64,000 nt of DNA, taken from positions 2,666,001-2,730,000 of the forward strand of contig NZ_CP065373.1 in the NCBI RefSeq assembly GCF_015710575.1, given 5' to 3'. The notes below the pieces were generated by a model, which worked only from the letters and a program-made list of their open reading frames with translations, had not been told where the DNA came from and searched no databases. The translations under genes and the position numbers were made by a program. This stretch comes from Mycolicibacterium mengxianglii. Its GTDB lineage: Bacteria; Actinomycetota; Actinomycetes; Mycobacteriales; Mycobacteriaceae. Shown here piece after piece: positions 1 to 64,000 of this stretch (within the stretch, counting starts at the first letter, position 1; each line of letters starts with the position of its first letter).

Positions 1-467
1 TGTACGTGCTCGATGCGCACCCGCCGGAGAAGATGCTGGACGCCGCCGGTCTGGTCGATGTGCTGTTCGTGCCGTTGGTGGTGACGCTGGCCATCGGTGC
101 GGGCAGCCTCCCGAGGCTGTTGTCCACCCGGGTCATGGTGTATCTGGGCCACATCTCGTTCAGCCTGTACATGGTCCACGAGATCATCCACACCGCGTGG
201 AATTGGGTGGTCATGCAGTTCGAGGTGGTGCTGACACCGAGCTGGTGGGCCAAAGCCGTTGTCGGCGGCCTCATTCTGCTGGCGCTCCTGGCATCCTCTG
301 CGCTGTATCACCTGGTGGAGGAACCGGCCAGGCTGTGGATGCGCCGTATGGTCGACGTTCGCGAGCTGCCGGTCGACCTGCGCCATGGAGCGGGCGTGCC
401 CCATGGGCCACTCAAATCGGTTCACGACTCCGACGAGCAAGGAGCTGTCTCCGCCCGCGCGGGCTAA
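1..467 (+). CDS. Acyltransferase family 3 membrane protein, C-terminal part (cut by window edge)
   Basis: The frame is open from the window start, so only the last ~155 residues are visible. Three hydrophobic segments are seen (near residues 18-34, 42-62 and 84-104 of the visible part). The middle one carries YLGHISFSLYMVHE, typical of the C-terminal membrane helices of acyltransferase-3 (OafA/YrhL-like) proteins, which move acyl groups onto extracytoplasmic glycans or lipids. A short charged cytoplasmic tail follows (EEPARLWMRR...). The catalytic N-terminal region lies outside the window, so the substrate cannot be judged. Confidence 0.75.
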   Translation, partial: YVLDAHPPEKMLDAAGLVDVLFVPLVVTLAIGAGSLPRLLSTRVMVYLGHISFSLYMVHEIIHTAWNWVVMQFEVVLTPSWWAKAVVGGLILLALLASSALYHLVEEPARLWMRRMVDVRELPVDLRHGAGVPHGPLKSVHDSDEQGAVSARAG

Positions 468-802
468 TGGGATGTCGTTCGGATGCGGACGGGCCCACGC
501 CAGTCGGCGTCGGGATCGAGCACGGTGCCCCGTTGGGTGATCACCACGTCTCCGGCTCTGGCCAGCTCGCGGGCGATGGTGCGGGCGTCGTCCATCAAGG
601 CGCGCCAGTCGTCGCCTCCAACAGCGCGGGCGCCGTCCGACGGGCAGGTACTGCTGTCGGGGCCACGGATCAGCGCCAGGGCGCGTAGTGACGCCTCCAG
701 TCGGCGCCGCACCGGTCCGTCTCCCAGGGCAACTGCAGCGTCGTCTGCACCGGGGCCGCCGGTGCAGACAACTCGGCTCAGTTCGGCACGCGGCTGGGTC
801 AT
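464..802 (-). CDS. DUF3253 domain protein
   Basis: A 112-residue soluble protein whose body (VRRRLEASLRALALIRG ... TIARELARAGDVVITQRG) has the winged-helix-like layout of DUF3253, a family of unknown function. It ends with the usual DPDADWRGPVRIR segment. I chose the ATG at 802 (MTQPRAELS) because it lies 7 bases after the stop of the S4-domain gene; a longer frame would run into that gene. It is probably the last gene of a minus-strand run with the S4 protein and the NADH dehydrogenase. Its end overlaps the acyltransferase stop tail to tail. Confidence 0.7.
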   Translation of the reverse strand: MTQPRAELSRVVCTGGPGADDAAVALGDGPVRRRLEASLRALALIRGPDSSTCPSDGARAVGGDDWRALMDDARTIARELARAGDVVITQRGTVLDPDADWRGPVRIRTTSH

Positions 803-809
803 CGGTACG

Positions 810-1178
810 TCAGAGCGCGCCGGCCCGCCACTTGTCCAACATGCGTCGCTCCCGTTTGGTCGGCCGGCCGGCACCGCGGTCACGGGCGGCCACCGGAATG
901 CCGACGGTAGGCGGCGGGGCAGGGGTGCGATCGAGGTAGCACGTCACCGCGTCGGCGGCGCCGACGCGCTTCTGGATCACTCGCACCACCTCGACGATGC
1001 GTGTCCGGTCGCCGACTTTCGCGCGCACTTCGTCGCCGGGGACCACCGGGGTCGACGGCTTGGCGGGGTGGTCGTTGATCCGTACATGTCCGCCTCGGCA
1101 TGCTGCGGCCGCGTCCGGTCTGGTTTTCGTCAGTCGGACCGACCACAGCCACCGATCCACCCGGGTCGATTCCGTCAC
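810..1178 (-). CDS. S4-domain RNA-binding protein (Hsp15/RqcP-like)
   Basis: 122 residues. The N-terminal half is an S4 RNA-binding domain: RVDRWLWSVRLTKTRPDAAA, then GGHVRINDHPAKPSTPVVPGDEV. The C-terminal tail is basic (GRPTKRERRMLDKWRAG), as in the Hsp15/HslR family, which binds stalled 50S subunits carrying peptidyl-tRNA. A ribosome-rescue role is inferred from the family. The start overlaps the stop of the upstream NADH dehydrogenase gene by 4 bases (ATGA), implying translational coupling. Confidence 0.85.
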   Translation of the reverse strand: MTESTRVDRWLWSVRLTKTRPDAAAACRGGHVRINDHPAKPSTPVVPGDEVRAKVGDRTRIVEVVRVIQKRVGAADAVTCYLDRTPAPPPTVGIPVAARDRGAGRPTKRERRMLDKWRAGAL

Positions 1179-2548
1179 GGTGCGGCCTTTACCTCGTCGG
1201 GATCCTTGTGCGTGTGAATCATGTTGGGATGGACCAACTTCAACCAGGTGTACGGATGCTCCGGTGAGGTGGTGTTACCGAGGATGAATGTTCGGTCGGT
1301 ACGACGGGAGCGCGCGATCGACACCAGCCAGGACGCGACGGTGCTGATCCGGTTCTCCAGGCCGGTGAGGAAGGCGATGTGGATGATGCCCCAGGCCAGC
1401 CAACCGAGGAAACCGGAGAACCTGATGGGCCCGGCTTGTAGCAGCGCGTGGCCGCGACAGATGTAGGCCGCCGAACCGAGGTCGCGGTACTTGTAGGGCC
1501 GCCGGCTCTTGCCGGTGAGATCGCGCCGGATGCACGCTGCGGCGTGCATGCCACCCTGCATGGCGTTTTCCGCGACACCCGGCAGGTGGTCGCGGCCGGC
1601 GAGGTCACCGATGACGAGCACCTCGGGATGGCCTGGCACCGACAGGTCGGCTTCGACGGCGATCCGGCCCGCCCGGTCCGAGGATGCACCGAGGACCTCG
1701 GCCACCCGTCGCGCGAAGGGAACGGCCTCGACGCCGGCGGTCCACAGCACGGTTCGTGCCGCGTACTCCTCGGCGGGCCCGTCGCCTTTGGGTGTCACGG
1801 TAACGCCGTCATGGCTCACGTCGGTGACATGCACACCCAGGCGCAGTTCCACGCCCAACTGCTCCAGGATGCGAGTGGCCTTGTCTGTGAGGTCCGGCGC
1901 GAAACTGTCCAGTACGCGCTGACCACCGTCGAAAAGGATCACCCGGGCCTCTTCGGGCTCGATGCTGTGGAATTCCTTGGCGAGCGCTCTGGTCGCCATC
2001 TCTCGGATCTGGCCCGCCAGTTCGACCCCGGTAGGACCTCCACCGGCGACGACGAAAGTCAGCCAGGCGTCGCGGTCGGGACCCGGGGGCAGCGTTTCGG
2101 CCATCTCGAAGGCCCCGTACAGCCGCCGACGGACACTCAGCGCGTCGTCGAGGGTTTTCATCCCGGGCGCCCACTGGGCGAATTCCTCGTGGCCGAAGTA
2201 GGCCTGTCGCATGCCGACGGCGATGACCAGTACGTCGTAGTCGAGGGTGTAGGTGGTGTCATCCGGACGTCGTGCGGTCACTCGCCGCGCCTCGGGGTCC
2301 AGATCGCATGCCTCGCCCAGCAGCGTGGTGACATTGTGGTGCCGCGCCAGTTCCTCGCGAAGTGAGCGGCTGATCTGGCCGATGCTCAGCGTTCCGGTGG
2401 CGCACTGGTAGAGCAGCGGCTGGAACACGTGGCACGCCGCACGATCGAGCAGCGTGACGTCGATGTCGGCGCCTCCCAGTCGGCGGGCACAGAACAGCCC
2501 GCCGAAGCCGCCACCGACGATCAACACCTTTGTCCGACGATTGCTCAT
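1175..2548 (-). CDS. ndh: Type II NADH dehydrogenase / NAD(P)-FAD oxidoreductase
   Basis: 457 residues, normal length for NDH-2, which passes electrons from NADH to menaquinone at the inner face of the membrane without pumping protons. FAD-binding VGGGFGG is at residues 11-17 and the NADH-binding VAGGGPTGVE at 167-176. The FAD-contacting VLVIGDLAG and ENAMQGGMHAA follow. The C-terminal third contains the hydrophobic, amphipathic region FLGWLAWGIIHIAFLTGLEN used for membrane attachment. It lies first in a run with the S4 protein. Mycobacteria often carry more than one such gene, so this need not be the main respiratory Ndh. Confidence 0.85.
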   Translation of the reverse strand: MSNRRTKVLIVGGGFGGLFCARRLGGADIDVTLLDRAACHVFQPLLYQCATGTLSIGQISRSLREELARHHNVTTLLGEACDLDPEARRVTARRPDDTTYTLDYDVLVIAVGMRQAYFGHEEFAQWAPGMKTLDDALSVRRRLYGAFEMAETLPPGPDRDAWLTFVVAGGGPTGVELAGQIREMATRALAKEFHSIEPEEARVILFDGGQRVLDSFAPDLTDKATRILEQLGVELRLGVHVTDVSHDGVTVTPKGDGPAEEYAARTVLWTAGVEAVPFARRVAEVLGASSDRAGRIAVEADLSVPGHPEVLVIGDLAGRDHLPGVAENAMQGGMHAAACIRRDLTGKSRRPYKYRDLGSAAYICRGHALLQAGPIRFSGFLGWLAWGIIHIAFLTGLENRISTVASWLVSIARSRRTDRTFILGNTTSPEHPYTWLKLVHPNMIHTHKDPDEVKAAP

Positions 2549-2580
2549 CCGTACGGTCTACCCGAAGATCCGGCCGGGGG

Positions 2581-3303
2581 TCAGTGGTCGTCGGCTCGGA
2601 TGAAGGTCAGGAGGTAGTGGTCGACGGGTGCGCGGACCGCCGGCTGCACGTTCAGCAGGCTGGGGACCTCTGCGACGAGTTGCTCGGCAATGTCCCACAG
2701 TTTGATGTTGAGTTCCTGGGATCGCCACCGCAGGACGTCGAAGGCGGCGTCCGCGGTCAGTGAATACACCGCCATCAGCATCCCCTTGGCCTGCTCGATG
2801 ATCTCGCGGTGGGCGAGGATCGCCTCCAGTTCTTCGGTCAGGGACTGCTGGAGCTCGGCGTTGACGCTATCGGTGATGTCGATGTAGAAGCCGCGGGTGG
2901 CGACGACGCGGCCGTCCTCGTTGTTCACCGCGTCGCCGACCACAACGACATTGCGTTCGTCACCGGAGGTCGTGAGGATGCGGTGCCGGCTGCTGAACGG
3001 TGCCTTTGACTGCTGCAGCAGCCCCTTGACCTTCGCGAGGTCGTCGGGATGTTTGTGGCTCAGTACCAGCTCGGTGGTGGGGTGCACTTTGCCTGGTTCG
3101 TAGCCGTGGATGCGGGCCACGGTGTCCGACCACTTCCACCCGTCGTCGTCATAGTGGTACTCGAATCTGCCGACGCGTGCAGGAGCTCCACCGACGAGCG
3201 CTTTGTCGATCTTCCGCACCGGTTGACCGTCGGTGCTGGGTCGATCATCGTCGGTGAAGCTGTCGCCGGCGGCGGACTGAACAACAGAGGACTCATCGAG
3301 CAC
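2581..3303 (-). CDS. PAS-ANTAR regulatory protein
   Basis: 240 residues. Residues ~45-140 form a PAS fold (GRFEYHYDDDGWKWSDTVAR, then HGYEPGKVHPT and KHPDDLAKVKGLL). Residues ~160-225 form an ANTAR RNA-binding domain (REIIEQAKGMLMAVYSLTAD AAFDVLRWRSQELNIKL). Proteins of this class are thought to bind double-hairpin RNA and act in antitermination; the PAS part would sense a ligand or redox state. It is a stand-alone gene 32 bases upstream (in map order) of ndh and on the same strand. Its start overlaps the end of a longer misread of the neighbouring DUF4235 gene. Confidence 0.85.
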   Translation of the reverse strand: MLDESSVVQSAAGDSFTDDDRPSTDGQPVRKIDKALVGGAPARVGRFEYHYDDDGWKWSDTVARIHGYEPGKVHPTTELVLSHKHPDDLAKVKGLLQQSKAPFSSRHRILTTSGDERNVVVVGDAVNNEDGRVVATRGFYIDITDSVNAELQQSLTEELEAILAHREIIEQAKGMLMAVYSLTADAAFDVLRWRSQELNIKLWDIAEQLVAEVPSLLNVQPAVRAPVDHYLLTFIRADDH

Positions 3304-3374
3304 TGGTCAACATTAACGATGGCGTCAGAAGTACGTGGCAGTGTGCCACTAACCGGTGAGCAGATTCTTGTGGG

Positions 3375-3667
3375 TCAGCTGCCAGGCCACTCTCCGGTGG
3401 CCTTCTCGAAGAGCCGAGCGCCTTGCCTGTCAATGAGAGTTTTGACCACCGAATAGATCGCGCCCTGGATGGCAGCGGCCAACAGAATCTCCTTGAACGG
3501 ATATTCCGTCTCCAGAGGTTTCGGCGGATCAGGTTTGTCGCCGGGGCGGCGCGGCGCCAGACCTGTTTGAAGATGGCCCCGGCGGCCAGTCCGCCGAGCA
3601 TCGAGCCCGCCAGCCCGAACGGCCGGTACAGCAGCTTGGCCGACCTGCTGGCTGGTTGTTCCGTCAT
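3375..3667 (-). pseudogene. DUF4235 small membrane protein, frameshifted
   Basis: The N-terminus (MTEQPASRSAKLLYRPFGLAG, then GGLAAGAIFKQVWRRAAP) is typical of DUF4235, a ~95-residue actinobacterial membrane-associated protein. After residue ~39 the frame leaves the family. The expected continuation (PGDKPDPPKPLETEYPFKEI ... GAIYSVVKTLIDRQGARLFE ... GEWPGS, stop) is present one frame over. The whole span is 293 bases, one short of a 97-residue gene, so one base is missing near 3541-3548, in a GC-rich C/G run. This is either a recent loss or a sequence error. Left as read, the frame would continue to 3293. Confidence 0.75.
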
Positions 3668-3702
3668 GACACGGTCCCTTCCCTGATCAGACCCGAGGTC
3701 GG

Positions 3703-3825
3703 CTAGTTGTTGTCGGCGTCCGGCAATCCCTGCGGTGGCGGCGTCGCATAAGCGGGATTGGCAGCCGGAACTGCGGGCTCGGCGGATTCCTGGGTGTCCG
3801 GATCGTTTGTCTCTGGGGTTGTCAT
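3703..3825 (-). CDS. Small hydrophilic hypothetical protein
   Basis: A possible 40-residue protein, MTTPETNDPDTQESAEPAVP followed by AANPAYATPPPQGLPDADNN. It is rich in Pro, Ala and acidic residues, with no membrane segment and no recognisable domain. It lies 35 bases upstream of the DUF4235 gene on the same strand. No clear ribosome-binding site is seen before the ATG at 3825. The frame can be extended to 3942, but the extension is basic and low in quality. Function unknown. Confidence 0.4.
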   Translation of the reverse strand: MTTPETNDPDTQESAEPAVPAANPAYATPPPQGLPDADNN

Positions 3826-3932
3826 GGGTTGGTTTCTACCCATTTCTGGGCGCGGATATCCGCGGCGGTCGGTGTTGCGGAGCGCTAGCCTTGCCAGGTA
3901 TGGGGTGCAGGGTGGATACCGGGAGGAAGAGC

Positions 3933-4358
3933 GTGCTGACACGACGGCAGCGGGTCCTGGGACTCACCACTGGTCTGCGGGTTGCGCTGGCTTCCCTGGT
4001 TGTCAGCGCAGCCGCACTCATGCAGGCCGCTCCGGCCTCGGCGGAGCCGGTCGGCCCGCCACCAGTGCCGCCGATCCCGAACCCCACCTATGGGAACAAC
4101 GATCCGCAAAGCCAGTTCGGCTACATCGGCGACGTGCTGGGCTCATTCCGTGCAGACGACCCCCTTGGTGAGTTGACTGCCGCACCGGGGCCGGTCCGGG
4201 GAGCCCCTCCGGGGGCCGGACCGTCCCCGCCGCTGCCACCGGGGACGGTGTCGCTGACGGCTCCGGAGTCCTCGACGGCGCCTGCCGAGGGCATCTGGCT
4301 CGGACCGTTACCGGGAATGCCGGCGGTGCCGCTGGCACCTGCCGGCCCGCCGGCTTAG
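3933..4358 (+). CDS. Secreted proline-rich protein (paralogue of 4502-5088)
   Basis: 141 residues from the GTG at 3933, chosen because GGGAGGA lies just upstream. The N-terminus is a Sec signal peptide (VLTRRQRVLGL, hydrophobic ASLVVSAAALMQAA, cleavage near APASAEP). The mature part is Pro/Gly rich with one distinctive segment, YGNNDPQSQFGYIGDVLGSF followed by RADDPLGEL, and then PSPPLPPGTVSLTAPESS. The same two segments recur in the next gene, so the two are tandem paralogues. An exported cell-envelope protein of unknown role is the safest reading. Confidence 0.7.
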   Translation: MLTRRQRVLGLTTGLRVALASLVVSAAALMQAAPASAEPVGPPPVPPIPNPTYGNNDPQSQFGYIGDVLGSFRADDPLGELTAAPGPVRGAPPGAGPSPPLPPGTVSLTAPESSTAPAEGIWLGPLPGMPAVPLAPAGPPA

Positions 4359-4501
4359 GGCCGACTCACGCTCCGGCCTGTTCCGGCTGGGTCCTGCGAA
4401 TGAGGTGACGCCACCCAGTGAAGGCGTTAGCCTTTCTCCGAAGACGAGTCCGGCGATCCCTTTGAGGCCTCCGGCTGCCGGCAGAGAGGACCCCCGGGAC
4501 C

Positions 4502-5088
4502 ATGGGTGCACGACAACGCACGGCTCAGTCCGTGTTGAAGGTTGCGGTCGCGGCCGTGTTCGCCGGAACGGCTCTGGTCACGGCCGCGCAGGCCGGTGCC
4601 GAGCCAGTTGAACCGCTACCGCCGCCGGCGCCGGGTGCTCCGGCTCCCGTTCCGCCGCCCGTTGGTCCGCCACCGGTGCCTGCGATGGCGGATCCGGTGT
4701 ACGGGCAAGGCCAATCAGGCGGCCAGTTCGGTTATCTCAAGGACATTTGGCACGCTGCTCGCAGCGGGGACCCGGTGGGAGCGCTCACCGGCCCTCCGGG
4801 GAATGCGCCCGCGCCACCGCCCGGGCGGGTCCACCGCCGCCGTTGCCGCCCGGATTCGTGTCGTTGTCGCACCCGGAGTCCAACACCGGCCCGGCGCCGG
4901 CGGAAAGATCATCCGCCGAGCCCAACCAGGGTGGACCGGCTCTGCCGGAGGGCTACTTTCCGCTGAGCGGACCCCCACCGCCGGGGTGGTACGACACCAA
5001 TAACTCCTCGCAACCGATCTTTGGTCCAGGGGCACCACCTGCGCCGATCTTCGGTCCGGGAGCACCGCCACCACCGCCGGCGCAGTAG
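4502..5088 (+). pseudogene. Secreted proline-rich protein, frameshifted paralogue
   Basis: The ATG at 4502 follows a GAGAGGACC stretch and opens a signal peptide (VAVAAVFAGTALVTAAQAGA|EP). The segment YGQGQSGGQFGYLKDIWHAA then RSGDPVGALTG matches the upstream paralogue. After residue ~108 the frame turns Arg/Cys rich. One frame over, the family continues (GPPPPLPPGFVSLSHPES ... GYFPLSGPPPPGWYDTNNSS) and ends in a duplicated PIFGPGAPP unit before the stop at 5088. The span is 587 bases, one short of 196 codons, and the break lies at the G run near 4823-4829. Repairing it gives a 195-residue protein. Confidence 0.7.
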
Positions 5089-5172
5089 CTTCAGACGTGC
5101 CTCTCAGGTGCGTGCGCGATGAGTTTCGCCGCACCGTGGTGTCCATACTGTGTGGAACTCATGGAGGAATGT

Positions 5173-5817
5173 GTGGCCCAGCTGCTGAGGGTTCAGAATT
5201 TCAGCGTCTCGCGTGACGGTTTCGGTGCTGGTGAGAACCAGAGCTTCGAGCGCCCGTTCGGGCACGCCGATCCAGCTGCGTTGGTGGCCTGGGCCGGCGC
5301 GACGGCGAGTTGGCCCAACCGGACCGATCCCGGCGGGAGCCGGGGGCTCGACGACTATTTCACCCGGGACTTCAGCCACAATATCGGCGCAGAGATCATG
5401 GGCCGCAACAAATTCGGACCACATCGGGGCCCATGGGGCGATCACCAATGGCAGGGCTGGTGGGGGACCGAACCGCCGTTTCACACGCCGGTATTCGTGA
5501 TGACGCACCATGAACGTCCATCGTTCACCCTGGGGGACACCAGCTTTCATTTCGTCAACGCCGACCCGGTCACCGTATTGGAGTTGGCGAAGCAGGCCGC
5601 TGACGGCAAAGATGTCCGGCTCGGCGGCGGCGCGACCATCATCCGGACGTTCTTGGATGCCGGCCTCGTCGACACCCTTCATGTGGCGGTGTCCCAGATT
5701 GATCTCGGAGCGGGATCCCGGTTGTGGGAGTCGCCTGATGAACTGGACGATCGATTCCACCATGAGGTCGTGTGCAGCGCCAGTGGCGTGACGCACCACC
5801 TGCTCTGGAGGCGCTGA
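5173..5817 (+). CDS. Dihydrofolate reductase-fold protein (RibD C-terminal domain)
   Basis: About 214 residues with the RibD C-terminal reductase fold: QNFSVSRDGFGAG at the N-terminus, HTPVFVMTHHERPSF in the middle, GKDVRLGGGATIIRTFLDAG for the dinucleotide-binding turn, and DTLHVAVSQIDLGAGSRLW near the end. Members reduce small substrates with NADPH, or F420 in some actinobacterial relatives. GTG 5173 was preferred because GGAGGA sits 4 bases upstream; an ATG at 5161 and an ATG at 5119 are also in frame. The gene is convergent with the XRE regulator. Confidence 0.75.
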   Translation: MAQLLRVQNFSVSRDGFGAGENQSFERPFGHADPAALVAWAGATASWPNRTDPGGSRGLDDYFTRDFSHNIGAEIMGRNKFGPHRGPWGDHQWQGWWGTEPPFHTPVFVMTHHERPSFTLGDTSFHFVNADPVTVLELAKQAADGKDVRLGGGATIIRTFLDAGLVDTLHVAVSQIDLGAGSRLWESPDELDDRFHHEVVCSASGVTHHLLWRR

Positions 5818-5847
5818 TCAGTAGTCGCCGTCGTCTCGAGGGGTGGC

Positions 5848-6699
5848 TCAGCCTGGAACGTTCATGCGTTGGGTGCCGACAACCGACAACAGACGCAGGG
5901 CCTCCTCAGAGGATGAACCGACTTCGGCGGTGTAGATCACCAGTCGCTGGTCTGAATCCGCGATGTCGAGAGCGTCGCAATTGACCGTGATCGGCCCGAC
6001 AACGGGGTGCTCGAATGTCTTGCGCAGTACCGTCTGTGCGCCAACCTCATGGTCGTCCCACAGATCCGAGAATTCAGCACTGCGGGAACGTAATTCGGCG
6101 ATCAGCGCGACAGTCTCCGGATCGTCTGGATAGCGAGCGGCGACGGCGCGCAGGTGAAGGGCGCACGCCCGGGCGAACTCGTCGGGATCGGACACTCCGT
6201 AAAGGCGACGTCCCTGCACCGGCGGGCTGAGGAAGGCACGACGCGCGAGATTACGCTCGCGTGGCTGCAGCGCCGAGAAATCCTCCATCAACGCACACGC
6301 CAGGGCATTCCAGGCCAACACATCGTAGGTCGCCGACACCACGATCGCCGCGGCCTCGGGCAGGCGTTCGAGGAGATCGCTGATGCTCGGCCGCACTGTG
6401 CGTGGCGGCCCCGGCGCCACAGCGGGTTCGACGCCTGCAAGGCGATGCAGATACGTGGTCTCGGCGGTCGAGAGACGCAACGCCCGGGACAGACCGCCGA
6501 GTACCTCGCGCGACGGGTGCGGAGCGCGCGCCTGTTCGAGACGGGTGTAATACTCCGTCGAAATGAACGCCAGATGGGCCACCTCGTCACGGCGAAGCCC
6601 AGGTGTGCGACGCCGTCGTCCCGCTGGAAGCCCGACATCGGCCGGCTGTATCCGTTCCCGCCGATTGCGCAGGAATCCGGCGAGTTCTTGCCTGTCCAT
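5848..6699 (-). CDS. XRE/MmyB-type transcriptional regulator
   Basis: 283 residues. The N-terminal helix-turn-helix (FLRNRRERIQPADVGLPAGR, then RTPGLRRDEVAHLAFIS EYYTRLEQ) is the hallmark of the MmyB-like family. The rest is the MmyB ligand-binding domain (AAIVVSATYDVLAWNALACA; SAEFSDLWDDHEV; DSDQRLVIYTAEVGS), which in solved relatives binds a fatty acid. It is divergent from the SDR gene at 6784 with an 84-base gap, so it probably regulates that gene; this pairing is common for the family. Confidence 0.85.
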   Translation of the reverse strand: MDRQELAGFLRNRRERIQPADVGLPAGRRRRTPGLRRDEVAHLAFISTEYYTRLEQARAPHPSREVLGGLSRALRLSTAETTYLHRLAGVEPAVAPGPPRTVRPSISDLLERLPEAAAIVVSATYDVLAWNALACALMEDFSALQPRERNLARRAFLSPPVQGRRLYGVSDPDEFARACALHLRAVAARYPDDPETVALIAELRSRSAEFSDLWDDHEVGAQTVLRKTFEHPVVGPITVNCDALDIADSDQRLVIYTAEVGSSSEEALRLLSVVGTQRMNVPG

Positions 6700-6783
6700 G
6701 ACTCCATTGTGGGCGTTGCGGCGACGTTAGCCAGGCACCACCGGTACCTGGATGAGAAATGCGGAGGCGGGCACGCTCGGGGC

Positions 6784-7560
6784 ATGGAACAACTCAGTGA
6801 CACGAAACTGCTCGCCGGCAAGGTTGCCTTCGTGACCGGCGCGGGCCGCGGCATCGGTGCTGCGGCGGCGCGTCTGTTCGCGAAGGAGGGGGCCACGGTG
6901 CTGCTGGCGGCCCGGACCGAAAGCCAGCTCAAAGAGGTCACCGAGGAGATCAATATCGCCGGCGGCGTGGCCGACTATGCGGTATGTGACCTCGCCGACG
7001 GCGACAGCGTGCGCGCCGCAGTCGACAAGGCGGTCGCGACATTTGGCCGGCTCGACGTCGCTTTCAACAACGGGGCGACGATGGTGCCACCCGGCCCGCT
7101 CGACCAGGTGGCCGAATCTGACTTCGACCGAGCTTACGACGTCAACCTCAAGGGCGTTTTCCTCGCGATGAAGGCTGAGATCGCCGCGATTCGCGCCACG
7201 GCCAAATCTGGTGCCATCGTCAACACCTCCAGTGTGGGCAGCCTGATAGGCAATCCGGAGCTACCCGCCTACGGGGCGATGAAGCGTGCCGTCAACAGTC
7301 TCACCGAGTCCGCGGCAATCACCTACGGCCCGGAGAACATCCGGGTCAACGCCATCACGCCTGGGACCGCGTTGACGGAGATGATCCAGGAATGGGAGCA
7401 AGCCAGCCCCGGAGTCGTCGATCGTCTGGTGGCGGACAATCCGCTGGGGCGGGCAGCCGCGCCCACCGAGATCGCCGAGGCCGCGGCGTGGTTGCTCAGC
7501 GATCGAGCGTCCTACGTCACGGGTGCGATACTGCGCGTCGACGGCGGTACCGGGGTGTGA
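6784..7560 (+). CDS. Short-chain dehydrogenase/reductase
   Basis: 258 residues, classical SDR. The cofactor motif is TGAGRGIG near residues 18-25, the NNGA equivalent of NNAG is present, and the catalytic centre is NTSSVGSL with YGAMK. A C-terminal VTGAILRVDGG closes the fold. The ATG at 6784 is preceded by GGGG. The divergent MmyB regulator is the likely control. Substrate not predictable. Confidence 0.85.
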   Translation: MEQLSDTKLLAGKVAFVTGAGRGIGAAAARLFAKEGATVLLAARTESQLKEVTEEINIAGGVADYAVCDLADGDSVRAAVDKAVATFGRLDVAFNNGATMVPPGPLDQVAESDFDRAYDVNLKGVFLAMKAEIAAIRATAKSGAIVNTSSVGSLIGNPELPAYGAMKRAVNSLTESAAITYGPENIRVNAITPGTALTEMIQEWEQASPGVVDRLVADNPLGRAAAPTEIAEAAAWLLSDRASYVTGAILRVDGGTGV

Positions 7561-7563
7561 CCG

Positions 7564-9216
7564 TCAGAGGCGGTGCGTGTGGCGAAGAATCTGCGCTGCA
7601 CGCTCGCCGATGACGACGCACGGGGCCATCGTATTGCCCGTGGTGACCCGCGGCATTATCGATCCGTCGGCGATGCGCAGCCGCTGGATTCCGTACACCC
7701 GAAGTTGGCCGTCAACCACCGACAGCTCGTCGCGGCCCATCTTCGCCGTACATGTCTGGTGCCAGTACGTGATCGCGGCGTCGTGGACGTACCTCTCGAG
7801 TCCGCGCCCGGTCAGTTTGACCGGCATCACTTCACGTTTCGCATACGGGCGTAGCGGAGCTGCGTTGCCGATCTCCCGGGTCCGTTCGACACCGGCCACC
7901 GCAGCCGCCAGGTCCGCGGGGTGGGACAGCAGGTTGGCTTCGATCCGGACCGGGTCGGCCGGACCGGAACCGGTCAACCACAATCGACCACGGCTCTCTG
8001 GCCGCACGACACCGGTGAACATCGACCACCCGTACGCGGGCATCCCGAACAGGGCGGCCGTTTCCGCGCTGGCGAACGGGGTCTCGAGCTGGCAGCACTG
8101 CAGATCCGGGGTGTCCAGAGCCGGATCGCTTTTCCAGAAAATCGTCGACTCGGAAGACGTGTTCCGGGGCGCCAGCGTTCCCGGAGACTCCCAGACGCAG
8201 TTGATGCCGGCATGGTCCTGCAGGTTCCGGCCGACACCCGCGAGATGCTGTACCGGCGCGATCCCCAGGCGGGCGAGATCGGTGGAGTCGCCTATTCCGG
8301 AGAGCATCAACACTTTTGGAGTATTGATCGCCCCGAGGCTCAGGATGACCTCCACACCAGCGGCAATCCGGTGGGTCTTGTCCTCGTAGACGAACTCCAC
8401 ACCAGTTGCTGTTTGGTTGTCCAGCAGCACCCGCGTCACCAGTGCATCGGTGAGGACGGTGAGGTTCGGTCGGTCCATATAGGGGTAGGTGTAGGCGCGG
8501 AATACCGACTGGCGGACACCGGCGCGAACACGGATGTCGCTAATGGCCGCGCCGCCGTCGCCCTCCATCATCACTCCGTTCGGGCTGTCGAAGGACGGGA
8601 TGCCTACTGTCTCAGCGGCATCCAGAGCGGCCGGGGCAACCGGGTGTGGGTCCGGCGAGGGCTGCACGAATACCAGCCCTCCGGTTCCGCGGTGGGCCGG
8701 GTCGGGTACGCCTTGCCAGTCCTCGATTGCACGGTAGATATCAAGCACGGCTTCGTAATTCCACGCATCGTCACCGGCTTCGGAGGCAAAGTAATCCCAG
8801 TCGTTCTTGTGCCCACGGGACCACATCATGACGTTGATGCTCGATCCGCCGCCCAGCACCTTGCCCATATTCAGGGGGATCGCACGGCCGTTGAGGTGGG
8901 GGCTGGGTTCGGCGCTGAAATTCCAGTCCGTCGCACTGCCGAGATTCAGCGGCCACTGCTCGGCTTTCAATACGGTGTCGACATCGTCGTCTCGGCCGGC
9001 CTCCAGGAGTAACACGTTCACCTCCGGGTTCTCGGCGAGGCGGCGGGCCACCACGGATCCCGACGATCCTGAGCCGCACACGATGAAGTCGTACTGGGTA
9101 TTCAGTGGCGATCGCAGCCTCGCCTGGTTGTCACGGATACGCGCGGTGAGATCGTTGAGCTCCACCGCTGACTCCGGGTAGCCGATGGTTGCTGCGTCGA
9201 TCAGGTCTTCATTCAC
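7564..9216 (-). CDS. GMC family FAD-dependent oxidoreductase
   Basis: 550 residues, normal for GMC oxidoreductases (choline dehydrogenase/glucose oxidase fold), which oxidise alcohols with FAD. The FAD motif is DFIVCGSGSSGSVVARRLAE. GMC signature 1 is seen in MGKVLGGGSSINVMMWSRGH, signature 2 in LGAINTPKVLMLSGIG, and the catalytic His in ITYWHQTCTAKMG. The GTG at 9216 was chosen because GAGGAG sits 7 bases upstream; the frame is open to 9453 but that extension has no family similarity. It is convergent with the SDR gene, 3 bases apart. Confidence 0.88.
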   Translation of the reverse strand: MNEDLIDAATIGYPESAVELNDLTARIRDNQARLRSPLNTQYDFIVCGSGSSGSVVARRLAENPEVNVLLLEAGRDDDVDTVLKAEQWPLNLGSATDWNFSAEPSPHLNGRAIPLNMGKVLGGGSSINVMMWSRGHKNDWDYFASEAGDDAWNYEAVLDIYRAIEDWQGVPDPAHRGTGGLVFVQPSPDPHPVAPAALDAAETVGIPSFDSPNGVMMEGDGGAAISDIRVRAGVRQSVFRAYTYPYMDRPNLTVLTDALVTRVLLDNQTATGVEFVYEDKTHRIAAGVEVILSLGAINTPKVLMLSGIGDSTDLARLGIAPVQHLAGVGRNLQDHAGINCVWESPGTLAPRNTSSESTIFWKSDPALDTPDLQCCQLETPFASAETAALFGMPAYGWSMFTGVVRPESRGRLWLTGSGPADPVRIEANLLSHPADLAAAVAGVERTREIGNAAPLRPYAKREVMPVKLTGRGLERYVHDAAITYWHQTCTAKMGRDELSVVDGQLRVYGIQRLRIADGSIMPRVTTGNTMAPCVVIGERAAQILRHTHRL

Positions 9217-9597
9217 TCGTGGACTCCTCGTGAGCAGGGCTTGAATGTGGCCGCCTCGGCTATCCGGGCGCGCAGTGACAACTGTTGGGAGTCGGTCGCA
9301 TCGATAGCCACGTTCAATCAGCGTCATGGGCCGGTGATGTCTTACCGCGGAAGGCCGGGAAAGCCGGTCATTGACATATAACGCCGAAGCCCGAAATATA
9401 TTGCATACCGACGATGCGGGTAAGTTGGTGGACACGTTCGGGGGCGTTTCCAATGCGCGGCTGCCCAGTTGGCCGCGGGTTCACGTGCGTCGATCTGAAG
9501 CCGGCGCTCCAACACGTACTGGCGGTACTGCCTGCTCTGACACCGGTTCGCCGTGTCTGCGTACCGCACAACCGAACTCACGTCACCAGGGGAAGAC
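9217..9597. other. Intergenic region between divergent genes
   Basis: 381 bases without a supportable gene between the GMC gene and the molybdopterin-fold gene. Both promoters should lie here. One notable word is AATATATTGCAT at 9395-9406, which is shared with a palindrome at 13379. No hairpin terminator or RNA gene was seen. Confidence 0.5.
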
Positions 9598-10182
9598 ATG
9601 TATGGCAACGGAGGCGCGAGCCGCGCCGTACTGGCCACGGTGTTTGAGTTGCGCACCGTTATCGCTCGACTTGTTGGAGCAACAAGCTTGGTCATCATCG
9701 CGCTGCTGCCTTCCGGTGGAGTTTCGCGAGCAGACCCTTCGCTGGATTCAGAGCTGTCGTCTGGAACGGTCCGGGTTTTCGGTGACGTCGTCGCTCCGGT
9801 CACCTACACCATCGGTGAGCTGCAGAGTATGCAGACACAGACCCACACAGTCGCTTTCGAGACGCACTACGGAGCGGAGCGCCACACGTACACCGGCACC
9901 CCATTGGAAGAGATGCTGCGCGAAGCACATCCGGACCAGCCGGCCGAGAGGACCCACCCCCTGCTGACCATCGCGGTGGTCGCCCACGGCGCTGACGGTT
10001 ACGCTGCCACCCTTGCGTGGGGTGAAGTGTTGTCATCACTCAAACCCGTCCCTGCATTCGTCGCCTGGGCAGAAGATGGCGCTCTGCTCGCCCAGCCGCG
10101 CCTGGTCGTCCCAGGCGATCTCGGTGGTGCGCGTTACGTCAGGGAACTCAGGGGCCTGCAGGTGGTGCAGCTGGTCCGATGA
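9598..10182 (+). CDS. Exported molybdopterin-binding-fold (sulfite oxidase-like) protein
   Basis: 194 residues from ATG 9598, preceded by GGGGAAG. An N-terminal hydrophobic segment (LVGATSLVIIALLPSGGVSRADP) looks like a signal peptide. The mature part has the oxidoreductase molybdopterin-binding-fold layout: VRVFGDVVAPVTYTIGELQS, THTVAFETHYGAERHTYTG, PLEEMLREAHP, LLTIAVVAHGADGYAATLAW, QPRLVVPGDLGGARYVREL. It is the size of stand-alone exported domains, not full sulfite oxidase, and the usual cofactor-ligating Cys is not obvious. It may be a structural relative without molybdenum. Confidence 0.65.
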   Translation: MYGNGGASRAVLATVFELRTVIARLVGATSLVIIALLPSGGVSRADPSLDSELSSGTVRVFGDVVAPVTYTIGELQSMQTQTHTVAFETHYGAERHTYTGTPLEEMLREAHPDQPAERTHPLLTIAVVAHGADGYAATLAWGEVLSSLKPVPAFVAWAEDGALLAQPRLVVPGDLGGARYVRELRGLQVVQLVR

Positions 10183-10261
10183 CAATCTTCTTACGTCTCA
10201 ACGCGGTCGCCGGTCAGAGCGCCCCGGTCGTCGACGCCACAGCCAGTTGCTTCCTGCTGAA

Positions 10262-10567
10262 ATGAGCACCGACGACTGGGAAATGCTGCCCCACCGGTTA
10301 TATCTCGACCCCAGCCGCCATGCTGAGGCTCAGGAGCTGATGGCTGCGGTTCGACATGCTACCGACACTGTGCTCACCGACCGGCAACGTACGTTGTTCA
10401 TTGCGGCGGTGATCGGCGGCGCACCCCCCAACGTGCTGGCTCTGAGATTCGGGATGAGCCGGAATGCGGTCTACAAAAGCATTTTTGACAGTCGTCGTAA
10501 GATCCTCGGCTTTCTGGTCGCTAATGATTACGTGCTGAAGGACACCTCATGGGGCGGCCCGTCGTGA
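10262..10567 (+). CDS. Sigma-70 region-4-only protein (ECF remnant or truncated factor)
   Basis: 101 residues from ATG 10262. The linker WEMLPHRLYLDPSRHAEAQE and the domain LTDRQRTLFIAAVIGGAPPN VLALRFGMSRNAVYKSIFDSR match the C-terminal half of a mycobacterial ECF sigma subfamily: region 4, which contacts the -35 element. Region 2, which binds core RNA polymerase and the -10 element, is missing; the upstream bases belong to the molybdopterin-fold gene. The start has no good ribosome-binding site. It is a decayed sigma gene or a small DNA-binding regulator. A complete ECF sigma follows 184 bases later. Confidence 0.55.
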   Translation: MSTDDWEMLPHRLYLDPSRHAEAQELMAAVRHATDTVLTDRQRTLFIAAVIGGAPPNVLALRFGMSRNAVYKSIFDSRRKILGFLVANDYVLKDTSWGGPS

Positions 10568-10751
10568 CGTTGCGACTGACCGCACCGTGCTGGTGCCTCG
10601 CCGGCCGGACGCGAGAAGCCGCCATCGGTTGACTCTCGGCCATCGACGACCGTGGTCACAATCGCGTTCGCCGAACCCCGGGGACCCCCGCCAAACGCCG
10701 AATCGGACTCTGCAGCTGTGGTCCGGTCGCGCCACCAACAAAGGATCTACG

Positions 10752-11423
10752 GTGACACAGACCCCTCGCGACGGATTTTCCACCCGCGAAAGGCCCAGGG
10801 GGGCAATGCACACTGCCCCCGCTCCTATGGAGAGCCGGTTCGCCAGTGCGGCCATTCCGCTTCGCGCAGTTCTCCTACGGGTGGCACAGCACTACACCAA
10901 GAACAGTTACGACGCCGAAGACCTGGTTCAGGAAACCTACGCAAAGGCATGGGCGCATTTTGACTCGTTCGAACCAGACTCCAATATCCGGGCCTGGATG
11001 ATGCGAATCCTGGTGAATACGTGGATCAATGGGCACCGCAGGACCGAGAGTCGGCCCAAGGAGGCGCTCACCGGTTCCTTCACCGACGCTCATGTGACCG
11101 CAGCACGACTCGTCGCACCGTCCGCGGAAGACAAAGCGCTACAGCTCATACCCGACGAGGTACTCAGGGACTACATCGGGGCCCTGCCGACCACTTTCCA
11201 GGCCGCGCTCTTCTACGCAGACGTGTGCCAATACCGGTTGAAGGAGGTGGCTGAGATCGAGCGGGTTCCGTTGGGGACTGCGATGTCGCGGGTCCATCGA
11301 GCACGCCGTCGGCTGCGATCACAGTTGCTCTGCCATGACCACGGAGCCGACCCCGATGCCGACCCCGATGCAGAGGCCGATCTGGAGGAGGCTGAAGTGC
11401 CGGCTCCCGCACCGGAGCCATGA
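10752..11423 (+). CDS. ECF RNA polymerase sigma factor (SigH/SigR-like group)
   Basis: 223 residues from GTG 10752 (AAGGA 7 bases upstream); an ATG at 10806 after GGGGGG is an alternative. Region 2 is SYDAEDLVQETYAKAWAHFD with IRAWMMRILVNTWINGHRRT. Region 4 is IGALPTTFQAALFYADVCQY followed by EVAEIERVPLGTAMSRVHRA RRRLR. The layout resembles the SigH/SigE-type stress factors. An unusual acidic Pro-rich tail (DPDADPDAEADLEEAEVPAP) ends the protein. No anti-sigma gene follows, which sets it apart from canonical sigH-rshA pairs. Confidence 0.8.
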   Translation: MTQTPRDGFSTRERPRGAMHTAPAPMESRFASAAIPLRAVLLRVAQHYTKNSYDAEDLVQETYAKAWAHFDSFEPDSNIRAWMMRILVNTWINGHRRTESRPKEALTGSFTDAHVTAARLVAPSAEDKALQLIPDEVLRDYIGALPTTFQAALFYADVCQYRLKEVAEIERVPLGTAMSRVHRARRRLRSQLLCHDHGADPDADPDAEADLEEAEVPAPAPEP

Positions 11424-11610
11424 TGGCGCCGAAGGGGGAAGGCGCAAACCGCGGCGGACGTCACCGTGGACGGACGTCCTGCACTATGACCCGGTTCGGC
11501 AGTGACAGGCAAACATGCCTCCGCGGTTGCCGCGTTGGTGCGCGACGAGTGGGGCGCGCCCCGCTTCACAATCTCCTTACGCAGACGACATTTGAGATAC
11601 GGTATTCTGC

Positions 11611-12276
11611 ATGCCGGTACCCGAGGAACGCGGTAGACACAAGAGGTCCCTCCTGCGGGAACAGGCGTACATCTCCATCAGAGACGCGATCATCAGCGGC
11701 ACTCTGGCGCCAGGCGAGAAGTTGCGTGACCCCGAACTCGAGCAGTGGCTGGGGATCAGCCGTACTCCGATCCGTGAGGCCCTGGCTCGTCTGGAAGCGG
11801 CGGGGCTGGTTCACACGACGCCTGGGCACTCCACAGTCGTCTCGACCATTGAGCGCAAGGCGGTCCTCGACGCCCAAGCCGTGGCGGCGGTGATGCATGG
11901 TCTTGCGGTGCGCACGGCGGTGCCGTTGATGGGGAAACGCGAAATCGCGGCGATGACAAAAGCAAACAAGGATTTTGCGGCGGCGTTCTCGGCCGGAGAC
12001 GCCAGAGCCGCCATGACCGCCGACGACGATTTTCATCGTGTAGCGGTGGAAGCCAGCCAGAACCAGGCCATCCCAGCGATACTCGAACAGGTCACTCCTG
12101 TGCTCAGGCGTCTGGAATTCCTGCGCTTCTCGTCGCTTTCCGGCCGTCAGTCAATAGCGCAGCACAAGCAGATCATCGATTTCTGTCGTCGAGGTGACGC
12201 GGAGGCGGCCGACGCAGCGACACAGCGCAATTGGCAGACGTTATCGCAGCTCATCGATCACCCGGAGGCGGAGTAG
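11611..12276 (+). CDS. GntR family regulator (FCD/FadR type)
   Basis: 221 residues. The winged helix is at residues ~15-80 (AYISIRDAIISGTLAPGEKL, then ISRTPIREALARLEAAGLVH). The C-terminal all-helical FCD ligand-binding domain contains FHRVAVEASQN and QHKQIIDFCRRGD; the His residues at those two places fit the metal/ligand pocket of the family. It stands alone, with no adjacent gene on the same strand that would reveal the effector. Confidence 0.85.
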   Translation: MPVPEERGRHKRSLLREQAYISIRDAIISGTLAPGEKLRDPELEQWLGISRTPIREALARLEAAGLVHTTPGHSTVVSTIERKAVLDAQAVAAVMHGLAVRTAVPLMGKREIAAMTKANKDFAAAFSAGDARAAMTADDDFHRVAVEASQNQAIPAILEQVTPVLRRLEFLRFSSLSGRQSIAQHKQIIDFCRRGDAEAADAATQRNWQTLSQLIDHPEAE

Positions 12277-12522
12277 CGCGAGCTTCGGGCCAGGTATGCC
12301 CGTTTCAGGTGGGCCGTTTCTTCGGCCACCTGCGAGTTGCCAGGATTCCGGTTGTGCCAGCTGCAGTCGGGCGGGCTGGATTCGTCAAAACTGGATCCGT
12401 TATTCACGCTCACCCAGAGTTCGCGCCGGAAACTGCCGGAGTCTTACGACGCGCGACCGACAGAGCAGGCGCACGCTCAGGCGGTACGTCAGATGCGTTG
12501 TCGATGTGTCTGCGTGGGCGCT

Positions 12523-13302
12523 CTAGCTTCTGATGCCCTGTGCGGCCCGGTCGATCACGTCGGCAACCAGCTTGGGCTGGGTCAGGAAAGTTACGTGGCT
12601 GCCTTCGATCTCCTGCGTGGTGGCCCCGATTCGCGCTGCGGTCTGGCGGAGCAGCTTCGGGTCGATCGCTTCGTCCTGGGTGGCCACGACGGCCCAGCTG
12701 GGCTTGGTCTTCCAGGCCGCTTGGGTGACCTTGGTGTCGAAGATCGACATGTTGAGCGGCACTTGTGAATCCCGCAGGAATGCCGCCTCGGCGTCGGTGG
12801 TGTCGCCGGCAAAGCTCATCTTGAATTTGTCGAGGTTCACGAAACCGAAGCCGTCTGGCTGCTTTTCGATGACGAAGTCCGGCGGGGCGGGGATCTCGGC
12901 GAACTGCTCACCGGTGGACTCGCCCACGTCGGGTGCCAGCGCCGAAACATACACGAGGCCAGCGACCTTGGGGTCGACTCCGGCTTGGGTGATCACGGTG
13001 CCGCCATAAGAGTGCCCGACGAGAATCGTGGGTCCGTCCTGGCGGGCAAGCACGCGTTGGGTGGCGGCGACATCGTCGGCAAGAGAGGTCAGTGGGGTCT
13101 GGACGATGGTCACCCGGTAACCCCGGCCGGTCAGTTCGTCATAGACGCCGTGCCAGCCGGACCCGTCTGCAAAGGCACCATGCACCAACACCACGTTCTT
13201 GACCGGTGCTGGTTCGGCCTGGGCCCAACTGGCTGTACCCAGCATCCCGGCCACACTCGCGACGGCCGTCCCGGCCGCGATCAGTTTTCGGACCTTGTTC
13301 AT
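12523..13302 (-). CDS. Exported alpha/beta hydrolase
   Basis: 259 residues from ATG 13302 with GAAGG upstream. A Sec signal peptide (VRKLIAAGTAVASVAGMLGT ASWAQA|EP) precedes an alpha/beta hydrolase: oxyanion region VLVHGAFADGSGW, nucleophile elbow GHSYGG (Ser98), acid near Asp210 (VVATQDEAI), and catalytic His236 in GSHVTF. This subgroup resembles salicylate-esterase-like (MES) hydrolases. Substrate unknown. A perfect AT-rich palindrome lies ~77 bases upstream of the start. Confidence 0.82.
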   Translation of the reverse strand: MNKVRKLIAAGTAVASVAGMLGTASWAQAEPAPVKNVVLVHGAFADGSGWHGVYDELTGRGYRVTIVQTPLTSLADDVAATQRVLARQDGPTILVGHSYGGTVITQAGVDPKVAGLVYVSALAPDVGESTGEQFAEIPAPPDFVIEKQPDGFGFVNLDKFKMSFAGDTTDAEAAFLRDSQVPLNMSIFDTKVTQAAWKTKPSWAVVATQDEAIDPKLLRQTAARIGATTQEIEGSHVTFLTQPKLVADVIDRAAQGIRS

Positions 13303-13378
13303 GTCTGTCCACCTTCGGTTGCGACGGTTCGGTACACCTCGGTTTTGAGGCGGTGCCGCACACCGCGGGCCGCGACAT

Positions 13379-13390
13379 GCAATATATTGC
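13379..13390. promoter_or_regulatory. AT-rich perfect palindrome GCAATATATTGC
   Basis: A 12-base perfect palindrome in an otherwise GC-rich 302-base intergenic region (13303-13604), about 77 bases upstream of the exported hydrolase. An 11-base part of it recurs at 9395 upstream of the GMC gene. It could be an operator. A second, 10-base palindrome CTACTAGTAG lies at 13520-13529, nearer the phytase-like gene. The rest of the interval holds no gene. Confidence 0.35.
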
Positions 13391-13604
13391 CGCATCGCTG
13401 CGCGGACGTCAATGCTTTCGGCAATCCGGTCGCAGCGCATCGATCCTCGCGCGGCTGCTCGACTACTCTGCGAGGCGCCCAGGTTTCGCTCACCCGGTAG
13501 GCGGACCCTGCTAGGTCGACTACTAGTAGCATCTCGCCCTTCCCAGACGGCGCGTGAGGTTCGAGCCTTGTTCCGTGACAGGAACTTCGATACCAACACA
13601 GCCA

Positions 13605-14792
13605 ATGCCATTGTGGAGAAAGGCGACTGTCCTCGCGCTTCATTCGTCGACTGCAGGTGTCTTGCTCCTTGCCGGCTGCTCAATCCCGACGCAGCCACAA
13701 TCACCACTTTTCGAGTACCTCGGGGATGCGGTCATACCGCACGAGTTTCAGATCGACGGTACCGTCGTCGGTGGGTTGTCCGGAATCACCTACGACCCGG
13801 GGCGTCAGGTGTACTACGTCATCAGCGACGATCGCTCGGAGAACAGCCCAGCAAGGTTCTACAGTGCCCGAATCTCGTTCGCGCAGGACAGGTTGGCCGG
13901 TCTCGAGGTGTTCGACACGACAACGTTGCTCGACCCCAACAGCCGCCCATTCGGGTCTCTATTGCCCGACGCCGATCCGCCCGTGATCCCGCCGGACCCT
14001 GAGGGCATCGCATTCGATGAGCGCCGCCAGCAGCTCTACTGGACCAGTGAGGGGGCCCGGGAACTCGAGGATCCCGACCGCCCTTTGCTCTTGGACCCCT
14101 GGGTTCGGTCGGCGGAGGTGAACGGAGGCTTCCGTGGGCGGATCTCGCTGCCGCCCATGTTCGCCATGTCGGCACTTGAGACCGGGCCCCGACAGAACCT
14201 TTCCCTGGAAGGTGTGACACTCACTCCGAGCGGCCGCCACCTTTACGCAGCCATGGAAGGACCTCTGCTGACGGATGGACCGCCGCCCACAGAGCAGGAG
14301 GGCGCTCTGACCCGGATCATCCGGTTGGACCCGGAGGCCGGGACCGCGACCGGCCAGTTCGCTTACCCGCTTGACCCGGTGAGCGCGGGCAGCGGGGGAG
14401 ACACGGGACTGTCAGATCTGGTTGCGCTCGACGACGAAACCTTCCTGGTGGTGGAGCGCTCGTACTCGGAGCACAACGTGATCCGGATCTACCGTGCAAG
14501 CGTTACCTCGGCAGATAACGTCCTGATTCGCGAGTCCCTCGACGGCATCCCGCCCCAGGCGATGGCCAAGGAACTCATCGCCGAGCTATCGAGCGGGTCC
14601 GAGGTCAACCACGCGGACAACATCGAGGGAATCACATTGGGGCCTCGATTATCCGACGGTCGCCAGACCGTAGTGCTGGTCAGTGATGACAACTTTCGGG
14701 CTGAACAGGTCACGCAGTTGATCGCGTTCGCCTACGGCGCGGGCCCCAGTGGCGGCCACGTCAGAGAACATCGACGCACTGCCGAGCCGTGA
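13605..14792 (+). CDS. Phytase-like/esterase-like beta-propeller lipoprotein
   Basis: 395 residues from ATG 13605, chosen because it yields a compact lipoprotein signal peptide ending in LLLAGC (lipid-modified Cys at residue 25). The GTG at 13554 is a longer alternative. The body fits the esterase-like-activity-of-phytase family: GGLSGITYDPGRQVYYVISD, PDPEGIAFDERRQQLYWTSE, NLSLEGVTLTPSGRHLYAAM, SDLVALDDETFLVVERSYS, DNIEGITLGPRLSDGRQTVV. The spaced (E)GI/GL repeats indicate propeller blades. It would be anchored outside the membrane. The substrate, phosphate ester or other, is not predictable. Confidence 0.82.
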   Translation: MPLWRKATVLALHSSTAGVLLLAGCSIPTQPQSPLFEYLGDAVIPHEFQIDGTVVGGLSGITYDPGRQVYYVISDDRSENSPARFYSARISFAQDRLAGLEVFDTTTLLDPNSRPFGSLLPDADPPVIPPDPEGIAFDERRQQLYWTSEGARELEDPDRPLLLDPWVRSAEVNGGFRGRISLPPMFAMSALETGPRQNLSLEGVTLTPSGRHLYAAMEGPLLTDGPPPTEQEGALTRIIRLDPEAGTATGQFAYPLDPVSAGSGGDTGLSDLVALDDETFLVVERSYSEHNVIRIYRASVTSADNVLIRESLDGIPPQAMAKELIAELSSGSEVNHADNIEGITLGPRLSDGRQTVVLVSDDNFRAEQVTQLIAFAYGAGPSGGHVREHRRTAEP

Positions 14793-14958
14793 GGCTGCTT
14801 GCTACAGCGAGGTCCACCCAGCCCGCGGGTTCCCTATCTGTGGCGCTACCAGGAGGATTCCGGCCTGGTTGTGAGTCTGTCTGTACCCGCACAGTATTGG
14901 CTGTGACTGGGATCGGTAGGGCAGCAATGGTCAAGGGCTGCAGAAGAGGTGGGCCCGA

Positions 14959-15417
14959 ATGAGCGGCGGGACTTCGCCCACGTACGCGTATGGGACGGTT
15001 GCGCGCGAGCCGACACTGGTGGCCCGTTGGGGCGCCGCGCTGGTTGCCGGGAGTCTCGACAGGCAGGTGGTTTCCGCGGCGCCACGTCGGCAGAGCAGAC
15101 TTCTTGCCGCACACATCGCCCGGCTGACCTCGCGCCGAGAACGCACCGAACTGGTCCGCGCCCTCGAAGCCGTCTTGCGGCGCAGCCAAGAAGGTCAACC
15201 CATACGGTCAACCAGGGTTGCTCCGCACTGCCGCGATGTCGGGGAGGCTCAGGCACTGATCTCGGCTGTGGTGGAACGGTTGGCGAGCGCAACCCCGGTA
15301 GATCCTCGCGGAACAGCGCGTCTGCGGATGCTGCTCGCCGACGGCTCCGGGCCGCTCTACCGCGAGCAGCCAGGCTCCTTGATTGCTCCGCTTCACAGCG
15401 TTATTGGCGCGCTCTAG
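14959..15417 (+). CDS. Conserved mycobacterial hypothetical protein
   Basis: 152 residues, no signal peptide or membrane segment, no named domain. Its pattern VARWGAALVAGSLDRQV, RQSRLLAAHIARLTSRRERT, and PVDPRGTARLRMLLADGSGP LY is one I recognise from mycobacterial hypotheticals that I cannot name further. The ATG at 14959 is chosen because the conserved core begins soon after. Function unknown. Confidence 0.6.
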   Translation: MSGGTSPTYAYGTVAREPTLVARWGAALVAGSLDRQVVSAAPRRQSRLLAAHIARLTSRRERTELVRALEAVLRRSQEGQPIRSTRVAPHCRDVGEAQALISAVVERLASATPVDPRGTARLRMLLADGSGPLYREQPGSLIAPLHSVIGAL

Positions 15418-15539
15418 CTACCACAAGGGCAGTGTCACAGCATTATTGACATGGTGGCAAACGCGGCCATGCAGACGAACGCGGCAGATTGGTCCGCGCA
15501 GAATGCAATTAAACCGGCTGTCCACGCGTATTTACTAGT

Positions 15540-16388
15540 GTGTTGTTGCCACCTGATATCGGCCCTCTCGGCCAGTTCCTCCGCACCCACCGAGACCGCC
15601 GGGCTCCCGAAGAGACAGAGATCTCGAGAGGGAATTTGAGGCGCGTCCCTGGTCTGAGACGTGAAGAAGTGGCGGTACGCGCCGGCATCAGCGTCGAGTA
15701 CTACATCAGGCTCGAACAAGGCCGGGAGCGCAGTCCGTCAGTGACGGTGTGCGACGGCCTGGCCCGGGCACTGTCACTGGACCGGGATGAAACCAGCCAC
15801 CTGTACCAGTTGGCCGGACTGCAAAGGTCGTGCAGCGACCCGTCGCCATTCGGCTCGCGTGTGCCGGCCGGGAGTCAGATACTGATCGAAACTCTCGGGC
15901 TGCCGGCCATCATCCAGAACAGATACACCGACGTACTCGCCTCGAATGCGTTGGCCCGAGCCCTGTCACCGAACCTGAGTCCGGGCGTCAACATCATCCG
16001 TGCGCTGTTCCTGGATCCACGCGAACGGCAGCTGGTCGTGGACTGGGACAGGGCAGCGGCGAATTGTGTGGCGCAACTGCGCTTGTCCATCGGGTCCGAC
16101 CTCACCGCCTCTCCAGCCCGCGACTTGACGTCTGAACTGATGAAGAGCAGCGTCGCGTTCCGCCAGTTATGGTCACAGCACGACGTCGAGCCCGCGCCGG
16201 TCAGCCCCGTTCGGTTCCGACACCCGGATGTCGGCCAGATGGAGGTCTTCCGGGAAAAGCTGGTCATCGCCGGGGCCAGTGATCTGTCGATGATGGTGTT
16301 CCACACGCGTCCGAACACGCCGTCCTGGTCGGCGCTGGAGCGTTTGCGGGCCATTGTGGCTGGTTATCGCGCCGACAGCACTGCGTGA
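15540..16388 (+). CDS. XRE/MmyB-type transcriptional regulator
   Basis: 282 residues. HTH: GQFLRTHRDRRAPEE, then RVPGLRREEVAVRAGISVEY YIRLEQGRERSPS. The MmyB ligand-binding domain follows (LPAIIQNRYTDVLASNALAR; FRQLWSQHDVEPAPV; LVIAGASDLSMMVFHTRP). It is a second member of the family seen at 5848, with different surroundings. The GTG start at 15540 is the only in-frame option near the HTH. Its target is unclear because the neighbours are convergent or distant. Confidence 0.82.
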   Translation: MLLPPDIGPLGQFLRTHRDRRAPEETEISRGNLRRVPGLRREEVAVRAGISVEYYIRLEQGRERSPSVTVCDGLARALSLDRDETSHLYQLAGLQRSCSDPSPFGSRVPAGSQILIETLGLPAIIQNRYTDVLASNALARALSPNLSPGVNIIRALFLDPRERQLVVDWDRAAANCVAQLRLSIGSDLTASPARDLTSELMKSSVAFRQLWSQHDVEPAPVSPVRFRHPDVGQMEVFREKLVIAGASDLSMMVFHTRPNTPSWSALERLRAIVAGYRADSTA

Positions 16389-16447
16389 GGTGGGCGGCGC
16401 AGAATGCGCGGCGACCCGCCCTGCACGACTACCGACCGTTGGATCTG

Positions 16448-17146
16448 CTAGAACGCGACGCTTCGGGATGCGAGTAACTCGGCCAGCTCGTGCAGATCGC
16501 CGGCGGTCAGATCAGCCGCTGGATCGGCACGCTCACCGGTGGCCGGACCGAATTCCAGGGGGCGGTTGATGAACGCTGTCCGCAGGCCGGCAGCCCGGGC
16601 GCCTGCGAGATCGGAAGGGTGTGCGGCCACCAGCATCAGCTCGTCGGGCTCGATATCGAGAAGGTGCGCCGCAGTGAGGTAGGCCTTCGGTGCAGGCTTG
16701 TAGGCGTTTGCCAGTTCCGCGGACAGTACGCAGTCGAAGCGCAGGTCCCCGTGGCGAGCAAGGTCGATGAGCAGGGCGATGTGGGCATTCGACAAGGGAG
16801 CGGTGACATACATGCGCCGAAGGGCTTCCAGGCCACCGCGCACATCGGGCCAAGGATCCAGCTGGTGCCACGCCCGAACGAGGCGTTGCCGCTCTTCCAG
16901 CGAGAGGGTCAGCGCACGTTCGGCGAGAACGTCGTCGAGCGTCGCCATATGAAGGGCGTCGAAGGTACCCCATTGCCGCACCCCGTCATTGACTTCGTTC
17001 AGGATGGGCTGATATCGGAACCGCCAGGCATCCGCGAGCTCAGCGGGGTCACCCGGTACACCCGCTGCGCGGAATGCATCGGCGACCCCGGTGCGCCAAT
17101 CGACAAGTGTGCCGAAGACGTCAAAGACGAGTGCTCGCAGCGTCAT
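16448..17146 (-). CDS. HAD superfamily, type II (L-2-haloacid dehalogenase-like)
   Basis: 232 residues from ATG 17146. HAD motif I is FDVFGTLVDWR with the nucleophile Asp, motif II is TAPLSNAHIALL, and motifs III/IV are in AYKPAPKAYLTAA with VAAHPSDLAGARAAGL. The length and the D-x-F-G-T-L motif fit haloacid dehalogenase type II, which hydrolyses C-halogen bonds through an aspartyl ester. A phosphatase activity is also possible for this family. It stands alone, convergent with the MmyB gene. Confidence 0.82.
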   Translation of the reverse strand: MTLRALVFDVFGTLVDWRTGVADAFRAAGVPGDPAELADAWRFRYQPILNEVNDGVRQWGTFDALHMATLDDVLAERALTLSLEERQRLVRAWHQLDPWPDVRGGLEALRRMYVTAPLSNAHIALLIDLARHGDLRFDCVLSAELANAYKPAPKAYLTAAHLLDIEPDELMLVAAHPSDLAGARAAGLRTAFINRPLEFGPATGERADPAADLTAGDLHELAELLASRSVAF

Positions 17147-17295
17147 GAGTCGAAGGTACGCTGCTGCAGAGCGGGCAGGAGCCGTTGTGACCAAGCCGGC
17201 TCGCGTTCACCCACCGACGGCGGTAATGGCAACGGCGACAGGAGTGTTGACCCTAAGGATGAGTCGACCCGGGGATCGTCGCGCAGGAGCGGCGA

Positions 17296-17820
17296 TCACT
17301 CGCCGAGGGCGGCGCAGACCTTGCGCAGCAAACCGGCGAGTGTCTCCCGTTCGGCGGGGGAGAGGACAGCGATGACGTCTTCGTCATCGGCCAGCCGACG
17401 GGGCATCTGATCCTCGACCACGGATCGGCCGTGGTCGGTCAACGCCAGCAGGACCACGCGACCGTCGCGTTCTGATTTCTGCCGTACCACCAGGTCTCTC
17501 TGAACCAGGCTGTCGGCGATCTTGGTGATCGACGCTCCGCTGAGCATGGTGGTGGAGACGACTTCACTGGCCCGCAACGGTCGACCAACCCGAGCTAGTG
17601 CACTGAGTACGTTGAACTCCGACCGGGTGATCCCGTGCTGCTCCAAGTTGAGATCGAGTCGGTGGTTGCACAGTGATGCGATCCGCTGAACACGGCCGAG
17701 CACCTCGATGGGGGCCGTGTCCAGGTCAGGGCAGATCTGGGCCCACTCACGACGAATCAGATCCACCGTGTCGGTGAGGGCGGGCATCTCGGGTCGGGCC
17801 ACCCATGCATAGTAGGCCAC
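17296..17820 (-). CDS. MarR family transcriptional regulator
   Basis: 174 residues from GTG 17820. Winged helix: GITRSEFNVLSALARVGRPL, RASEVVSTTMLSGASITKIA, and the wing RQKSERDGRVVLLALTDHG. It is divergent from the FUSC gene; the two start codons are only 31 bases apart and a perfect 7-3-7 palindrome lies between them, so it almost certainly represses both. An ATG at 17787 is an alternative start. Neither start has a Shine-Dalgarno sequence, suggesting leaderless mRNA. Confidence 0.85.
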   Translation of the reverse strand: MAYYAWVARPEMPALTDTVDLIRREWAQICPDLDTAPIEVLGRVQRIASLCNHRLDLNLEQHGITRSEFNVLSALARVGRPLRASEVVSTTMLSGASITKIADSLVQRDLVVRQKSERDGRVVLLALTDHGRSVVEDQMPRRLADDEDVIAVLSPAERETLAGLLRKVCAALGE

Positions 17821-17829
17821 AACTATTTC

Positions 17830-17846
17830 ATCACTAAAATAGTGAT
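17830..17846. promoter_or_regulatory. MarR operator palindrome
   Basis: ATCACTA-AAA-TAGTGAT, a perfect inverted repeat with 7-base arms and a 3-base centre. It occupies most of the 31-base gap between the divergent marR and FUSC starts. Its right edge is 5 bases from the FUSC ATG, so binding would block both transcription starts. Confidence 0.75.
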
Positions 17847-17851
17847 AAAGT

Positions 17852-19012
17852 ATGGCGGTGCTCGGCTCCTTCTTTCACCATCTCGGACGCGGCGGCGCCG
17901 CCTTGCGCCACGCTGCCAAACCCCGTGCTTGGCGCGGCGCACTCCACATCGATGTGCACAAGGCAGGGGTGGCTGCCCCACTCCGAGTCGGCGCTGCTGT
18001 CACTTTGGTGTTCGTTGTCGGTGGCTTGGCCGGTCAACATGATGTTGTAGGTTTCGCGGCGTTGGGTGCGCTGGTCTCAGCGTTTTGCCGACCCGACCCT
18101 TATCCCGTTCGCTTCGGGCGCCTGGTCATCCTCGGTGTCGGCATCAGTGCCGCTATCGGCGTCGGCGCCCTGTTGGGGGCCGCCGGATGTCCGACCATCG
18201 TCCAGATCGTGGTGATTTCCGCGATCGCCGGTGCGGCGGGCTATCTGGTCTGGGCCCTGCACATTGTGGGGCCAGGAGCGGTGGTATTCGTGTTCGGCGC
18301 CGTGGGTGCGGCGAGTTTCGCTCACGACGTCGGTGACGTCATCCTCGTCGTGGCCGTGACAGCCGGGGGCTCGGTCATCGGTGTGATCGCCGCCTTGGCG
18401 CCATGGCTCATCCAGCACCTTCGGCAGGCTCTGAGCAGCACCACGCCGTCCGTCGGCACGGCGTCACACCCGGTGCAACGCGAGTCGCTGTGGGTCACCC
18501 TCGCCGGCGCACCGCATTCGACGCTGGTCATCAGGGGCGCGCGGATCGCCGTCGCCGGAGCCCTGGGGGCAGCCATCGCGTCCGGACTCGGGCTCGCCCA
18601 TCCCATGTGGGCCACCATGGGCGCCGTCGCCACAATGCAGGGCGTCGGCTACCACCTGGCGATTCACCGCGGAGTGCAACGTCTACTGGGCAATGTGGGT
18701 GGCGCGCTACTTGCGGCAGGCCTGCTGGCCCTGCCTCTGGGTTACTGGGGCACCGTCGCAGCGATCATCGTGTTCCAGACCGTCGCCGAGATAGCGTCCA
18801 CGGTCAACTATGCTCTGACCTCCCTGGCGGTGACACCGATGGCGTTGCTGCTCACCGGACTTGGTGCCGGGTTGGCTCCCGCGGTGGCTCTCGACCGGGT
18901 CCTCGACACGGGTGTGGGAATCGTGACCGGCATCGTCATCGCGGCCCTGACCATCAGTGGGGCCGACGCCAAAAAGCTGATGACGATGCCGCGTGAGGCC
19001 GGCGCTGCGTAG
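17852..19012 (+). CDS. FUSC family membrane protein
   Basis: 386 residues with two groups of hydrophobic helices (about 45-175 and 220-370) separated by a hydrophilic linker, the duplicated layout of FUSC (fusaric acid resistance-like) proteins. Motifs include GFAALGALVSAFCRPDPYP and HPMWATMGAVATMQGVGYHL with HRGVQRLLGNVGGALLAAG, typical of the family. Some relatives export aromatic acids. The divergent MarR gene fits control by such a compound; the substrate is inferred only. Confidence 0.82.
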   Translation: MAVLGSFFHHLGRGGAALRHAAKPRAWRGALHIDVHKAGVAAPLRVGAAVTLVFVVGGLAGQHDVVGFAALGALVSAFCRPDPYPVRFGRLVILGVGISAAIGVGALLGAAGCPTIVQIVVISAIAGAAGYLVWALHIVGPGAVVFVFGAVGAASFAHDVGDVILVVAVTAGGSVIGVIAALAPWLIQHLRQALSSTTPSVGTASHPVQRESLWVTLAGAPHSTLVIRGARIAVAGALGAAIASGLGLAHPMWATMGAVATMQGVGYHLAIHRGVQRLLGNVGGALLAAGLLALPLGYWGTVAAIIVFQTVAEIASTVNYALTSLAVTPMALLLTGLGAGLAPAVALDRVLDTGVGIVTGIVIAALTISGADAKKLMTMPREAGAA

Positions 19013-19040
19013 AGCGACGCGGGACTACACTCACCTGTCC

Positions 19041-19655
19041 ATGCCCTACATTCTGCAACTCGATTCCTCTGCCGACGTCTACTCATCGGTCTCCCGGCAG
19101 CTGACGAGTGAGTTCGCGCAACGGTGGGCCGCTGCGGCGCCAGGTCGCGAAATCCGCCATCGGGACCTGCATGCCAGGCCGCTGCCACACCTGCCCACCA
19201 ACACCGTGCACTTCACCGCGGAGCGTCGGCCCGAGAACGGCGTCGCCCCGGCGTCTGAAATAGCAGAACTGCAAAGGGAATTGATCGAGGAGCTGTCCGG
19301 AGCGGCGGGCGTTGTGATCGGTGCACCGATGTACAACTTCTCCCTGCCTTCGACCCTCAAGGCATGGGTCGATTACGTCCACGTCATCGGCGCCACCTCA
19401 CCGGCGACCGAAGGAATCACCCCGCTGCTCGGCAAGCCGGTCACGGCTGTCTCCGCGCGCGCCACCCCGACTGGTGCCGACGTCGAGGCGGACTTCGTCC
19501 TCGGCCCGCTGTACGCGATCCTCGGTGGGTTCATGAGCATGGACGTCACGGGCTTCGTCGTACACTCCGAACCGCCCGCTTCGCCGGGCGACTTCCATCG
19601 ACCCGTTGACGACGTCCGCCGCGAACTTCTCGATCACGCGGACAGCTGGCAGTGA
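19041..19655 (+). CDS. azoR: FMN-dependent NADH-azoreductase-like flavodoxin-fold protein
   Basis: 204 residues from ATG 19041. The layout is AzoR-like: LDSSADVYSSVSRQLTSEFA for the FMN phosphate loop, GVVIGAPMYNFSLPSTLKAW VDYV for the central strand and flavin contact (PMYNF), and KPVTAVSARA next. These enzymes reduce quinones and azo dyes with NADH. It follows the FUSC gene by 28 bases on the same strand and may be co-transcribed with it, fitting detoxification of an aromatic compound sensed by the MarR regulator. Confidence 0.82.
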   Translation: MPYILQLDSSADVYSSVSRQLTSEFAQRWAAAAPGREIRHRDLHARPLPHLPTNTVHFTAERRPENGVAPASEIAELQRELIEELSGAAGVVIGAPMYNFSLPSTLKAWVDYVHVIGATSPATEGITPLLGKPVTAVSARATPTGADVEADFVLGPLYAILGGFMSMDVTGFVVHSEPPASPGDFHRPVDDVRRELLDHADSWQ

Positions 19656-19667
19656 TCGGCCCGGTTG

Positions 19668-20294
19668 TCAGGCTGTCGCGTCGAGGATCTTGATCGCGAA
19701 GACCAGGGAGTCACCCGGCTGAATCCCGGCGCTGGGCTGACCCTCGGGGTACCCGTCCGCGGAGGTCATCGCCACAGCAACCGTGGACCCGACCGTCTGG
19801 CCTGCGATGGCCTTCTGGAAGCCCGGCACCACGCCGTCGAGAGGGAATTCAACGGGTTCGCCGCGCTCGTAACTGCTGTCGAACACCGACCCGTCGCGAC
19901 CGTTGACGCCCATGTAGCAGACGGAGACGGAAGCCGTGTCTGCAACGACCGGCCCGTCGCCGGCCTGCAGGGTATGCACCTGAGTCTCGGTCACGCTGAA
20001 AGGGGCGTCCACAGTGACGACGGGCGCCGCCGCATCTGTTGATCCGGTGACCTCGACGCCGCCGGTGGCCCCGCGCAGCGTCCACTCGGCGGCGCCAGTG
20101 TTCTCCGGGGCTGAGGTGGGGCAACCGCTGGCCTCGGCCAGCGTCTCGGTGATGGAGGACTCGATCACTTCGGTTGCCGACGGTGTGCCTGCCGTCTGGG
20201 AGTCCGTATCGGACCCGCACGCGGCAACGGTGAATACCAGGGAAGCGGCACAAGCTACGAGAGCGACGGACGAAGGCAGGCGAGAGGAATTCAC
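19668..20294 (-). CDS. FKBP-type peptidyl-prolyl isomerase lipoprotein
   Basis: About 208 residues. A lipoprotein signal peptide (VALVACAASLVFTVAACGS) places it outside the membrane. The C-terminal ~100 residues carry the FKBP fold: DTASVSVCYMGVNGRDGSVF DSSYERGEPVEFPLDGVVPG FQKAIAGQTVGSTVAVAM with a final GDSLVFAIKILDA. It would speed Pro isomerisation in exported proteins. Starts at 20294 and 20303 (both GTG) are equally possible. It is convergent with the azoreductase gene. Confidence 0.85.
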   Translation of the reverse strand: MNSSRLPSSVALVACAASLVFTVAACGSDTDSQTAGTPSATEVIESSITETLAEASGCPTSAPENTGAAEWTLRGATGGVEVTGSTDAAAPVVTVDAPFSVTETQVHTLQAGDGPVVADTASVSVCYMGVNGRDGSVFDSSYERGEPVEFPLDGVVPGFQKAIAGQTVGSTVAVAMTSADGYPEGQPSAGIQPGDSLVFAIKILDATA

Positions 20295-20360
20295 CGTTGT
20301 CACGCTACAGCTGCGCGGCACATCGGTTACCGGTAACCCTCGGATACCCGCGATCGGTAG

Positions 20361-21096
20361 TCAAAGCATCAGGGTAGGAGCAATATTGGACGCCCTCCGC
20401 CTGTTCGGGTGTGAGGCCGCCGCCGTGACATTTGCCCTCGACGGCGACAACGACACCGCGGGGCGGGACAGGTGCCAACGAAGGCAGCCCTCCCGCAACG
20501 CCTCGTCGACAGCGCTGGTGATGGAAGTCAGCACCACAGCCTGGCCCGGCTCCCAGATCTGTATTGATCCGCCGCTGAGGGTGATGCGCCTTATCGGAGA
20601 GCCACAGGTTCTCAAAAGCGCGGAGCGGCACAACAATCGCTCTGCTACGGTTGCCCATTCCACCGCGCCGCCGTCGTCGACATTGCCGTGTAACCCGATC
20701 ACTCGCAATCGCCTGTCGCCCAGTACCAGAGGCGCGTCACCGTCGAGGTAGATGTATTTGGTGCAAGGGGTTGCATTCGGCCAACCGGGCCATCTGCTGG
20801 GAGGTGTCGACGATGAAGCGGGACACCCCGAGATTGACTGCTCGACGGAGAGCGGCGGTATCTGATCCGCAGCGAAAGACGACCTGAAGCGGTTTAATGC
20901 CATTGTGCCACAACAGATCCAATGCATCGTGGTCATCTGCGACAACGGTGACACCATGTGAACGCACCCAGTCCGCGAGCGCGCGATCACTGAGCGCCGC
21001 GGCGGGTACGCCGCATCCCACACCGGCGATAACGCCTCGCATCAGCTGGATCGCGGTGTGTAGTTGCGGCGTGCAGGCGTCATCGGCAGGTGTCAT
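20361..21096 (-). pseudogene. PLP-dependent decarboxylase/alanine-racemase-fold protein, frameshifted
   Basis: The first part (VTVVADDHDALDLLWHNGIK, RAVNLGVSRFIVDTSQQMAR LAEC) and a second part in the next frame (KYIYLDGDAPLVLGDRRLRV IGLHGNVDD; RITLSGGSIQIW) together match a mycobacterial family related to the N-terminal barrel of ornithine/DAP decarboxylases. The switch falls near 20757-20770, at a CCCC/AAA run, and the 736-base span is one base over a multiple of three. A single inserted base explains it. Whether this is decay or error cannot be told here. Substrate unknown. Confidence 0.6.
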
Positions 21097-21337
21097 AGGT
21101 CCAGGTGTACGGAGTATCCGGTCGTACCGCCCGACTCCATACGTACTCTTGACGCCGGACGCACCCGTTTTGACGTCATGTTGATGACGGCAAGTTGGTC
21201 GTCTCTACCCGGGCCGAGCTGGACTGCGTCGGTGTTCGGAAACCGAAGCTACCCAGCATCCGTCGTCGCCTCGGAGTGCATCCTGGCGATATCCGCGCGG
21301 TGCAGTGGTGATCCGATCGGCGGTGTGGCGAGGCTGA

Positions 21338-21544
21338 ATGCGAAAGGCTGGCCATCGCACGGAACGGATGTCGGCCGGCGTCGTCGCTGACCTGGGCCTG
21401 CATGCCATGGCGTTGCCATTCGAAACCGAACCGGTCCCCGTCGTTCTGGCTTGGCATCAGCGCTATGACGATGACCGCACCCACGCTTGGCTCCGCGACC
21501 AAGTCAACGCCGCTGTCCGGCAGCGCTTTCCTGCGCAGGATTGA
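21338..21544 (+). pseudogene. LysR-type regulator, C-terminal fragment
   Basis: Residues from ~12 on read SAGVVADLGLHAMALPFETE, then PVPVVLAWHQRYDDDRTHAW LRDQV, the standard C-terminal end of a LysR effector-binding domain. No HTH or remaining effector domain is present upstream in any frame. It is a stub of about 55 residues without expected function. Confidence 0.6.
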
Positions 21545-21708
21545 CGCCGCGACGAGATCGACGGGCGATCAAGCCGACGTCTCAGCAATCGGCGCACGGG
21601 AGGTGGCCCGGGTCCACACACCTGGCGGCTGATTCCGGTAGTGGTTGCTCGCAGTTCAATTCCCGAAGTCGGCGCCGCATGAACAGATTCTGGCTATGTA
21701 TTGATTAA

Positions 21709-21726
21709 CTACCTACCAGAAGGTAG
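21709..21726. promoter_or_regulatory. TetR-type operator before truncated tetR
   Basis: Inverted repeat CTACCT-ACCAGA-AGGTAG, 11 bases upstream of the ATG of the truncated TetR gene. Position and symmetry fit an autoregulatory operator. A half-site AGGTAG recurs at 21975, just after that gene and ahead of the DUF308 gene. Confidence 0.5.
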
Positions 21727-21736
21727 GGTCACCGAC

Positions 21737-21973
21737 ATGGCCATTTTTGCCTCGACGTCCGAAGCCATCCTTCGTTGCGCTCGAACGTCGATCATCGCGG
21801 GCGGCTACAACGGTTTCAGCTATCCCGACATCGCTGCAGTCGTGCACGGCCCGATGCTCTCCACCCGGGCCTACGGCGATCCGCAGGTCTTTGCGGTCAT
21901 CACGCGGCCGGCGATCGACAGGCTTCGTTCGACTCGGGTTGATGCCGACGATTCGATCAAGGAAGCCATCTAG
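21737..21973 (+). pseudogene. TetR family regulator with internal deletion
   Basis: Residues 1-~36 (STSEAILRCARTSIIAGGYN GFSYPDIAAVV) are the start of a TetR DNA-binding domain, and residues ~37-78 (HGPMLSTRAYGDPQVFAVIT RPAIDRLR) match the last helix of such proteins. The recognition helix and about 100 residues of the ligand domain between them are absent, yet the junction is in frame. The 78-residue product could not bind DNA in the normal way but could still dimerise. An intact-looking operator precedes it. Confidence 0.6.
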
Positions 21974-22111
21974 TAGGTAGACACAGTTTTCCCGAAGTCC
22001 AATACGTGACTTCGGTTTGGCCCGCCACCGGCAGGCCCAGGCTCGAGTGGGACGTGGCCACCACCACGTCCGGTCCGTTCGCGCCGTCCCCGAAGATCAA
22101 AGGAGCAGCAC

Positions 22112-22696
22112 ATGACAGAAACCGAAACCATTGGCCAGACACGCGAGATCAGTGGAAACGACGCGTGGCTCAAACGCTACTACTTCACCCGTGCAGGGTT
22201 CTCCATCGTGTGGGTGGTTGCCGCTTTCGGCCTTGCGCACAGCGCGACCGCCGTCGTCGCCGCGCTGCTGCTGATCTATCCAGCATGGGACGCGATCGCG
22301 AATATGGTTGACGCACAGCGCAATGGCGGACTTCGACGCAATCCCACTCAAGCGTTCAATGCCGCAGTCAGTACGGTGACCACGATCGCAGTCGCCATTG
22401 CCCTGACACAGAGCATGAACGCCGTGCTCGGCGTATTCGGCGTGTGGGCAGCATTGTCGGGTCTGCTCCAGCTCGCTACAGCAGCGCGCCGATGGAAGAG
22501 TTCCGGCGGACAGTGGCCCATGATCCTGAGCGGTGTCCAGTCGACGGCGGCGGGTGGCATGTTCCTGGTGCAGGCAACTGCCCCTGAGCTGCCGCAGATC
22601 AGCACCATCGCCCCCTACGCCGCCTTTGGTGCGTTCTACTTCCTGATCTCGGCGGTTTGGCTGACTGTCAAGGACGTTCGCGGTCGGCGTGCCTGA
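22112..22696 (+). CDS. DUF308 (HdeD-like) membrane protein
   Basis: 194 residues with six hydrophobic segments, starting with YYFTRAGFSIVWVVAAFGLA and HSATAVVAALLLIYPAWDAI, and repeating a similar pattern in the second half. This fits the HdeD/DUF308 family of short integral membrane proteins of unclear function (acid resistance in E. coli HdeD). AAGGAG lies 8 bases before ATG 22112. It follows the truncated TetR gene, whose operator may once have controlled it. Confidence 0.78.
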   Translation: MTETETIGQTREISGNDAWLKRYYFTRAGFSIVWVVAAFGLAHSATAVVAALLLIYPAWDAIANMVDAQRNGGLRRNPTQAFNAAVSTVTTIAVAIALTQSMNAVLGVFGVWAALSGLLQLATAARRWKSSGGQWPMILSGVQSTAAGGMFLVQATAPELPQISTIAPYAAFGAFYFLISAVWLTVKDVRGRRA

Positions 22697-22793
22697 CCCC
22701 ACGTGAGCCGCGAGGCAACGGTCGCGATCGAACGCTTGATATTGATCGACGGCCAGAGGAGCGTTGACCGTGACCGGGAGAGCAGGGCCGCGG

Positions 22794-23222
22794 TCAGTAC
22801 GTGTACCGACTGACGTTCTCCGGATGGATCACCATGCGGACCTGGTCTTCGGCCAGGATCCCGGCAAGGTCTTGCGCCCGGGCAGGGTCATTGAGGTCCC
22901 AGTAGCGGCCGGCGAGGCGGGCGGCCAGGTCGCGCGCTCCGTCGGCTTCCACCGTGACGGGGCCGGCGATCGACACCCAGCGTTCGCGTTCACCGACAGG
23001 GGCTGCGACGACGAGCGAGGCACGCGGGTCGCGGTGCGCCCGTCGTACTTTCAAAGTATCTGGACCGGTGAACAATTGGACTGCGCCGTCAGCAGTGACC
23101 TCGAACCACACTGGCCGTGGCTGCGCCGGGATCGGCCCGGCCGCCATGGACAGGAACCCGTGCAGGGGGCGTGCGAGGAACTCGATGTCCTGGGCGGTCA
23201 GTGAATTGTCGTCGCTGCTCAT
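22794..23222 (-). CDS. Pyridoxamine 5'-phosphate oxidase-fold protein (F420/FMN type)
   Basis: 142 residues with the split beta-barrel flavin fold: LARPLHGFLSMAAG at the start, PRPVWFEVTADGAVQLFTGP, then RRAHRDPRASLVVAAPVGER ERWVSIAGPVTVE. These small enzymes bind FMN or F420. Its ATG overlaps the stop of the upstream NmrA-like gene by 4 bases, so the two are co-translated. Confidence 0.82.
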   Translation of the reverse strand: MSSDDNSLTAQDIEFLARPLHGFLSMAAGPIPAQPRPVWFEVTADGAVQLFTGPDTLKVRRAHRDPRASLVVAAPVGERERWVSIAGPVTVEADGARDLAARLAGRYWDLNDPARAQDLAGILAEDQVRMVIHPENVSRYTY

Positions 23223-24055
23223 CGGTGCCAGGCCCCGGCCGCCGCGGTCCGCAACACGTAGTCCTCGAAGGTTCGAGGCTCCCGGCCCAGCACGGCGGCG
23301 ACGCCGTCGGTCGTTCCCGCCAGCAGCCCGCGCTCCATCATCACGAACATCTCGGCGATGTGCTGTGCGTCGTCCTCACTGAGGCCGTCCTTCACCAGCG
23401 AGGCGGTGTACTCAGCGGGGGAAATCTGCGTGTAGGTGATGGGCAGCCCGGATGCCCGCGAAATCAGCGCGACGGCCTCATCGAAGGTGATCGCGCGGGG
23501 GCCAGTCAGTTCGTAGACCCGACCGGCGTGCCCGTCGGGTTCGGCCAACACCGCGGCGGCAACATCGGCGACATCCTCGATGTCGATGAACGGCTCGGGC
23601 ACCATGCCCGCGGGAAGGGCCAACTCACCGCGCAAGAGCGGGGTGTGGAAGTTCTCCTCGTCGAAGTTCTGGTTGAAGTTGTTCGGCCGCAATACGGTCC
23701 ATTGTAACGACGACCCACGCACCGCGTCCTCGGCATCGCGCATATCGCGTCCGAATGCAGAGTCGCCCCAGGTGTCGGCGCCCCGTCCGGAGAGGACGAC
23801 AAGGCGCTGCACGCCGGTGGCCTCTGCACGCGCCACGAACTTGTGCACTGGACCCGGTAGGCGGGGAGCCACGATGTACGCCGCCGCCACTCCCTCGAGT
23901 GCTGCATCCCAGGTGTCAGGATCGGACCAGTCGAACCGGGTCTCGCTGCTCCGGGACGCAGCACGCACGGGTGCGCCCTGCATCCGTAACCGGGCGGCGA
24001 CCCGCCGGCCCGTTTTGCCGGTGGCGCCTAGGACGAGGGTGATGTCATTACTCAT
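23219..24055 (-). CDS. NmrA/NAD(P)-binding atypical SDR
   Basis: 278 residues from ATG 24055. The NAD(P) motif GATGKTGRRVAARL is at residues ~8-21, followed by VQRLVVLSGRGAD, the WTVLRPNNFNQNF segment and PFIDIEDVADVAAAVLAEP, all typical of NmrA-like/azoreductase-type SDRs. It forms an operon with the PPOX gene. The AraC gene at 24137 is divergent with an 81-base gap and is the likely regulator. Confidence 0.85.
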   Translation of the reverse strand: MSNDITLVLGATGKTGRRVAARLRMQGAPVRAASRSSETRFDWSDPDTWDAALEGVAAAYIVAPRLPGPVHKFVARAEATGVQRLVVLSGRGADTWGDSAFGRDMRDAEDAVRGSSLQWTVLRPNNFNQNFDEENFHTPLLRGELALPAGMVPEPFIDIEDVADVAAAVLAEPDGHAGRVYELTGPRAITFDEAVALISRASGLPITYTQISPAEYTASLVKDGLSEDDAQHIAEMFVMMERGLLAGTTDGVAAVLGREPRTFEDYVLRTAAAGAWHR

Positions 24056-24136
24056 GCATCGATTGAACCGAGCATTGTCGGACGATTCCATAGGTCAGAG
24101 GCCAGATTGCCTAGGTATTCGTCTAACATCACACTG

Positions 24137-25090
24137 ATGGACGTCTTCGGAGATCTGTTTCGGGGGGTGCGAGCTCATGGCTCGTTGTTCGGTAGCTCCC
24201 TGTTGGCGCCGCCCTGGGCGCTGCACTTCGTCGATGGCGCCCCGCTGACACTCTGCACCGTTATCAACGGAGCCGGTTGGATCGTGCCGGAAAACGGCTC
24301 GCCCGAACTACTGGGCCCCTATGAGACGGTTGTCGTTCGCGGCCCTACAACGTTCACCTTCGTCGACGAGCTAGATACGCCGGCGCAGCCGATTGCGTGC
24401 GGTGAGGACTGCGCCACACCCGAGCAGGGCGGCACGCGGTACCGGCTCGGGTGGGCCGACGCTGACGATTCCCGCAGTGAGGCAGCAACATTCATCACCG
24501 GCGCCTACCCGGTGGGGGGCGAGATCAACCGGCGGCTGCTCGACGCATTACCCGTCGTCCTGCGTGTGGAGGCCGGCGGTACCGGAGACGCAGTGCTCGA
24601 CCACCTCGCGGCAGAGGTGGCTGTCGACGCCCCAGGGCAGCAGGTCGTGTTGGACCGGTTGTTGGATTGGATGCTGGTGTGCACGCTGCGCGAATGGTTC
24701 GACCGGCCAGGGGGCGAGCCCCCGGCGTGGTGGGCGGCCCAGCGTGACGCGGTAGCCGGTGAAGCGTTGCGGTTGTTCCACGCCGACCCGGCAGCGCCGT
24801 GGACCGTTTCCTCGTTGGCCACCCGTATAGGAGTGTCGCGTTCGACGCTTGCCAAGCGTTTCGCGGACTTGGTGGGGGAGCCCCCGCTGACCTATCTCGC
24901 CCGGTGGCGGATGGCGCTTGCGGCGGATCTGCTGGTGGAGCAGGATACGGCGACCATTGCCCACATTGCCCGAAAGGTGGGGTATTCCGACCCATTCGGG
25001 TTCAGCGCAGCGTTCAAGCGGGTCCGGGGCGTCAACCCCAGCGAGTTCCGGCGGAGCGCCAAAATCGCTGCGTCCGTGAAGGTTGGGTAG
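24137..25090 (+). CDS. AraC family regulator with N-terminal cupin
   Basis: 317 residues. The N-terminal half is a cupin_6-type sensor (LLAPPWALHFVDGAPLTLCT; ELLGPYETVVVRGPTTFTFV). The C-terminal ~100 residues have two HTH motifs (WTVSSLATRIGVSRSTLAKR FADLVGEPPLTYLARWRM; TIAHIARKVGYSDPFGFSAA FKRVRGVNPSEFR). It is divergent from the NmrA/PPOX pair, so it probably activates that pair in response to a small reactive ligand. Confidence 0.88.
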   Translation: MDVFGDLFRGVRAHGSLFGSSLLAPPWALHFVDGAPLTLCTVINGAGWIVPENGSPELLGPYETVVVRGPTTFTFVDELDTPAQPIACGEDCATPEQGGTRYRLGWADADDSRSEAATFITGAYPVGGEINRRLLDALPVVLRVEAGGTGDAVLDHLAAEVAVDAPGQQVVLDRLLDWMLVCTLREWFDRPGGEPPAWWAAQRDAVAGEALRLFHADPAAPWTVSSLATRIGVSRSTLAKRFADLVGEPPLTYLARWRMALAADLLVEQDTATIAHIARKVGYSDPFGFSAAFKRVRGVNPSEFRRSAKIAASVKVG

Positions 25091-25136
25091 TCCGTTCCAG
25101 GGCCGGCTGCGGCGCACGGAATCCTAGAATGCCCAT

Positions 25137-25751
25137 ATGCCGTTTACGCTCGATCCTGAGGCTGAGCCTCGTTCCGAGGCGTTGATCAAGAAGTCGCGGT
25201 TCATTGCGCGCCTGCGTCATGTTGGCAGCGAGGACGCGGCTACCGAGTTCATCACCGTCGTGCGCGAAGCGGATCGCGGCGCCAACCATCACTGCTTTGC
25301 TTACATCATCGGCGACGACGAGACTCGAATCGAACGTCACAGCGACGACGGGGAGCCGACCGGAACGGCGGGTTCTCCGATTCTGAATGCGCTTGAATCT
25401 CACGACCTCGTCAATGTCGTCGCTGTGGTGTCACGCTATTTCGGAGGGGTGAAACTCGGGACTGGCGGGCTGGCTCGGGCATACTCGGGAACCGTCGTAT
25501 CGGCGGTCGAAGGGGCGGACCTGCGTCCCTGGCTGCGGTGGCAGGTCTACCGCCTGACGGCTCATCATGCCGAAGCCGGCTGGTTGGAGTCCGAGCTGCG
25601 CGGGCGTGGCTTCGAGGTAACCGGTGTGAGTTATGCAGAGTCGGCGGTCATCACCGTCATCTGTGTCGACGCCACCCGCCTGCGGTCGGCCCTTGCTGAG
25701 ATGACTTCCGGACGTGCCGAATTGGTCTATGCCGGCGAGGTGTGGCGATAG
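25137..25751 (+). CDS. YigZ/IMPACT family protein
   Basis: 204 residues. The conserved N-terminal UPF0029 domain reads KKSRFIARLRHV, ANHHCFAYIIGD, HSDDGEPTGTAGSPILNALE and VAVVSRYFGGVKLGTGGLAR AYSG; a DUF1949-type C-terminal domain follows. The family is nearly universal and linked to translation regulation in eukaryotes (IMPACT); the bacterial role is unsettled. It follows the AraC gene by 46 bases and ends 19 bases from the convergent NCS1 gene. Confidence 0.9.
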   Translation: MPFTLDPEAEPRSEALIKKSRFIARLRHVGSEDAATEFITVVREADRGANHHCFAYIIGDDETRIERHSDDGEPTGTAGSPILNALESHDLVNVVAVVSRYFGGVKLGTGGLARAYSGTVVSAVEGADLRPWLRWQVYRLTAHHAEAGWLESELRGRGFEVTGVSYAESAVITVICVDATRLRSALAEMTSGRAELVYAGEVWR

Positions 25752-25770
25752 TCGCCCGTCAGGAGTTCTC

Positions 25771-27306
25771 TCACTCACTCTGGTCGGGCACGATGTGCTG
25801 GGCTTCGGCGTTGCTCAGATCGAGCTCGGGCAGGGCTGGGATGCTCTCCTGCAGTCGCACCGTGTGCCTGCCGAACAGTAGGTAGCCGCCGAAGCCAATG
25901 ACAAGTGCGACGATGACTCCGAGATTCGAGTAGGCCCAAGCACCCTCGGTGCCGCCGAGCCCGAGGGGCCCCAGCAGATACCCCTGCCATGCCAGCCAGG
26001 GCGCCATCGAGTTGGTGACCAGGCCCCATCCAACAACGGTAGCCAGAGCGATCAGTGCGATGGGCATCCACCGGACGTCGCCGTAGCGCCCACTCGGGTC
26101 GAATAGGTCGCGTTCGGCGTAGGGCTGGCGCCGCAACGCCAGATCGGCAATGAAGATTCCGCACCAGGCAGTGATGGGCACGCCGAGGGTGATCAGGAAT
26201 CCCTGGAAAGGGCCGATGAAGTTGGGAGAGAAAAAGATCACTGCGATTGCGCCGACAAGCATGATCACTGCGTCGATGCCGACGGCCGTCACGCGGGATG
26301 TCTTCAAGCCCATGTTCAGCAGGGCCAGACCGGAAGAATAGATATCCATGATCGCACCGGCGACGAGCCCGGTGACCGTAACCACGGCGAAGGGGATCAG
26401 GAACCAGGTTGGCAGGATGGTGGTCAGCGCACCAACGGGGTCGCCGGCGATGGCATCGTTGAGGGTGCTCGAGGAGCCGGCGAGCAGCACGCCGTAAATG
26501 AGCAGCACGGCCGGCGGGATCGAGCCGCCCAGCGTGGTCCACCCGATGATCCCCTTGGTCGAGGCGTGGCGGGGCAGATATCGCGAGTAGTCCGCTGCGG
26601 CGTTGACCCATCCCAGCCCGAACCCGGTCATCACGAACAAAGTCGCGCCGATCACGATCGGTGTACTTCCGGCGGGCAACGCTGCGACCGCGTGCCAGTC
26701 GATATGGCCCACGGTGAACGCGATGTACAGTGCGGTGAGTGCGGCGGCCAGTATGGTGAGCCAGCGCTGTAGCTTCATGATGACGTCGAAGCCGAGCATT
26801 CCCCCGGTCACGATCAGTGTCACGACCACCAGCAGCGCAACGACTTTCAGCGGCGTGCCGCCGCCCCACCCGACCCGCTCGAAGATAGTCGAGGTCGCTA
26901 GGACGGCGACCACGACCAGGGTGGTCTCCCAACCCACCGTGAGCATCCACGACAGCATGGACGGCACCCGGTTTCCCCGAACCCCGAAGGCGCTGCGACT
27001 CATGGTCATCGTGGGTGCCGATCCGCGTTGGCCGGCGGTCGCGACGTACCCACAGAACAGATACGACGCCCCCACGCCCACCAGAATCACGATGAGTGCC
27101 TGCCAGAGCGACATACCGAAGGCCAGCACGAACGAACCGTAACTGACGGCCAGTACCGAAACGTTGGCGGCAAACCACGGCCAGAACAGGTCGCGTGGAT
27201 TGCCTTTGCGTTCATGCTCGGCAATGGGGTTTATGCCGTTGGTTTCGACGGTGATCGACCTACTGCGGGTTGCCGACGGCGGGCCTGGAGGTTCGGTGGT
27301 GCTCAT
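25771..27306 (-). CDS. NCS1 family nucleobase:cation symporter
   Basis: 511 residues from ATG 27306 with GAGGA upstream. Twelve hydrophobic segments and NCS1 hallmarks are seen: the amphipathic N-terminus (GINPIAEHERKGNPRDLFWP WFAANVSVLAVSYG), GFGLGWVNAAADYSRYLP and GAIMDIYSSGLALLNMGLK. Relatives import cytosine, purines, allantoin or hydantoins with H+ or Na+. It is the third gene of a minus-strand operon after a deaminase and a flavin monooxygenase, so its substrate is likely the heterocycle those enzymes process. Confidence 0.88.
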   Translation of the reverse strand: MSTTEPPGPPSATRSRSITVETNGINPIAEHERKGNPRDLFWPWFAANVSVLAVSYGSFVLAFGMSLWQALIVILVGVGASYLFCGYVATAGQRGSAPTMTMSRSAFGVRGNRVPSMLSWMLTVGWETTLVVVAVLATSTIFERVGWGGGTPLKVVALLVVVTLIVTGGMLGFDVIMKLQRWLTILAAALTALYIAFTVGHIDWHAVAALPAGSTPIVIGATLFVMTGFGLGWVNAAADYSRYLPRHASTKGIIGWTTLGGSIPPAVLLIYGVLLAGSSSTLNDAIAGDPVGALTTILPTWFLIPFAVVTVTGLVAGAIMDIYSSGLALLNMGLKTSRVTAVGIDAVIMLVGAIAVIFFSPNFIGPFQGFLITLGVPITAWCGIFIADLALRRQPYAERDLFDPSGRYGDVRWMPIALIALATVVGWGLVTNSMAPWLAWQGYLLGPLGLGGTEGAWAYSNLGVIVALVIGFGGYLLFGRHTVRLQESIPALPELDLSNAEAQHIVPDQSE

Positions 27307-27353
27307 GATCGTCCTCTGTTCGGTGGTTGATGCTCGACGGTGGGCGAGAACTC

Positions 27354-28717
27354 TCATTGTTTGGAGCTGACCGCGGAACCGCGGCGGACGTGCGCGCCAC
27401 GATGGTTGTTGCCAAGTCGCGGACCTTGCCCGAAGATCCGCTCGCGCAGGGTACCCCGCCGAGGTTCGATCGGCAGGAGGCCGCGCTTCCTCAACTGCGG
27501 CACAACGTGTTTGATGAACTCTAGGTAAGACCCGGGCGAAACGAACGGCGTGAAATTGAAGCCGTCGAGGCCGGTGTAGTCGACCAGCGCGGCAATCTCG
27601 TCGGCCACGTCATCCGGGGTTCCAACGACGATCAGCTCGCGCATTCCGCGGCGCAGGAAATCAGCCGTGGCTTCCCGCACGGTGTTGCCGCGGTAACGCT
27701 CCACCTGGGTGCGACCGCCCTCGGTGCGGACCGTGGAAAACGATGCGTCCGGGTCGAGGCTCTTCAGGTCGATCCCGGTCATGCTGGCGTAGTACGTCCG
27801 TGCGGCGTCCGCGTCGACCCAGGACAGGTACTCCTCCAACCGCTCTTGGGCCTGAGCCCGGGACGGGCCGGTCACCACCGACAGACCTGAGATTCCTTTG
27901 ATTGAATCGGGTGTGCGGCCAGCGGCCACGGCGGCGGCCCGGAGATCGCCAACCTGATCGCGCAGCATGGAGGCGTCCTTGCCCTGCAAGAACGAGACCT
28001 CCGCGTTGGCGGCGGCGAATTGGCGGCCGGCTGGGGAGGCGCCCGCCTGGACGATGACAGGTGTGCGCTGCGGTGATGGTTCGCAGTTGAAATAGCCCGA
28101 CACCGAGAAGTACGGACCGTTGTGCTCGATCGGATGGACCCGGCGTGCGTCCGCGTAGTGGCGGGTGGTTTTGTCGGCCAGCACGGCACCGTCCTCCCAG
28201 GATGATTCGAGGAGCTTGTAGGTGACGTCGATGAAATCCTGCGCCATCGCATAACGTTCGTCGTGCGGAACGGGCGCCCGTCCAAACAACTCGCAGACGA
28301 CGCCGCTGCTGGTGGTCACCACGTTCCAGCCGAGCCGCCCGCCGGTCAGATGATCCAGTGTCGCCAGTCGGCGGGCATTGGCGTAGGGATGCTCGAAACT
28401 GGTGGAAGTGGTGATCGCAAATGACAAGGCGCTGGTGTGGCTGGCCATGGCCGGCACCAGCAGCATCGGGTCGTTCTTCGGGATCTCCACCGCCTGCTCG
28501 AATGCAACGTCTGGCGTCACCGAGTTCAGCCGTGGGTAACCGTACGAGTCGGCCAGGAACAGCAGGTCAAAACCACCGCGGTCGAGCAATTGGGCCAGGC
28601 TGACCCAGTAGTCGAGCTCCTTGTAGCGGTAGGTCTGCTGTTCGGGATGTGCCCACAGCCCCTGGGGGTGAGGTTCACCCCGTTGATCTCGAATGCCGAC
28701 AAGATGATGTTTTTCAT
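27354..28717 (-). pseudogene. LLM flavin-dependent monooxygenase (NtaA/DszA-like), frameshifted near N-terminus
   Basis: The real start is ATG 28717 (MKNIILSAFEINGVNLTP), overlapping the deaminase stop by 4 bases. After residue ~19 the family sequence continues one frame over (QGLWAHPEQQTYRYKELDYW, then SLAQLLDRGGFDLLFLADSY). The break is at a five-base C run (G run at 28664-28668 on +), and the 1364-base span is one base short. The rest is intact: FAITTSTSFEHPYANARRLA, TGGRLGWNVVTTSS, PVIVQAGASPAGRQFAA, GFNFTPFVSPGSYLEFIKHV. Repaired, it encodes 454 residues of the NTA/DszA monooxygenase type using FMNH2. If the shift is real, an internal start would lack the N-terminal beta strand. Confidence 0.75.
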
Positions 28718-29724
28718 CGCGGTTCCTCCTGCAGCCAGGTGGCGACGGCGGCGGCCATCCGGTTTCTGGTGCCCGTGCTCATTCCGACTGCCGATCGACC
28801 GTAGAGGGCGAGGTTGGCCAAGGTGCGATCATCGAGACCCCAGGCGTGGCGGGCAATTTCGTACTGTCCGGTGATGCTGACGCCGAACCACAGTTGGTCA
28901 TCGGCGTTGAGTGTCACCGGCACACCGGCACGGATGAGGGCCGGTGCAGGGTGGGTGGCCAGGTCCGCGACGACCCCGAGTGCGACGTTTGAGACCGGGC
29001 AGACATCACAGCAGATCTTTTCTGCTGCCAGCCGGTTCACCAGTTCAGCGCTTTCCACTGACCGAAAACCGTGCGAAAGTCGGCTGGCTCCAAGAACGTC
29101 GAGTGCTTCAAGAACACTGTCGGCGCCGGCTGTCTGGCCGGCATGGCTGACGATCGGCAGCCCCACGGCGCGTGCCAAGTCGGCGGCCGCTGAATATCGG
29201 TGCAGACCGGCGGGTTCGACGAAACCTGCCGTACCCAGTGCGGTCACCCCCGCGCCGGCGAAGTCCGCTGCCAGCGAGGCGAGTTCGCCGGCGAGTTCTT
29301 CGTCGGAGTCAGTGTTGATGGTCAGGTTGGCGCCGACTTCGACGCCGGTGTCTGCCGCTGCTTCAGCGAACGCCCGCAGCATGGTGACCGTGACGTTCTT
29401 GAGGGTGCCCAGGCTGGGGGCATACAGTTGCGGTTCGATGGCCGGCTCGAGGTAGACCACACCTTCGGAGTGTTCCTGGTGTACCAACGCACGGCACAGA
29501 CCGGCGAGGTCTTCGTGAGTTTGCACCAGGGCCGGCACGGTTCCGTAGGCGTCGAAGAAGGCCCAGACATCGGCGAAATCGCCGCGATGGTGAAACGGCC
29601 TGCCGCGTTGTCGCGCCAGGGCTTGGACTGCGGCCAGCGGGTAGGACCCGTCTAGGTGGACGTGCAGGTGCGCTTTGGCAAGGTCGCGCAGTGAGCGCGT
29701 CGGCGGAGCTGGCGCCGTGGTCAA
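28714..29724 (-). CDS. Adenosine/adenine deaminase-like amidohydrolase with altered catalytic motif
   Basis: 336 residues. The TTG start at 29724 is preceded by AGAGGGA. Metal-ligand H-x-H is at His21/His23 (HLHVHLDGS). The HAGE motif, whose Glu is the catalytic acid in adenosine deaminases, reads HAGQ (Gln197). The catalytic His218 (SHGF) and the Asp pair at 275-276 (NADD) are kept. It leads the deaminase-monooxygenase-NCS1 operon, divergent from a LysR gene. Either it acts on another heterocycle with a changed mechanism or it is a weak enzyme. Adenosine itself is not a safe substrate call. Confidence 0.82.
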   Translation of the reverse strand: MTTAPAPPTRSLRDLAKAHLHVHLDGSYPLAAVQALARQRGRPFHHRGDFADVWAFFDAYGTVPALVQTHEDLAGLCRALVHQEHSEGVVYLEPAIEPQLYAPSLGTLKNVTVTMLRAFAEAAADTGVEVGANLTINTDSDEELAGELASLAADFAGAGVTALGTAGFVEPAGLHRYSAAADLARAVGLPIVSHAGQTAGADSVLEALDVLGASRLSHGFRSVESAELVNRLAAEKICCDVCPVSNVALGVVADLATHPAPALIRAGVPVTLNADDQLWFGVSITGQYEIARHAWGLDDRTLANLALYGRSAVGMSTGTRNRMAAAVATWLQEEPR

Positions 29725-29733
29725 TGGGTCCCT

Positions 29734-29750
29734 CTACAGTCGTCTGGTAG
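29734..29750. promoter_or_regulatory. Possible LysR box between deaminase and lysR
   Basis: CTAC-N9-GTAG, a dyad of the size of LysR-type boxes, 10 bases upstream of the deaminase TTG and in the divergent gap. Single-copy evidence only. Confidence 0.3.
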
Positions 29751-29876
29751 CTGACGGCTTGGTCGGTGCGGCCAAGGCAGCTTAAGTTCAACGCGCGAAC
29801 CCTGTCGAATAGGCGTTTACTCAGCGCTCATAGGCCCGACCAATGGGTCGTGATCACGAGAAGGGCACGGGTTAGC

Positions 29877-30755
29877 TTGTCTGATCTTGATCTTCGGCTG
29901 TTGCGTTATTTCGTTGGGCTGGCGGAGACCCGCAGCTTCACCGACGCGGCCAGGCAATTGCATGTCGCCCAGCCGACACTGAGTCAAGGTATTGATCGGC
30001 TGGAGAAAATCGTCGGGACGCGGTTGGTGGACCGAGGACTGCGTGGCTCGACCCGTTCGGTGGCGCTCACCGAGGCGGGGCAGGTGCTGCTGCCCGCCGC
30101 TACCGACATCCTGCAGCGCGTGGAGCGCGCGGTCACGGCGGCGCGCAACACTGCCAGGGAGGCGCCGTTGGCGGTTGGATTTGGTAGCAGCACACCGCGA
30201 GATTTGACGAGCCATCTGCTGGGTACTGGAGACCGGCTCGGGATAACGGTGAGCCTGCAACACGTTCCGTGGGGGGAGGAAATCGACCGGTTGCAAAGCG
30301 GGGTGCTCGATCTGTGTTTTCTGCAGGTTCCGCTGGATTTCGCGGATGCGCAGCTGCGCGCGGTTGCACTGCGTCAGGTGCGTCGCGTGGCGGTGTTTTC
30401 CCGTGAGCACGCACTCGCCGGGCGCGCGCAAGTCTCACTCGCCGAACTCGACGCAGAGCCAATCGTCGATGCCGCCTCCGACCGGGACTACTGGATTGTC
30501 AACCCACGGCCCAGTCGGCGCGCGCCTCGTACGGTCGGGCCACCGGCGCGAACGGTCGAGGAAATGATGGCGTTTGTGACGGCCGGGCGGGGCATGGCCA
30601 TCACCAGTCTCACGGTGGCCCACGCACACGGCGGGGCGGAGCTGTCCTTCGTGCCAATCGCCGATCTCGACGATGTGGCGTTGATCATCGTGGGAAATGC
30701 GCATGATGAGCGGCCAGGGGTTTGCGCCCTACTCGCCGCGATGGAGGCGGCGTAG
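29877..30755 (+). CDS. LysR family transcriptional regulator
   Basis: About 292 residues. HTH: DLRLLRYFVGLAETRSFTDA ARQLHVAQPTLSQGIDRLE. The effector domain is complete (PLAVGFGSSTPR; GVLDLCFLQVPLD; TVEEMMAFVTAGRGMAITSL). I chose TTG 29877, which puts the protein start just before the HTH with AAGGG upstream; GTG 29850 is an alternative. It is divergent from the deaminase operon, the classical layout for control of that operon. Confidence 0.83.
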   Translation: MSDLDLRLLRYFVGLAETRSFTDAARQLHVAQPTLSQGIDRLEKIVGTRLVDRGLRGSTRSVALTEAGQVLLPAATDILQRVERAVTAARNTAREAPLAVGFGSSTPRDLTSHLLGTGDRLGITVSLQHVPWGEEIDRLQSGVLDLCFLQVPLDFADAQLRAVALRQVRRVAVFSREHALAGRAQVSLAELDAEPIVDAASDRDYWIVNPRPSRRAPRTVGPPARTVEEMMAFVTAGRGMAITSLTVAHAHGGAELSFVPIADLDDVALIIVGNAHDERPGVCALLAAMEAA

Positions 30756-30785
30756 CGGGACTCCGCCCGGCCGCACGTTCGGTGA

Positions 30786-30813
30786 TTCTCGCGGCGATGT
30801 TCTCGCGGCGATG
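30786..30813. repeat. Tandem 14-base repeat
   Basis: TTCTCGCGGCGATG occurs twice without spacer, followed by a third partial copy (TTCGGACATCGG). It lies in the 237-base gap between lysR and the permease gene. No function evident. Confidence 0.6.
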
Positions 30814-30992
30814 TTCGGACATCGGCATCGTCAAGCATCGTCGTCGATCACAGTAGGCAGGGCGCACTACTGAAATACTTTGGCGCATAACACAATTCGT
30901 CGGACGCGATGACAGTTTGGGGCAACCGCGATCGGTACTGCGTGCCCCCCGCGGGCGGATAGGGCGCACAGTTGCTGTCGGGAGGTTGGCCT

Positions 30993-32102
30993 GTGGCGAT
31001 AATGGTAACTCCTACGCTCATGGTGAGTCCTTCGAACGCTACGACGGCACCGGTCGGTTCTCGACGGGCGGTGACGGCCGGAGTTCTCGTCACGGTGGTC
31101 GTCGTTCTTGCTGGCCTGACCTGGGCCAAGTGGGTGCCCTACGTGGGCAAAGCGTTCGCCGCTGCGCGCACCCATCAGTGGAAGGGTTCAGACATCCTCA
31201 CTGTGGGCGGCGTCCAGGCCGGGGATGCCCCGACGTGGCACGCGGCGACGACGTTCTTCCACGCCTACGTCGCCGCGATCTGGCCTGCGCTGGTGGTAGC
31301 GCTGCTGGTCAGCGCATGTGTTCAGGCGCTGGTGCCCCGCAGCTGGCTGCCGCGACTGTTGAACCGTCAGCATGTGGTCTCGAGTGCCGTCACGGGCGGG
31401 GTTGCCAGCATGCCGTCGATGATGTGCGCGTGTTGCTCGGCTCCTGTGGCGGTCACGATGCGGCGCGGGGGCGTCAACCTGGCAGCCGCAGTAGCGTATT
31501 GGCTGGGCAATCCGCTGCTCAATCCGGCGGTGCTGGTATTCCTCGCCTGTGTTGCGCCGTGGCAGTGGACCGTGACCAGGGCGCTCGTCGGCGCGGGGAC
31601 CGTCGTCGGGGGAGCGGCGCTGGTGAGCCTGGTCGCAGGGCGGCGTGAGGCCCCGCTACCACCGAAGATGGAAGCGGCGGCGCTTCAGGCCACAGCGGAT
31701 GAGCCGCCCGCGGCGGTCCGGTTCGTCAAGGCCCTGCTTCGGCTCTGCCTTGTTCTGCTTCCCGAATACCTCGTCATGGTGATGGTGATCGGCGCCGGTC
31801 GCGGCTGGCTCCTCACGTTGATCGACCCGATGCACCGCAGCCTTCTCGTCGTCGTGGTCGCGGCGTTACTGGGAACCCTCATGGTCATCCCGACCGCCGG
31901 TGAGATACCGATCCTTCAAGGGCTTGCGCTGCTCGGCGTCTCTTCAGGCGTATTGGGCGCCTTGCTGATCACACTGCCGGCAGTCAGCTTGCCGGGGATC
32001 GCAATGGTGGCCCGCAGCTTCGGATGGCGGGCGACCTGCGCCACCGCTGTCGTGGTCATGGCTGCCGGGTTGGTAGGCGGGCTGTTTCTGACCGTCATCT
32101 GA
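30993..32102 (+). CDS. Permease, DUF318/UPF0718 type
   Basis: About 369 residues with 8-10 hydrophobic segments. The diagnostic stretch is VVSSAVTGGVASMPSMMCAC CSAPVAVTMRRGGVNLAAAV, followed by WLGNPLLNPAVLVFLA, and its second-half counterpart LLGTLMVIPTAGEIPILQGL A. The CCSAPV motif is typical of this permease family, some of which are linked to arsenic or metal transport; here no arsenic gene is near. GTG 30993 is chosen for GGGAGG 7 bases upstream; ATGs at 31002 and 31020 are alternatives. Confidence 0.8.
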   Translation: MAIMVTPTLMVSPSNATTAPVGSRRAVTAGVLVTVVVVLAGLTWAKWVPYVGKAFAAARTHQWKGSDILTVGGVQAGDAPTWHAATTFFHAYVAAIWPALVVALLVSACVQALVPRSWLPRLLNRQHVVSSAVTGGVASMPSMMCACCSAPVAVTMRRGGVNLAAAVAYWLGNPLLNPAVLVFLACVAPWQWTVTRALVGAGTVVGGAALVSLVAGRREAPLPPKMEAAALQATADEPPAAVRFVKALLRLCLVLLPEYLVMVMVIGAGRGWLLTLIDPMHRSLLVVVVAALLGTLMVIPTAGEIPILQGLALLGVSSGVLGALLITLPAVSLPGIAMVARSFGWRATCATAVVVMAAGLVGGLFLTVI

Positions 32103-32109
32103 CGTCCGT

Positions 32110-32425
32110 CGAAGGTTAGGCAACGGCTGACTGAAGTCCGAGGCACGAGCGCAGCTGACCTGCGGGTCGGTCCATTCCACGCCCATCCAGTCAAGCCAGC
32201 ATGAGCGGAAGAGTTCCAGCACGTCGCGGGTTGCAGTTTGTCCACACTGGCATTGGCCTCGATCGATGCACCGGACAGCGTGACATCGGCGCACGGCGAG
32301 ATCGACAGGATCGCCCCGGGCAATGGTTCACCGCGGTCGCGCAGCCTCAGTGCCAACGCGATGGCCAGATAGCCGCCGATCGAGTGCCCGACACTGGCGA
32401 TTCGGTCGAACGAGATTCGTGAGGG
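32110..32425 (-). pseudogene. Lipase/alpha-beta hydrolase remnant (LipH-like)
   Basis: Immediately upstream of 32425 the minus strand reads ISFDRIASVGHSIGGYLAIA, LALRLRDRGEPLPGAILSIS PCADVTLSGASIEANASVDK, which is the middle of a hormone-sensitive-lipase-type hydrolase with its GHSIGG elbow. The frame then shifts to ELFRSCWLDWMGVEWTDPQV and decays. No start, N-terminal HGG motif or C-terminal His region is present. It abuts the aldo-keto reductase stop, so its 5' part was probably lost in a deletion. Confidence 0.65.
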
Positions 32426-33382
32426 TCACGCGCTGATGGCGCGCGTGAAGGCGTCCACCATCTTGCCCGGCATCGTCCCGAGAGTCGCGGTGTGTTCGTC
32501 CTCGAGTGCGGTCAATTCGTCAACCTCGTCGTCGGTGAGGTGATCGGCGAGCGTCGCCGCGTGGACGTTATCGCTCAGGTGCTCAAGCGATTTGGTGCCT
32601 GGGATGGGCACGATGACAGGTGACCGGCGAAGGAGCCAAGCCAGGGCGATCGTGGACGTCGGCACGCCGAGGCGTTCAGCGGGCCGTTTGAGCGCATCGA
32701 GTTTTCCGAGGCCACCGGTAGCCAGCGGGAAATACGGCACGAATGCGATGCCGTCACGCTCGCATGCCGCCAGAACCTCGACACCACTGCGGTCGATCAG
32801 GTTGAAACGGTTCTGCACCGCGGCAATGGGCGTGATCTGCTGCGCTCGTCTCAGCATCTCCGGTGACGCTCCGGATAGTCCGATGTGGCGGATCTTCCCT
32901 TGGTCGCGCAGCTCTACGAGGACGCCTAACGCCTCTTCCAGCGGCACCGTCTCCGCTGGCGTGCTGTCCGGTGACGGGGTGTCACCGGGAAGGCGCAGGT
33001 AGGTCAATGGGCTGGCTTCGGCGCGGGTGTCGAACAACGCATCTTCGACTTGTGAACGCACCGTCTCAGGGCGGCTGTCGACCACCCACTCACCGGCGGG
33101 TCCGCGCGTTGCGCCGACTTTGTTGCCGATGATGATGTCGTCCGCGAGAGGGCTCAGGGCGCGGCCGATGAGCTGATTGACGGTGCGCGGGCCGTATGCG
33201 TTCGCGGTGTCGAAGAATCGGACTCCCTGATCCACGGCTCGGCGCAGAACCTCGATCGCGCCGTATATATCATCGGGCAGCCCGATGACGCCGCGGCCCG
33301 CTAACTGCATTGCGCCGTAGCCGATCCGGGGTACCTGATACTCCTCGGCCACGGTGAAGGTGATGGGGGTCGGCGTTGTCAT
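32426..33382 (-). CDS. Aldo/keto reductase
   Basis: 318 residues. The AKR barrel is complete: RRAVDQGVRFFDTANAYGPR holds the catalytic Asp and Tyr, IIIGNKVGA the Lys, IRHIGLSGASPEMLRRAQ follows, and IPGTKSLEHLSDNVHAA is the NADPH phosphate loop. Substrate not predictable. Its ATG overlaps the stop of the upstream TetR gene by 4 bases, so regulator and enzyme are co-expressed, probably under autoregulation. Confidence 0.88.
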   Translation of the reverse strand: MTTPTPITFTVAEEYQVPRIGYGAMQLAGRGVIGLPDDIYGAIEVLRRAVDQGVRFFDTANAYGPRTVNQLIGRALSPLADDIIIGNKVGATRGPAGEWVVDSRPETVRSQVEDALFDTRAEASPLTYLRLPGDTPSPDSTPAETVPLEEALGVLVELRDQGKIRHIGLSGASPEMLRRAQQITPIAAVQNRFNLIDRSGVEVLAACERDGIAFVPYFPLATGGLGKLDALKRPAERLGVPTSTIALAWLLRRSPVIVPIPGTKSLEHLSDNVHAATLADHLTDDEVDELTALEDEHTATLGTMPGKMVDAFTRAISA

Positions 33383-34098
33383 TCGTGTCGTCCTCTCGAT
33401 GTCGATTCATTAGCGGGGGAGTTGTCGAAATACTCTGCGAGAGTGCGTAACCACTGGCGCAGGAGTGCCTCTTCGGCGGAGGTGAAAAGCTCAGACGCCG
33501 AGCCGAGTCGCGCCTGCAAGAGGTGTGCGGCTCGGCCGGGATCGTCGCGCTGCGACGGCTGCTCGGTGAGTTGGGCGATGAGCGCAGCACGCATGGTCAG
33601 TGCAACCGGTCCGGTAGCGGAACCGCCGTCGTGAACAAGCTGCATGACGCAGCCCATGGCCGTGCCGGTCGTCACTGCGATGGCCTCGTCGAGGCTGATC
33701 TGCAGCAGTCCTTCGTCCGCAAAACGGGCCAGCCGACGCCGCAGCTCGGTTTCTGCTTTCTGCGCAACCTCGCAACGCCGACCGTCGGTGCGGCCGAACA
33801 TGAATCGGTAGAGGACGGGATTCTGCACGCCGAATTCGATGTGCATATCCCAGCCGGCGGTGAAGTCCGCCAGTAGATCGCCGGTGTCCGGTACTGCGTT
33901 CTTGCGCTCCACGTAGGTCGCGAACGCGTCCTCGGCAACGGCGTCCAGCAGGCCTTCCTTCGTCCCGAAGTGGTGATACAGAGTGGGCGCCGCGACGCCG
34001 GCGGCCTCATACAGCTCACGGGTGCTGGGTTCACGGTCTGGATGCTCGGCGAGCAGGGCACGCGCTGCTTCGATCAAACGTTGACGCCCAGACTCCAT
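33379..34098 (-). CDS. TetR family transcriptional regulator
   Basis: 239 residues from ATG 34098. HTH: RQRLIEAARALLAEHPDREP STRELYEAAGVAAPTLYHHF GTKEGLLDAV. The rest is an all-helical ligand domain (WDMHIEFGVQNPVLYRFMF). It overlaps the AKR gene by 4 bases. AT-rich dyads just upstream of its start probably are its operator. Confidence 0.88.
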   Translation of the reverse strand: MESGRQRLIEAARALLAEHPDREPSTRELYEAAGVAAPTLYHHFGTKEGLLDAVAEDAFATYVERKNAVPDTGDLLADFTAGWDMHIEFGVQNPVLYRFMFGRTDGRRCEVAQKAETELRRRLARFADEGLLQISLDEAIAVTTGTAMGCVMQLVHDGGSATGPVALTMRAALIAQLTEQPSQRDDPGRAAHLLQARLGSASELFTSAEEALLRQWLRTLAEYFDNSPANESTSRGRHE

Positions 34099-34099
34099 G

Positions 34100-34146
34100 T
34101 ATATCGATAGTACACAAGGACGACGCATCCTATAAATTCGATATAG
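34100..34146. promoter_or_regulatory. AT-rich inverted sites upstream of tetR-AKR operon
   Basis: TATATCGATA (34100-34109) and TTCGATATAG (34137-34146) share the TCGATATA core in inverted orientation, in a GC-rich setting, directly before the TetR start. A promoter with overlapping operator is likely. Confidence 0.4.
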
Positions 34147-34492
34147 GGACTGCATGGGCTTTGCCTCCGCCACGTCGGTACCGCACCGGGCTACCGCGAC
34201 GCCCTGCGGTAACACGGGGCGCTACTGGTCCCCTGCGCTGCGTCATCCGCTCTGGCTCAAGACCCAGTCGCGGATTCCCGGTATCCCATAGGCGAAGCGC
34301 CACGTGCCGATGTGCTCACCGGCACCGCACGGCGCGCGATACCGTGGCACCGTTGCGTGCGGCCAATACGGTGATCTCGTTCTCGGCGGGTAAGCCTTGC
34401 TGTCACCTTGAGACGCGGTTATCCACAGACGGTTTCGTGCCAGTGGTTCACTGGGCAGTAGGAGCCGTGGCGCTCGCCAGGTCAGCCGTTCG
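34147..34492. other. Intergenic stretch with an esterase C-terminal fragment
   Basis: 346 bases without an intact gene. On the minus strand 34243-34330 encodes GEHIGTWRFAYGIPGIRDWV LSQSG then stop, resembling the last residues of predicted peptidases/esterases of the dienelactone-hydrolase type (catalytic His, W-x-x-AY, WLLSQ). Nothing of the rest of such an enzyme is seen, so it is a likely remnant. Confidence 0.35.
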
Positions 34493-35080
34493 TCATGAGG
34501 TGACCTGACCACGTGACACGCGCAAACCGAGGGCGCGGCGGCCGGTTGCGATCAGTTGGTCGCGCAGCGTGTCATCGCCGACATCGCCGTAGTCAGCGCC
34601 CGCGGCCGACGCAATTCCCGACATGACAACCGCGGCATTCACCTGTCCGCCTAGTCCCGACTCGACGGCCGCGAGCACAGCCATCTGACGTCTCACGACC
34701 GCGCCCCACGCAGGACGTGTTCGTAATAGTTCGACAACGCTGGGGTCGCCGGTCAACAGTGGAAGCAGCTGCCGGTTCGACGCAGCCAGTGCCGCATAAC
34801 CGGTGAGCATGTGGTCAGCCCGAGCACGGGCATTGCGGTGGGCCTCGGCTGCGTCAACCAGCGTGGCCACCTCGGAGACAATCGGTTCGATCACCGCGCT
34901 CAAAAGCTCATCGCGGGTGCGGAAGTGGTGGTAAATCGCGGATTTGGTCAAGCCGAGCTCGTCCGAGATCATCTGCAAGGACGTCCCGGCCACGCTGTGC
35001 CGTTTGAACAGTTCGATCGCCACGTCGATGAGTCGCTGCCGGGTTGGGGCGGCCGGCTCCGTTGAAGAGGTGCTGCTCAC
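34493..35080 (-). CDS. TetR family transcriptional regulator
   Basis: 195 residues from GTG 35080. HTH: RQRLIDVAIELFKRHSVAGT SLQMISDELGLTKSAIYHHF RTRDELLSAV. Its C-terminal domain is a lipid-degradation-type TetR fold. It is divergent from the SDR gene at 35243; the 162-base gap holds three copies of a 13-base site, so it probably represses both genes. Confidence 0.86.
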   Translation of the reverse strand: MSSTSSTEPAAPTRQRLIDVAIELFKRHSVAGTSLQMISDELGLTKSAIYHHFRTRDELLSAVIEPIVSEVATLVDAAEAHRNARARADHMLTGYAALAASNRQLLPLLTGDPSVVELLRTRPAWGAVVRRQMAVLAAVESGLGGQVNAAVVMSGIASAAGADYGDVGDDTLRDQLIATGRRALGLRVSRGQVTS

Positions 35081-35123
35081 ACTGGTACCCCCTTGAGGCG
35101 CTTCCTCACTTTGCCAACTCTAG

Positions 35124-35186
35124 CTGACCATTCGTAAAGGAACCGGCTGTACGATTGGTCAGGTTGAAATCCGTACGTTTGGTCAG
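35124..35186. promoter_or_regulatory. Three-copy TetR operator array
   Basis: CTGACCATTCGTA (35124-35136, inverted), TACGATTGGTCAG (35150-35162) and TACGTTTGGTCAG (35174-35186). The first is the reverse complement of the others with one mismatch each. The direct copies start 24 bases apart. The array sits between the divergent TetR and SDR genes. Confidence 0.7.
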
Positions 35187-35242
35187 TAGTCGGAGAACGC
35201 GCGGCGACCCGGTGTCTGAGGGCCGACCCGAAAAGGAGCACC

Positions 35243-36097
35243 ATGTCGATTGACTTTCACGTGAAGGACCGCAAGGCGCTCGACCTGTCAGGCAAGGTCG
35301 TCGTCGTGGTCGGCGGGGGACAGCAACCTGGGCCCGGAATGGGCAACGGTCGCGCCATCTCCATTTTGGCCGCGCGCCACGGTGCGGAGGTGGTGGCTGC
35401 CGACCGCAACCTCGAAGCTGCGCAGGAAACTGTGGACCTGATCTCCGCTGAAGGCGGCACGGCATACGCCATCGAAGCTGATGTCGCCCAGAAGGATGAC
35501 TGCCAACGCATTTTCGACGTGACGACAACGACCAGTGGCCGAGTGGACGGCATGGTGTACAGCGTGGCGACGAATCCGCCGTTCGACCGGGAGTCGAACT
35601 CGATGACCATCGAGGACTTCAACTACGGCATCGACGTCAACATGCTGGGCTGTTATCACTGCAATCTCTTTGCAGCGCAATGCATGGAGAAGAACTCCGG
35701 TGACACCACCGGCAGCATCGTCAACATCTCGTCGATCGCGAGCGTGAAGAACGAAGTCGGCCTCAACATCGGCATCATGCCGTACGCGCTGGGCAAGTGC
35801 GGGCTGAACTACGTCACCGAACTCACCGCCGTGCAGTACGCCGGAGCGGGGATACGCGCCAACACGTTGATGTTGGGCCCCATCGACTCGGTACTCGCCA
35901 ATCACGACTCGCAGGAGCTTTTCGGCTTCGACCCCAGCCAGGTCCGCGACGCGTACAGCGATGTCGTCAAACTCAAGATGGGCCGCGGCAGCGTCTGGGA
36001 ATCCGCCTATGCCGCAGTTTATCTGCTCGCCGATGAGTCACGGTTCATGACCGGTCAGCAGATCCGGCTCGATGGTGGCGCAACACTGGTGCGGTGA
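35243..36097 (+). CDS. Short-chain dehydrogenase/reductase
   Basis: 284 residues. The cofactor loop is unusually long (VVVVGGGQQPGPGMGNGRAI). The catalytic centre is NISSIASV with YALGK, and the C-terminus MTGQQIRLDGGATLVR is standard. AAAAGGAG precedes ATG 35243. This subfamily is common in mycobacteria in steroid and xenobiotic loci; here the control is likely by the divergent TetR through the three-site array. Confidence 0.85.
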   Translation: MSIDFHVKDRKALDLSGKVVVVVGGGQQPGPGMGNGRAISILAARHGAEVVAADRNLEAAQETVDLISAEGGTAYAIEADVAQKDDCQRIFDVTTTTSGRVDGMVYSVATNPPFDRESNSMTIEDFNYGIDVNMLGCYHCNLFAAQCMEKNSGDTTGSIVNISSIASVKNEVGLNIGIMPYALGKCGLNYVTELTAVQYAGAGIRANTLMLGPIDSVLANHDSQELFGFDPSQVRDAYSDVVKLKMGRGSVWESAYAAVYLLADESRFMTGQQIRLDGGATLVR

Positions 36098-36238
36098 GGT
36101 TGCAGCCCGCATGGTAGCGGCGCATCCGACATGGTGACCAGGTGCGGAACCGACTCCGGTCGCGCAGAGCTTGGTCGAGCGGAGTGCGTTGTTCAACGTC
36201 GCCGATCCCGGCGACATGGGTGATCCGTCCGGTCGCCT

Positions 36239-37126
36239 TCACAGCGGGGTTATCGAATCCAAGACATACGTCCTTACCCGGCCGGTCATTGATGCGTTGC
36301 AGGTGGACTGCAGCGGATCGGTCATCTCCTCTGCGAGTACCACCTCGAGCGGCCGCGGCGCGGCGGCCAGCAAGACGCGAATTCGGTTGTCGCCGTGCTG
36401 GACATCGATAGGGGAGAAGGCTTCGATGCGGTCCTCTCCGTATTGCTCACGGGCGAAGTACTGCGCGGCTTGAACGGCGTGCGGCAGAGAAGTGCGGCCC
36501 CGCAGAAATCTGTTGTCCAGGCGCCCGTCGAGGTACAACCGCACCAATTCTGCTGCATCGGTGGAATCGACCCGGCCGTAACACAGGCCCGCGGGTAGTA
36601 CCAACATGGTGGCCGCAAACCGGTCGCCTCCCAAATGCGAGCATTCCCAAGTGAAGTCGGGGTATCGGGCCGCGATCGCGGCGGTGGCTGCCCGGCCTCG
36701 GACGGCGCAGCATTGGTCGTGTTTCCCATGGGCGCAGACCGCGACGAGCGGTGTCGAACAGACCTCGCCATCCGAGCCGTCCAGCGCAAAGTCCAAATAG
36801 TCTCCGGGCCCGTTCACCTCGCCTCGATAAAGCGCCTCACTTCCCTCACCGGACTGCGCGAGGAACCATCGCCAGCGGGCTGTCGTCGATCGACGGCCGG
36901 GGCGCCGGATCGCTGCTATCCGCATGCCCGCAGTCTCGAAGCGGCGGGCGATGGCGCGTCCCAGCTGCGGTTCGATGATGGTCGGGGAACCGAGCAGTGC
37001 TGAGTGGCCCCACGCTCCCGGCAGCTCCAAGAGCACCCAGGTCATCCCCGCCGATGCCGTCCCGTACAGCGGGTCGTTGCGGGCCAGCGATTGGTCACTG
37101 CACGGGGGTGATTTGGGGGCCGTCAT
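36239..37126 (-). CDS. Sucrase ferredoxin-like (thioredoxin-fold [2Fe-2S]) protein
   Basis: 295 residues. The C-terminal half is a thioredoxin-like ferredoxin domain: VAVCAHGKHDQCCAVRGRAA holds Cys131, Cys139 and Cys140, and WECSHLGGDRFAATMLVLP holds Cys162 and His164, which can ligate a [2Fe-2S] cluster. The N-terminal half carries WVLLELPGAWGHSAL of the sucrase/ferredoxin-like family. Its ATG overlaps the stop of the JmjC gene by 4 bases, so it is the third gene of the repeat-peptide operon. It may supply electrons to, or keep reduced, the iron of the oxygenase; that role is inferred. Confidence 0.85.
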   Translation of the reverse strand: MTAPKSPPCSDQSLARNDPLYGTASAGMTWVLLELPGAWGHSALLGSPTIIEPQLGRAIARRFETAGMRIAAIRRPGRRSTTARWRWFLAQSGEGSEALYRGEVNGPGDYLDFALDGSDGEVCSTPLVAVCAHGKHDQCCAVRGRAATAAIAARYPDFTWECSHLGGDRFAATMLVLPAGLCYGRVDSTDAAELVRLYLDGRLDNRFLRGRTSLPHAVQAAQYFAREQYGEDRIEAFSPIDVQHGDNRIRVLLAAAPRPLEVVLAEEMTDPLQSTCNASMTGRVRTYVLDSITPL

Positions 37127-38361
37127 CCCCGGCTCGTACGCGTCGGGTGTTCCGGCTGTTTTGCCGGGATCACCACAGCCTCGCGAAGCAACCGTCGTAT
37201 CAGTACCGCCGCGTCGTCCTGATCAAGCCCGGGCAGCGACGTTGCATCGGCAACGAGCCCGTGATGGAGGGCGTCAAGTGCCGGGCTGCACAGTGCCGGA
37301 AACGTGATCGTTCGGTCTGGTAGGCGGAGGACTACCCGGTCGGCGTGGTGGTCGACGTGGGCGACGAGACCGCGGCGCCATTCCACCGGGTGGAAACCTG
37401 CGTGCTCGGCGGCCGCCAGTGATTCCAACGGCCGGACAGCGACGGGTCGCGTGCGTTGCGCGTGCCGTTGTGACAACCGGGTGGCGCTACCTTCACTGAT
37501 GTCGGTAGCACGGTGCTGGACTGTGTCGGTGACTTCGGCCATCACTTTGGTTGCAATCGCCGCCATCGAGCCGCGGTCGGTGGGATCGATCCCCATCGGC
37601 AGTGAAGTCCTGAATTCGCCCACGGTGGCAAGTGTGTCCACCACGGCGTGGACGACGTCGAGGACGGTCAGCGGTGCAACGCCGATAGTCAGGTGGATCG
37701 AGGTGTTATCGAGTGCCTCGGCCGAGTGGATCCACCCCCGCGGCAGGTACAGCGAGTCCCCGGGTGCGAGCACGCGGTCGATCGCTGCATCCTCGCGGAC
37801 GCGCTCGGTGATCGCGGCGCGGTGGTCGGTCCACGGCTGTGTTGTCAGAGGATCCTGGTGTACGGGCTCGTGCACGAGCCAGCGCTTTTCTCCCTGCACC
37901 TGCAGGACGAAAACATCATGGACGTCGTAGTGTGGATCGAAACCGCGACTGGTGGGCGGGGTGATGTAGGCATTGGCCTGCGCCGGGTGCCCGATATCGG
38001 CAACCATCTCACGAACGAAGTCGATCAACGGTGGCCACAACCGGTGTAGTCCTTGCAGCACAATGGTTGCGCCAGCGGCGAATTGGGCCAGGACTTTGGC
38101 CGAGTCCACCTGGTCGGGCATTTCGGCCCCGAAGCCGGCCGGCCCCAGATAGCAGTCCCGGGCGAGCAGGTCGCCGTGTGACGCCATCCGAATGAACGGC
38201 GCGCGTACGCCACGCTCGGCGATCAGTTCATCGACCATCGGTCCCGATAGAAGGTCGCTGAAGTCCCTGGGCAGCGAACCGGACGGACTCAGCAGCGGCT
38301 GACGGCCCCAATACTGGGTCGCGAACGACCCAGCATCGGTAGCAATGCAGCGGTTCAGCAT
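37123..38361 (-). CDS. JmjC/cupin-4 domain oxygenase
   Basis: 412 residues from ATG 38361, 10 bases after the repeat-peptide stop. The N-terminal MLNRCIATDAGSFATQYWGR QPLL is typical of ribosomal-oxygenase-like proteins. The iron site is complete: His144 and Asp146 (FDPHYDVHDVFVLQVQGEKR W) and His212 (LYLPRGWIHSAEA). A C-terminal winged-helix-like region follows (ATRLSQRHAQRTRPVAVRP). Relatives hydroxylate Arg or His side chains of ribosomal proteins with 2-oxoglutarate and O2. A longer in-frame reading to 38538 only translates the repeat DNA out of frame and should not be used. The likely substrate is the peptide encoded just upstream. Confidence 0.87.
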   Translation of the reverse strand: MLNRCIATDAGSFATQYWGRQPLLSPSGSLPRDFSDLLSGPMVDELIAERGVRAPFIRMASHGDLLARDCYLGPAGFGAEMPDQVDSAKVLAQFAAGATIVLQGLHRLWPPLIDFVREMVADIGHPAQANAYITPPTSRGFDPHYDVHDVFVLQVQGEKRWLVHEPVHQDPLTTQPWTDHRAAITERVREDAAIDRVLAPGDSLYLPRGWIHSAEALDNTSIHLTIGVAPLTVLDVVHAVVDTLATVGEFRTSLPMGIDPTDRGSMAAIATKVMAEVTDTVQHRATDISEGSATRLSQRHAQRTRPVAVRPLESLAAAEHAGFHPVEWRRGLVAHVDHHADRVVLRLPDRTITFPALCSPALDALHHGLVADATSLPGLDQDDAAVLIRRLLREAVVIPAKQPEHPTRTSRG

Positions 38362-38371
38362 TGTGTGACGA

Positions 38372-38620
38372 TCACGCTGTTCCGTCGGCTCCGCCGTCGT
38401 GGCCTTCGGGATTGGAGCCGCCGTCGGCGGGACCTTCGCCTCCTGCTGTTCCGTCGGCTCCGCCGTCGTGGCCTTCGGGATTCGAGCCGCCGTCGGCGGG
38501 ACCTTCGCCTCCTGCTGTTCCGTCGGCTCCGCCGTCATGGCCTGCCGGGTTCGAACCGCCGTCGGCGGGCCCTTCGCCGCCGGCGCCTGAGGTGGAGATG
38601 TCGTCGTCTGTGAGTGCCAT
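38372..38620 (-). CDS. Repeat peptide with leader and three 23-residue units (BatC-like; putative precursor)
   Basis: 82 residues from ATG 38620 with AAAGGAT 7-8 bases upstream. A 13-residue leader (MALTDDDISTSGA) is followed by exactly three 23-residue units, each GGEGPADGGSNP-x-GHDGGAD GTA where x is Ala, Glu, Glu. There is no Cys, Lys, Arg or aromatic residue; each unit carries one His, one Asn and three Asp. I recall similar mycobacterial proteins annotated BatC without function. The stop lies 10 bases before a JmjC oxygenase gene. This is the layout of a multi-core ribosomal peptide precursor and its modifying enzyme, and Asp/Asn/His are known JmjC targets; the function is inference. Confidence 0.75.
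   Translation of the reverse strand: MALTDDDISTSGAGGEGPADGGSNPAGHDGGADGTAGGEGPADGGSNPEGHDGGADGTAGGEGPADGGSNPEGHDGGADGTA
38381..38587. repeat. Three tandem 69-base repeats
   Basis: Units start at 38381, 38450 and 38519. The first two differ at about one base; the third has diverged slightly. The unit length is a multiple of three, so copy number can change without breaking the frame. It encodes the three 23-residue units of the putative precursor. Confidence 0.9.
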
Positions 38621-39190
38621 GCTGATCATCCTTTTCGTCAAGAGTCCCATGTTGCAGCGCGGTTTCGGGCTGTAATCTCCGTGCTGGTCACGGCCAGCTT
38701 CTCAAATGACCGCGCGTTGTGGAGTTGCCGCCGCAGGCACAAGTCAAACGAGCGCCCGTATTGACCCAAGCCGCAGGGGCGAGCGACCAGCAGAGGCCCG
38801 AATCGACAGGGAGAATCTTGAGAGCAAAGCACCTGCTCCTCCAGCACTCCCGCGGTGCACCCGGGGCCGTCCACGATGGGGCGCGGGGGCGTGCTACGAC
38901 GGCGAGGGCAGGAGCCGCCCGCTTGCGGAGACCAAGGACTCGACCGGGGGATCATCGACGTCGAATCATAGGGTCCGGCAATTGAATTGGCTGGTGATCT
39001 GGGCGATACCCAGCTGCGGACTGCGATCTCGGGCGCGGCGCTGATTCGTCGTGCTCACGCGGGGCGGACACCGCGCCGGCTGCCTACCACTGCGAGCCGG
39101 CCGGCGACTTGGACACGGCCGCAGCGCTTTATGGGGAGGCTCAACACGGGGCACATTTCTCACCCGGCGAGACCACCTCTCGCTGCCTCG
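38621..39190. other. Upstream region of the repeat-peptide operon
   Basis: 570 bases without a supportable gene. The operon promoter should be here. A minus-strand reading at 38638-38763 (FDLCLRRQLHNARSFEKLAV then TSTEITARNRAATWDS) stops 18 bases before the peptide start and looks protein-like, but has no good start and no family I know. Confidence 0.45.
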
Positions 39191-39991
39191 TCAGTCTTCG
39201 AGCAAGGAGCGTCGGCTCGAGGCGATCGGGCTCTGGGCAGTGAGACCGCCGTCGAGCACCAGGGTTTGTCCGGTCATGTAGCGGGACTCCTCGGAGGCCA
39301 GGTAGACCATCGCCCACCCGATGTCGTCGGGGTCCCCGATCAGGTCCAGCGCATTGTGGCGCTGAATGTCGGAGATCACGTCCTCGGGCAGATTGTCACG
39401 CAGCGCGGGCGTCATGATCGCACCCGGTGCAATGGCGTTGCACCGCACACGTTTGCGACCGTACTGGGTGGCGATGTACTGGGTCAGCCGGATCACGGCG
39501 GCCTTCGCTGCGCCGTACGCGCACTGGAGGGTGTCGCCTGTCAGGCCTGCAACCGAGACCGTGTTGATGATCGACCCACCCCCAGCCGCGATCATGTGGG
39601 GGAGTGCCAACCGGCACGCAACCACAGTGCTGCGTGCGTTGAGCACCATAGCCCGGTCCCACTCGGCGAGATCCATACGCAACAGGTCGAGATCTTTTTT
39701 CGGGTTGCTGCCGCCTACGTGGTTGCAGAGCACGTCGATGCCTCCGAACTCGGCGACGGCGCGGTTGATCATGGTGGCAATGGAACCCTCGTTTGTCACA
39801 TCCACCGCCATGCCGACCGCCCGCCCGCCGGCGCCGTCGCTGAGTTCGACTGCGGCGCGGGCGGCGGCATCCTGGTCGAGATCGGCGATGAGGACGCTGG
39901 CACCCTCTTGGACCATCAGGGTCGCGGCTGCGCGCCCGATACCGCTGGCGGCCCCGGTGATGACGATCTTCTTGTCCGTCAGACGGTTCAT
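39191..39991 (-). CDS. Short-chain dehydrogenase/reductase
   Basis: 266 residues from ATG 39991 with AAGGGGAG upstream. The cofactor motif is TGAASGIG, the NNAG position reads NHVG, and the catalytic centre is NTVSVAGLTGDTLQCAYGAA K. The C-terminus is MTGQTLVLDGGLTAQSP. Stand-alone; substrate unknown. Confidence 0.85.
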   Translation of the reverse strand: MNRLTDKKIVITGAASGIGRAAATLMVQEGASVLIADLDQDAAARAAVELSDGAGGRAVGMAVDVTNEGSIATMINRAVAEFGGIDVLCNHVGGSNPKKDLDLLRMDLAEWDRAMVLNARSTVVACRLALPHMIAAGGGSIINTVSVAGLTGDTLQCAYGAAKAAVIRLTQYIATQYGRKRVRCNAIAPGAIMTPALRDNLPEDVISDIQRHNALDLIGDPDDIGWAMVYLASEESRYMTGQTLVLDGGLTAQSPIASSRRSLLED

Positions 39992-40608
39992 CGGGCTCCC
40001 CTTGCTCGGGTTACGGGAACGAGCTGGCTTCAAAATCTCCGCAACGCATGTTTCCGACGAAACGCCAAAGACCGCCGGTTGTAAAGCCGAACCGCCAGAA
40101 TCATCGAGACGACGACGACATCGGCCTCGGCTGCGAGGTCAGTAGGGGACCGTGGCCACCTGTTCGTGGTCTCCTGGGGCGCAGGCAGATTCGAACACGT
40201 CGATGGTCACCTGCTGGTCGCGCGCAGTGTCACCGCCGCTCTCTCCGCGATAACCGATGTCGCTGTCGAAATCAGTGTCTGCGACGGTGATCATGTGACC
40301 GCAGGTAGACCGGTGTCGGAGTCCTCGCCGTAGCCGTGAACGTCTTTCGGATTCGCTCATCCGATTGATGGGGTGCCACGCGGCGAAGTCAACAGATATG
40401 GCTGTCGGTTCTAGGCACTTTGCTGGCAGTGCTTCGCAGCGCTGAAACCTGGCCGAGAGCCGAGAACTCGCGCACGAAGCTGGCCCAGCGTGCGTGGAAT
40501 TGCTGCGAGCGGGTGCACAACGCCCATAGGCTACGAACCCTGGGCACTTCGTCGCGGCTGACTATCCGGCAGATCGACCGCGACCGAGATGAGCCCGAAG
40601 GAGACACC
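39992..40608. other. Gene-poor stretch with one weak small reading frame
   Basis: 617 bases between divergent genes. The only candidate is 40139-40294 on the minus strand, a 51-residue acidic peptide beginning MITVADTDFDSDIGYRGESG. It lacks a clear ribosome-binding site and a known family, so I do not call it a gene. The M42 peptidase promoter should lie near 40500-40600. Confidence 0.4.
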
Positions 40609-41796
40609 ATGGGCCACGCCGCAGTGATGTCCGAAGCCGACCGCGCGTGGATGACCGACACGCTGCTCTCGCTGTTGCAGACCCCGAGTCCGACGGGGCG
40701 CACCGACGCGGTGATGCAACTTATCGGCGACATCTTTGATGGTTTCGGCATACCGCTGTCGTTGACCCGCCGGGGGGCGATGATCGTCGAACTCCCGGGG
40801 GAGTCGGCGACCGTCGGCCGCGCGGTGGTGGTCCACTCGGACACCACCGGATGCATGGTGCGGGGCTTGAAGGACAACGGCCGTCTGGAGGTGATTCCGG
40901 TCGGTACCTTCTCGGCACGGTTCGCCGCGGGTGCCCGCGTGCGGATCCTCAGCGAGGACACCGAGGAGTTCATCACCGGCACGATCCTGCCTCTGAAGGC
41001 CAGTGGGCACGCGTTCGGCGACGCGGTGGACACCCAGATCACCGACTGGGACCACGTCGAGATCCGCGTCGACCGCAAGGTCAGCTCACGGGAGGACCTG
41101 GCGAAACTCGGCATCAGGATCGGTGACTACGCCCCCCTGATCGCCGGTCCCGTACTCACCGACGACGGCTTCATCGTCTCGCGTCATCTCGACGACAAGG
41201 CCGGCGTCGCGGTGGTCCTCGCGCTGGTTAAATACTTCACCGAGAACGCGGTGGTGCTGCCGCACCGCACCACGATCATGGTCACCATCGCAGAGGAGGT
41301 CGGCTACGGCGCCAGCACCGGCTTGCCACCCGATATCGCTGAGCTGATCGCGGTGGACAACGCGGTATGCGCTCCCGGGCAGTACTCGATCGAGGACGGT
41401 GTGACGGTCCCGATGTCGGATCTGCACGGCCCTTACGACTATCACCTGACCCGCAAGCTGTGCCGGCTCGCCGAGGAGCAGGGTATCCCGTTCGCGCGAG
41501 ATGTGTTCCGGTACTACCGTTCCGATGCGGCCGCGGCGATCGAGGCGGGCGCGAACACCCGCGCTGCGTTGGTTGGTTTCGGGGTGGACGGCAGCCACGG
41601 GTGGGAGCGGACCCACATCGATTCGCTGGCTGCTACCTACAGCCTGCTCCAAGCGTGGCTGCAGACACCGTTGACATTCGCCGAGTGGGACGCCACCCCG
41701 TCGCGAAAGGGCAAATTGCGTGACTTCCCGTCGTGGAACGAGCCTGCCCCGCGTGAGCAGTGGGTGACACTGTCCCGAAGTGACCCCCACACTTGA
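40609..41796 (+). CDS. M42 family metallopeptidase (NAGGN-system type)
   Basis: 395 residues from ATG 40609 with AAGGAG upstream. M42/M20-type metal and catalytic motifs are in place: VVVHSDTTGCMVRGL (His), SRHLDDKAGVAVVLAL (Asp), VTIAEEVGYGAS (catalytic Glu pair), IAVDNAVCAPGQYS (Asp) and SHGWERTHIDSL (His). The sequence resembles the peptidase annotated in N-acetylglutaminylglutamine amide (NAGGN) osmoprotectant loci. The other NAGGN genes are not in the window, so that role is uncertain; a general aminopeptidase is the alternative. Confidence 0.83.
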   Translation: MGHAAVMSEADRAWMTDTLLSLLQTPSPTGRTDAVMQLIGDIFDGFGIPLSLTRRGAMIVELPGESATVGRAVVVHSDTTGCMVRGLKDNGRLEVIPVGTFSARFAAGARVRILSEDTEEFITGTILPLKASGHAFGDAVDTQITDWDHVEIRVDRKVSSREDLAKLGIRIGDYAPLIAGPVLTDDGFIVSRHLDDKAGVAVVLALVKYFTENAVVLPHRTTIMVTIAEEVGYGASTGLPPDIAELIAVDNAVCAPGQYSIEDGVTVPMSDLHGPYDYHLTRKLCRLAEEQGIPFARDVFRYYRSDAAAAIEAGANTRAALVGFGVDGSHGWERTHIDSLAATYSLLQAWLQTPLTFAEWDATPSRKGKLRDFPSWNEPAPREQWVTLSRSDPHT

Positions 41797-41803
41797 CGGT
41801 GCG

Positions 41804-43408
41804 TTACGCCGGCAACAACTCTTTGGAGTACAACGGCGTTCCGGACGCATCGCACAGGGCGACCGTCAATGCCCGGGAGTCCGAGTCGATGGTCACCTCA
41901 CCGAAATGTTGGAAGCCCTGGGCGGGGGAGGTGTCCTTGTCCGTTGGCGCGTGGACGAACTCGTAGCGCGCGCCGAAGGTGCCGTCCAGCGGGCTCTGCG
42001 GAAACGCACCGGCGTTCAGCGGCCCGGACACGAACTCCCAGAATGGCGCGAAGTCGGCGAAGGCCGCTTGCTCGGGGTGGTAGGAGATTGCCGCAGTGTA
42101 GTGGACGTCAGCGGTGAGGTACACGATGTTGTGTACGTCTTTGGTCTCGGACAAGATGCGGGAAAAGGCGATCTCACGGCCCAAGGGTCGGCCGTTGTCA
42201 CCCTGCGCGACGGCTTCCATCGACTTGGGGCCGCCGGCCGGATCGGTGGCGGCGTCGGGTACGACGATGCTGATCGGCAGGTCGTTGGCGACCACCTTCC
42301 ATACCGCCGTCGACTTCTTCAGACTGTCGATCAGCCATTGCGTCTGTTCAGGTCCCAGCACGCCGCCGTCGTCGGACTGGGCCCACGCCTCGGGGTTCGG
42401 GTTCTTGTAGGAGCGCATGTCCAGGACGAAGACGTCCAGCAGCGGGCCGTAGGGGATCTTGCGATGCAGTCGGCCGTCCACGGCCTCCGCCGGCTCGACG
42501 GGCTGCCACTCGCGCCACGCCTGGTAGGCATAACCGGCGAGCTTGTCCGCGTCAGTTTCTGTGTAGCCCTTGCGGTTCTGGCCGTTGAGTGACTCTCCGG
42601 GGAACCAGTTGTTCGTCACCTCATGGTCATCCCACTGAACCAACTGCGGGACTGTGGCATTGAACCGTCGGTAGTGCTCGTCGGTGAGGTTGTAGGCGTA
42701 ATTGCCGCGGAAATCGTCAAGAGTCTGAGCTACGTGATCCTTGGCCGGCGCCGTCACGCTGGCGTACATGCCGCCGTCGTTCTGTTTCTGCGTCTCGGGA
42801 ACCGGGCCGTCGGCGTAGATCGCGTCGCCGGAGTGCACGAAGAAGTCCGGTCGACGGTCAGCCATCGCGCCGAAGATCGCCATCCCGCCCTGCCGGTTGA
42901 TCCCCCAACCCTGGCCGACGACATCTCCGGACCAGATGAACTTGATGTCTTGAGGTTGTGCGGGAGCGGTTCGGAACACACCGACTACAGGCTCTGATGT
43001 GGCACCGTCCTCGCCCTCCAGGGTCACCCGGTAATGCACCGTCTGTCCGGGCTCCAGGCCGGTGACGCGGACTCGCCCCGTGCCGTCGGTTGCCGGGGTC
43101 AGTTGCGGTCCCTCGACGCGTATCGGGTTCGAAAACGCTTCGGTGGCTGAGGTTTCGACGACCATGCGAGCAGCGGAGTCGGAGCGGGCCCAGACCATCG
43201 CGCCGTCCGCCCTTGGGTCACCGGTGGCGACACCGTGGGTCAGGCGGGGGCGGTTGACGATCAGGCCGGTGCTCGTAGGTGACCCGCCGTTGCCGGAGGA
43301 GCCGCAGGCCTGCAGCGCTGCCGCAGCGGGGACGAGCAACGCACCGGCCAGCGAGGCACGGAGCAAGGTGCGGCGGGGGATCATCGGACCGGAAGCAATG
43401 GGGGCCAT
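41804..43408 (-). CDS. phoD: Tat-exported alkaline phosphatase D (PhoD)
   Basis: About 534 residues. A Tat signal is seen (IPRRTLLRASLAGALLVPAA A) with a lipobox-like ALQACGSS after it. A PhoD N-terminal domain (RLTHGVATGDPRADGAMVWA RSD) precedes the metallophosphatase domain: WSGDVVGQG, HSGDAIYADGPVP, WDDHEVTNNW and YLTADVHYTAA supply the Fe/Ca ligands. It cleaves phosphate mono- and diesters outside the cell during phosphate need. Starts at 43408 and 43384 both keep the twin Arg. It is convergent with the M42 gene, 7 bases apart. Confidence 0.9.
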   Translation of the reverse strand: MAPIASGPMIPRRTLLRASLAGALLVPAAAALQACGSSGNGGSPTSTGLIVNRPRLTHGVATGDPRADGAMVWARSDSAARMVVETSATEAFSNPIRVEGPQLTPATDGTGRVRVTGLEPGQTVHYRVTLEGEDGATSEPVVGVFRTAPAQPQDIKFIWSGDVVGQGWGINRQGGMAIFGAMADRRPDFFVHSGDAIYADGPVPETQKQNDGGMYASVTAPAKDHVAQTLDDFRGNYAYNLTDEHYRRFNATVPQLVQWDDHEVTNNWFPGESLNGQNRKGYTETDADKLAGYAYQAWREWQPVEPAEAVDGRLHRKIPYGPLLDVFVLDMRSYKNPNPEAWAQSDDGGVLGPEQTQWLIDSLKKSTAVWKVVANDLPISIVVPDAATDPAGGPKSMEAVAQGDNGRPLGREIAFSRILSETKDVHNIVYLTADVHYTAAISYHPEQAAFADFAPFWEFVSGPLNAGAFPQSPLDGTFGARYEFVHAPTDKDTSPAQGFQHFGEVTIDSDSRALTVALCDASGTPLYSKELLPA

Positions 43409-43563
43409 GCCGGTCAGCATGGGGTGCCTCGGCGACCGTATGTCTAACACCGGTAAGCAAACAGACCACGGGCCGGTATCGGGTGCGTGAACGCAACCGC
43501 GCCCAACCCCACCTGCTGCCCTATTCGTCGGCTGGTTTCACCGGCCCCGCGGCCGGCCGATGT

Positions 43564-44055
43564 TCACGATGTCATTGCGCTCTCGGCGAGTTCGGCGAGT
43601 GCCTCTGTGACAGCACCCCAGCCCTCGAAAAAGCCGAGTTCCTCGTGGCGGGCGCGGAGAACTGGATCGCCGTGGCGCACGATGGCCGTGTAGTCCGTGC
43701 CCTCAGGATGCTCAGCCAGGATGATCTCCGCTGTCATGGGTACCGGTTCTGGTGTCGCAGGCCGCCACCTGCTGTCGACCGTGTTGGTGAATACCAGTCG
43801 GGAGTCCTCTTCGACGACGAGGAACACAGAATCGGTGTGCGGAACGAAATGAGTTCCGTCGTCGCTCATTTGGGTGACGAAACCGCCGCCGGGCCGTACC
43901 TGGAGCTGGTCGACGCGGGTGAGCGTAGGCGCTGGGGTCCACCACCGAGCCAGGAGGGCAGGATGGGTCCACGCACGCCACACCGCGTGCCGCGGTGCCC
44001 GGATGATCCGCTGTAGAACGAGATCGAGATCGGGGTTGATTGCAGTTGTGCTCAT
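43564..44055 (-). CDS. SRPBCC (AHSA1-like) domain protein
   Basis: 163 residues. The START-like AHSA1 pattern is clear: DLDLVLQRIIRAPRHAVWRA WTHPALLARWWTPAP, QVRPGGGFVTQMSDDGTHF and LGFFEGWGAVTEALAEL. It binds a hydrophobic ligand, unknown. It overlaps the upstream ArsR gene by 4 bases; such ArsR-SRPBCC pairs are common in actinobacteria. Confidence 0.87.
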   Translation of the reverse strand: MSTTAINPDLDLVLQRIIRAPRHAVWRAWTHPALLARWWTPAPTLTRVDQLQVRPGGGFVTQMSDDGTHFVPHTDSVFLVVEEDSRLVFTNTVDSRWRPATPEPVPMTAEIILAEHPEGTDYTAIVRHGDPVLRARHEELGFFEGWGAVTEALAELAESAMTS

Positions 44056-44384
44056 TTGGTCTCCTCTTCGGTGACGAGTTGTTCGAGCCGGTCGGTGCGG
44101 GTCTCCCAGATGTTTCGCTGCTCGGCCAGCCAGTCATTCACCAGGGAGAGCCGCGTGCGGTCGAGCGTGCAGGTTCGCACCCGGCCGGACTTGGTCGTGC
44201 GTATCAATCCGTTTGCTTCGAGTGCGCGCACATGCTTCATGAACGAAGGCAACGCCATGGAGAACGGCCTCGCGAGCTCGCCAACGCTGGCAGGGCCGCT
44301 GCCGAGTCGCCGAATGACCGCCCGGCGCGTGGGGTCCGCAAGGGCGACGAAGAGGCCGTCCAGCTCAGGGTCATACTTATCCAC
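44052..44384 (-). CDS. ArsR family winged-helix regulator
   Basis: 110 residues. LFVALADPTRRAVIRRLGSG, then VGELARPFSMALPSFMKHVR ALEANGLIRTTKSGRVRTC is a complete ArsR winged helix. No Cys-based metal site is seen, so it is of the non-metal type paired with SRPBCC proteins. Translationally coupled to the next gene. Confidence 0.88.
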   Translation of the reverse strand: MDKYDPELDGLFVALADPTRRAVIRRLGSGPASVGELARPFSMALPSFMKHVRALEANGLIRTTKSGRVRTCTLDRTRLSLVNDWLAEQRNIWETRTDRLEQLVTEEETK

Positions 44385-44452
44385 AAAGCTAAGTATCGCC
44401 GCTCGGAATGGTTAGCGCAAGGGCTAACTGTTAAACCTCGCGCAGGGGCTGG

Positions 44453-45223
44453 TCACATTGCGACGACGGCGTTCTTGCCGCCGTCGACGGTGAGCACAGT
44501 CCCCTGGATGTAGGAGGCGCGCGGTGAGACCAGGAATCGGATGGCCTCGGCGACTTCCTCGGGGGTGCCGCCGCGACCTGCGGGCACGCTGGCGAGGTAT
44601 CCCTGGTACATGTCGCGTATGTGCTCGTTGATGGGGGTGAGGATGTATCCAGGATCGACAGAGTTGACCCGTACGCCGCGGGGGCCATATTCGGCGGTCC
44701 ACGACTTCGTCAGCATGTCCAGAGCCGCCTTCGCCGCCTGGAAGGCACTGGTTCCCGCAGCAGCCATGGTGGTGCTGAGACTGCCGACGTTGACGATCGC
44801 TCCTCGTCCGCGCTCGGCCATCGTGGGCGCGAAGGCTCCGGTGAGGATGTAGGGCGCTTTCACGTTGAGGTTGAACACCGAGTCGAACATGTCATCGGTC
44901 GTGTCTTCGGTTCGCGAGAACCCGCCGCCGCCGGCGTTGTTGACCAGCACATCCACGGTGCCGCCGTCGAGGATCCTGTGCGTCTCGGCGACCAGGGCGT
45001 GTACCGCTGCAGGATCGTTGAAGTCGGCGACCAGGTCTACTGCACGCCCGCCGGCCGACTCGATCAGCGTTCGAGTCTCGGCGGCCCGGTCCCTATCTCG
45101 GCCGCAGACCACGATGGAGTAACCGTCCTCGGACAACCGCAGGGCGGTCTCCCGCCCGATTCCGCTCGTGGAACCGGTGACCATGGCCCAAGAACCATGC
45201 ACCACAGGAGTATTCGACGTCAT
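44453..45223 (-). CDS. SDR family protein with Phe in place of catalytic Tyr
   Basis: 256 residues. TGSTSGIG and NNAG are intact, as is the Ser (VGSLSTT), but the Y-x-x-x-K motif reads SAFQAAK: Phe161 with Lys165 retained (codon TTC, one base from TAC). The C-terminal IQGTVLTVDGG is normal. Loss of the Tyr hydroxyl normally abolishes SDR hydride-transfer catalysis, so it may be non-redox or a binding protein. It could also be a sequence error. Confidence 0.85.
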   Translation of the reverse strand: MTSNTPVVHGSWAMVTGSTSGIGRETALRLSEDGYSIVVCGRDRDRAAETRTLIESAGGRAVDLVADFNDPAAVHALVAETHRILDGGTVDVLVNNAGGGGFSRTEDTTDDMFDSVFNLNVKAPYILTGAFAPTMAERGRGAIVNVGSLSTTMAAAGTSAFQAAKAALDMLTKSWTAEYGPRGVRVNSVDPGYILTPINEHIRDMYQGYLASVPAGRGGTPEEVAEAIRFLVSPRASYIQGTVLTVDGGKNAVVAM

Positions 45224-45272
45224 ACGCTGGCCTTTCTCGGGACTGGACCGCAGGAAGTGCTGATTCGGGCGC

Positions 45273-45794
45273 TCAGCCAGGTATCGCCCCGACAGGCTCG
45301 AGATAGAAACGGACCCAGTTGATTTGGCCGTTGCGGGTGGTGAGGATCACGGGGCCGGCGAACAGTACCGGGGCACCAGCGGTGTTGACGCCGGTGATCT
45401 CCCACTCTGACCAGATCTCCGGACCGCTGGCCACAGAGCGCAGTACTTTGGCGTTGAGATGGGGCGCGGTGTTGAAGATCGCCGTCCAGTTGGCGAGGAC
45501 GCGCTCGGCGCCGGTGAAGTTCCGCTCCGGATGATGGGGCAGTTCTGCCTGGAAATCGGCGGTGAAGCAGTCCGCCACCCGCGTGGCGTCGCCGGAATTG
45601 ATGGCCTCGCGGAGCCGGTCGAGAACGAGCGGGTCCGAAGCGGTGGCGGCAGGCATCGAGGGTCCCTCCGTTGTGACCGGCGGCGGTGCCGCCGGAGTGG
45701 ACATCGTCGACCCGCAGCCGGCCAGCGCAATGCCGAGAATGCCCGCCGCAACTGCGGTCTGCAGAGCCCGACGAGGAGCGCGTTCTGGTGACAT
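45273..45794 (-). CDS. NTF2/SnoaL-like lipoprotein
   Basis: 173 residues from ATG 45794. A lipoprotein signal (TAVAAGILGIALAGCGS) precedes a SnoaL/NTF2-like cone fold: LDRLREAINSGDATRVADCF TADFQAELPHHPERNFTGAE with the later EWEITGVNTAGAPVLFAGPV. It is an anchored extracytoplasmic protein of unknown ligand. It sits 49 bases upstream of the Phe-SDR on the same strand and may be co-transcribed. Confidence 0.72.
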   Translation of the reverse strand: MSPERAPRRALQTAVAAGILGIALAGCGSTMSTPAAPPPVTTEGPSMPAATASDPLVLDRLREAINSGDATRVADCFTADFQAELPHHPERNFTGAERVLANWTAIFNTAPHLNAKVLRSVASGPEIWSEWEITGVNTAGAPVLFAGPVILTTRNGQINWVRFYLEPVGAIPG

Positions 45795-45935
45795 CGACTT
45801 GGTGATCGTGACCGGCGGGAACGTCTGGACATCAAACACAAATAACTCAAACGCCTGTGGCGGCTGGTTCCTTCCGTTCTCCGCGAAAACTCGGGGGAGT
45901 GGTTGGCCTTTGCGCACCCCGTCGGGCGCAATGGG

Positions 45936-46150
45936 TCAGATGCCTGTCGAGCTCTGGCCGGCGTTGCGGTGGTGAACAAGGGGGAGGAAGAGTTCATCGA
46001 CGATCGATTGGATGCGTGTGGGCGCCAGCGGCTCGAGGTCCATGAGCAGATCGTGACGCACCAGGTCAAACGGCATCGCGAGCACCGAGGCAGGGATCTG
46101 CGCCAGGTTGATCTCGCCGCGGTCGTGGGCACGTTTGTAGATGGTCTAAC
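45936..46150 (-). pseudogene. TetR regulator C-terminal remnant
   Basis: The minus strand reads TIYKRAHDRGEINLAQIPAS VLAMPFDLVRHDLLMDLEPL APTRIQSIVDELFLPLVHH and a stop at 45936, the end of a TetR ligand domain. The HTH half is missing. Confidence 0.6.
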
Positions 46151-46466
46151 GCGTGAGGTTCGTTGGTCGCCGATGATCTGGTCGCGTGCCTGAGCGGGGG
46201 TGAGGCCGGTTCCGGCCAATAACCCCGAGAATGCGGTGGCCGCAGCGATGGCGAAGAAGCCGGCGCGGGCCGTACCCATGCCCGTCAGCGCGGCGAGGAG
46301 GTCGCCACGCAGGTGTGATCTGCTGACTCCCGAGCTGAAGGCGATGCTGGATGCGGGTGAGCGGGACCGGTTCAACGCCGCCATCGACCTCGTTCCGGTG
46401 AACACCAAGCGGGTCATCAGGTGGCACGCCAAGCCCTTCGATAACACCGTTGTCTTGGAACGAGAG
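46151..46466. other. Degenerate sequence between the TetR remnant and arr
   Basis: Contains partial readings on both strands: minus AALTGMGTARAGFFAIAAAT AFSGLLAG, membrane-like; plus TPELKAMLDAGERDRFNAAI DLVPVN. Neither forms a complete gene. The block looks like fused fragments of lost genes. Confidence 0.4.
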
Positions 46467-46886
46467 TCAGTCATAGATGATCGCAAGTCCGCGGCGTCTG
46501 AGGTCCGCCAGGCCATCGCGCATGACTTGAAGTTGCTCGGGTGAGTGCCCCACCCAATCCGTGATCTCGCCTATTACTCTGACGGGCTCCCTGGTGCGGT
46601 AGGACCGCGTCGGATTTCCGGGAAACTTCTTGTCCGTCACGTTCGGGTCGTCTTCCAGCGTGCCCTCTGGTTCCACGATGTAGACGCGACACCGCCCTGG
46701 GCCTGATGCCATCTCCGCTCCCCACACCGCGGCGTCCAATGTCTGCGTCACATATACGTGGTTCGAAATCCGTCCTTCTTCATAATTCGACCGGCGGCCG
46801 GGCACCAGCCGTTCACCGATCGCGAGGTCGGCTCTGGTGCCGTGAAGTAACTCGCCAGACTCGTGCACCTCAAAAGGTTTCGTCAC
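46467..46886 (-). CDS. arr: Rifampin ADP-ribosyltransferase
   Basis: 139 residues, full length for Arr, which inactivates rifamycins by ADP-ribosylating the ansa-chain hydroxyl using NAD+. Family blocks are intact: PFEVHESGELLHGTRADLAI, GRISNHVYVTQTLDAAVWGA E, DDPNVTDKKFPGNPTRSYRT REPVRVIGEITDWVGHSPEQ L. His15, Tyr45 and Asp80 match the NAD-binding/catalytic His19, Tyr49 and Asp84 of the M. smegmatis enzyme with a constant offset of 4. Chromosomal setting and mycobacterial neighbours suggest an intrinsic gene. Rifampin resistance is predicted if expressed. Confidence 0.93.
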   Translation of the reverse strand: MTKPFEVHESGELLHGTRADLAIGERLVPGRRSNYEEGRISNHVYVTQTLDAAVWGAEMASGPGRCRVYIVEPEGTLEDDPNVTDKKFPGNPTRSYRTREPVRVIGEITDWVGHSPEQLQVMRDGLADLRRRGLAIIYD

Positions 46887-46941
46887 ATCAACCCCTATAC
46901 GTTGCCATCGGTTGCGTACCGCTCATCGACCGAACGCCGCG

Positions 46942-48867
46942 CTACACCGGAAGGGGCTCGGCGCCGTCCACGCGACTCAACCGCCATCGTCCTGCACCCA
47001 GCAGTTCCAGGTGCTTCTGGTGATGTCGGTTGACGGTGCTGCGATGGGTAACGCTGATGAGCACGGTGTCGGGAAGTTCGCGGCGTATCAGGCTGTAGAT
47101 CATGAATTCCAGCGGTTCATCGAGCGCCGAGGTCGCCTCGTCGAGGAACACTGCCTTGGGTTTGGTCAATAAGACTCGGGCGAACGCGATGCGCTGCTGT
47201 TCACCCGGGGAGAGCACCTTGGCCCAGTCCGCGTCGTCGGAGAGCCGTCCGGTGTAGCGCGGCAACGCGACCGCCTCCAGCGCGGCCCGCAGTTCGTCAT
47301 CGGGGATGTCGCCGGGACCATGCGGGTAGGACACCACCGTCCGAAGATCGCCGAGCGGGACATAGGGCAGCTGAGACAGGAACATCGTTTCGTGCTCGCC
47401 ACCCGGGCAGCGCATCGTTCCCGAAGCGTAGGGCCAGAGCTGGGCCAGGCTGCGTAACAATGTGGACTTTCCCGTGCCTGATTCCCCGGTGATGATCAGC
47501 GACTCTCCGACACTCAGCTGCATACCCAGGTCGCCGACCAGCTGCTCACCAGCCGGATTGCGGACCTCGACGGCGTCCAGCTCGATCGCGCCGTTGTCGT
47601 CGGCGATCACCGCCAGCATCGGCAATGCCCGGCTTTGCTCATTGGCGGTGACCAGCCCGTGTAGCCGAAGGATGGAGGCGCGGTAGCCGGCGAAGACGTC
47701 ATAGGAGTTGCGAAAGAACGACAGTGCGTCCTGGATGGCACCGAACGCCGATACCGACTGGATGACTGTCCCCAGTTGGATCTGGCCGGTGAAGAGCCGG
47801 GGTGCCTGCAGCAACCAGGGCAGCGGAATGATGATGTGGTTCATCGACAGATTCCAACCGGTGAAGATCATGGTCCTGTTGATGAACCGTTTGTAGTTGG
47901 ACACCACTGGGTCAAAGCGGTGGCGCAGTTGATGACGTTCCGGTTTCTCTCCCCGGTAGAGGGCAACCGCTTCGGCGGCATCGCGCAGTCGCACCAGCGC
48001 GTAGCGGAACGCGGCGTTGAACTTCTCGTTGTTGAACGAGAGGCGGATCAGCGGACGGCCAAGCCAGAACGCGATGACGGTCGCGAACGCGACGTAGACG
48101 AACGCCGACCAGAACAAGGCGCGCGGCAGTTCGACACCGAAAAGCGAAACGGGACCCGACAGATTCCACAGGATCTGGGTGAACGAGATGACCGATACGA
48201 GCGAGGAGATCGCCCCGAACAGCAGCGTGCCGTTGCTTGTCTGATGTGGGGTGTTCGGTTGCGGTCCGGAGATGGCGGTGAACACATCGATGTCGTACTG
48301 GATGCGCTGGTCCGGGTTGTCTATGGTCTCGTCGATGAACCGGCTCCGGTAGTACGCGCGCCCGTCGAGCCAGTCGGCGGTGAGCCGGTCGGTCAGCCAG
48401 GCCCGCCAAGCCAGCATGAAGCGCTGCGTGATGAACAGATCGACCATGATGCGAGTGACCAATATCGCCGCCAACAACGAAAAGAGCAGAAGGGAGATCC
48501 AAAACCCCTGGACACCAGAATCTTTCACCGTCTGACTGCCGATGGCGCTACCCTGTACAGCGATTTGCGCGGCTGAGTACAGGTCGTTGCTCTGATAGCT
48601 GAACAACACGCTCAGTCGCACGCCGATCACCACCGACAGCAGCATCGCCGCCAGTGACAGCCAGGGTCGGACGCTATGCCGGCCCGTGAAGTACGCACCT
48701 GTGACGGCCCAGAACTGCCGTCCCCAGACGGTGAACCGGGCGATGAGGCCCAGCGTGATGAGCGTGCAGAGCGCGGTGATGGCCCACGCCTCGCTGATCC
48801 AGATCAGCGAATCGAGCAGGCCGTTGTTCCAGTCGATCGATGGCGAGAACGGTTGGACATCGTCCAT
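46942..48867 (-). CDS. bacA: SbmA/BacA-like ABC transporter, fused permease and ATPase (Rv1819c type)
   Basis: About 641 residues from ATG 48867. The N-terminal ~400 residues form an SbmA/BacA-type membrane domain ([51 protein letters not shown]). The C-terminal ATPase has Walker [17 protein letters not shown], signature [16 protein letters not shown] and Walker [14 protein letters not shown]. The M. tuberculosis homologue imports vitamin B12 and hydrophilic peptides such as bleomycin. It lies 55 bases upstream of arr on the same strand. Confidence 0.9.
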
Positions 48868-49369
48868 TGGAACCCCCACTGGTGCGTCGCTTTGACGCGG
48901 TCGCGGCGCACGGCGCCACGGGTACCAATGGGTGCCGTGTCGCTCTCGTTCTCATCCCGCCGGCTCGGCACCGTGGTTCGGCATCCGTGCCGCCGCTGAC
49001 GGCATTGTTGTCGCCGCCACCTCGGTTGACCGTTGCATTGCCAACCCTAGCTTCTGCGTGACGTGCTAGTAGTGGGCTTTGTCAAGTGGGCTTTGTCAAG
49101 TGGGTAGTGGAAAGGGGCGTCCTCGATGGTGTTGGCGTTCCATGTGCCGGTTGCTGGACCGATGGCCACTTGGGAGGCCAGTCAGCCCACTCGGCCCGCG
49201 CTAAGCGATTGCCGAGCAGACGTCGATTACGAACGACGACATTGTCGGACCTGGGGAGCGGACTCGACGCTCTGGGAATCTGCCTGACGCAGCGCGAGGG
49301 CACCCGGCTCGGACACGCCGTAACAGGTTGGATCACAAGTGATTCAGAGATGTCTCTGGGGCAGTCGAC
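48868..49369. other. Intergenic region with short tandem repeat
   Basis: About 500 bases with no intact gene. It holds the BacA promoter region, a 14-base tandem repeat (49072-49104) and low-quality readings on both strands that match nothing I recognise. It may be the scar of an old insertion or deletion that removed the 5' half of the threonine aldolase gene. Confidence 0.45.
49072..49104. repeat. Tandem 14-base repeat
   Basis: GTGGGCTTTGTCAA twice plus a partial third copy. On the minus strand each copy displays ACTTGACA, which contains a -35-like TTGACA facing the BacA gene, though no good -10 follows. Confidence 0.6.
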
Positions 49370-49960
49370 TCGTTGCCAGAACGCCTCATGGCCGGGGGCG
49401 GCGGTGCACGTGGACGGGGTGTGAATTGCCAATACTGCTGCGGCACTGGATCGTTCACTGTCCGAGCTGCCCACCGACGTGGGTGTGGACGTCGTGTCGC
49501 TCGGTGGCCACAAAACGGACTGCTCTTCGCAGAAGCCGTTGTGGTGCTCCATCCGCAACGTTGCACGGGTCTGAGGTGCATGTGGGAAATTACGGTGCCA
49601 CCCGCGTCGAAGATGCGGTATATTTCGGCGCAGTTCATAGCATTGCTCGAAGGTGATCTTTGGCTCCTGGCCGCGCGGCGCGCCAATCAGCGAGCGGCAC
49701 TGTTGCGCAAACTCGTCGAGGACCTTCCAGGAGTGAACGTCACCCAGCCAGCACCGGCCAACGCCGTTTTCGCGATTGTGACGCCTAAGGTAGAGAAGAA
49801 ACTTCGGCGAATAGCCGACTACCAGTACTGGAGTCCTGGCACCGGCGAGGTGCGGTGGATGTGCTTTCACGAAAACAGTGATGAGACCGTGCACGGCTTC
49901 GCGGATGCGTTGAGTGACCTCATCAGAACGACCGCCCCCGACTGTATGAAAGCAGGGTAA
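49370..49960 (+). pseudogene. Low-specificity L-threonine aldolase / beta-eliminating lyase, 3' fragment
   Basis: Pieces of the PLP enzyme are readable in order: AAVHVDGV, a TGA where CGA is expected, IANTAAALDRSLSEL with DVGVDVVSLGGHK, a shift at the AAAA run near 49512, NGLLFAEAVVVLHPQ, then KMRYISAQFIALLEGDLW to the normal end FHENSDETVHGFADALSDL. The N-terminal ~150 residues are absent. A nonsense change plus a frameshift plus truncation make it a true pseudogene. Its TAA overlaps the DhaK ATG (TAATG). Confidence 0.7.
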
Positions 49961-50973
49961 TGAGCAAACTTTTCATGCTCGATGACGGCGCGAGCGCCCT
50001 GGATCTGGCGCTGCGCGGTTTCGGCCGGCTACACAGCGACATCGTCACCGTGCTCAGCGACCCGGTCGCGGTGATCGCCAAGCAAAGATCACCGGGACGG
50101 CGGGTCGGACTGGTCTCCGGCGGTGGTTCCGGCCATGAGCCGCTGCACGGCGGATTCGTCGGAAGCGGGATGCTTGACGCAGCGGCTCCTGGTCGCGTCT
50201 TTGCTTCACCGCACAACCGGCAGGTGTACGCGGCCAGCCGGGAGGTCGCCGGCCCAGACGGTGTGTTGCACATCGTGAAGAACTACACCGGCGACCGCAT
50301 CAACTTCGGGATCGCTGCCGAGCGGCTGGCCGGGGATGGCATCGCCGTGCGGCGGGTACTCGTCAATGACGACATCGCCACCGACAACGCCGATACCGGA
50401 ACCGGGCGCCGTGGCACCGCCGCGACCGTACTGGTCGAGAAGATCCTCGGTGCAGCCGCCGATGACGGGATGAGCCTCGATGAGCTCGCCGTACTGGGAC
50501 AGACGGTTGCGGAGTCCTGCTGCAGCCTGGGGGTCGCGGCCCGGGCGCAGAGCACTCTCCCTGACGGGGACACGGCTTTCGAACTCGGCCCCGACAAGCT
50601 GGAGTACGGCGTCGGCATCCACGGCGAACGCGCCGCGGAAACGGTCGATCGCCCACCGTTGCCCGAACTGGTCGACAGGATGTGCACCGACATCCTGGCG
50701 AAGATGCCGGATGACGGCCAGGAAGTAGGGGTGCTCATCAACGGGCTGGGATCTGCGACGCAGCTCGAGTTGTACAGCGTTTTCGCCCAGGTCACCGAGC
50801 ACCTCGACTCCCGTAGCGAGCGGATCTGTGCCTCGCTCGTCGGCACTTTTGTGCCCGCTCTGGATATGCACGGCTTTTCGATCACCCTCGCGCGGCTGCG
50901 GCCCGAATGGCTTGAATGGCTGAGCCGCCCAGTTCTTACTCCCTTTCCCCTTACGGTGGTGACTTATGTTTGA
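49960..50973 (+). CDS. dhaK: Dihydroxyacetone kinase subunit DhaK
   Basis: 337 residues. GGGSGHEPLHGG is at residues 54-65, KNYTGDRINFG at 107-117 and GVGIHGE at 217-223, where His221 forms the hemiaminal with dihydroxyacetone. The TTGRRGTAATVLVEKI-type loop (here GTGRRGT) is also present. Starts by TAATG overlap with a broken aldolase and overlaps dhaL by 8 bases. It binds the sugar for phosphoryl transfer from DhaL. Confidence 0.9.
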   Translation: MSKLFMLDDGASALDLALRGFGRLHSDIVTVLSDPVAVIAKQRSPGRRVGLVSGGGSGHEPLHGGFVGSGMLDAAAPGRVFASPHNRQVYAASREVAGPDGVLHIVKNYTGDRINFGIAAERLAGDGIAVRRVLVNDDIATDNADTGTGRRGTAATVLVEKILGAAADDGMSLDELAVLGQTVAESCCSLGVAARAQSTLPDGDTAFELGPDKLEYGVGIHGERAAETVDRPPLPELVDRMCTDILAKMPDDGQEVGVLINGLGSATQLELYSVFAQVTEHLDSRSERICASLVGTFVPALDMHGFSITLARLRPEWLEWLSRPVLTPFPLTVVTYV

Positions 50974-51568
50974 CGGACTCCGAGTTCTGCACCGGTACGC
51001 CGATCTCGTTGCTGAATGGCACGACGGCCTGACTGCGCTGGACCGCCAGGCCGGTGACGGGGACTTCGGCGACAACCTGCGAGAAGGTCTCACGCTCGCC
51101 CTGGTTGAGCTCGACAAGCCGCACAGCGAACAGCTCAACGACTTCCAGATCGCCGCGGAAGTGTTTCTCGATCATGTCGGCGGAACCAGCGGACCTCTCT
51201 TCGGCCTGCTGTTCCGGGGCATCGGCAGTCACGCCGACTTGGCGGAAGGCGTGGCCGAGGGATTGGCCGCGATTCAACGAGTCGGTGAAGCGAAGGTGGG
51301 TGACCGAACCCTCGTCGACGCACTGGCACCTGCTGCCGATGCGCTCGCCGGCGGCAAATCTCATGTCGAGGCTGCCGAGGCGGCGATCGCCGGTGCGGCT
51401 GCCACTGCTACCCAGCGGCCGAGGATGGGACGTGCCAGTTACGTCGGTGAACGCGCGTACGGCCACGCGGATGCGGGTGCAGTGGGGGTGGCGATGCTGT
51501 TCGTGGCCTTGTGCGGGGATGACGCCGCGGCCGCCGGACTTTCGCTGGACGACCTTCTGCCGTCCTGA
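50966..51568 (+). CDS. dhaL: Dihydroxyacetone kinase subunit DhaL
   Basis: 200 residues. The ADP-Mg site is GDGDFGDNL with Asp31, Asp33 and Asp36; GGTSGPLFG, GDRTLVDALAP and GRASYVGERAYGHADAGA follow as in all DhaL proteins. In the PTS-type system DhaL-ADP is rephosphorylated by DhaM. No DhaM gene lies in this window downstream, where the next gene is on the opposite strand. Relatives in actinobacteria may phosphorylate other trioses or tetroses. Confidence 0.9.
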   Translation: MFDGLRVLHRYADLVAEWHDGLTALDRQAGDGDFGDNLREGLTLALVELDKPHSEQLNDFQIAAEVFLDHVGGTSGPLFGLLFRGIGSHADLAEGVAEGLAAIQRVGEAKVGDRTLVDALAPAADALAGGKSHVEAAEAAIAGAAATATQRPRMGRASYVGERAYGHADAGAVGVAMLFVALCGDDAAAAGLSLDDLLPS

Positions 51569-51620
51569 TCTCGTCCCGAGACTCATCTCGCTCGGGGTTG
51601 CGGGGTGGCTTTGCCGGACG

Positions 51621-52436
51621 TCAGCCCTGCTCGTCGCGCCATTTCAGCATCTTCTCCACCGTGGAGAAATCGTAACCATCTGCGGTAGGCCAGATCTCAG
51701 TGAGAAACAGCGTTGCGCCGGCGGCCAAGTACTCTTCTGCACTGCGTTCGTCCCGCCAGTTCACTGAACGCTCTATGTCACCGTCGGCGCGTTCCGATTC
51801 TTCGGCCAGCTCGGCGAGCCGGGCCGTGGCGAGGCGGTAGTCATCGATCGGCAGCAGGGAGTGCCACACATCGGCGTGACGCGCGACAGCGGGCAGTGTG
51901 CGCTTCACACCGGAGCCGCCGATCAGGATGGGAATGTCGCGCACTGGAGCGGGATTCAGCTGCCTGAGCCGGTTCTCGATCCGCAACAGGTTCTCATCGA
52001 ACAGGTCCAGCCGCGATTTCACGGTACCGAAGTCGAATCCGTATGAGGTGTAGTCCGTTTCGTACCAGCCCGCACCCACGCCGAGAATCACTCGGCCGCC
52101 GCTGATGTGGTCGACGGTGCGGGCCATGTCAGCGAGCAGGTCAGGGTTGCGGTAGCCGATCCCGGTGACGAGCAGGCCGATCTCGGCCCGCGTGGTGATT
52201 TCACCCCACGACGCCAGTGCAGTCCAGCCCTCGAAGTTGTGTACGTTCTCGTGCACGTCGGCGAAGGCGGCGTTGCCATCGACGAGCTTCGCGAATTTTG
52301 GTGCGTGAAAGTGGTCGTATCCGAAGATCACGTCAGTACTCAGTTCGTCGGCATACATCACCGCGTGGCGCCACGTCCGATAATCGGGCGCTCCCGCCGG
52401 CATCAGTTGTACGCCGACTCGAATCGGTCGCGACAT
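51621..52436 (-). CDS. LLM class F420-dependent oxidoreductase
   Basis: 271 residues of the bacterial luciferase fold: RVGVQLMPAGAPDYRTWRHA, DVIFGYDHFHAPKF, EIGLLVTGIGYRNPDLLADM, ISGGRVILGVGAGWYETDY, IPILIGGSGVKRTLPAVARH ADVWH. The YRNP and GAGW features are typical of mycobacterial F420-dependent members. Reaction and substrate unknown. Confidence 0.86.
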   Translation of the reverse strand: MSRPIRVGVQLMPAGAPDYRTWRHAVMYADELSTDVIFGYDHFHAPKFAKLVDGNAAFADVHENVHNFEGWTALASWGEITTRAEIGLLVTGIGYRNPDLLADMARTVDHISGGRVILGVGAGWYETDYTSYGFDFGTVKSRLDLFDENLLRIENRLRQLNPAPVRDIPILIGGSGVKRTLPAVARHADVWHSLLPIDDYRLATARLAELAEESERADGDIERSVNWRDERSAEEYLAAGATLFLTEIWPTADGYDFSTVEKMLKWRDEQG

Positions 52437-52550
52437 CGATCGTCTCCTCGGTTGAGTATGGCTGTGCCAACGCCGCCCCCCGTCGTTTATTCCCAGGCGG
52501 CGCCGACAGCTTTCCGCCGGTTACCCGGCATCATTGTGGCCATCGCTGGT

Positions 52551-53153
52551 TCAGCAGCGGTGCGCCAGGACGTGGACTCCTGGAAAGCGGTGAATGGCGT
52601 CGGGGCGGTTGACGATCCGCCACTTTTCGGCGAAGCCGGTGTCAGCGAGTACGCGGCTGAGTTCGTCGGGGTGCCAGCGCCACGCCGGAGCCACCGCGTG
52701 GTCGAACGGCGTAGCCGCGCCGGGTGTGTCGGACGACTGCGACGCGATGAGTACCGGTGTTTCCGGACGAAGTCGACCTGCCCACAATCGCAGGATGTCG
52801 CTGACTTGATCGGGTGGGATGTGTATCAGGCTGAACCGGGCGATCACCGCAGAGATGGGTCCGGTGACACCTGCCATGGTTGCGTCGGTGTCGATGAAGT
52901 CCAGGTGGGGGTAGTTTCGGCGCGCGATGGCGAGCATGGCCGGGCTCGGGTCACATCCGATGACATCGAGCCCGCGACGAGCGATATCGGCGGTGACGTG
53001 GCCCAGGCCGCAACCCACATCGACGACAACACCCGTGGCGTGGATGTTCTCTACGAAGGCCTCTACGGCGTGTCGTTCGATAGGTGACTGGAAGGGGCCG
53101 GGGAACGTCTCGGCGTAGCGGTCGGCCAGCGCTTCATAACCTGGCTGCGTCAT
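52551..53153 (-). CDS. Class I SAM-dependent methyltransferase
   Basis: 200 residues from ATG 53153. The SAM site is VVVDVGCGLGHVTADIARRG with IGCDPSPAMLAIARR as motif II; FSLIHIPPDQVSDILRLWAG and PVLIASQSSDTPG follow. A small-molecule methyltransferase; acceptor unknown. It stands alone, divergent from the channel operon. Confidence 0.86.
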   Translation of the reverse strand: MTQPGYEALADRYAETFPGPFQSPIERHAVEAFVENIHATGVVVDVGCGLGHVTADIARRGLDVIGCDPSPAMLAIARRNYPHLDFIDTDATMAGVTGPISAVIARFSLIHIPPDQVSDILRLWAGRLRPETPVLIASQSSDTPGAATPFDHAVAPAWRWHPDELSRVLADTGFAEKWRIVNRPDAIHRFPGVHVLAHRC

Positions 53154-53365
53154 GAACAACCCCGTTTACGCGCGACAGCACACACGCCATGTCGACCTCC
53201 TCGATCGCGTGCCGCGATGCTACATCTGAGGTCCGGCACCCCTGCGGCTCTGTTGCGGCACTGACGAGACTCGCTCTTCTCCAGAACCGAACCGGGCCCA
53301 TGTGAGGCGCATGTGTGCTTACGATGCGTTGTGGTGCCACCGCAGCTGCGCACCGTAGGAGGGCG

Positions 53366-53752
53366 ATGAACCTCGAGAAGGTCGTTTTCGGATTCTTCGT
53401 GCTCTTCGCCGCGACGCTGAACTTCGGCTTCTTCCTCGGCGATATCGGCGACCCCGAACTGCACAACAGCTACGAGCTCTACGCCGCGGTGGTGGTGAAC
53501 CTCGTCGCGACAATCCTCAAGTTCGGTGACCGCACCCAGATCGGGGCGGTACACCTGGCCACCAGCCTGGTCGCCGACCTCCAGCTCATTTCCGCGACGC
53601 TCGTGTGGGGGTACGCCTCCTACGTCGCCACCGAGGGCCTGACCCGGGAGGCCACCGCCAGCGTGGTCTCCCTGTCCGGCGGCGCGCTGATGGCGAACAT
53701 CGTGTCGGTCGTCTTGCTGGTGGTCGAGACCGTGTCTTTTCAGCGCCGTTAG
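53366..53752 (+). CDS. Small integral membrane protein (DUF6394-like)
   Basis: 128 residues from ATG 53366, with AGGAGGG directly upstream. Four hydrophobic segments: VFGFFVLFAATLNFGFFLG, YELYAAVVVNLVATILKFG, ATSLVADLQLISATLVWGYA and GGALMANIVSVVLLVVETV. The pattern fits DUF6394, of unknown function. It precedes the K+ channel gene by 9 bases and is surely in the same operon, so an accessory-subunit role is plausible. Confidence 0.72.
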   Translation: MNLEKVVFGFFVLFAATLNFGFFLGDIGDPELHNSYELYAAVVVNLVATILKFGDRTQIGAVHLATSLVADLQLISATLVWGYASYVATEGLTREATASVVSLSGGALMANIVSVVLLVVETVSFQRR

Positions 53753-53761
53753 GAACCAGCC

Positions 53762-55570
53762 GTGAGCAATCCACTGCTGTTGTTCTGGTACCGCCTGTTC
53801 GCCACGGAGTCGGAGCACCGCTCGCCGCGCTGGCGGGTGCCGATGTCCACCTCCCGGAATGCTTCGGCCACAATCTTTTTGGTCATGCGCCGGATGAGGG
53901 TGCCGCTGATCGTCATGATCGTGATTTTCGCAATCACCACCCTGGGTCTCACGCTGATCCCCGGCCAGGATGCGCAGGGCCACCCGTGGCGCATGGGCTT
54001 CTTCGATGCCTTCTATGTGATGAGCTATACCGGCTCTACCATCGGCTTCGGCGAGATCCCATACCCGTTCACCTACAACCAGCGCATGTGGTTGACGATC
54101 TCGATCTACCTCACGGTGGTGGGCTGGGCCTACGCAATCGGATCACTTCTGGCCCTGCTGCAGGAGCGTGGTTTTCGGCAGGCGATCGCCCTGCAACACT
54201 TCACGCGCAAGGTCGACCGGATGCGCGAACCGTTCCTACTCATCGTCGGATACGGGCGCACCGGTGAGCTCCTGGCCCGCTCGCTGGATGCGCTGGGACG
54301 ACGCTTCGTGGTGATCGACAGCGACGACGCGCGAATTGATGACCTCGACATGGACTCGTACCACGCGGACGTGCCCGGCCTCGTCGCCGATGGCGGCGAC
54401 CCCGGACACCTGGCCATCGCGGGCCTGGACCTGCCGTCCTGCGAGGGCGTGCTAGCGCTGACCGACGATGACGAGGCCAACCTGGCCGTCGTGCAGGCCA
54501 CGGCGTTGCTGCGGCCCGATCTCCTCGTGATCAGCCGCGCGGTCTCGCCGGCGACAGCTGAACGGATGCGCGCCTTCGGCACGCCGACCGTCGTCAACCC
54601 GTTCGATCGGTTTGGCGATCACCTCCGCGTGGCGCTACGCGCCCCGGCCTCTTATCAGCTCATGACCTGGCTGGAGAGCGGGCCCGGCGCCCGGCTGCCA
54701 CCCCGCGGGTCGCCGCCGTCGAACGGGCACTGGGTGATCTGCGGCTACGGCCGCTTCGGTCGGGAGGTTACGCAGGACCTGCGGGCGGAGGGTCTGGACG
54801 TGACCGTGGTCGAGTCTGAGGACGTGGCCGAGGAACGCCCGGACACCATCGCCGGGTACGGCTATGAACCGGGCGTTCTGACCCGGGCCGGGATCGAACG
54901 CGCCGTCGGGTTCGTAGCCGGCACAGACAACGACACCACCAACCTCTCGCTGATCGCTTCGGCCCGGCGAGCCAACCCGACGTTGTTCGTTGCGGCGCGG
55001 CAGAACAAGGCGGCCAGTGCGCCGCTGTTCGCGGCCGTGGACGTTGACTCGATGCTGGTCCCGGCAGATGTTGTCGCACACGAGGTGTACGCGCTTCTGG
55101 CCACGCCCCTGATGTGGCGGTTCCTCCGTGAGGTGCCCCGGCGCGAAGATGCCTGGGCCGCCGCCATCATCGACCGACTGACGCTCCTGTGTGGGGAGCA
55201 GTTGCAGGCGGTGTGGAAAGTGCGGCTGACGGCGACAGAGGCCCCAGCCTTGAAAGCGTGGCTCGCCGAGGGCGGGGCGCGCCTGGGGGACCTGCTGCGC
55301 AATCCCGACGACCGCGACGAGCCGCTGCACGCGGTCCCGCTGCTGCTGGCCCGCGCCGCCGGGGGTGGCGACGACTCGGGATTCGTGCTGGCTCCGGACG
55401 ATGATGTGGTGCTGGCTCCGGACGACGAGCTGCTGCTGGTCGGCTGGCCGTCCGCGCGTCGCCTTCTCGACGCCACGCTCCTGGTCGACGCCACCCGGGA
55501 GTACGTCGTGCACGGACGGCACGTGCCCTCCAGTTGGGTTTGGCGCAAGCTCAGCCGTCGTACCGCCTAG
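53762..55570 (+). CDS. Potassium channel with two TrkA-N (RCK) domains
   Basis: 602 residues from GTG 53762 with AGGA upstream. Membrane helix 1 is near residues 47-66, the pore helix and filter YTGSTIGFGEIP near 89-100 (filter TIGFGE 93-98), and helix 2 near 109-131. Two NAD-binding Rossmann domains follow: VGYGRTGELLARSL at ~162 and ICGYGRFGREVTQDL at ~326. A C-terminal TrkA-C-like region ends the chain. One polypeptide thus carries the two RCK domains of a GsuK-type gating ring. Nucleotide-gated K+ flux is the likely role. Confidence 0.88.
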   Translation: MSNPLLLFWYRLFATESEHRSPRWRVPMSTSRNASATIFLVMRRMRVPLIVMIVIFAITTLGLTLIPGQDAQGHPWRMGFFDAFYVMSYTGSTIGFGEIPYPFTYNQRMWLTISIYLTVVGWAYAIGSLLALLQERGFRQAIALQHFTRKVDRMREPFLLIVGYGRTGELLARSLDALGRRFVVIDSDDARIDDLDMDSYHADVPGLVADGGDPGHLAIAGLDLPSCEGVLALTDDDEANLAVVQATALLRPDLLVISRAVSPATAERMRAFGTPTVVNPFDRFGDHLRVALRAPASYQLMTWLESGPGARLPPRGSPPSNGHWVICGYGRFGREVTQDLRAEGLDVTVVESEDVAEERPDTIAGYGYEPGVLTRAGIERAVGFVAGTDNDTTNLSLIASARRANPTLFVAARQNKAASAPLFAAVDVDSMLVPADVVAHEVYALLATPLMWRFLREVPRREDAWAAAIIDRLTLLCGEQLQAVWKVRLTATEAPALKAWLAEGGARLGDLLRNPDDRDEPLHAVPLLLARAAGGGDDSGFVLAPDDDVVLAPDDELLLVGWPSARRLLDATLLVDATREYVVHGRHVPSSWVWRKLSRRTA

Positions 55571-55728
55571 GCTCCCGCACGTCCGCCAGATGCAAAGCGC
55601 CGCGGTTGAAACCGATCCGACGGTGTTCCTGCGGTGGGGGCTGCGTAACAGCTCAGACGCAGACAGGGGAGCAGCCCTGGCGGCAGGACCGAACGTGACA
55701 ATGGCGTCTGCGCAGCCCTCCCTGCTCG

Positions 55729-55734
55729 GCTAGC
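55729..55734. repeat. IS481 target-site duplication, left copy
   Basis: GCTAGC immediately before the left inverted repeat; the same six bases follow the right end at 56823-56828. It matches the N-CTAG-N hexamer preferred by IS481. Confidence 0.85.
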
Positions 55735-56822
55735 TGTACTGACCACGGACGTTAGGTACGGCGTGGCGTGGTGACATGAAGAAGACCTCCGAGTGAAGTG
55801 CGAGCTGTCTAGGAACGCACCAACCCTCTCGGAGGTCTTCGTGTCCCACCGTAATGCCCCATTGTCAGAAACCGGTCGTCTGCGCCTGGCTCGTTGCGTC
55901 GTCGAAGACGGCTGGACGCTGCGCCGGGCCGCGGAGCGCTTTCAGGTCGCGGTCACCACGGCCCAGCGCTGGGCGGCCCGATACCGCGAGCTGGGGCCGG
56001 CCGGTATGGCCGATCGCAGCTCACGCCCGCACCACAGCCCGAATCAAACCCCGGCCCGCACTGAGCGACGGATCATCAAAGTCCGGGTCACGCGCAGGTG
56101 GGGACCAGCCCGAATCGGTTATCTGCTGGGCATTCATCCCTCCACGGTGCACCGCGTGCTGACGCGTTACGGGATTGCCAGGCTGCGCTGGTTAGACCGC
56201 CCGACCGGCCGGGTCGTGCGTCGCATCGAAACGGCTGCGGTTGGCGAACTGGTCCACATCGACGTCAAGAAAGTCGGCAAGATTCCCGACGGCGGTGGGT
56301 GGCGTATGCGGGGCCGTGCCATCGGGAAACGCAACTCGCAAGCTCATAAAACCGGAGTCCGCAGTAAGCATCGCCACCCGGTGCGCGGTTATCACTTCCT
56401 GCACACCGCCATCGACGCCCACTCGCGGCTGGTCTACAGCGAGCTGCTTGCCGACGAACGCAAAGAGACTGCCGCGGGGTTCTGGATTCGCGCCAACGCC
56501 TGGTTCAACCAATGCGGCATCATCGTCTCAAAGGTGTTGACCGACAATGGTTCCTGCTATCGGTCACACGCATTCCGGGACGCACTTGGTGATATCGAAC
56601 ACCGACGAACCCGCCCCTATCGGCCCCAGACCAACGGCAAGGTCGAACGCTTCCACCGCACCCTGGCCGACGAGTGGGCCTACGCCCGGCTCTACACCAG
56701 CGACACCGAACGCTGCGCCGAATACCCCCGCTGGCTGCACACCTACAATCATCACCGCGGCCACACCGCACTCGGCGGTCAACCACCCGCCAGCCGCGTA
56801 CCCAACCTCTCAGGTCAGTACA
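55735..56822 (+). mobile_element. IS481-family insertion sequence (1088 bases)
   Basis: Ends are TGTACTGACC (55735-55744) and its exact reverse complement GGTCAGTACA (56813-56822). Both are flanked by GCTAGC, giving a clean 6-base duplication at a CTAG target. One transposase gene fills the element. Intact ends, intact gene and undecayed duplication indicate a recent insertion, between the K+ channel gene and the BetI-like regulator. Confidence 0.92.
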
Positions 56823-56827
56823 GCTAG
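55841..56827 (+). CDS. IS481 family transposase
   Basis: 328 residues from GTG 55841 with GGAGG upstream. The N-terminal HTH is SETGRLRLARCVVEDGWTLR RAAERFQVAVTTAQRWAARY. The DDE core has GELVHIDVKKVG, VLTDNGSCYRSHAF and QTNGKVERFHRTLADEW. The stop codon TAG (56825-56827) lies outside the right inverted repeat, inside the duplicated CTAG target, so the element borrows its stop from the insertion site. Confidence 0.94.
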   Translation: MSHRNAPLSETGRLRLARCVVEDGWTLRRAAERFQVAVTTAQRWAARYRELGPAGMADRSSRPHHSPNQTPARTERRIIKVRVTRRWGPARIGYLLGIHPSTVHRVLTRYGIARLRWLDRPTGRVVRRIETAAVGELVHIDVKKVGKIPDGGGWRMRGRAIGKRNSQAHKTGVRSKHRHPVRGYHFLHTAIDAHSRLVYSELLADERKETAAGFWIRANAWFNQCGIIVSKVLTDNGSCYRSHAFRDALGDIEHRRTRPYRPQTNGKVERFHRTLADEWAYARLYTSDTERCAEYPRWLHTYNHHRGHTALGGQPPASRVPNLSGQYS

Positions 56828-56828
56828 C
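56823..56828. repeat. IS481 target-site duplication, right copy
   Basis: GCTAGC directly after the right inverted repeat, identical to 55729-55734. It provides the stop codon of the transposase. Confidence 0.85.
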
Positions 56829-56906
56829 CGTAGCCTTCCTGCCTGACCTCAGCGAGCTCAATATGATCCATTGAGTGAGCGCGGGCAGCGCTGCGCGAAT
56901 CGCAAC

Positions 56907-57551
56907 TCACGGCTGGAAGGGATACGCCTCGATCAGCGGCGGTGGGACGGGCGAGATGATTCCGGATAGGAACTCGACGCCTAGGTCCCTCACCGCGTCG
57001 AATCCGTAGTACTGCGGGAACAGCACCGAATAGGCGGAGACGCCGTCGATGAATGCCATGAGCAACTTGGCAATGGACTCGTCACTCCCGTCGTGAATGA
57101 GCAAGCCATCGGAGCGGCATCCCGCGATCAACGGCATCCACCACTCGGCCATCTCGGTCTCGAGTACCCCGGTGCGGGCGGCAAGTAGATCGTCGGTCGT
57201 GACGGCCTGTCCCCAGAAGTTCAGCTCGACCTCGGCCTCGGTGCGCCGTTCGTCATCGAGGGGCAGCATCCAATCAAAGATGGTGCGTAGCTTGGCGGCC
57301 GCCGGTTCGTTCTGGGCGTCGGACAGCAGTTCGTCCACCTTCTCCTTGAGTCGGGAGAACGTCAGCTGGTGTGCGGCATGCAGAACGTCGGCCTTGCTGG
57401 AAAAGTAATGCGCGACAATCCCGTGCGAGTAACCCGCTTCGGCTGCGATTAGACCGACGGTGGTGTTGTGGAGACCCACCCGGCAGATGACACGCCACGT
57501 GGCGCCGATGAGCTCCTTGCGGCGCTCCTCGTGGTCAACGATCTTGGGCAC
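56907..57551 (-). CDS. BetI-like TetR family regulator
   Basis: 214 residues from GTG 57551 (PKIVDHEERRKELIGATWRV), the usual BetI-type start; a TTG at 57572 is possible. HTH: NTTVGLIAAEAGYSHGIVAH YFSSKADVLHAAH. The C-terminal domain has EVELNFWGQAVTTDDL, typical of the BetI C-domain. Divergent from the aminotransferase-ABC-Dmm operon and probably its repressor. Confidence 0.86.
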   Translation of the reverse strand: MPKIVDHEERRKELIGATWRVICRVGLHNTTVGLIAAEAGYSHGIVAHYFSSKADVLHAAHQLTFSRLKEKVDELLSDAQNEPAAAKLRTIFDWMLPLDDERRTEAEVELNFWGQAVTTDDLLAARTGVLETEMAEWWMPLIAGCRSDGLLIHDGSDESIAKLLMAFIDGVSAYSVLFPQYYGFDAVRDLGVEFLSGIISPVPPPLIEAYPFQP

Positions 57552-57656
57552 TTCGCCTGCCGTGGTGGACAACAGAGCGTTCGAGGGGCGCTATCACGCG
57601 CCTGTGGTGGCCACGGAATGAGGAGGACATATTCGGTAAAGATACCTGTTTTATTT

Positions 57657-57666
57657 TGGACGTCCA
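57657..57666. promoter_or_regulatory. Operator palindrome of the BetI-like regulator
   Basis: TGGACGTCCA, a perfect palindrome in an AT-rich patch (57640-57680) between the divergent regulator and the aminotransferase gene, 47 bases before the ATG at 57713. GGACGTCC-type cores fit BetI-like TetR proteins. Confidence 0.5.
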
Positions 57667-57712
57667 TCTAATATAGTTCCGGAAAACTCATCCGACACCA
57701 GGAGTAGACCGC

Positions 57713-59013
57713 ATGCTGACGACTTCACCCGATCAGGACACCGCGTATGAAGGCGGCCTCCTCGGGGAATGTCCTCCAATTTCCGAGTCAACCCCTTCAC
57801 TGGACGGCGGCTCAACGTGCAGCGAGCCGAAGGCTGCCGCATCCAGACCGACGAGGGCGAGTTCATTGACATGTTCATGGCTCACGGCAGCAACGTCGTC
57901 GGCCATGGTCGCCCCGAGGTGGTCGACGCTATTAAAGAGAGCCTCGGCACCGGTGTGATCGCCGGCTACGAGACCGGGCTCGGCGCAGAGGTGGCCAGCA
58001 TCCTCACGCAGCTGGTGCCCTCGGCTCAGGCCGTTCGCTTCGTCGCCTCCGGTAGTGAGGCCGCGCACGCAATGATGCGGATCGCCCGCGCATATACGCA
58101 GCGCGACATCATCATTCGCATCGACGGCCACTTCCACGGCGGCAGTGACTACGCGATGTTCAATCAACTGGCACCCGCGATCGACGCCGACAACCCCGGC
58201 GGCCAGGTGTCCAGGCCGATCATCCGCACCGGTGGGGTGCCCGCCGTTGTCGCCGACACCATCGCAGTCGTGCCGTGGCAGGACATCGACGCTCTGCATA
58301 CCGCGTTTGCGGCCTACGAGGGCCGGGTAGCAGGCGTACTGCTCACCCCGATTGACTACAACAACGGGTGCATCGTCCCCGAGCGCGACTACCTGGCGCA
58401 GGTGCGCGATGCCGCAACAGCCCACGGCGCCGTCCTGATGTTCGACGAGGTGCTGTCGGGCTTCAAGACCGGAACCGACTGCGCGCAAGGGATGTTTGGC
58501 GTCACTCCGGATTTGACCGCACTATCCAAGGCACTTAGCAGCTCGATGCCGCTGTCGGCGATTGTCGGCAGCGTCGACGTGATGTCGACCGTCATGCGCC
58601 CCGGACTGACAGGCACGATCCAAGGCGGTACCTACGCGGGAAACATCCCTGGCTTGGCTGCAGCCAAGGCGACGCTTGACCTCGTCCGCGCGCCCGACTT
58701 CTACCCGAGCCTGTACGACCGCGCCGAGGCGTTTTACCGCGACCTGAGGGACATGTTCGCGCGGGTCGGCCTGCCTGCCACGGTCCAGCACGCGGGATGT
58801 GGATTCGGCATTTACGTCGGCACGACCGAACCCGTCGTGAACTACGCCCAGGTTCGCGAATTCGACGGTGAACTGCGCAGGCAGTTCTTCGCGGCGTGCA
58901 TCGCCAACGGCGTCTACTTCCACACCGACTTCACGGTGTCGGACGCGCACACCCCCGAGGATCTCCACGAGGTCCTCACTCGCATGGAACACGCCGCCAA
59001 GACCGTCGTCTAA
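57713..59013 (+). CDS. Class III aminotransferase (glutamate-1-semialdehyde aminomutase-like), with probable frameshift in first 20 codons
   Basis: ATG 57713 has AGGAG 8 bases upstream and begins MLTTSPDQDTAYEGGLLG, as expected for the family N-terminus. At the GGGG run 57764-57767 the frame must shift one base to continue SSNFRVNPFTGRRLNV; the span is one base short of full codons. As read, translation from ATG 57769 gives 414 residues. The core is intact: VVGHGRPEVVDAI, RFVASGSEAAHAMMRIARA, HFHGGSDYAM, MFDEVLSGFKTG with the PLP-contact Asp, TALSKALSSSMPLSAI with the Schiff-base Lys. It transfers or shifts an amino group on an unknown substrate and leads the amine operon. Confidence 0.8.
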
Positions 59014-59053
59014 CCCCCCAACCTCCCCTTCTCCCCGAACGTAAGGACCTGCC

Positions 59054-60379
59054 GTGGAATCACCAAGAATCATGCAGCAAGCGATGTCCCGCCGTACCTT
59101 TGGCCGTGGCGCACTCGCGCTCGGCCTCGGCGCGGCAGGCCTTCCCGCCCTGCTGAGTGCCTGCGGCGGCGGCGGTTCCGGCGAGGGTAAGCTCGCCGTA
59201 CTGGCCCCCGCGGCACCCGACCCGACGCCTGTGGGCGTTGCGGACTTCGGTTCGGCCGCGGAAGCCAGCTTCACCAAGTGGCAGAGCGAGCACCAGGTCG
59301 AGGTCGCCTACGAGGCGCTGCCCTGGCCGCAGCTGCACGACCGGATCGCGACCACGTTCGCGTCCGGCTCGGCGGGCCCCGACGTGCTCTACATGGGTGG
59401 CTGGATCCCCGAATTCTCCGACCACCTCGTCAATCTCAGCGATCTGATGCCGGCCGAAATCGTTTCTAACATGCCAAAGTCCGCAATCGAGTCGACCACT
59501 TGGCATGGTGAGAACAAGGGCATGATCTTCACCAACTCGGTGCTCAGCCTCTATTACAACACCGAACACTTTGCCGAGGCCGGCCTCAGTGGTCCGCCCG
59601 CGAACTGGCAACAATTCAAGGAGTACGCCACCGAACTAAACAACGGCAAGCACTACGGCTTTGTTCTCAACTACGGCGACCCCGTCGGCGTCGGCGGCAC
59701 GGCGTCGTACTGGATGGTGTTCCTGCAGCAGGCTGGCGGCACCATGTACGGCGCCGACGGAACGCCGGCCTTCAATACCCCCGAGGGCGTCGACGCGCTG
59801 CAGTTCATGATCGACCTGCAGAAAGCAGGGGGTGACCCCGCCTCCATCTCATACGTCGGCATCAACGACGCCGCGGCAGTCTTCCTGTCAGGCAAGGCGT
59901 CCATGATGTGGAACTGGCCGCTGACCTACTCGCAGGCACAGAAGGCCGACCAATCATCCATCGTGGGCAAGGTAGGTGCCGCGGTGCTACCGGCCGGGGC
60001 AGCGGGCACCGCATCACTCGACGGTGCCGACGCCTGGAGCGTAGCCGCGACGGCGAAAGACCAGGAACTTGCCGCACAGCTGATCCAGTACTACCTCAGC
60101 CCGGAGCAGCAGAAGGCGCAGGTGCTGCAGACCGGCTGGCTCCCAATCCTGACCTCAGTGATGTCCGATCCGGAGGTGCAGAAGGCCGCGCCCAACGCCA
60201 AGGCGATCCTCGAGCAGCGTCAGTCACCGTGCAACAGCTTCCTCACCCCTGACTACACGCAGGTGACCCAGGCCATCGGTTCCGAGGTCCAAGCCGCACT
60301 GCAGGGCGACAAGACCGCCGCACAGGCGATCGGCGACGCCGACAAGTCGGTGCGTGCGATCGTCGCCTCCCGTTCCTGA
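59054..60379 (+). CDS. ABC transporter substrate-binding lipoprotein (carbohydrate type)
   Basis: 441 residues from GTG 59054. A Tat/lipoprotein signal is present (SRRTFGRGALALGLGAAGLP ALLSACGGG). The body is a family-1 solute-binding fold: ASFTKWQSEHQVEVAYEALP, GPDVLYMGGWIPEFSDHLVN L, VLSLYYNTEHFAEAGLSGPP and SGKASMMWNWPLTYSQ. This class binds sugars, polyols or glycerophosphodiesters. Together with the following three genes it forms a complete importer. Confidence 0.9.
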   Translation: MESPRIMQQAMSRRTFGRGALALGLGAAGLPALLSACGGGGSGEGKLAVLAPAAPDPTPVGVADFGSAAEASFTKWQSEHQVEVAYEALPWPQLHDRIATTFASGSAGPDVLYMGGWIPEFSDHLVNLSDLMPAEIVSNMPKSAIESTTWHGENKGMIFTNSVLSLYYNTEHFAEAGLSGPPANWQQFKEYATELNNGKHYGFVLNYGDPVGVGGTASYWMVFLQQAGGTMYGADGTPAFNTPEGVDALQFMIDLQKAGGDPASISYVGINDAAAVFLSGKASMMWNWPLTYSQAQKADQSSIVGKVGAAVLPAGAAGTASLDGADAWSVAATAKDQELAAQLIQYYLSPEQQKAQVLQTGWLPILTSVMSDPEVQKAAPNAKAILEQRQSPCNSFLTPDYTQVTQAIGSEVQAALQGDKTAAQAIGDADKSVRAIVASRS

Positions 60380-60383
60380 TCTG

Positions 60384-61370
60384 ATGGCGACGCTCACCAC
60401 GGCCGAAGCAGAGATCTCGCTGCCCGCCGGGCCGCAACGTGGCCGCAGAAGACGCGGTTACACGCGGCGCCGACGGCGCGCGGGGTGGCTGTACCTGTCT
60501 CCGGCGCTGATCGTCCTCGCGGCGCTGCTCGGGTTCCCCATCATCCAGTCGTTCCTGATGTCGTTTCGGTCCGTTCGGGCGGCCCAGGGGCTGTTCGGCG
60601 GAACCTGGGCGGGGCTGGCCAACTACCAGAAGCTGTTCGACGATCCCGCCGTCGTCAAGGCGACCGCCAACACGGTGTACTTCACCGTCGCCGAAGTCGT
60701 TGTTGTCGTAGCGATCTCACTACTGTTCGCGCAGCTTCTGAACCATCCCAGGGTGAAGTCGTCGTTCTTCACGGTGGTCCTGCTCATCCCGTGGGCGATC
60801 GCCCCCGTGGCCAACGCGACGATCTGGAAGTGGATCTACAACGGCAACTACGGCATCCTCAATCAGGCTCTCCTAGCGCTGGGCGTCATCGACAAACCGA
60901 TCGTATGGCTGGCCGATCCGACCACGGCGCTCAACATGATGCTGTTTGCCGACATCTGGAAGTCAATTCCGTTCATCACGCTGTTGCTGCTGGCTGGGCT
61001 GCGCGGCATCCCGCCGGTGCTCTACAAGGCGGCCAAGATCGACGGCGCGTCGCACCTGCAGACGATCTGGTCGATCACCCTGCCGCAGATCCGCCCGGTA
61101 CTGCTGATCTGCGTGGTGCTGCAGTCGATCTGGGCTGTCAAGGTATTCGACCTGATCTACGTCCTGACCAAAGGTGGACCCGCCGACGGCACGGTCACGC
61201 TGAACTTTCTCGCCTACCGATCGGCGTTCAACTTCGGCGACCTCGGCTATGGCTCGGCGCTGGCCAACCTGCTGTTCATCATCATGTTCGTGGCCGCCCT
61301 GATCTACGTGCGCCTGCTGGGCGCGCAGCGACGTAAGCCGAGCGTCGCGGATGCGGAGACGGCCGAATGA
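60384..61370 (+). CDS. ABC transporter permease (MalF/UgpA type)
   Basis: 328 residues from ATG 60384, 5 bases after the binding-protein stop. A basic N-terminus (RGRRRRGYTRRRRRAGW) precedes six membrane segments. The EAA-type loop is RGIPPVLYKAAKIDGASHLQ TIWSITLPQIRPVLL. Pairs with the next permease (4-base overlap). Confidence 0.9.
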   Translation: MATLTTAEAEISLPAGPQRGRRRRGYTRRRRRAGWLYLSPALIVLAALLGFPIIQSFLMSFRSVRAAQGLFGGTWAGLANYQKLFDDPAVVKATANTVYFTVAEVVVVVAISLLFAQLLNHPRVKSSFFTVVLLIPWAIAPVANATIWKWIYNGNYGILNQALLALGVIDKPIVWLADPTTALNMMLFADIWKSIPFITLLLLAGLRGIPPVLYKAAKIDGASHLQTIWSITLPQIRPVLLICVVLQSIWAVKVFDLIYVLTKGGPADGTVTLNFLAYRSAFNFGDLGYGSALANLLFIIMFVAALIYVRLLGAQRRKPSVADAETAE

Positions 61371-62197
61371 GCACCGCTAAATCGCGGATCCTATTGTGGA
61401 CGGCCCTCACGCTCTTCACGGTGTGGACACTGGCGCCAATTGCATGGGCAATCGTCTCCAGCCTGTTTCCCACGTCCGCACTGACGAACACGCCGATGGA
61501 CCTCTCGCTCGACCGTCTCACGTTCGACAACTTCGGCGCGTCGTTCACCGCCCGGGGTCCCAACCTAATGGCCGCCATGGGCAATTCGCTGCTGATTGCC
61601 GTCACCGCGACGTGTCTCGGCGTGATCATCGGCGCCCCGGCCGGCTACGCGCTGGCCAACCTCGGGATCCGGCGCAACGGCGCGATCCTGATGGCCGTAC
61701 TGGCTAGCCAGATGTTCCCAGCGATCGTACTGGTCATTCCGTTGTTCGTCGTGTTGGCGAACCTTGGACTCGTCGGCACCTATGCAGCGCTGATCATCGT
61801 CCATCTGACGTTCATCGTGCCGATCGTCATCTGGGTGACCAAGGGCTTCTTCGAGGCGATCCCCCCGCAACTCGAGAAGTCGGCAGCCATCGACGGTGCC
61901 AACATGTGGAACACCTTCCGTCTGATCGTCCTTCCGCTGGCTGCGCCGTCGATCTTCGCTGTCGGTGTATTCGCGTTCATCGAGTCGTGGAACGAGTTTT
62001 TCTTCGCCGTGATCCTGTCGAGTTCCCAGACGAAGACCGTGCCGCTGACGATCGCCGAGTTCAGTGGCCAGTTCCAGACGCTCTACGGCGAGATGATCGC
62101 CGCCTCCGTCATCTCCAGCATCCCGGTGGTGCTGCTGGCCATAGTCTTCCGACGGTACCTCGTCGAAGGCTTCGTAGAAGGATCGGTGAAGGGCTAA
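61367..62197 (+). CDS. ABC transporter permease (MalG/UgpE type)
   Basis: 276 residues, six membrane segments. The EAA loop is EAIPPQLEKSAAIDGANMWN TFRLIVLPLAAPS, and FIESWNEFFFAVILSSSQTK T is typical of MalG-like proteins. Overlaps the previous gene by 4 bases and the ATPase gene by 1 base (TAATG). Confidence 0.9.
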   Translation: MSTAKSRILLWTALTLFTVWTLAPIAWAIVSSLFPTSALTNTPMDLSLDRLTFDNFGASFTARGPNLMAAMGNSLLIAVTATCLGVIIGAPAGYALANLGIRRNGAILMAVLASQMFPAIVLVIPLFVVLANLGLVGTYAALIIVHLTFIVPIVIWVTKGFFEAIPPQLEKSAAIDGANMWNTFRLIVLPLAAPSIFAVGVFAFIESWNEFFFAVILSSSQTKTVPLTIAEFSGQFQTLYGEMIAASVISSIPVVLLAIVFRRYLVEGFVEGSVKG

Positions 62198-63306
62198 TGG
62201 CAGAAATCCAGCTGGTCGACGTCGTCAAGCGGTACGGTTCGGTAACTGCCTGCAACGGAATCGACCTCGAGATCCGCGACGGTGAGTTCCTTACCCTGCT
62301 CGGGCCTTCGGGGTGCGGCAAGAGCACGATGCTCAACATGATCGCGGGTCTGGAGGAGATCACGTCGGGCCAGATCCTGATGGACGGACGCTGCGTCAAC
62401 GAGATGACGCCGTCGGAGCGGGACGTCGCAATGGTGTTCCAGTCCTATGGGCTCTACCCGCACATGACAGTCGCACAGAACATTGGTTTCTCGCTGCGGA
62501 TGAAGAAGCGCCCGAAATCCGAGATCTCGGAACGCGTCCGCAGCGTCGCCGCTGCGCTGGAGCTGACACCGCTGCTCGGCAGGTTGCCGCGCGAGCTGTC
62601 CGGCGGACAGCAGCAGCGTGTGGCCCTCGGCCGCGCCGTGGTGCGAGAACCGCGGGTCTTCCTGTTCGACGAACCATTCTCCAACCTCGATGCAGCACTT
62701 CGGGTCCGGATGCGCGGCGAGGTCAAGATCCTCCACGAGAGGATCGGCGTGACGTCCATCTTCGTCACGCACGACCAGGAGGAGGCCCTGTCGATGTCCG
62801 ATCGCATCGTCGTCCTCAGCAACGGGTACATCGAGCAGGTGGGAACTCCGCGCGAGGTGTACAGCCGTCCCGCGTCCAAGTACGTAGCTTCCTTCGTCGG
62901 TAGCCCGCAGATGTCGTTCCTCAGCGGGGAGATCGATCGAGACGGTGCTCGGCCTGGATATCGCTGCGGTACTGCGGTATTCGATCTAGATGAGAACGAC
63001 GCCGCGGCCGCGGCCGCGGGTGAGGTCGATCTCGGCGTCCGCGCCGAGCATGTGTGGCTCGATCGCGGCGGCGTGGACGCGACGGTAACGGTGTGCCAGC
63101 CTCAAGGGCCCGCGACGGACGTCACCGTCGCCTGGGAGGGCGGCACGCTGATCGCCAGGGTTCCGGGATTCGCCTCCTACGAGACGGGTACGACGGTCAC
63201 CGTCAGCATCGACCCGAACGGTAGGCACTGGTTCGACCGCAGTTCCGGCAAGCGCATCGAGTCCGGCAGGCAGGCTGATCTCCGCAAGCAGCCGGTACAT
63301 GCCTGA
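62197..63306 (+). CDS. ABC transporter ATPase (MalK/UgpC type)
   Basis: 369 residues from ATG 62197. Walker A GPSGCGKST is at residues 36-44, the Q-loop is in MVFQSYGLYPHMTVAQN, signature LSGGQQQRVALGRAVV, Walker B VFLFDEPFSNLD and switch His in IFVTHDQEEA. The C-terminal ~120 residues form a TOBE-type regulatory domain as in MalK. It energises the importer. Confidence 0.92.
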   Translation: MAEIQLVDVVKRYGSVTACNGIDLEIRDGEFLTLLGPSGCGKSTMLNMIAGLEEITSGQILMDGRCVNEMTPSERDVAMVFQSYGLYPHMTVAQNIGFSLRMKKRPKSEISERVRSVAAALELTPLLGRLPRELSGGQQQRVALGRAVVREPRVFLFDEPFSNLDAALRVRMRGEVKILHERIGVTSIFVTHDQEEALSMSDRIVVLSNGYIEQVGTPREVYSRPASKYVASFVGSPQMSFLSGEIDRDGARPGYRCGTAVFDLDENDAAAAAAGEVDLGVRAEHVWLDRGGVDATVTVCQPQGPATDVTVAWEGGTLIARVPGFASYETGTTVTVSIDPNGRHWFDRSSGKRIESGRQADLRKQPVHA

Positions 63307-63844
63307 CGAGGGCACACACCCTGCCAAGACGTCCGTACCGCAATGGCCCTCGGCACCACCATCGCTCGATCCGTGCGCCGCGGAGTACATGCTGCTGTCA
63401 CTCGACTCCGATGCCGGTGACACCGCGCGACGCTGGTCCGCTGAGCTGACTACGGCGTCGGTTCCGCACCAGGTGGTCCGCATCGACGGGCCGGCCATGC
63501 CCGGCTGGATCGCAGGATGCGCCGACTGGTTCGCCGACGTCGCGTCGACCAAGGTCGTCGGATGGCGAGTGGCGGCCGCCGGTGACGAGGTCGGTGTGCT
63601 GGCCGCCGCGGCTGGGGCGCGCCACGCCGGGATGATCGACGCGGAGATCACCACCTTCGCCGAGTCACGACGCAGGCGCATGGTCTTCTGCGTGCGCTGC
63701 AAGGCCACGACGCTGTCCACGGCGGGCCTCGGCGACCGCATCGACTGCGCCGCCTGTCAACGCCGCCTTGTGCTACGTCCGCACGTCTCACGTGCCGGTG
63801 GGACGTATCTGGGCGTGGCCGAGCCGATGCATCAGCCCGTGTGA
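63299..63844 (+). CDS. dmmA: DmmA-like protein (dimethylamine monooxygenase subunit family)
   Basis: 181 residues. The C-terminal third has the DmmA signature: two CxxC pairs (Cys131/134 in VFCVRCKATT, Cys150/153 in IDCAACQRRL) followed by HVSRAGGTYLGV. The N-terminal part is a variable flavodoxin-like segment. DmmA works with the ferredoxin reductase DmmB and catalytic DmmC/D in oxidation of secondary methylamines. It overlaps the ATPase gene by 8 bases and the next gene by 1 base, so it belongs to the same operon. Confidence 0.78.
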   Translation: MPDEGTHPAKTSVPQWPSAPPSLDPCAAEYMLLSLDSDAGDTARRWSAELTTASVPHQVVRIDGPAMPGWIAGCADWFADVASTKVVGWRVAAAGDEVGVLAAAAGARHAGMIDAEITTFAESRRRRMVFCVRCKATTLSTAGLGDRIDCAACQRRLVLRPHVSRAGGTYLGVAEPMHQPV

Positions 63845-64000
63845 TGCTCGAGGACTTCGCCATCGGGCGGATCACTCCGATTGGACGAGACGTCAAGCAC
63901 TTCGAGTTGATTCCGGTCGGATCCGGCGTGGCTCCGCGCCCACATGCGCCGGGTGCCCACGTCGTCGTCGAGACGCCGGTCAGGGTTAACTCCTATTCGC
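63844..64000 (+). CDS. FNR-type oxidoreductase, N-terminal part (DmmB/PDR-like; cut by window edge)
   Basis: 52 residues visible: MLEDFAIGRITPIGRDVKHF with FELIPVGSGV, APGAHVVVETP and NSYS, the start of the flavin-binding barrel of phthalate-dioxygenase-reductase-like enzymes (RxYS flavin contact replaced by NSYS). Its place after DmmA fits the DmmB electron-transfer subunit. The ATG overlaps the DmmA stop (ATGA). The [2Fe-2S] end lies beyond the window. Confidence 0.72.
   Translation, partial: MLEDFAIGRITPIGRDVKHFELIPVGSGVAPRPHAPGAHVVVETPVRVNSYS

Follow-up and report, generated by a model that had tools for sequence, protein, structure and literature searches.

A conserved repeat-peptide, JmjC oxygenase, and ferredoxin cassette with RiPP-like architecture in mycobacteria and other Actinomycetota

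INTRODUCTION

ROX enzymes are hydroxylases of histidine or arginine. The ROX/JmjC_2 protein hydroxylases NO66, MINA53, and YcfD share their fold, an HxD...H iron site, and a conserved lysine with the oxygenase described here. Among RiPP pathways, CanE β-hydroxylates aspartate in canucin A with help from CanB1 (PMC9266682); there, the lasso peptide is modified at one C-terminal Asp, and CanB1 is a separate helper protein. BipG is a JmjC RiPP hydroxylase of the biphenomycin pathway (PMC12707348). BipG/BpmG, to which the cupin PbsQ is related, catalyze a single tailoring step, on Orn; their clusters also encode an MNIO, a radical SAM enzyme, and a protease. Bregman et al. (2025) describe RiPP recognition element (RRE)-like folds fused to JmjC domains (PF08007), with bacterial homologs in RiPP-like contexts (PMC12710340). 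Thioredoxin-like ferredoxins of the Suc_Fer family with a Cx8C motif include Aim32 and Apd1, and Aim32 carries CX8C together with HX3H (PMC8482512).

Here, we analyze a three-gene cassette in a 64-kb stretch of DNA (the window). The cassette resembles CanE in that Asp of a RiPP-like peptide is the proposed target of an Fe/2OG hydroxylase, and BipG/BpmG in the proposed action of a JmjC oxygenase on a ribosomal precursor peptide. Unlike the biphenomycin clusters, it has the JmjC protein as its sole evident tailoring enzyme and acidic tandem repeats as its core. The window enzyme is only about 20% identical to NO66 (TM-score, ~0.7), and differs from NO66, MINA53, and YcfD in being tied genetically to a dedicated repeat peptide and a ferredoxin, with extra arginines shared among the peptide-linked members. 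For the RRE-JmjC fusions, the section of PMC12710340 that treats them mentions neither a repeat peptide nor a ferredoxin nor an Asp target. The cassette ferredoxin has Asp where Aim32 has the second His. We found no published description of the cassette in the open-access PMC literature, to which the search was confined.

RESULTS

Organization of the cassette

The three genes are co-directional on the minus strand, running from 38620 to 36239 in the order peptide, JmjC, ferredoxin (Table 1). A sequence-only reading of the same DNA had described, with no strand given, an 82-residue peptide of three 23-residue units lacking Cys, Lys, Arg, and aromatic residues, followed after 10 bases by a JmjC gene that overlaps a ferredoxin gene by 4 bases. 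All of these features were found again: the gap from the peptide stop to the JmjC ATG is 10 bases, the overlap is 37123-37126, and the composition holds, by eye, for the 82-residue form. That form starts at an ATG at 38620 with AAAGGA upstream; an alternative in-frame ATG at 38650 would give 92 residues and has, by eye, no AAAGGA-like site. Tandem Repeats Finder reported a single array at this site.

TABLE 1 Features of the cassette and a neighboring transposase gene (window coordinates)
Feature	Position	Strand	Details
Precursor-like peptide, 82 aa	38372..38620	-	Acidic leader MALTDDDISTS plus 3 units of 23 aa, GEGPADGGSNPxGHDGGADGTAG
Tandem repeat array	38376..38578	-	Period 69 bp, 2.9 copies, 94% matches; Tandem Repeats Finder
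JmjC_2 (ROX/NO66-like) Fe(II)/2OG-type oxygenase, 412 aa	37123..38361	-	H144/D146/H212 and K159 intact; C-terminal winged-helix-like domain, ~residues 326-399
Suc_Fer-like protein (thioredoxin-fold ferredoxin type), 295 aa	36239..37126	-	Cx8C (C131, C140), Hx3D (H164, D168)
IS481-family transposase gene	55793-56827	+	Pfam

The genome that holds the window is a single contig of 5.96 Mb with one JmjC relative by the window query, one Suc_Fer gene, and one peptide match, which is the operon copy. The nearest named relatives are from Mycobacterium. The window neighbors examined are ordinary by Pfam (SDR enzymes, TetR and LysR regulators, an ArsP-like permease, an aldo/keto reductase, an M42 peptidase, PhoD, and the IS481 transposase), and no link between them and the cassette was found.

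Co-occurrence in close relatives

The close set comprised 80 named loci (the best 80 of 177 relatives), the window locus, and 29 more, making 110 loci of which 100 are distinct. The JmjC gene is immediately preceded by the repeat peptide in 110/110, 109 by script and one (L051) by eye around a run of N, and the ferredoxin lies just downstream on the same strand in 110/110. In L007, L053, L070, and L109 the script detected the peptide even though a frame change or a run of N interrupts the array. The frame changes within the arrays of L007, L053, and L070 reflect either assembly error or decay, as does a JmjC gene split across two frames in L135 (genome G206).

Across 301 family genomes, a JmjC match of any strength was seen in 98, and in 87 it was strong (E up to 1e-78). 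The sequence-only reading would have been contradicted by a peptide gene found mostly in the absence of the JmjC gene, and the opposite is the case: 81 of the 82 HMMER peptide matches fall in strong-JmjC genomes, and the remaining one, in G046, proved spurious, an unrelated Arg-rich frame. The association is strong (Fisher p, 6e-65), a value that is indicative only, since the genomes are related. Six strong-JmjC genomes without a HMMER peptide match belong to one genus, in which five have a divergent upstream Asp-repeat peptide (GPADGG...HDGGADGG) and the sixth is cut at a contig end. An Asp-rich repeat peptide is likewise seen in G255, where the JmjC gene is fragmentary. Peptide, enzyme, and ferredoxin are inherited together, and the proposed operon of multi-core peptide, JmjC enzyme, and ferredoxin is supported.

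Co-occurrence in distant Actinomycetota

A JmjC match was present in 59 of 396 genomes from across the phylum. From the family and phylum matches we picked a subset of 50 further loci, five of them of the near type (L131-L135). An upstream Asp-rich peptide, mostly with visible repeats, was found in 33, none in 15, and two (L117, L182) were not assessable; four of the 33 (L118, L167, L168, L180) had been overlooked by the detection script and were recovered in other inspections of the same loci. The ferredoxin follows downstream on the same strand in 30 of the 33 peptide loci versus 0 of the 15 peptide-less ones. L167, L180, and L187 have peptide and JmjC gene with no adjacent ferredoxin, and since the genomes G499 and G572 have no ferredoxin anywhere by PF06999, it is not essential everywhere.

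The distant peptides take several forms: EGPADGGATPGQHDGGADGSA in L167, PTEDDENLDAPGEHSQDTGDE in L187, DADGTDGDAT-like in L173, L181, and L185, DADAADAD-like in L179 and L184, and SADGTDQGV.GGTYGPRDA in L180. Peptide sequences diversify widely; Asp is retained, and the acidic leader is retained in most. On a tree of 62 JmjC proteins (L117, L135, and L182 excluded; several long branches, with some placements unsure), the peptide label requires 5 changes versus 13.7 for shuffled labels, and five changes mean that gains and losses occur.

In six of the 15 peptide-less loci (L125, L127, L130, L171, L190, L191), the upstream region contains an acidic stretch; the leader motif described below is absent from all six, as it is from the peptide-bearing controls L118 and L168. 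Three loci stand out individually. L171 encodes a close JmjC relative with neither repeat peptide nor adjacent ferredoxin, and has an acidic nonrepeat open reading frame ending 20 nt before the JmjC gene. In L130, a weak JmjC relative stands beside a different precursor-like frame with LEPLQRW, LEPLDRWD, and LDPLERW repeats, which overruns the predicted JmjC start by about 22 nt. On a Pseudanabaena galeata plasmid (L200), a JmjC relative with 30% identity lies near a LanM lanthipeptide synthetase gene.

The JmjC enzyme

An AlphaFold2 model of the window enzyme (60 sequences) reached a mean pLDDT of 94.0 and a pTM of 0.88. The best 40 Foldseek matches were NO66, MINA53, YcfD-type, and YxbC-type (Bacillus subtilis) oxygenases, at about 20% identity and a best TM-score of about 0.7, and a profile search against solved structures likewise gave NO66, MINA53, and YcfD as the best PDB matches. 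The protein matches the ROX/JmjC_2 family profile and carries the HxD...H iron triad. Its model adopts the NO66 (ROX) fold, and the iron site is complete. The His144-x-Asp146...His212 site of the sequence-only reading is present and is invariant in 47/47 aligned relatives with a peptide, as are H148, Q154, G157, K159, W161, and H223.

Comparison of these 47 peptide-linked proteins with 15 others (L117, L135, and L182 excluded) showed R4, R53, Q103, R107, Q128, R329, and R390, among other residues, to be much commoner in the peptide-linked set; R107 occurs in 5/15 and R390 in 3/15 of the peptide-less proteins.

The leader and its putative reader

The peptides carry a leader fitting an L-x-D-[DE]-[DEQ]-[IM]-x-T-like motif in 79/80 near and 23/33 distant cases, against shuffled means of 0.05 and 0.14, for an expression composed after inspecting the peptides. 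Ten of the 33 distant peptides fail it, L166 and L194 being close variants by eye. In a leaderless clade (L116, L118-121, L168, L170), R389 of the enzyme is lost in 6/7 (to E or G) and R350 in 7/7; in leader-bearing proteins, R389 is kept in 38/40 and R350 in 29/40, 7 of the 11 R350 variants being Lys. Because it is confined to one clade, the loss of leader and R389 counts as about one event. The pattern, from this single clade, fits binding of the leader by the C-terminal domain of the JmjC protein.

In a model of the peptide and enzyme of Antrihabitans cavernicola (L073) fused as one chain, this domain has strands at 419-423, 426-431, and 434-439, then a helix at 440-450, a 3-residue helix, and a helix at 465-477; in the window model it has no clear middle helix. 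RREs must show strands and then helices, according to Bregman et al. (PMC12710340), and the modeled domain resembles them in this order. No PqqD/RRE model matched the C-terminal piece of the JmjC protein in Pfam. Structure prediction of the leader with the enzyme had been put forward in the sequence-only reading as a check, and it gave no support for docking: in the fused L073 model, the peptide block is disordered (pLDDT, 31-43), with no confident placement.

The failure to dock is one of several observations that would suit a peptide that is not a substrate at all, being instead a small acidic disordered partner (an iron carrier or inhibitor) of an enzyme that in reality acts on some other protein, such as a ribosomal one. 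Relatives of the enzyme are named ribosomal protein L16 Arg81 hydroxylase or NO66 in their sources, solved JmjC relatives act on ribosomal proteins according to their structure titles, and no conserved neighboring protease or exporter was found. We consider this explanation unlikely, though the strongest of the alternatives. The copy number of the units varies (2, 3, 4) as in multi-core precursors, a motif-bearing leader stands separate from the repeats, and JmjC proteins without a peptide mostly lack the specific arginines R107 and R390.

The repeat units and the likely target residue

Unit statistics were drawn from 77 of 81 loci, leaving aside L007, L053, and L070 for frame changes in the array and L051 for its N run (the L109 array also contains an N run). 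These yielded 211 Mycobacteriaceae-type units, with two per locus in 20/77 loci and three in 57/77; L107 and L108 have four. A first pattern fixed most Gly and Ala and two Asp positions; a recount with no position fixed gave the identical 211 units, in which 18 of 21 positions hold the same residue in at least 205. Over the last 21 codons, 2926 pairwise comparisons among the 77 loci gave means of 7.90 silent codon differences versus 1.54 residue-changing ones. The repeat units are under strong purifying selection, which rules out a chance open reading frame or repeat artifact.

The sequence-only reading had left His, Asn, and Asp open as targets, and the units now lean toward Asp. In the 211 units, D14 and D18 are present in 211 each, D5 and N9 in 210 each, and H13 in 205. 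A wider sample of 248 units was collected from 120 of 165 database proteins (those listed), with a pattern that fixes the flanking Gly and Ala and leaves Asp free; D5, D14, and D18 are Asp in 248, 246, and 248, and position 13 holds His in 203 units, the other 45 having Q, R, N, S, T, A, K, or V. All 33 distant cores contain Asp, at 9-39% as counted (the lowest values come from frames read too long), and His and Asn are both missing from 11 of the 33. Of the candidate side chains, only Asp is shared by all the peptides compared, and it is the likely target because it is conserved where His and Asn change or are lost; C3-hydroxylation of Asp is the best-supported candidate chemistry.

Hydroxylation of the His or Asn of each unit, with Asp a mere spacer, would follow the precedent of NO66 and MINA53 on His and of FIH on Asn. 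The histidine hydroxylases NO66 and MINA53 are the nearest solved relatives, and N9 and H13 are nearly constant in the Mycobacteriaceae-type unit. The replacement of H13 in 45/248 units and the absence of both residues from a third of distant cores that retain Asp nevertheless make such a target improbable.

Asp-Gly is the classical succinimide-prone pair, and in the window-type unit all three conserved Asp are followed by Gly in 211/211 units. Even so, a different oxidation of repeat Asp or Gly residues (desaturation, backbone cleavage, cross-linking, or aspartimide or isoaspartate formation at Asp-Gly) is very improbable, since in many deeper relatives Asp also precedes Ala, Ser, or Thr by eye, and ROX enzymes are known as hydroxylases, as the titles of solved structures also indicate. 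The precedent for cleavage is that α-ketoglutarate-dependent RiPP HEXXH enzymes can cut the backbone (PMC12636437).

The ferredoxin

The Suc_Fer-like protein matches the family profile and has the Cx8C motif of bis-histidinyl [2Fe-2S] ferredoxins, with D168 in place of the second histidine of the Hx3H ligand pair. Hx3D rather than Hx3H was found in 168 of 171 motif-bearing loci, a count that includes duplicates and two stand-alone copies, and C131, H133, H136, C139, C140, C162, H164, and D168 are invariant in 82/82 aligned rows, the window being counted twice. A stand-alone Suc_Fer protein in G435 keeps Hx3H. In the L184 ferredoxin (the same place as L164), the second ligand position is Cys, not Asp. 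No solved structure gave a convincing match to the ferredoxin (best E, 0.3).

Genomic setting

In 114 loci with flanks, single-linkage clusters of all open reading frames of at least 90 aa revealed no fourth gene recurring in more than 22 loci; the seven largest clusters lie mainly over the cassette as shadow frames, and the 22-locus maximum comes from the five largest. No conserved exporter, protease, or regulator was found beside the three genes in these 114 loci. In architecture, the cassette presents a precursor with leader and core beside a modifying enzyme, as RiPP loci do; conserved genes for leader removal or export are absent beside it in the same 114 loci. Not all RiPPs encode leader removal or export locally.

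No iron box was apparent in 77 upstream regions, where the best matches to an IdeR consensus had 6 to 10 mismatches. A mobile cassette was considered and set aside: there was no phage match, and the 134 matching plasmid records are all below 60% identity (25-31% for the best 15 listed). No small repeat peptide is annotated in two inspected plasmid records, PLSDB annotation being incomplete. PADLOC gave no match to a defense system, and no Rfam family reached its gathering score. A search for additional precursors by DNA pattern lacked specificity, with 17 matches versus 11 for a reversed control. Listed peptide homologs, where named, are nearly always called "hypothetical protein" and once "BatC protein," so the peptide gene is easy to overlook.

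DISCUSSION

The cassette is real, widespread, and conserved, and is RiPP-like by architecture. The reading we favor, and think probable on the comparative sequence evidence, is a RiPP-like system with a multi-core peptide, many Asp residues of which would be C3-hydroxylated by the JmjC enzyme. This ribosomally made peptide would be modified by its own JmjC oxygenase: arginines of the C-terminal domain would grip the acidic leader (L-x-D-D-D-I-x-T), and the disordered repeats would enter the active site for C3 hydroxylation of several Asp side chains on each peptide, by analogy with the hydroxylation of His or Arg by ROX enzymes. The ferredoxin may keep or restore the JmjC iron as Fe(II). The product would probably be an intracellular hydroxy-Asp-rich peptide that retains its leader, because no conserved exporter, protease, or regulator was found beside the cassette. 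Its likeliest role, as a metal buffer or ligand, is the weakest step of this account.

More tentatively, and as a possibility we would rate somewhat below even, the whole phylum may hold exporter-free multi-core peptides that a leader-guided NO66-like oxygenase, served by a dedicated Hx3D ferredoxin, converts to poly-hydroxyaspartate acting as an intracellular metal ligand or an oxygen- or iron-responsive polymer.

If the favored reading is true, the JmjC winged-helix domain would serve as a leader reader, and the published hint of RRE-like folds in JmjC proteins would become directly testable. A wide family of hydroxy-Asp peptides would be defined, and a bacterial relative of the human ribosomal oxygenases NO66 and MINA53 would come with a built-in, easily expressed substrate.
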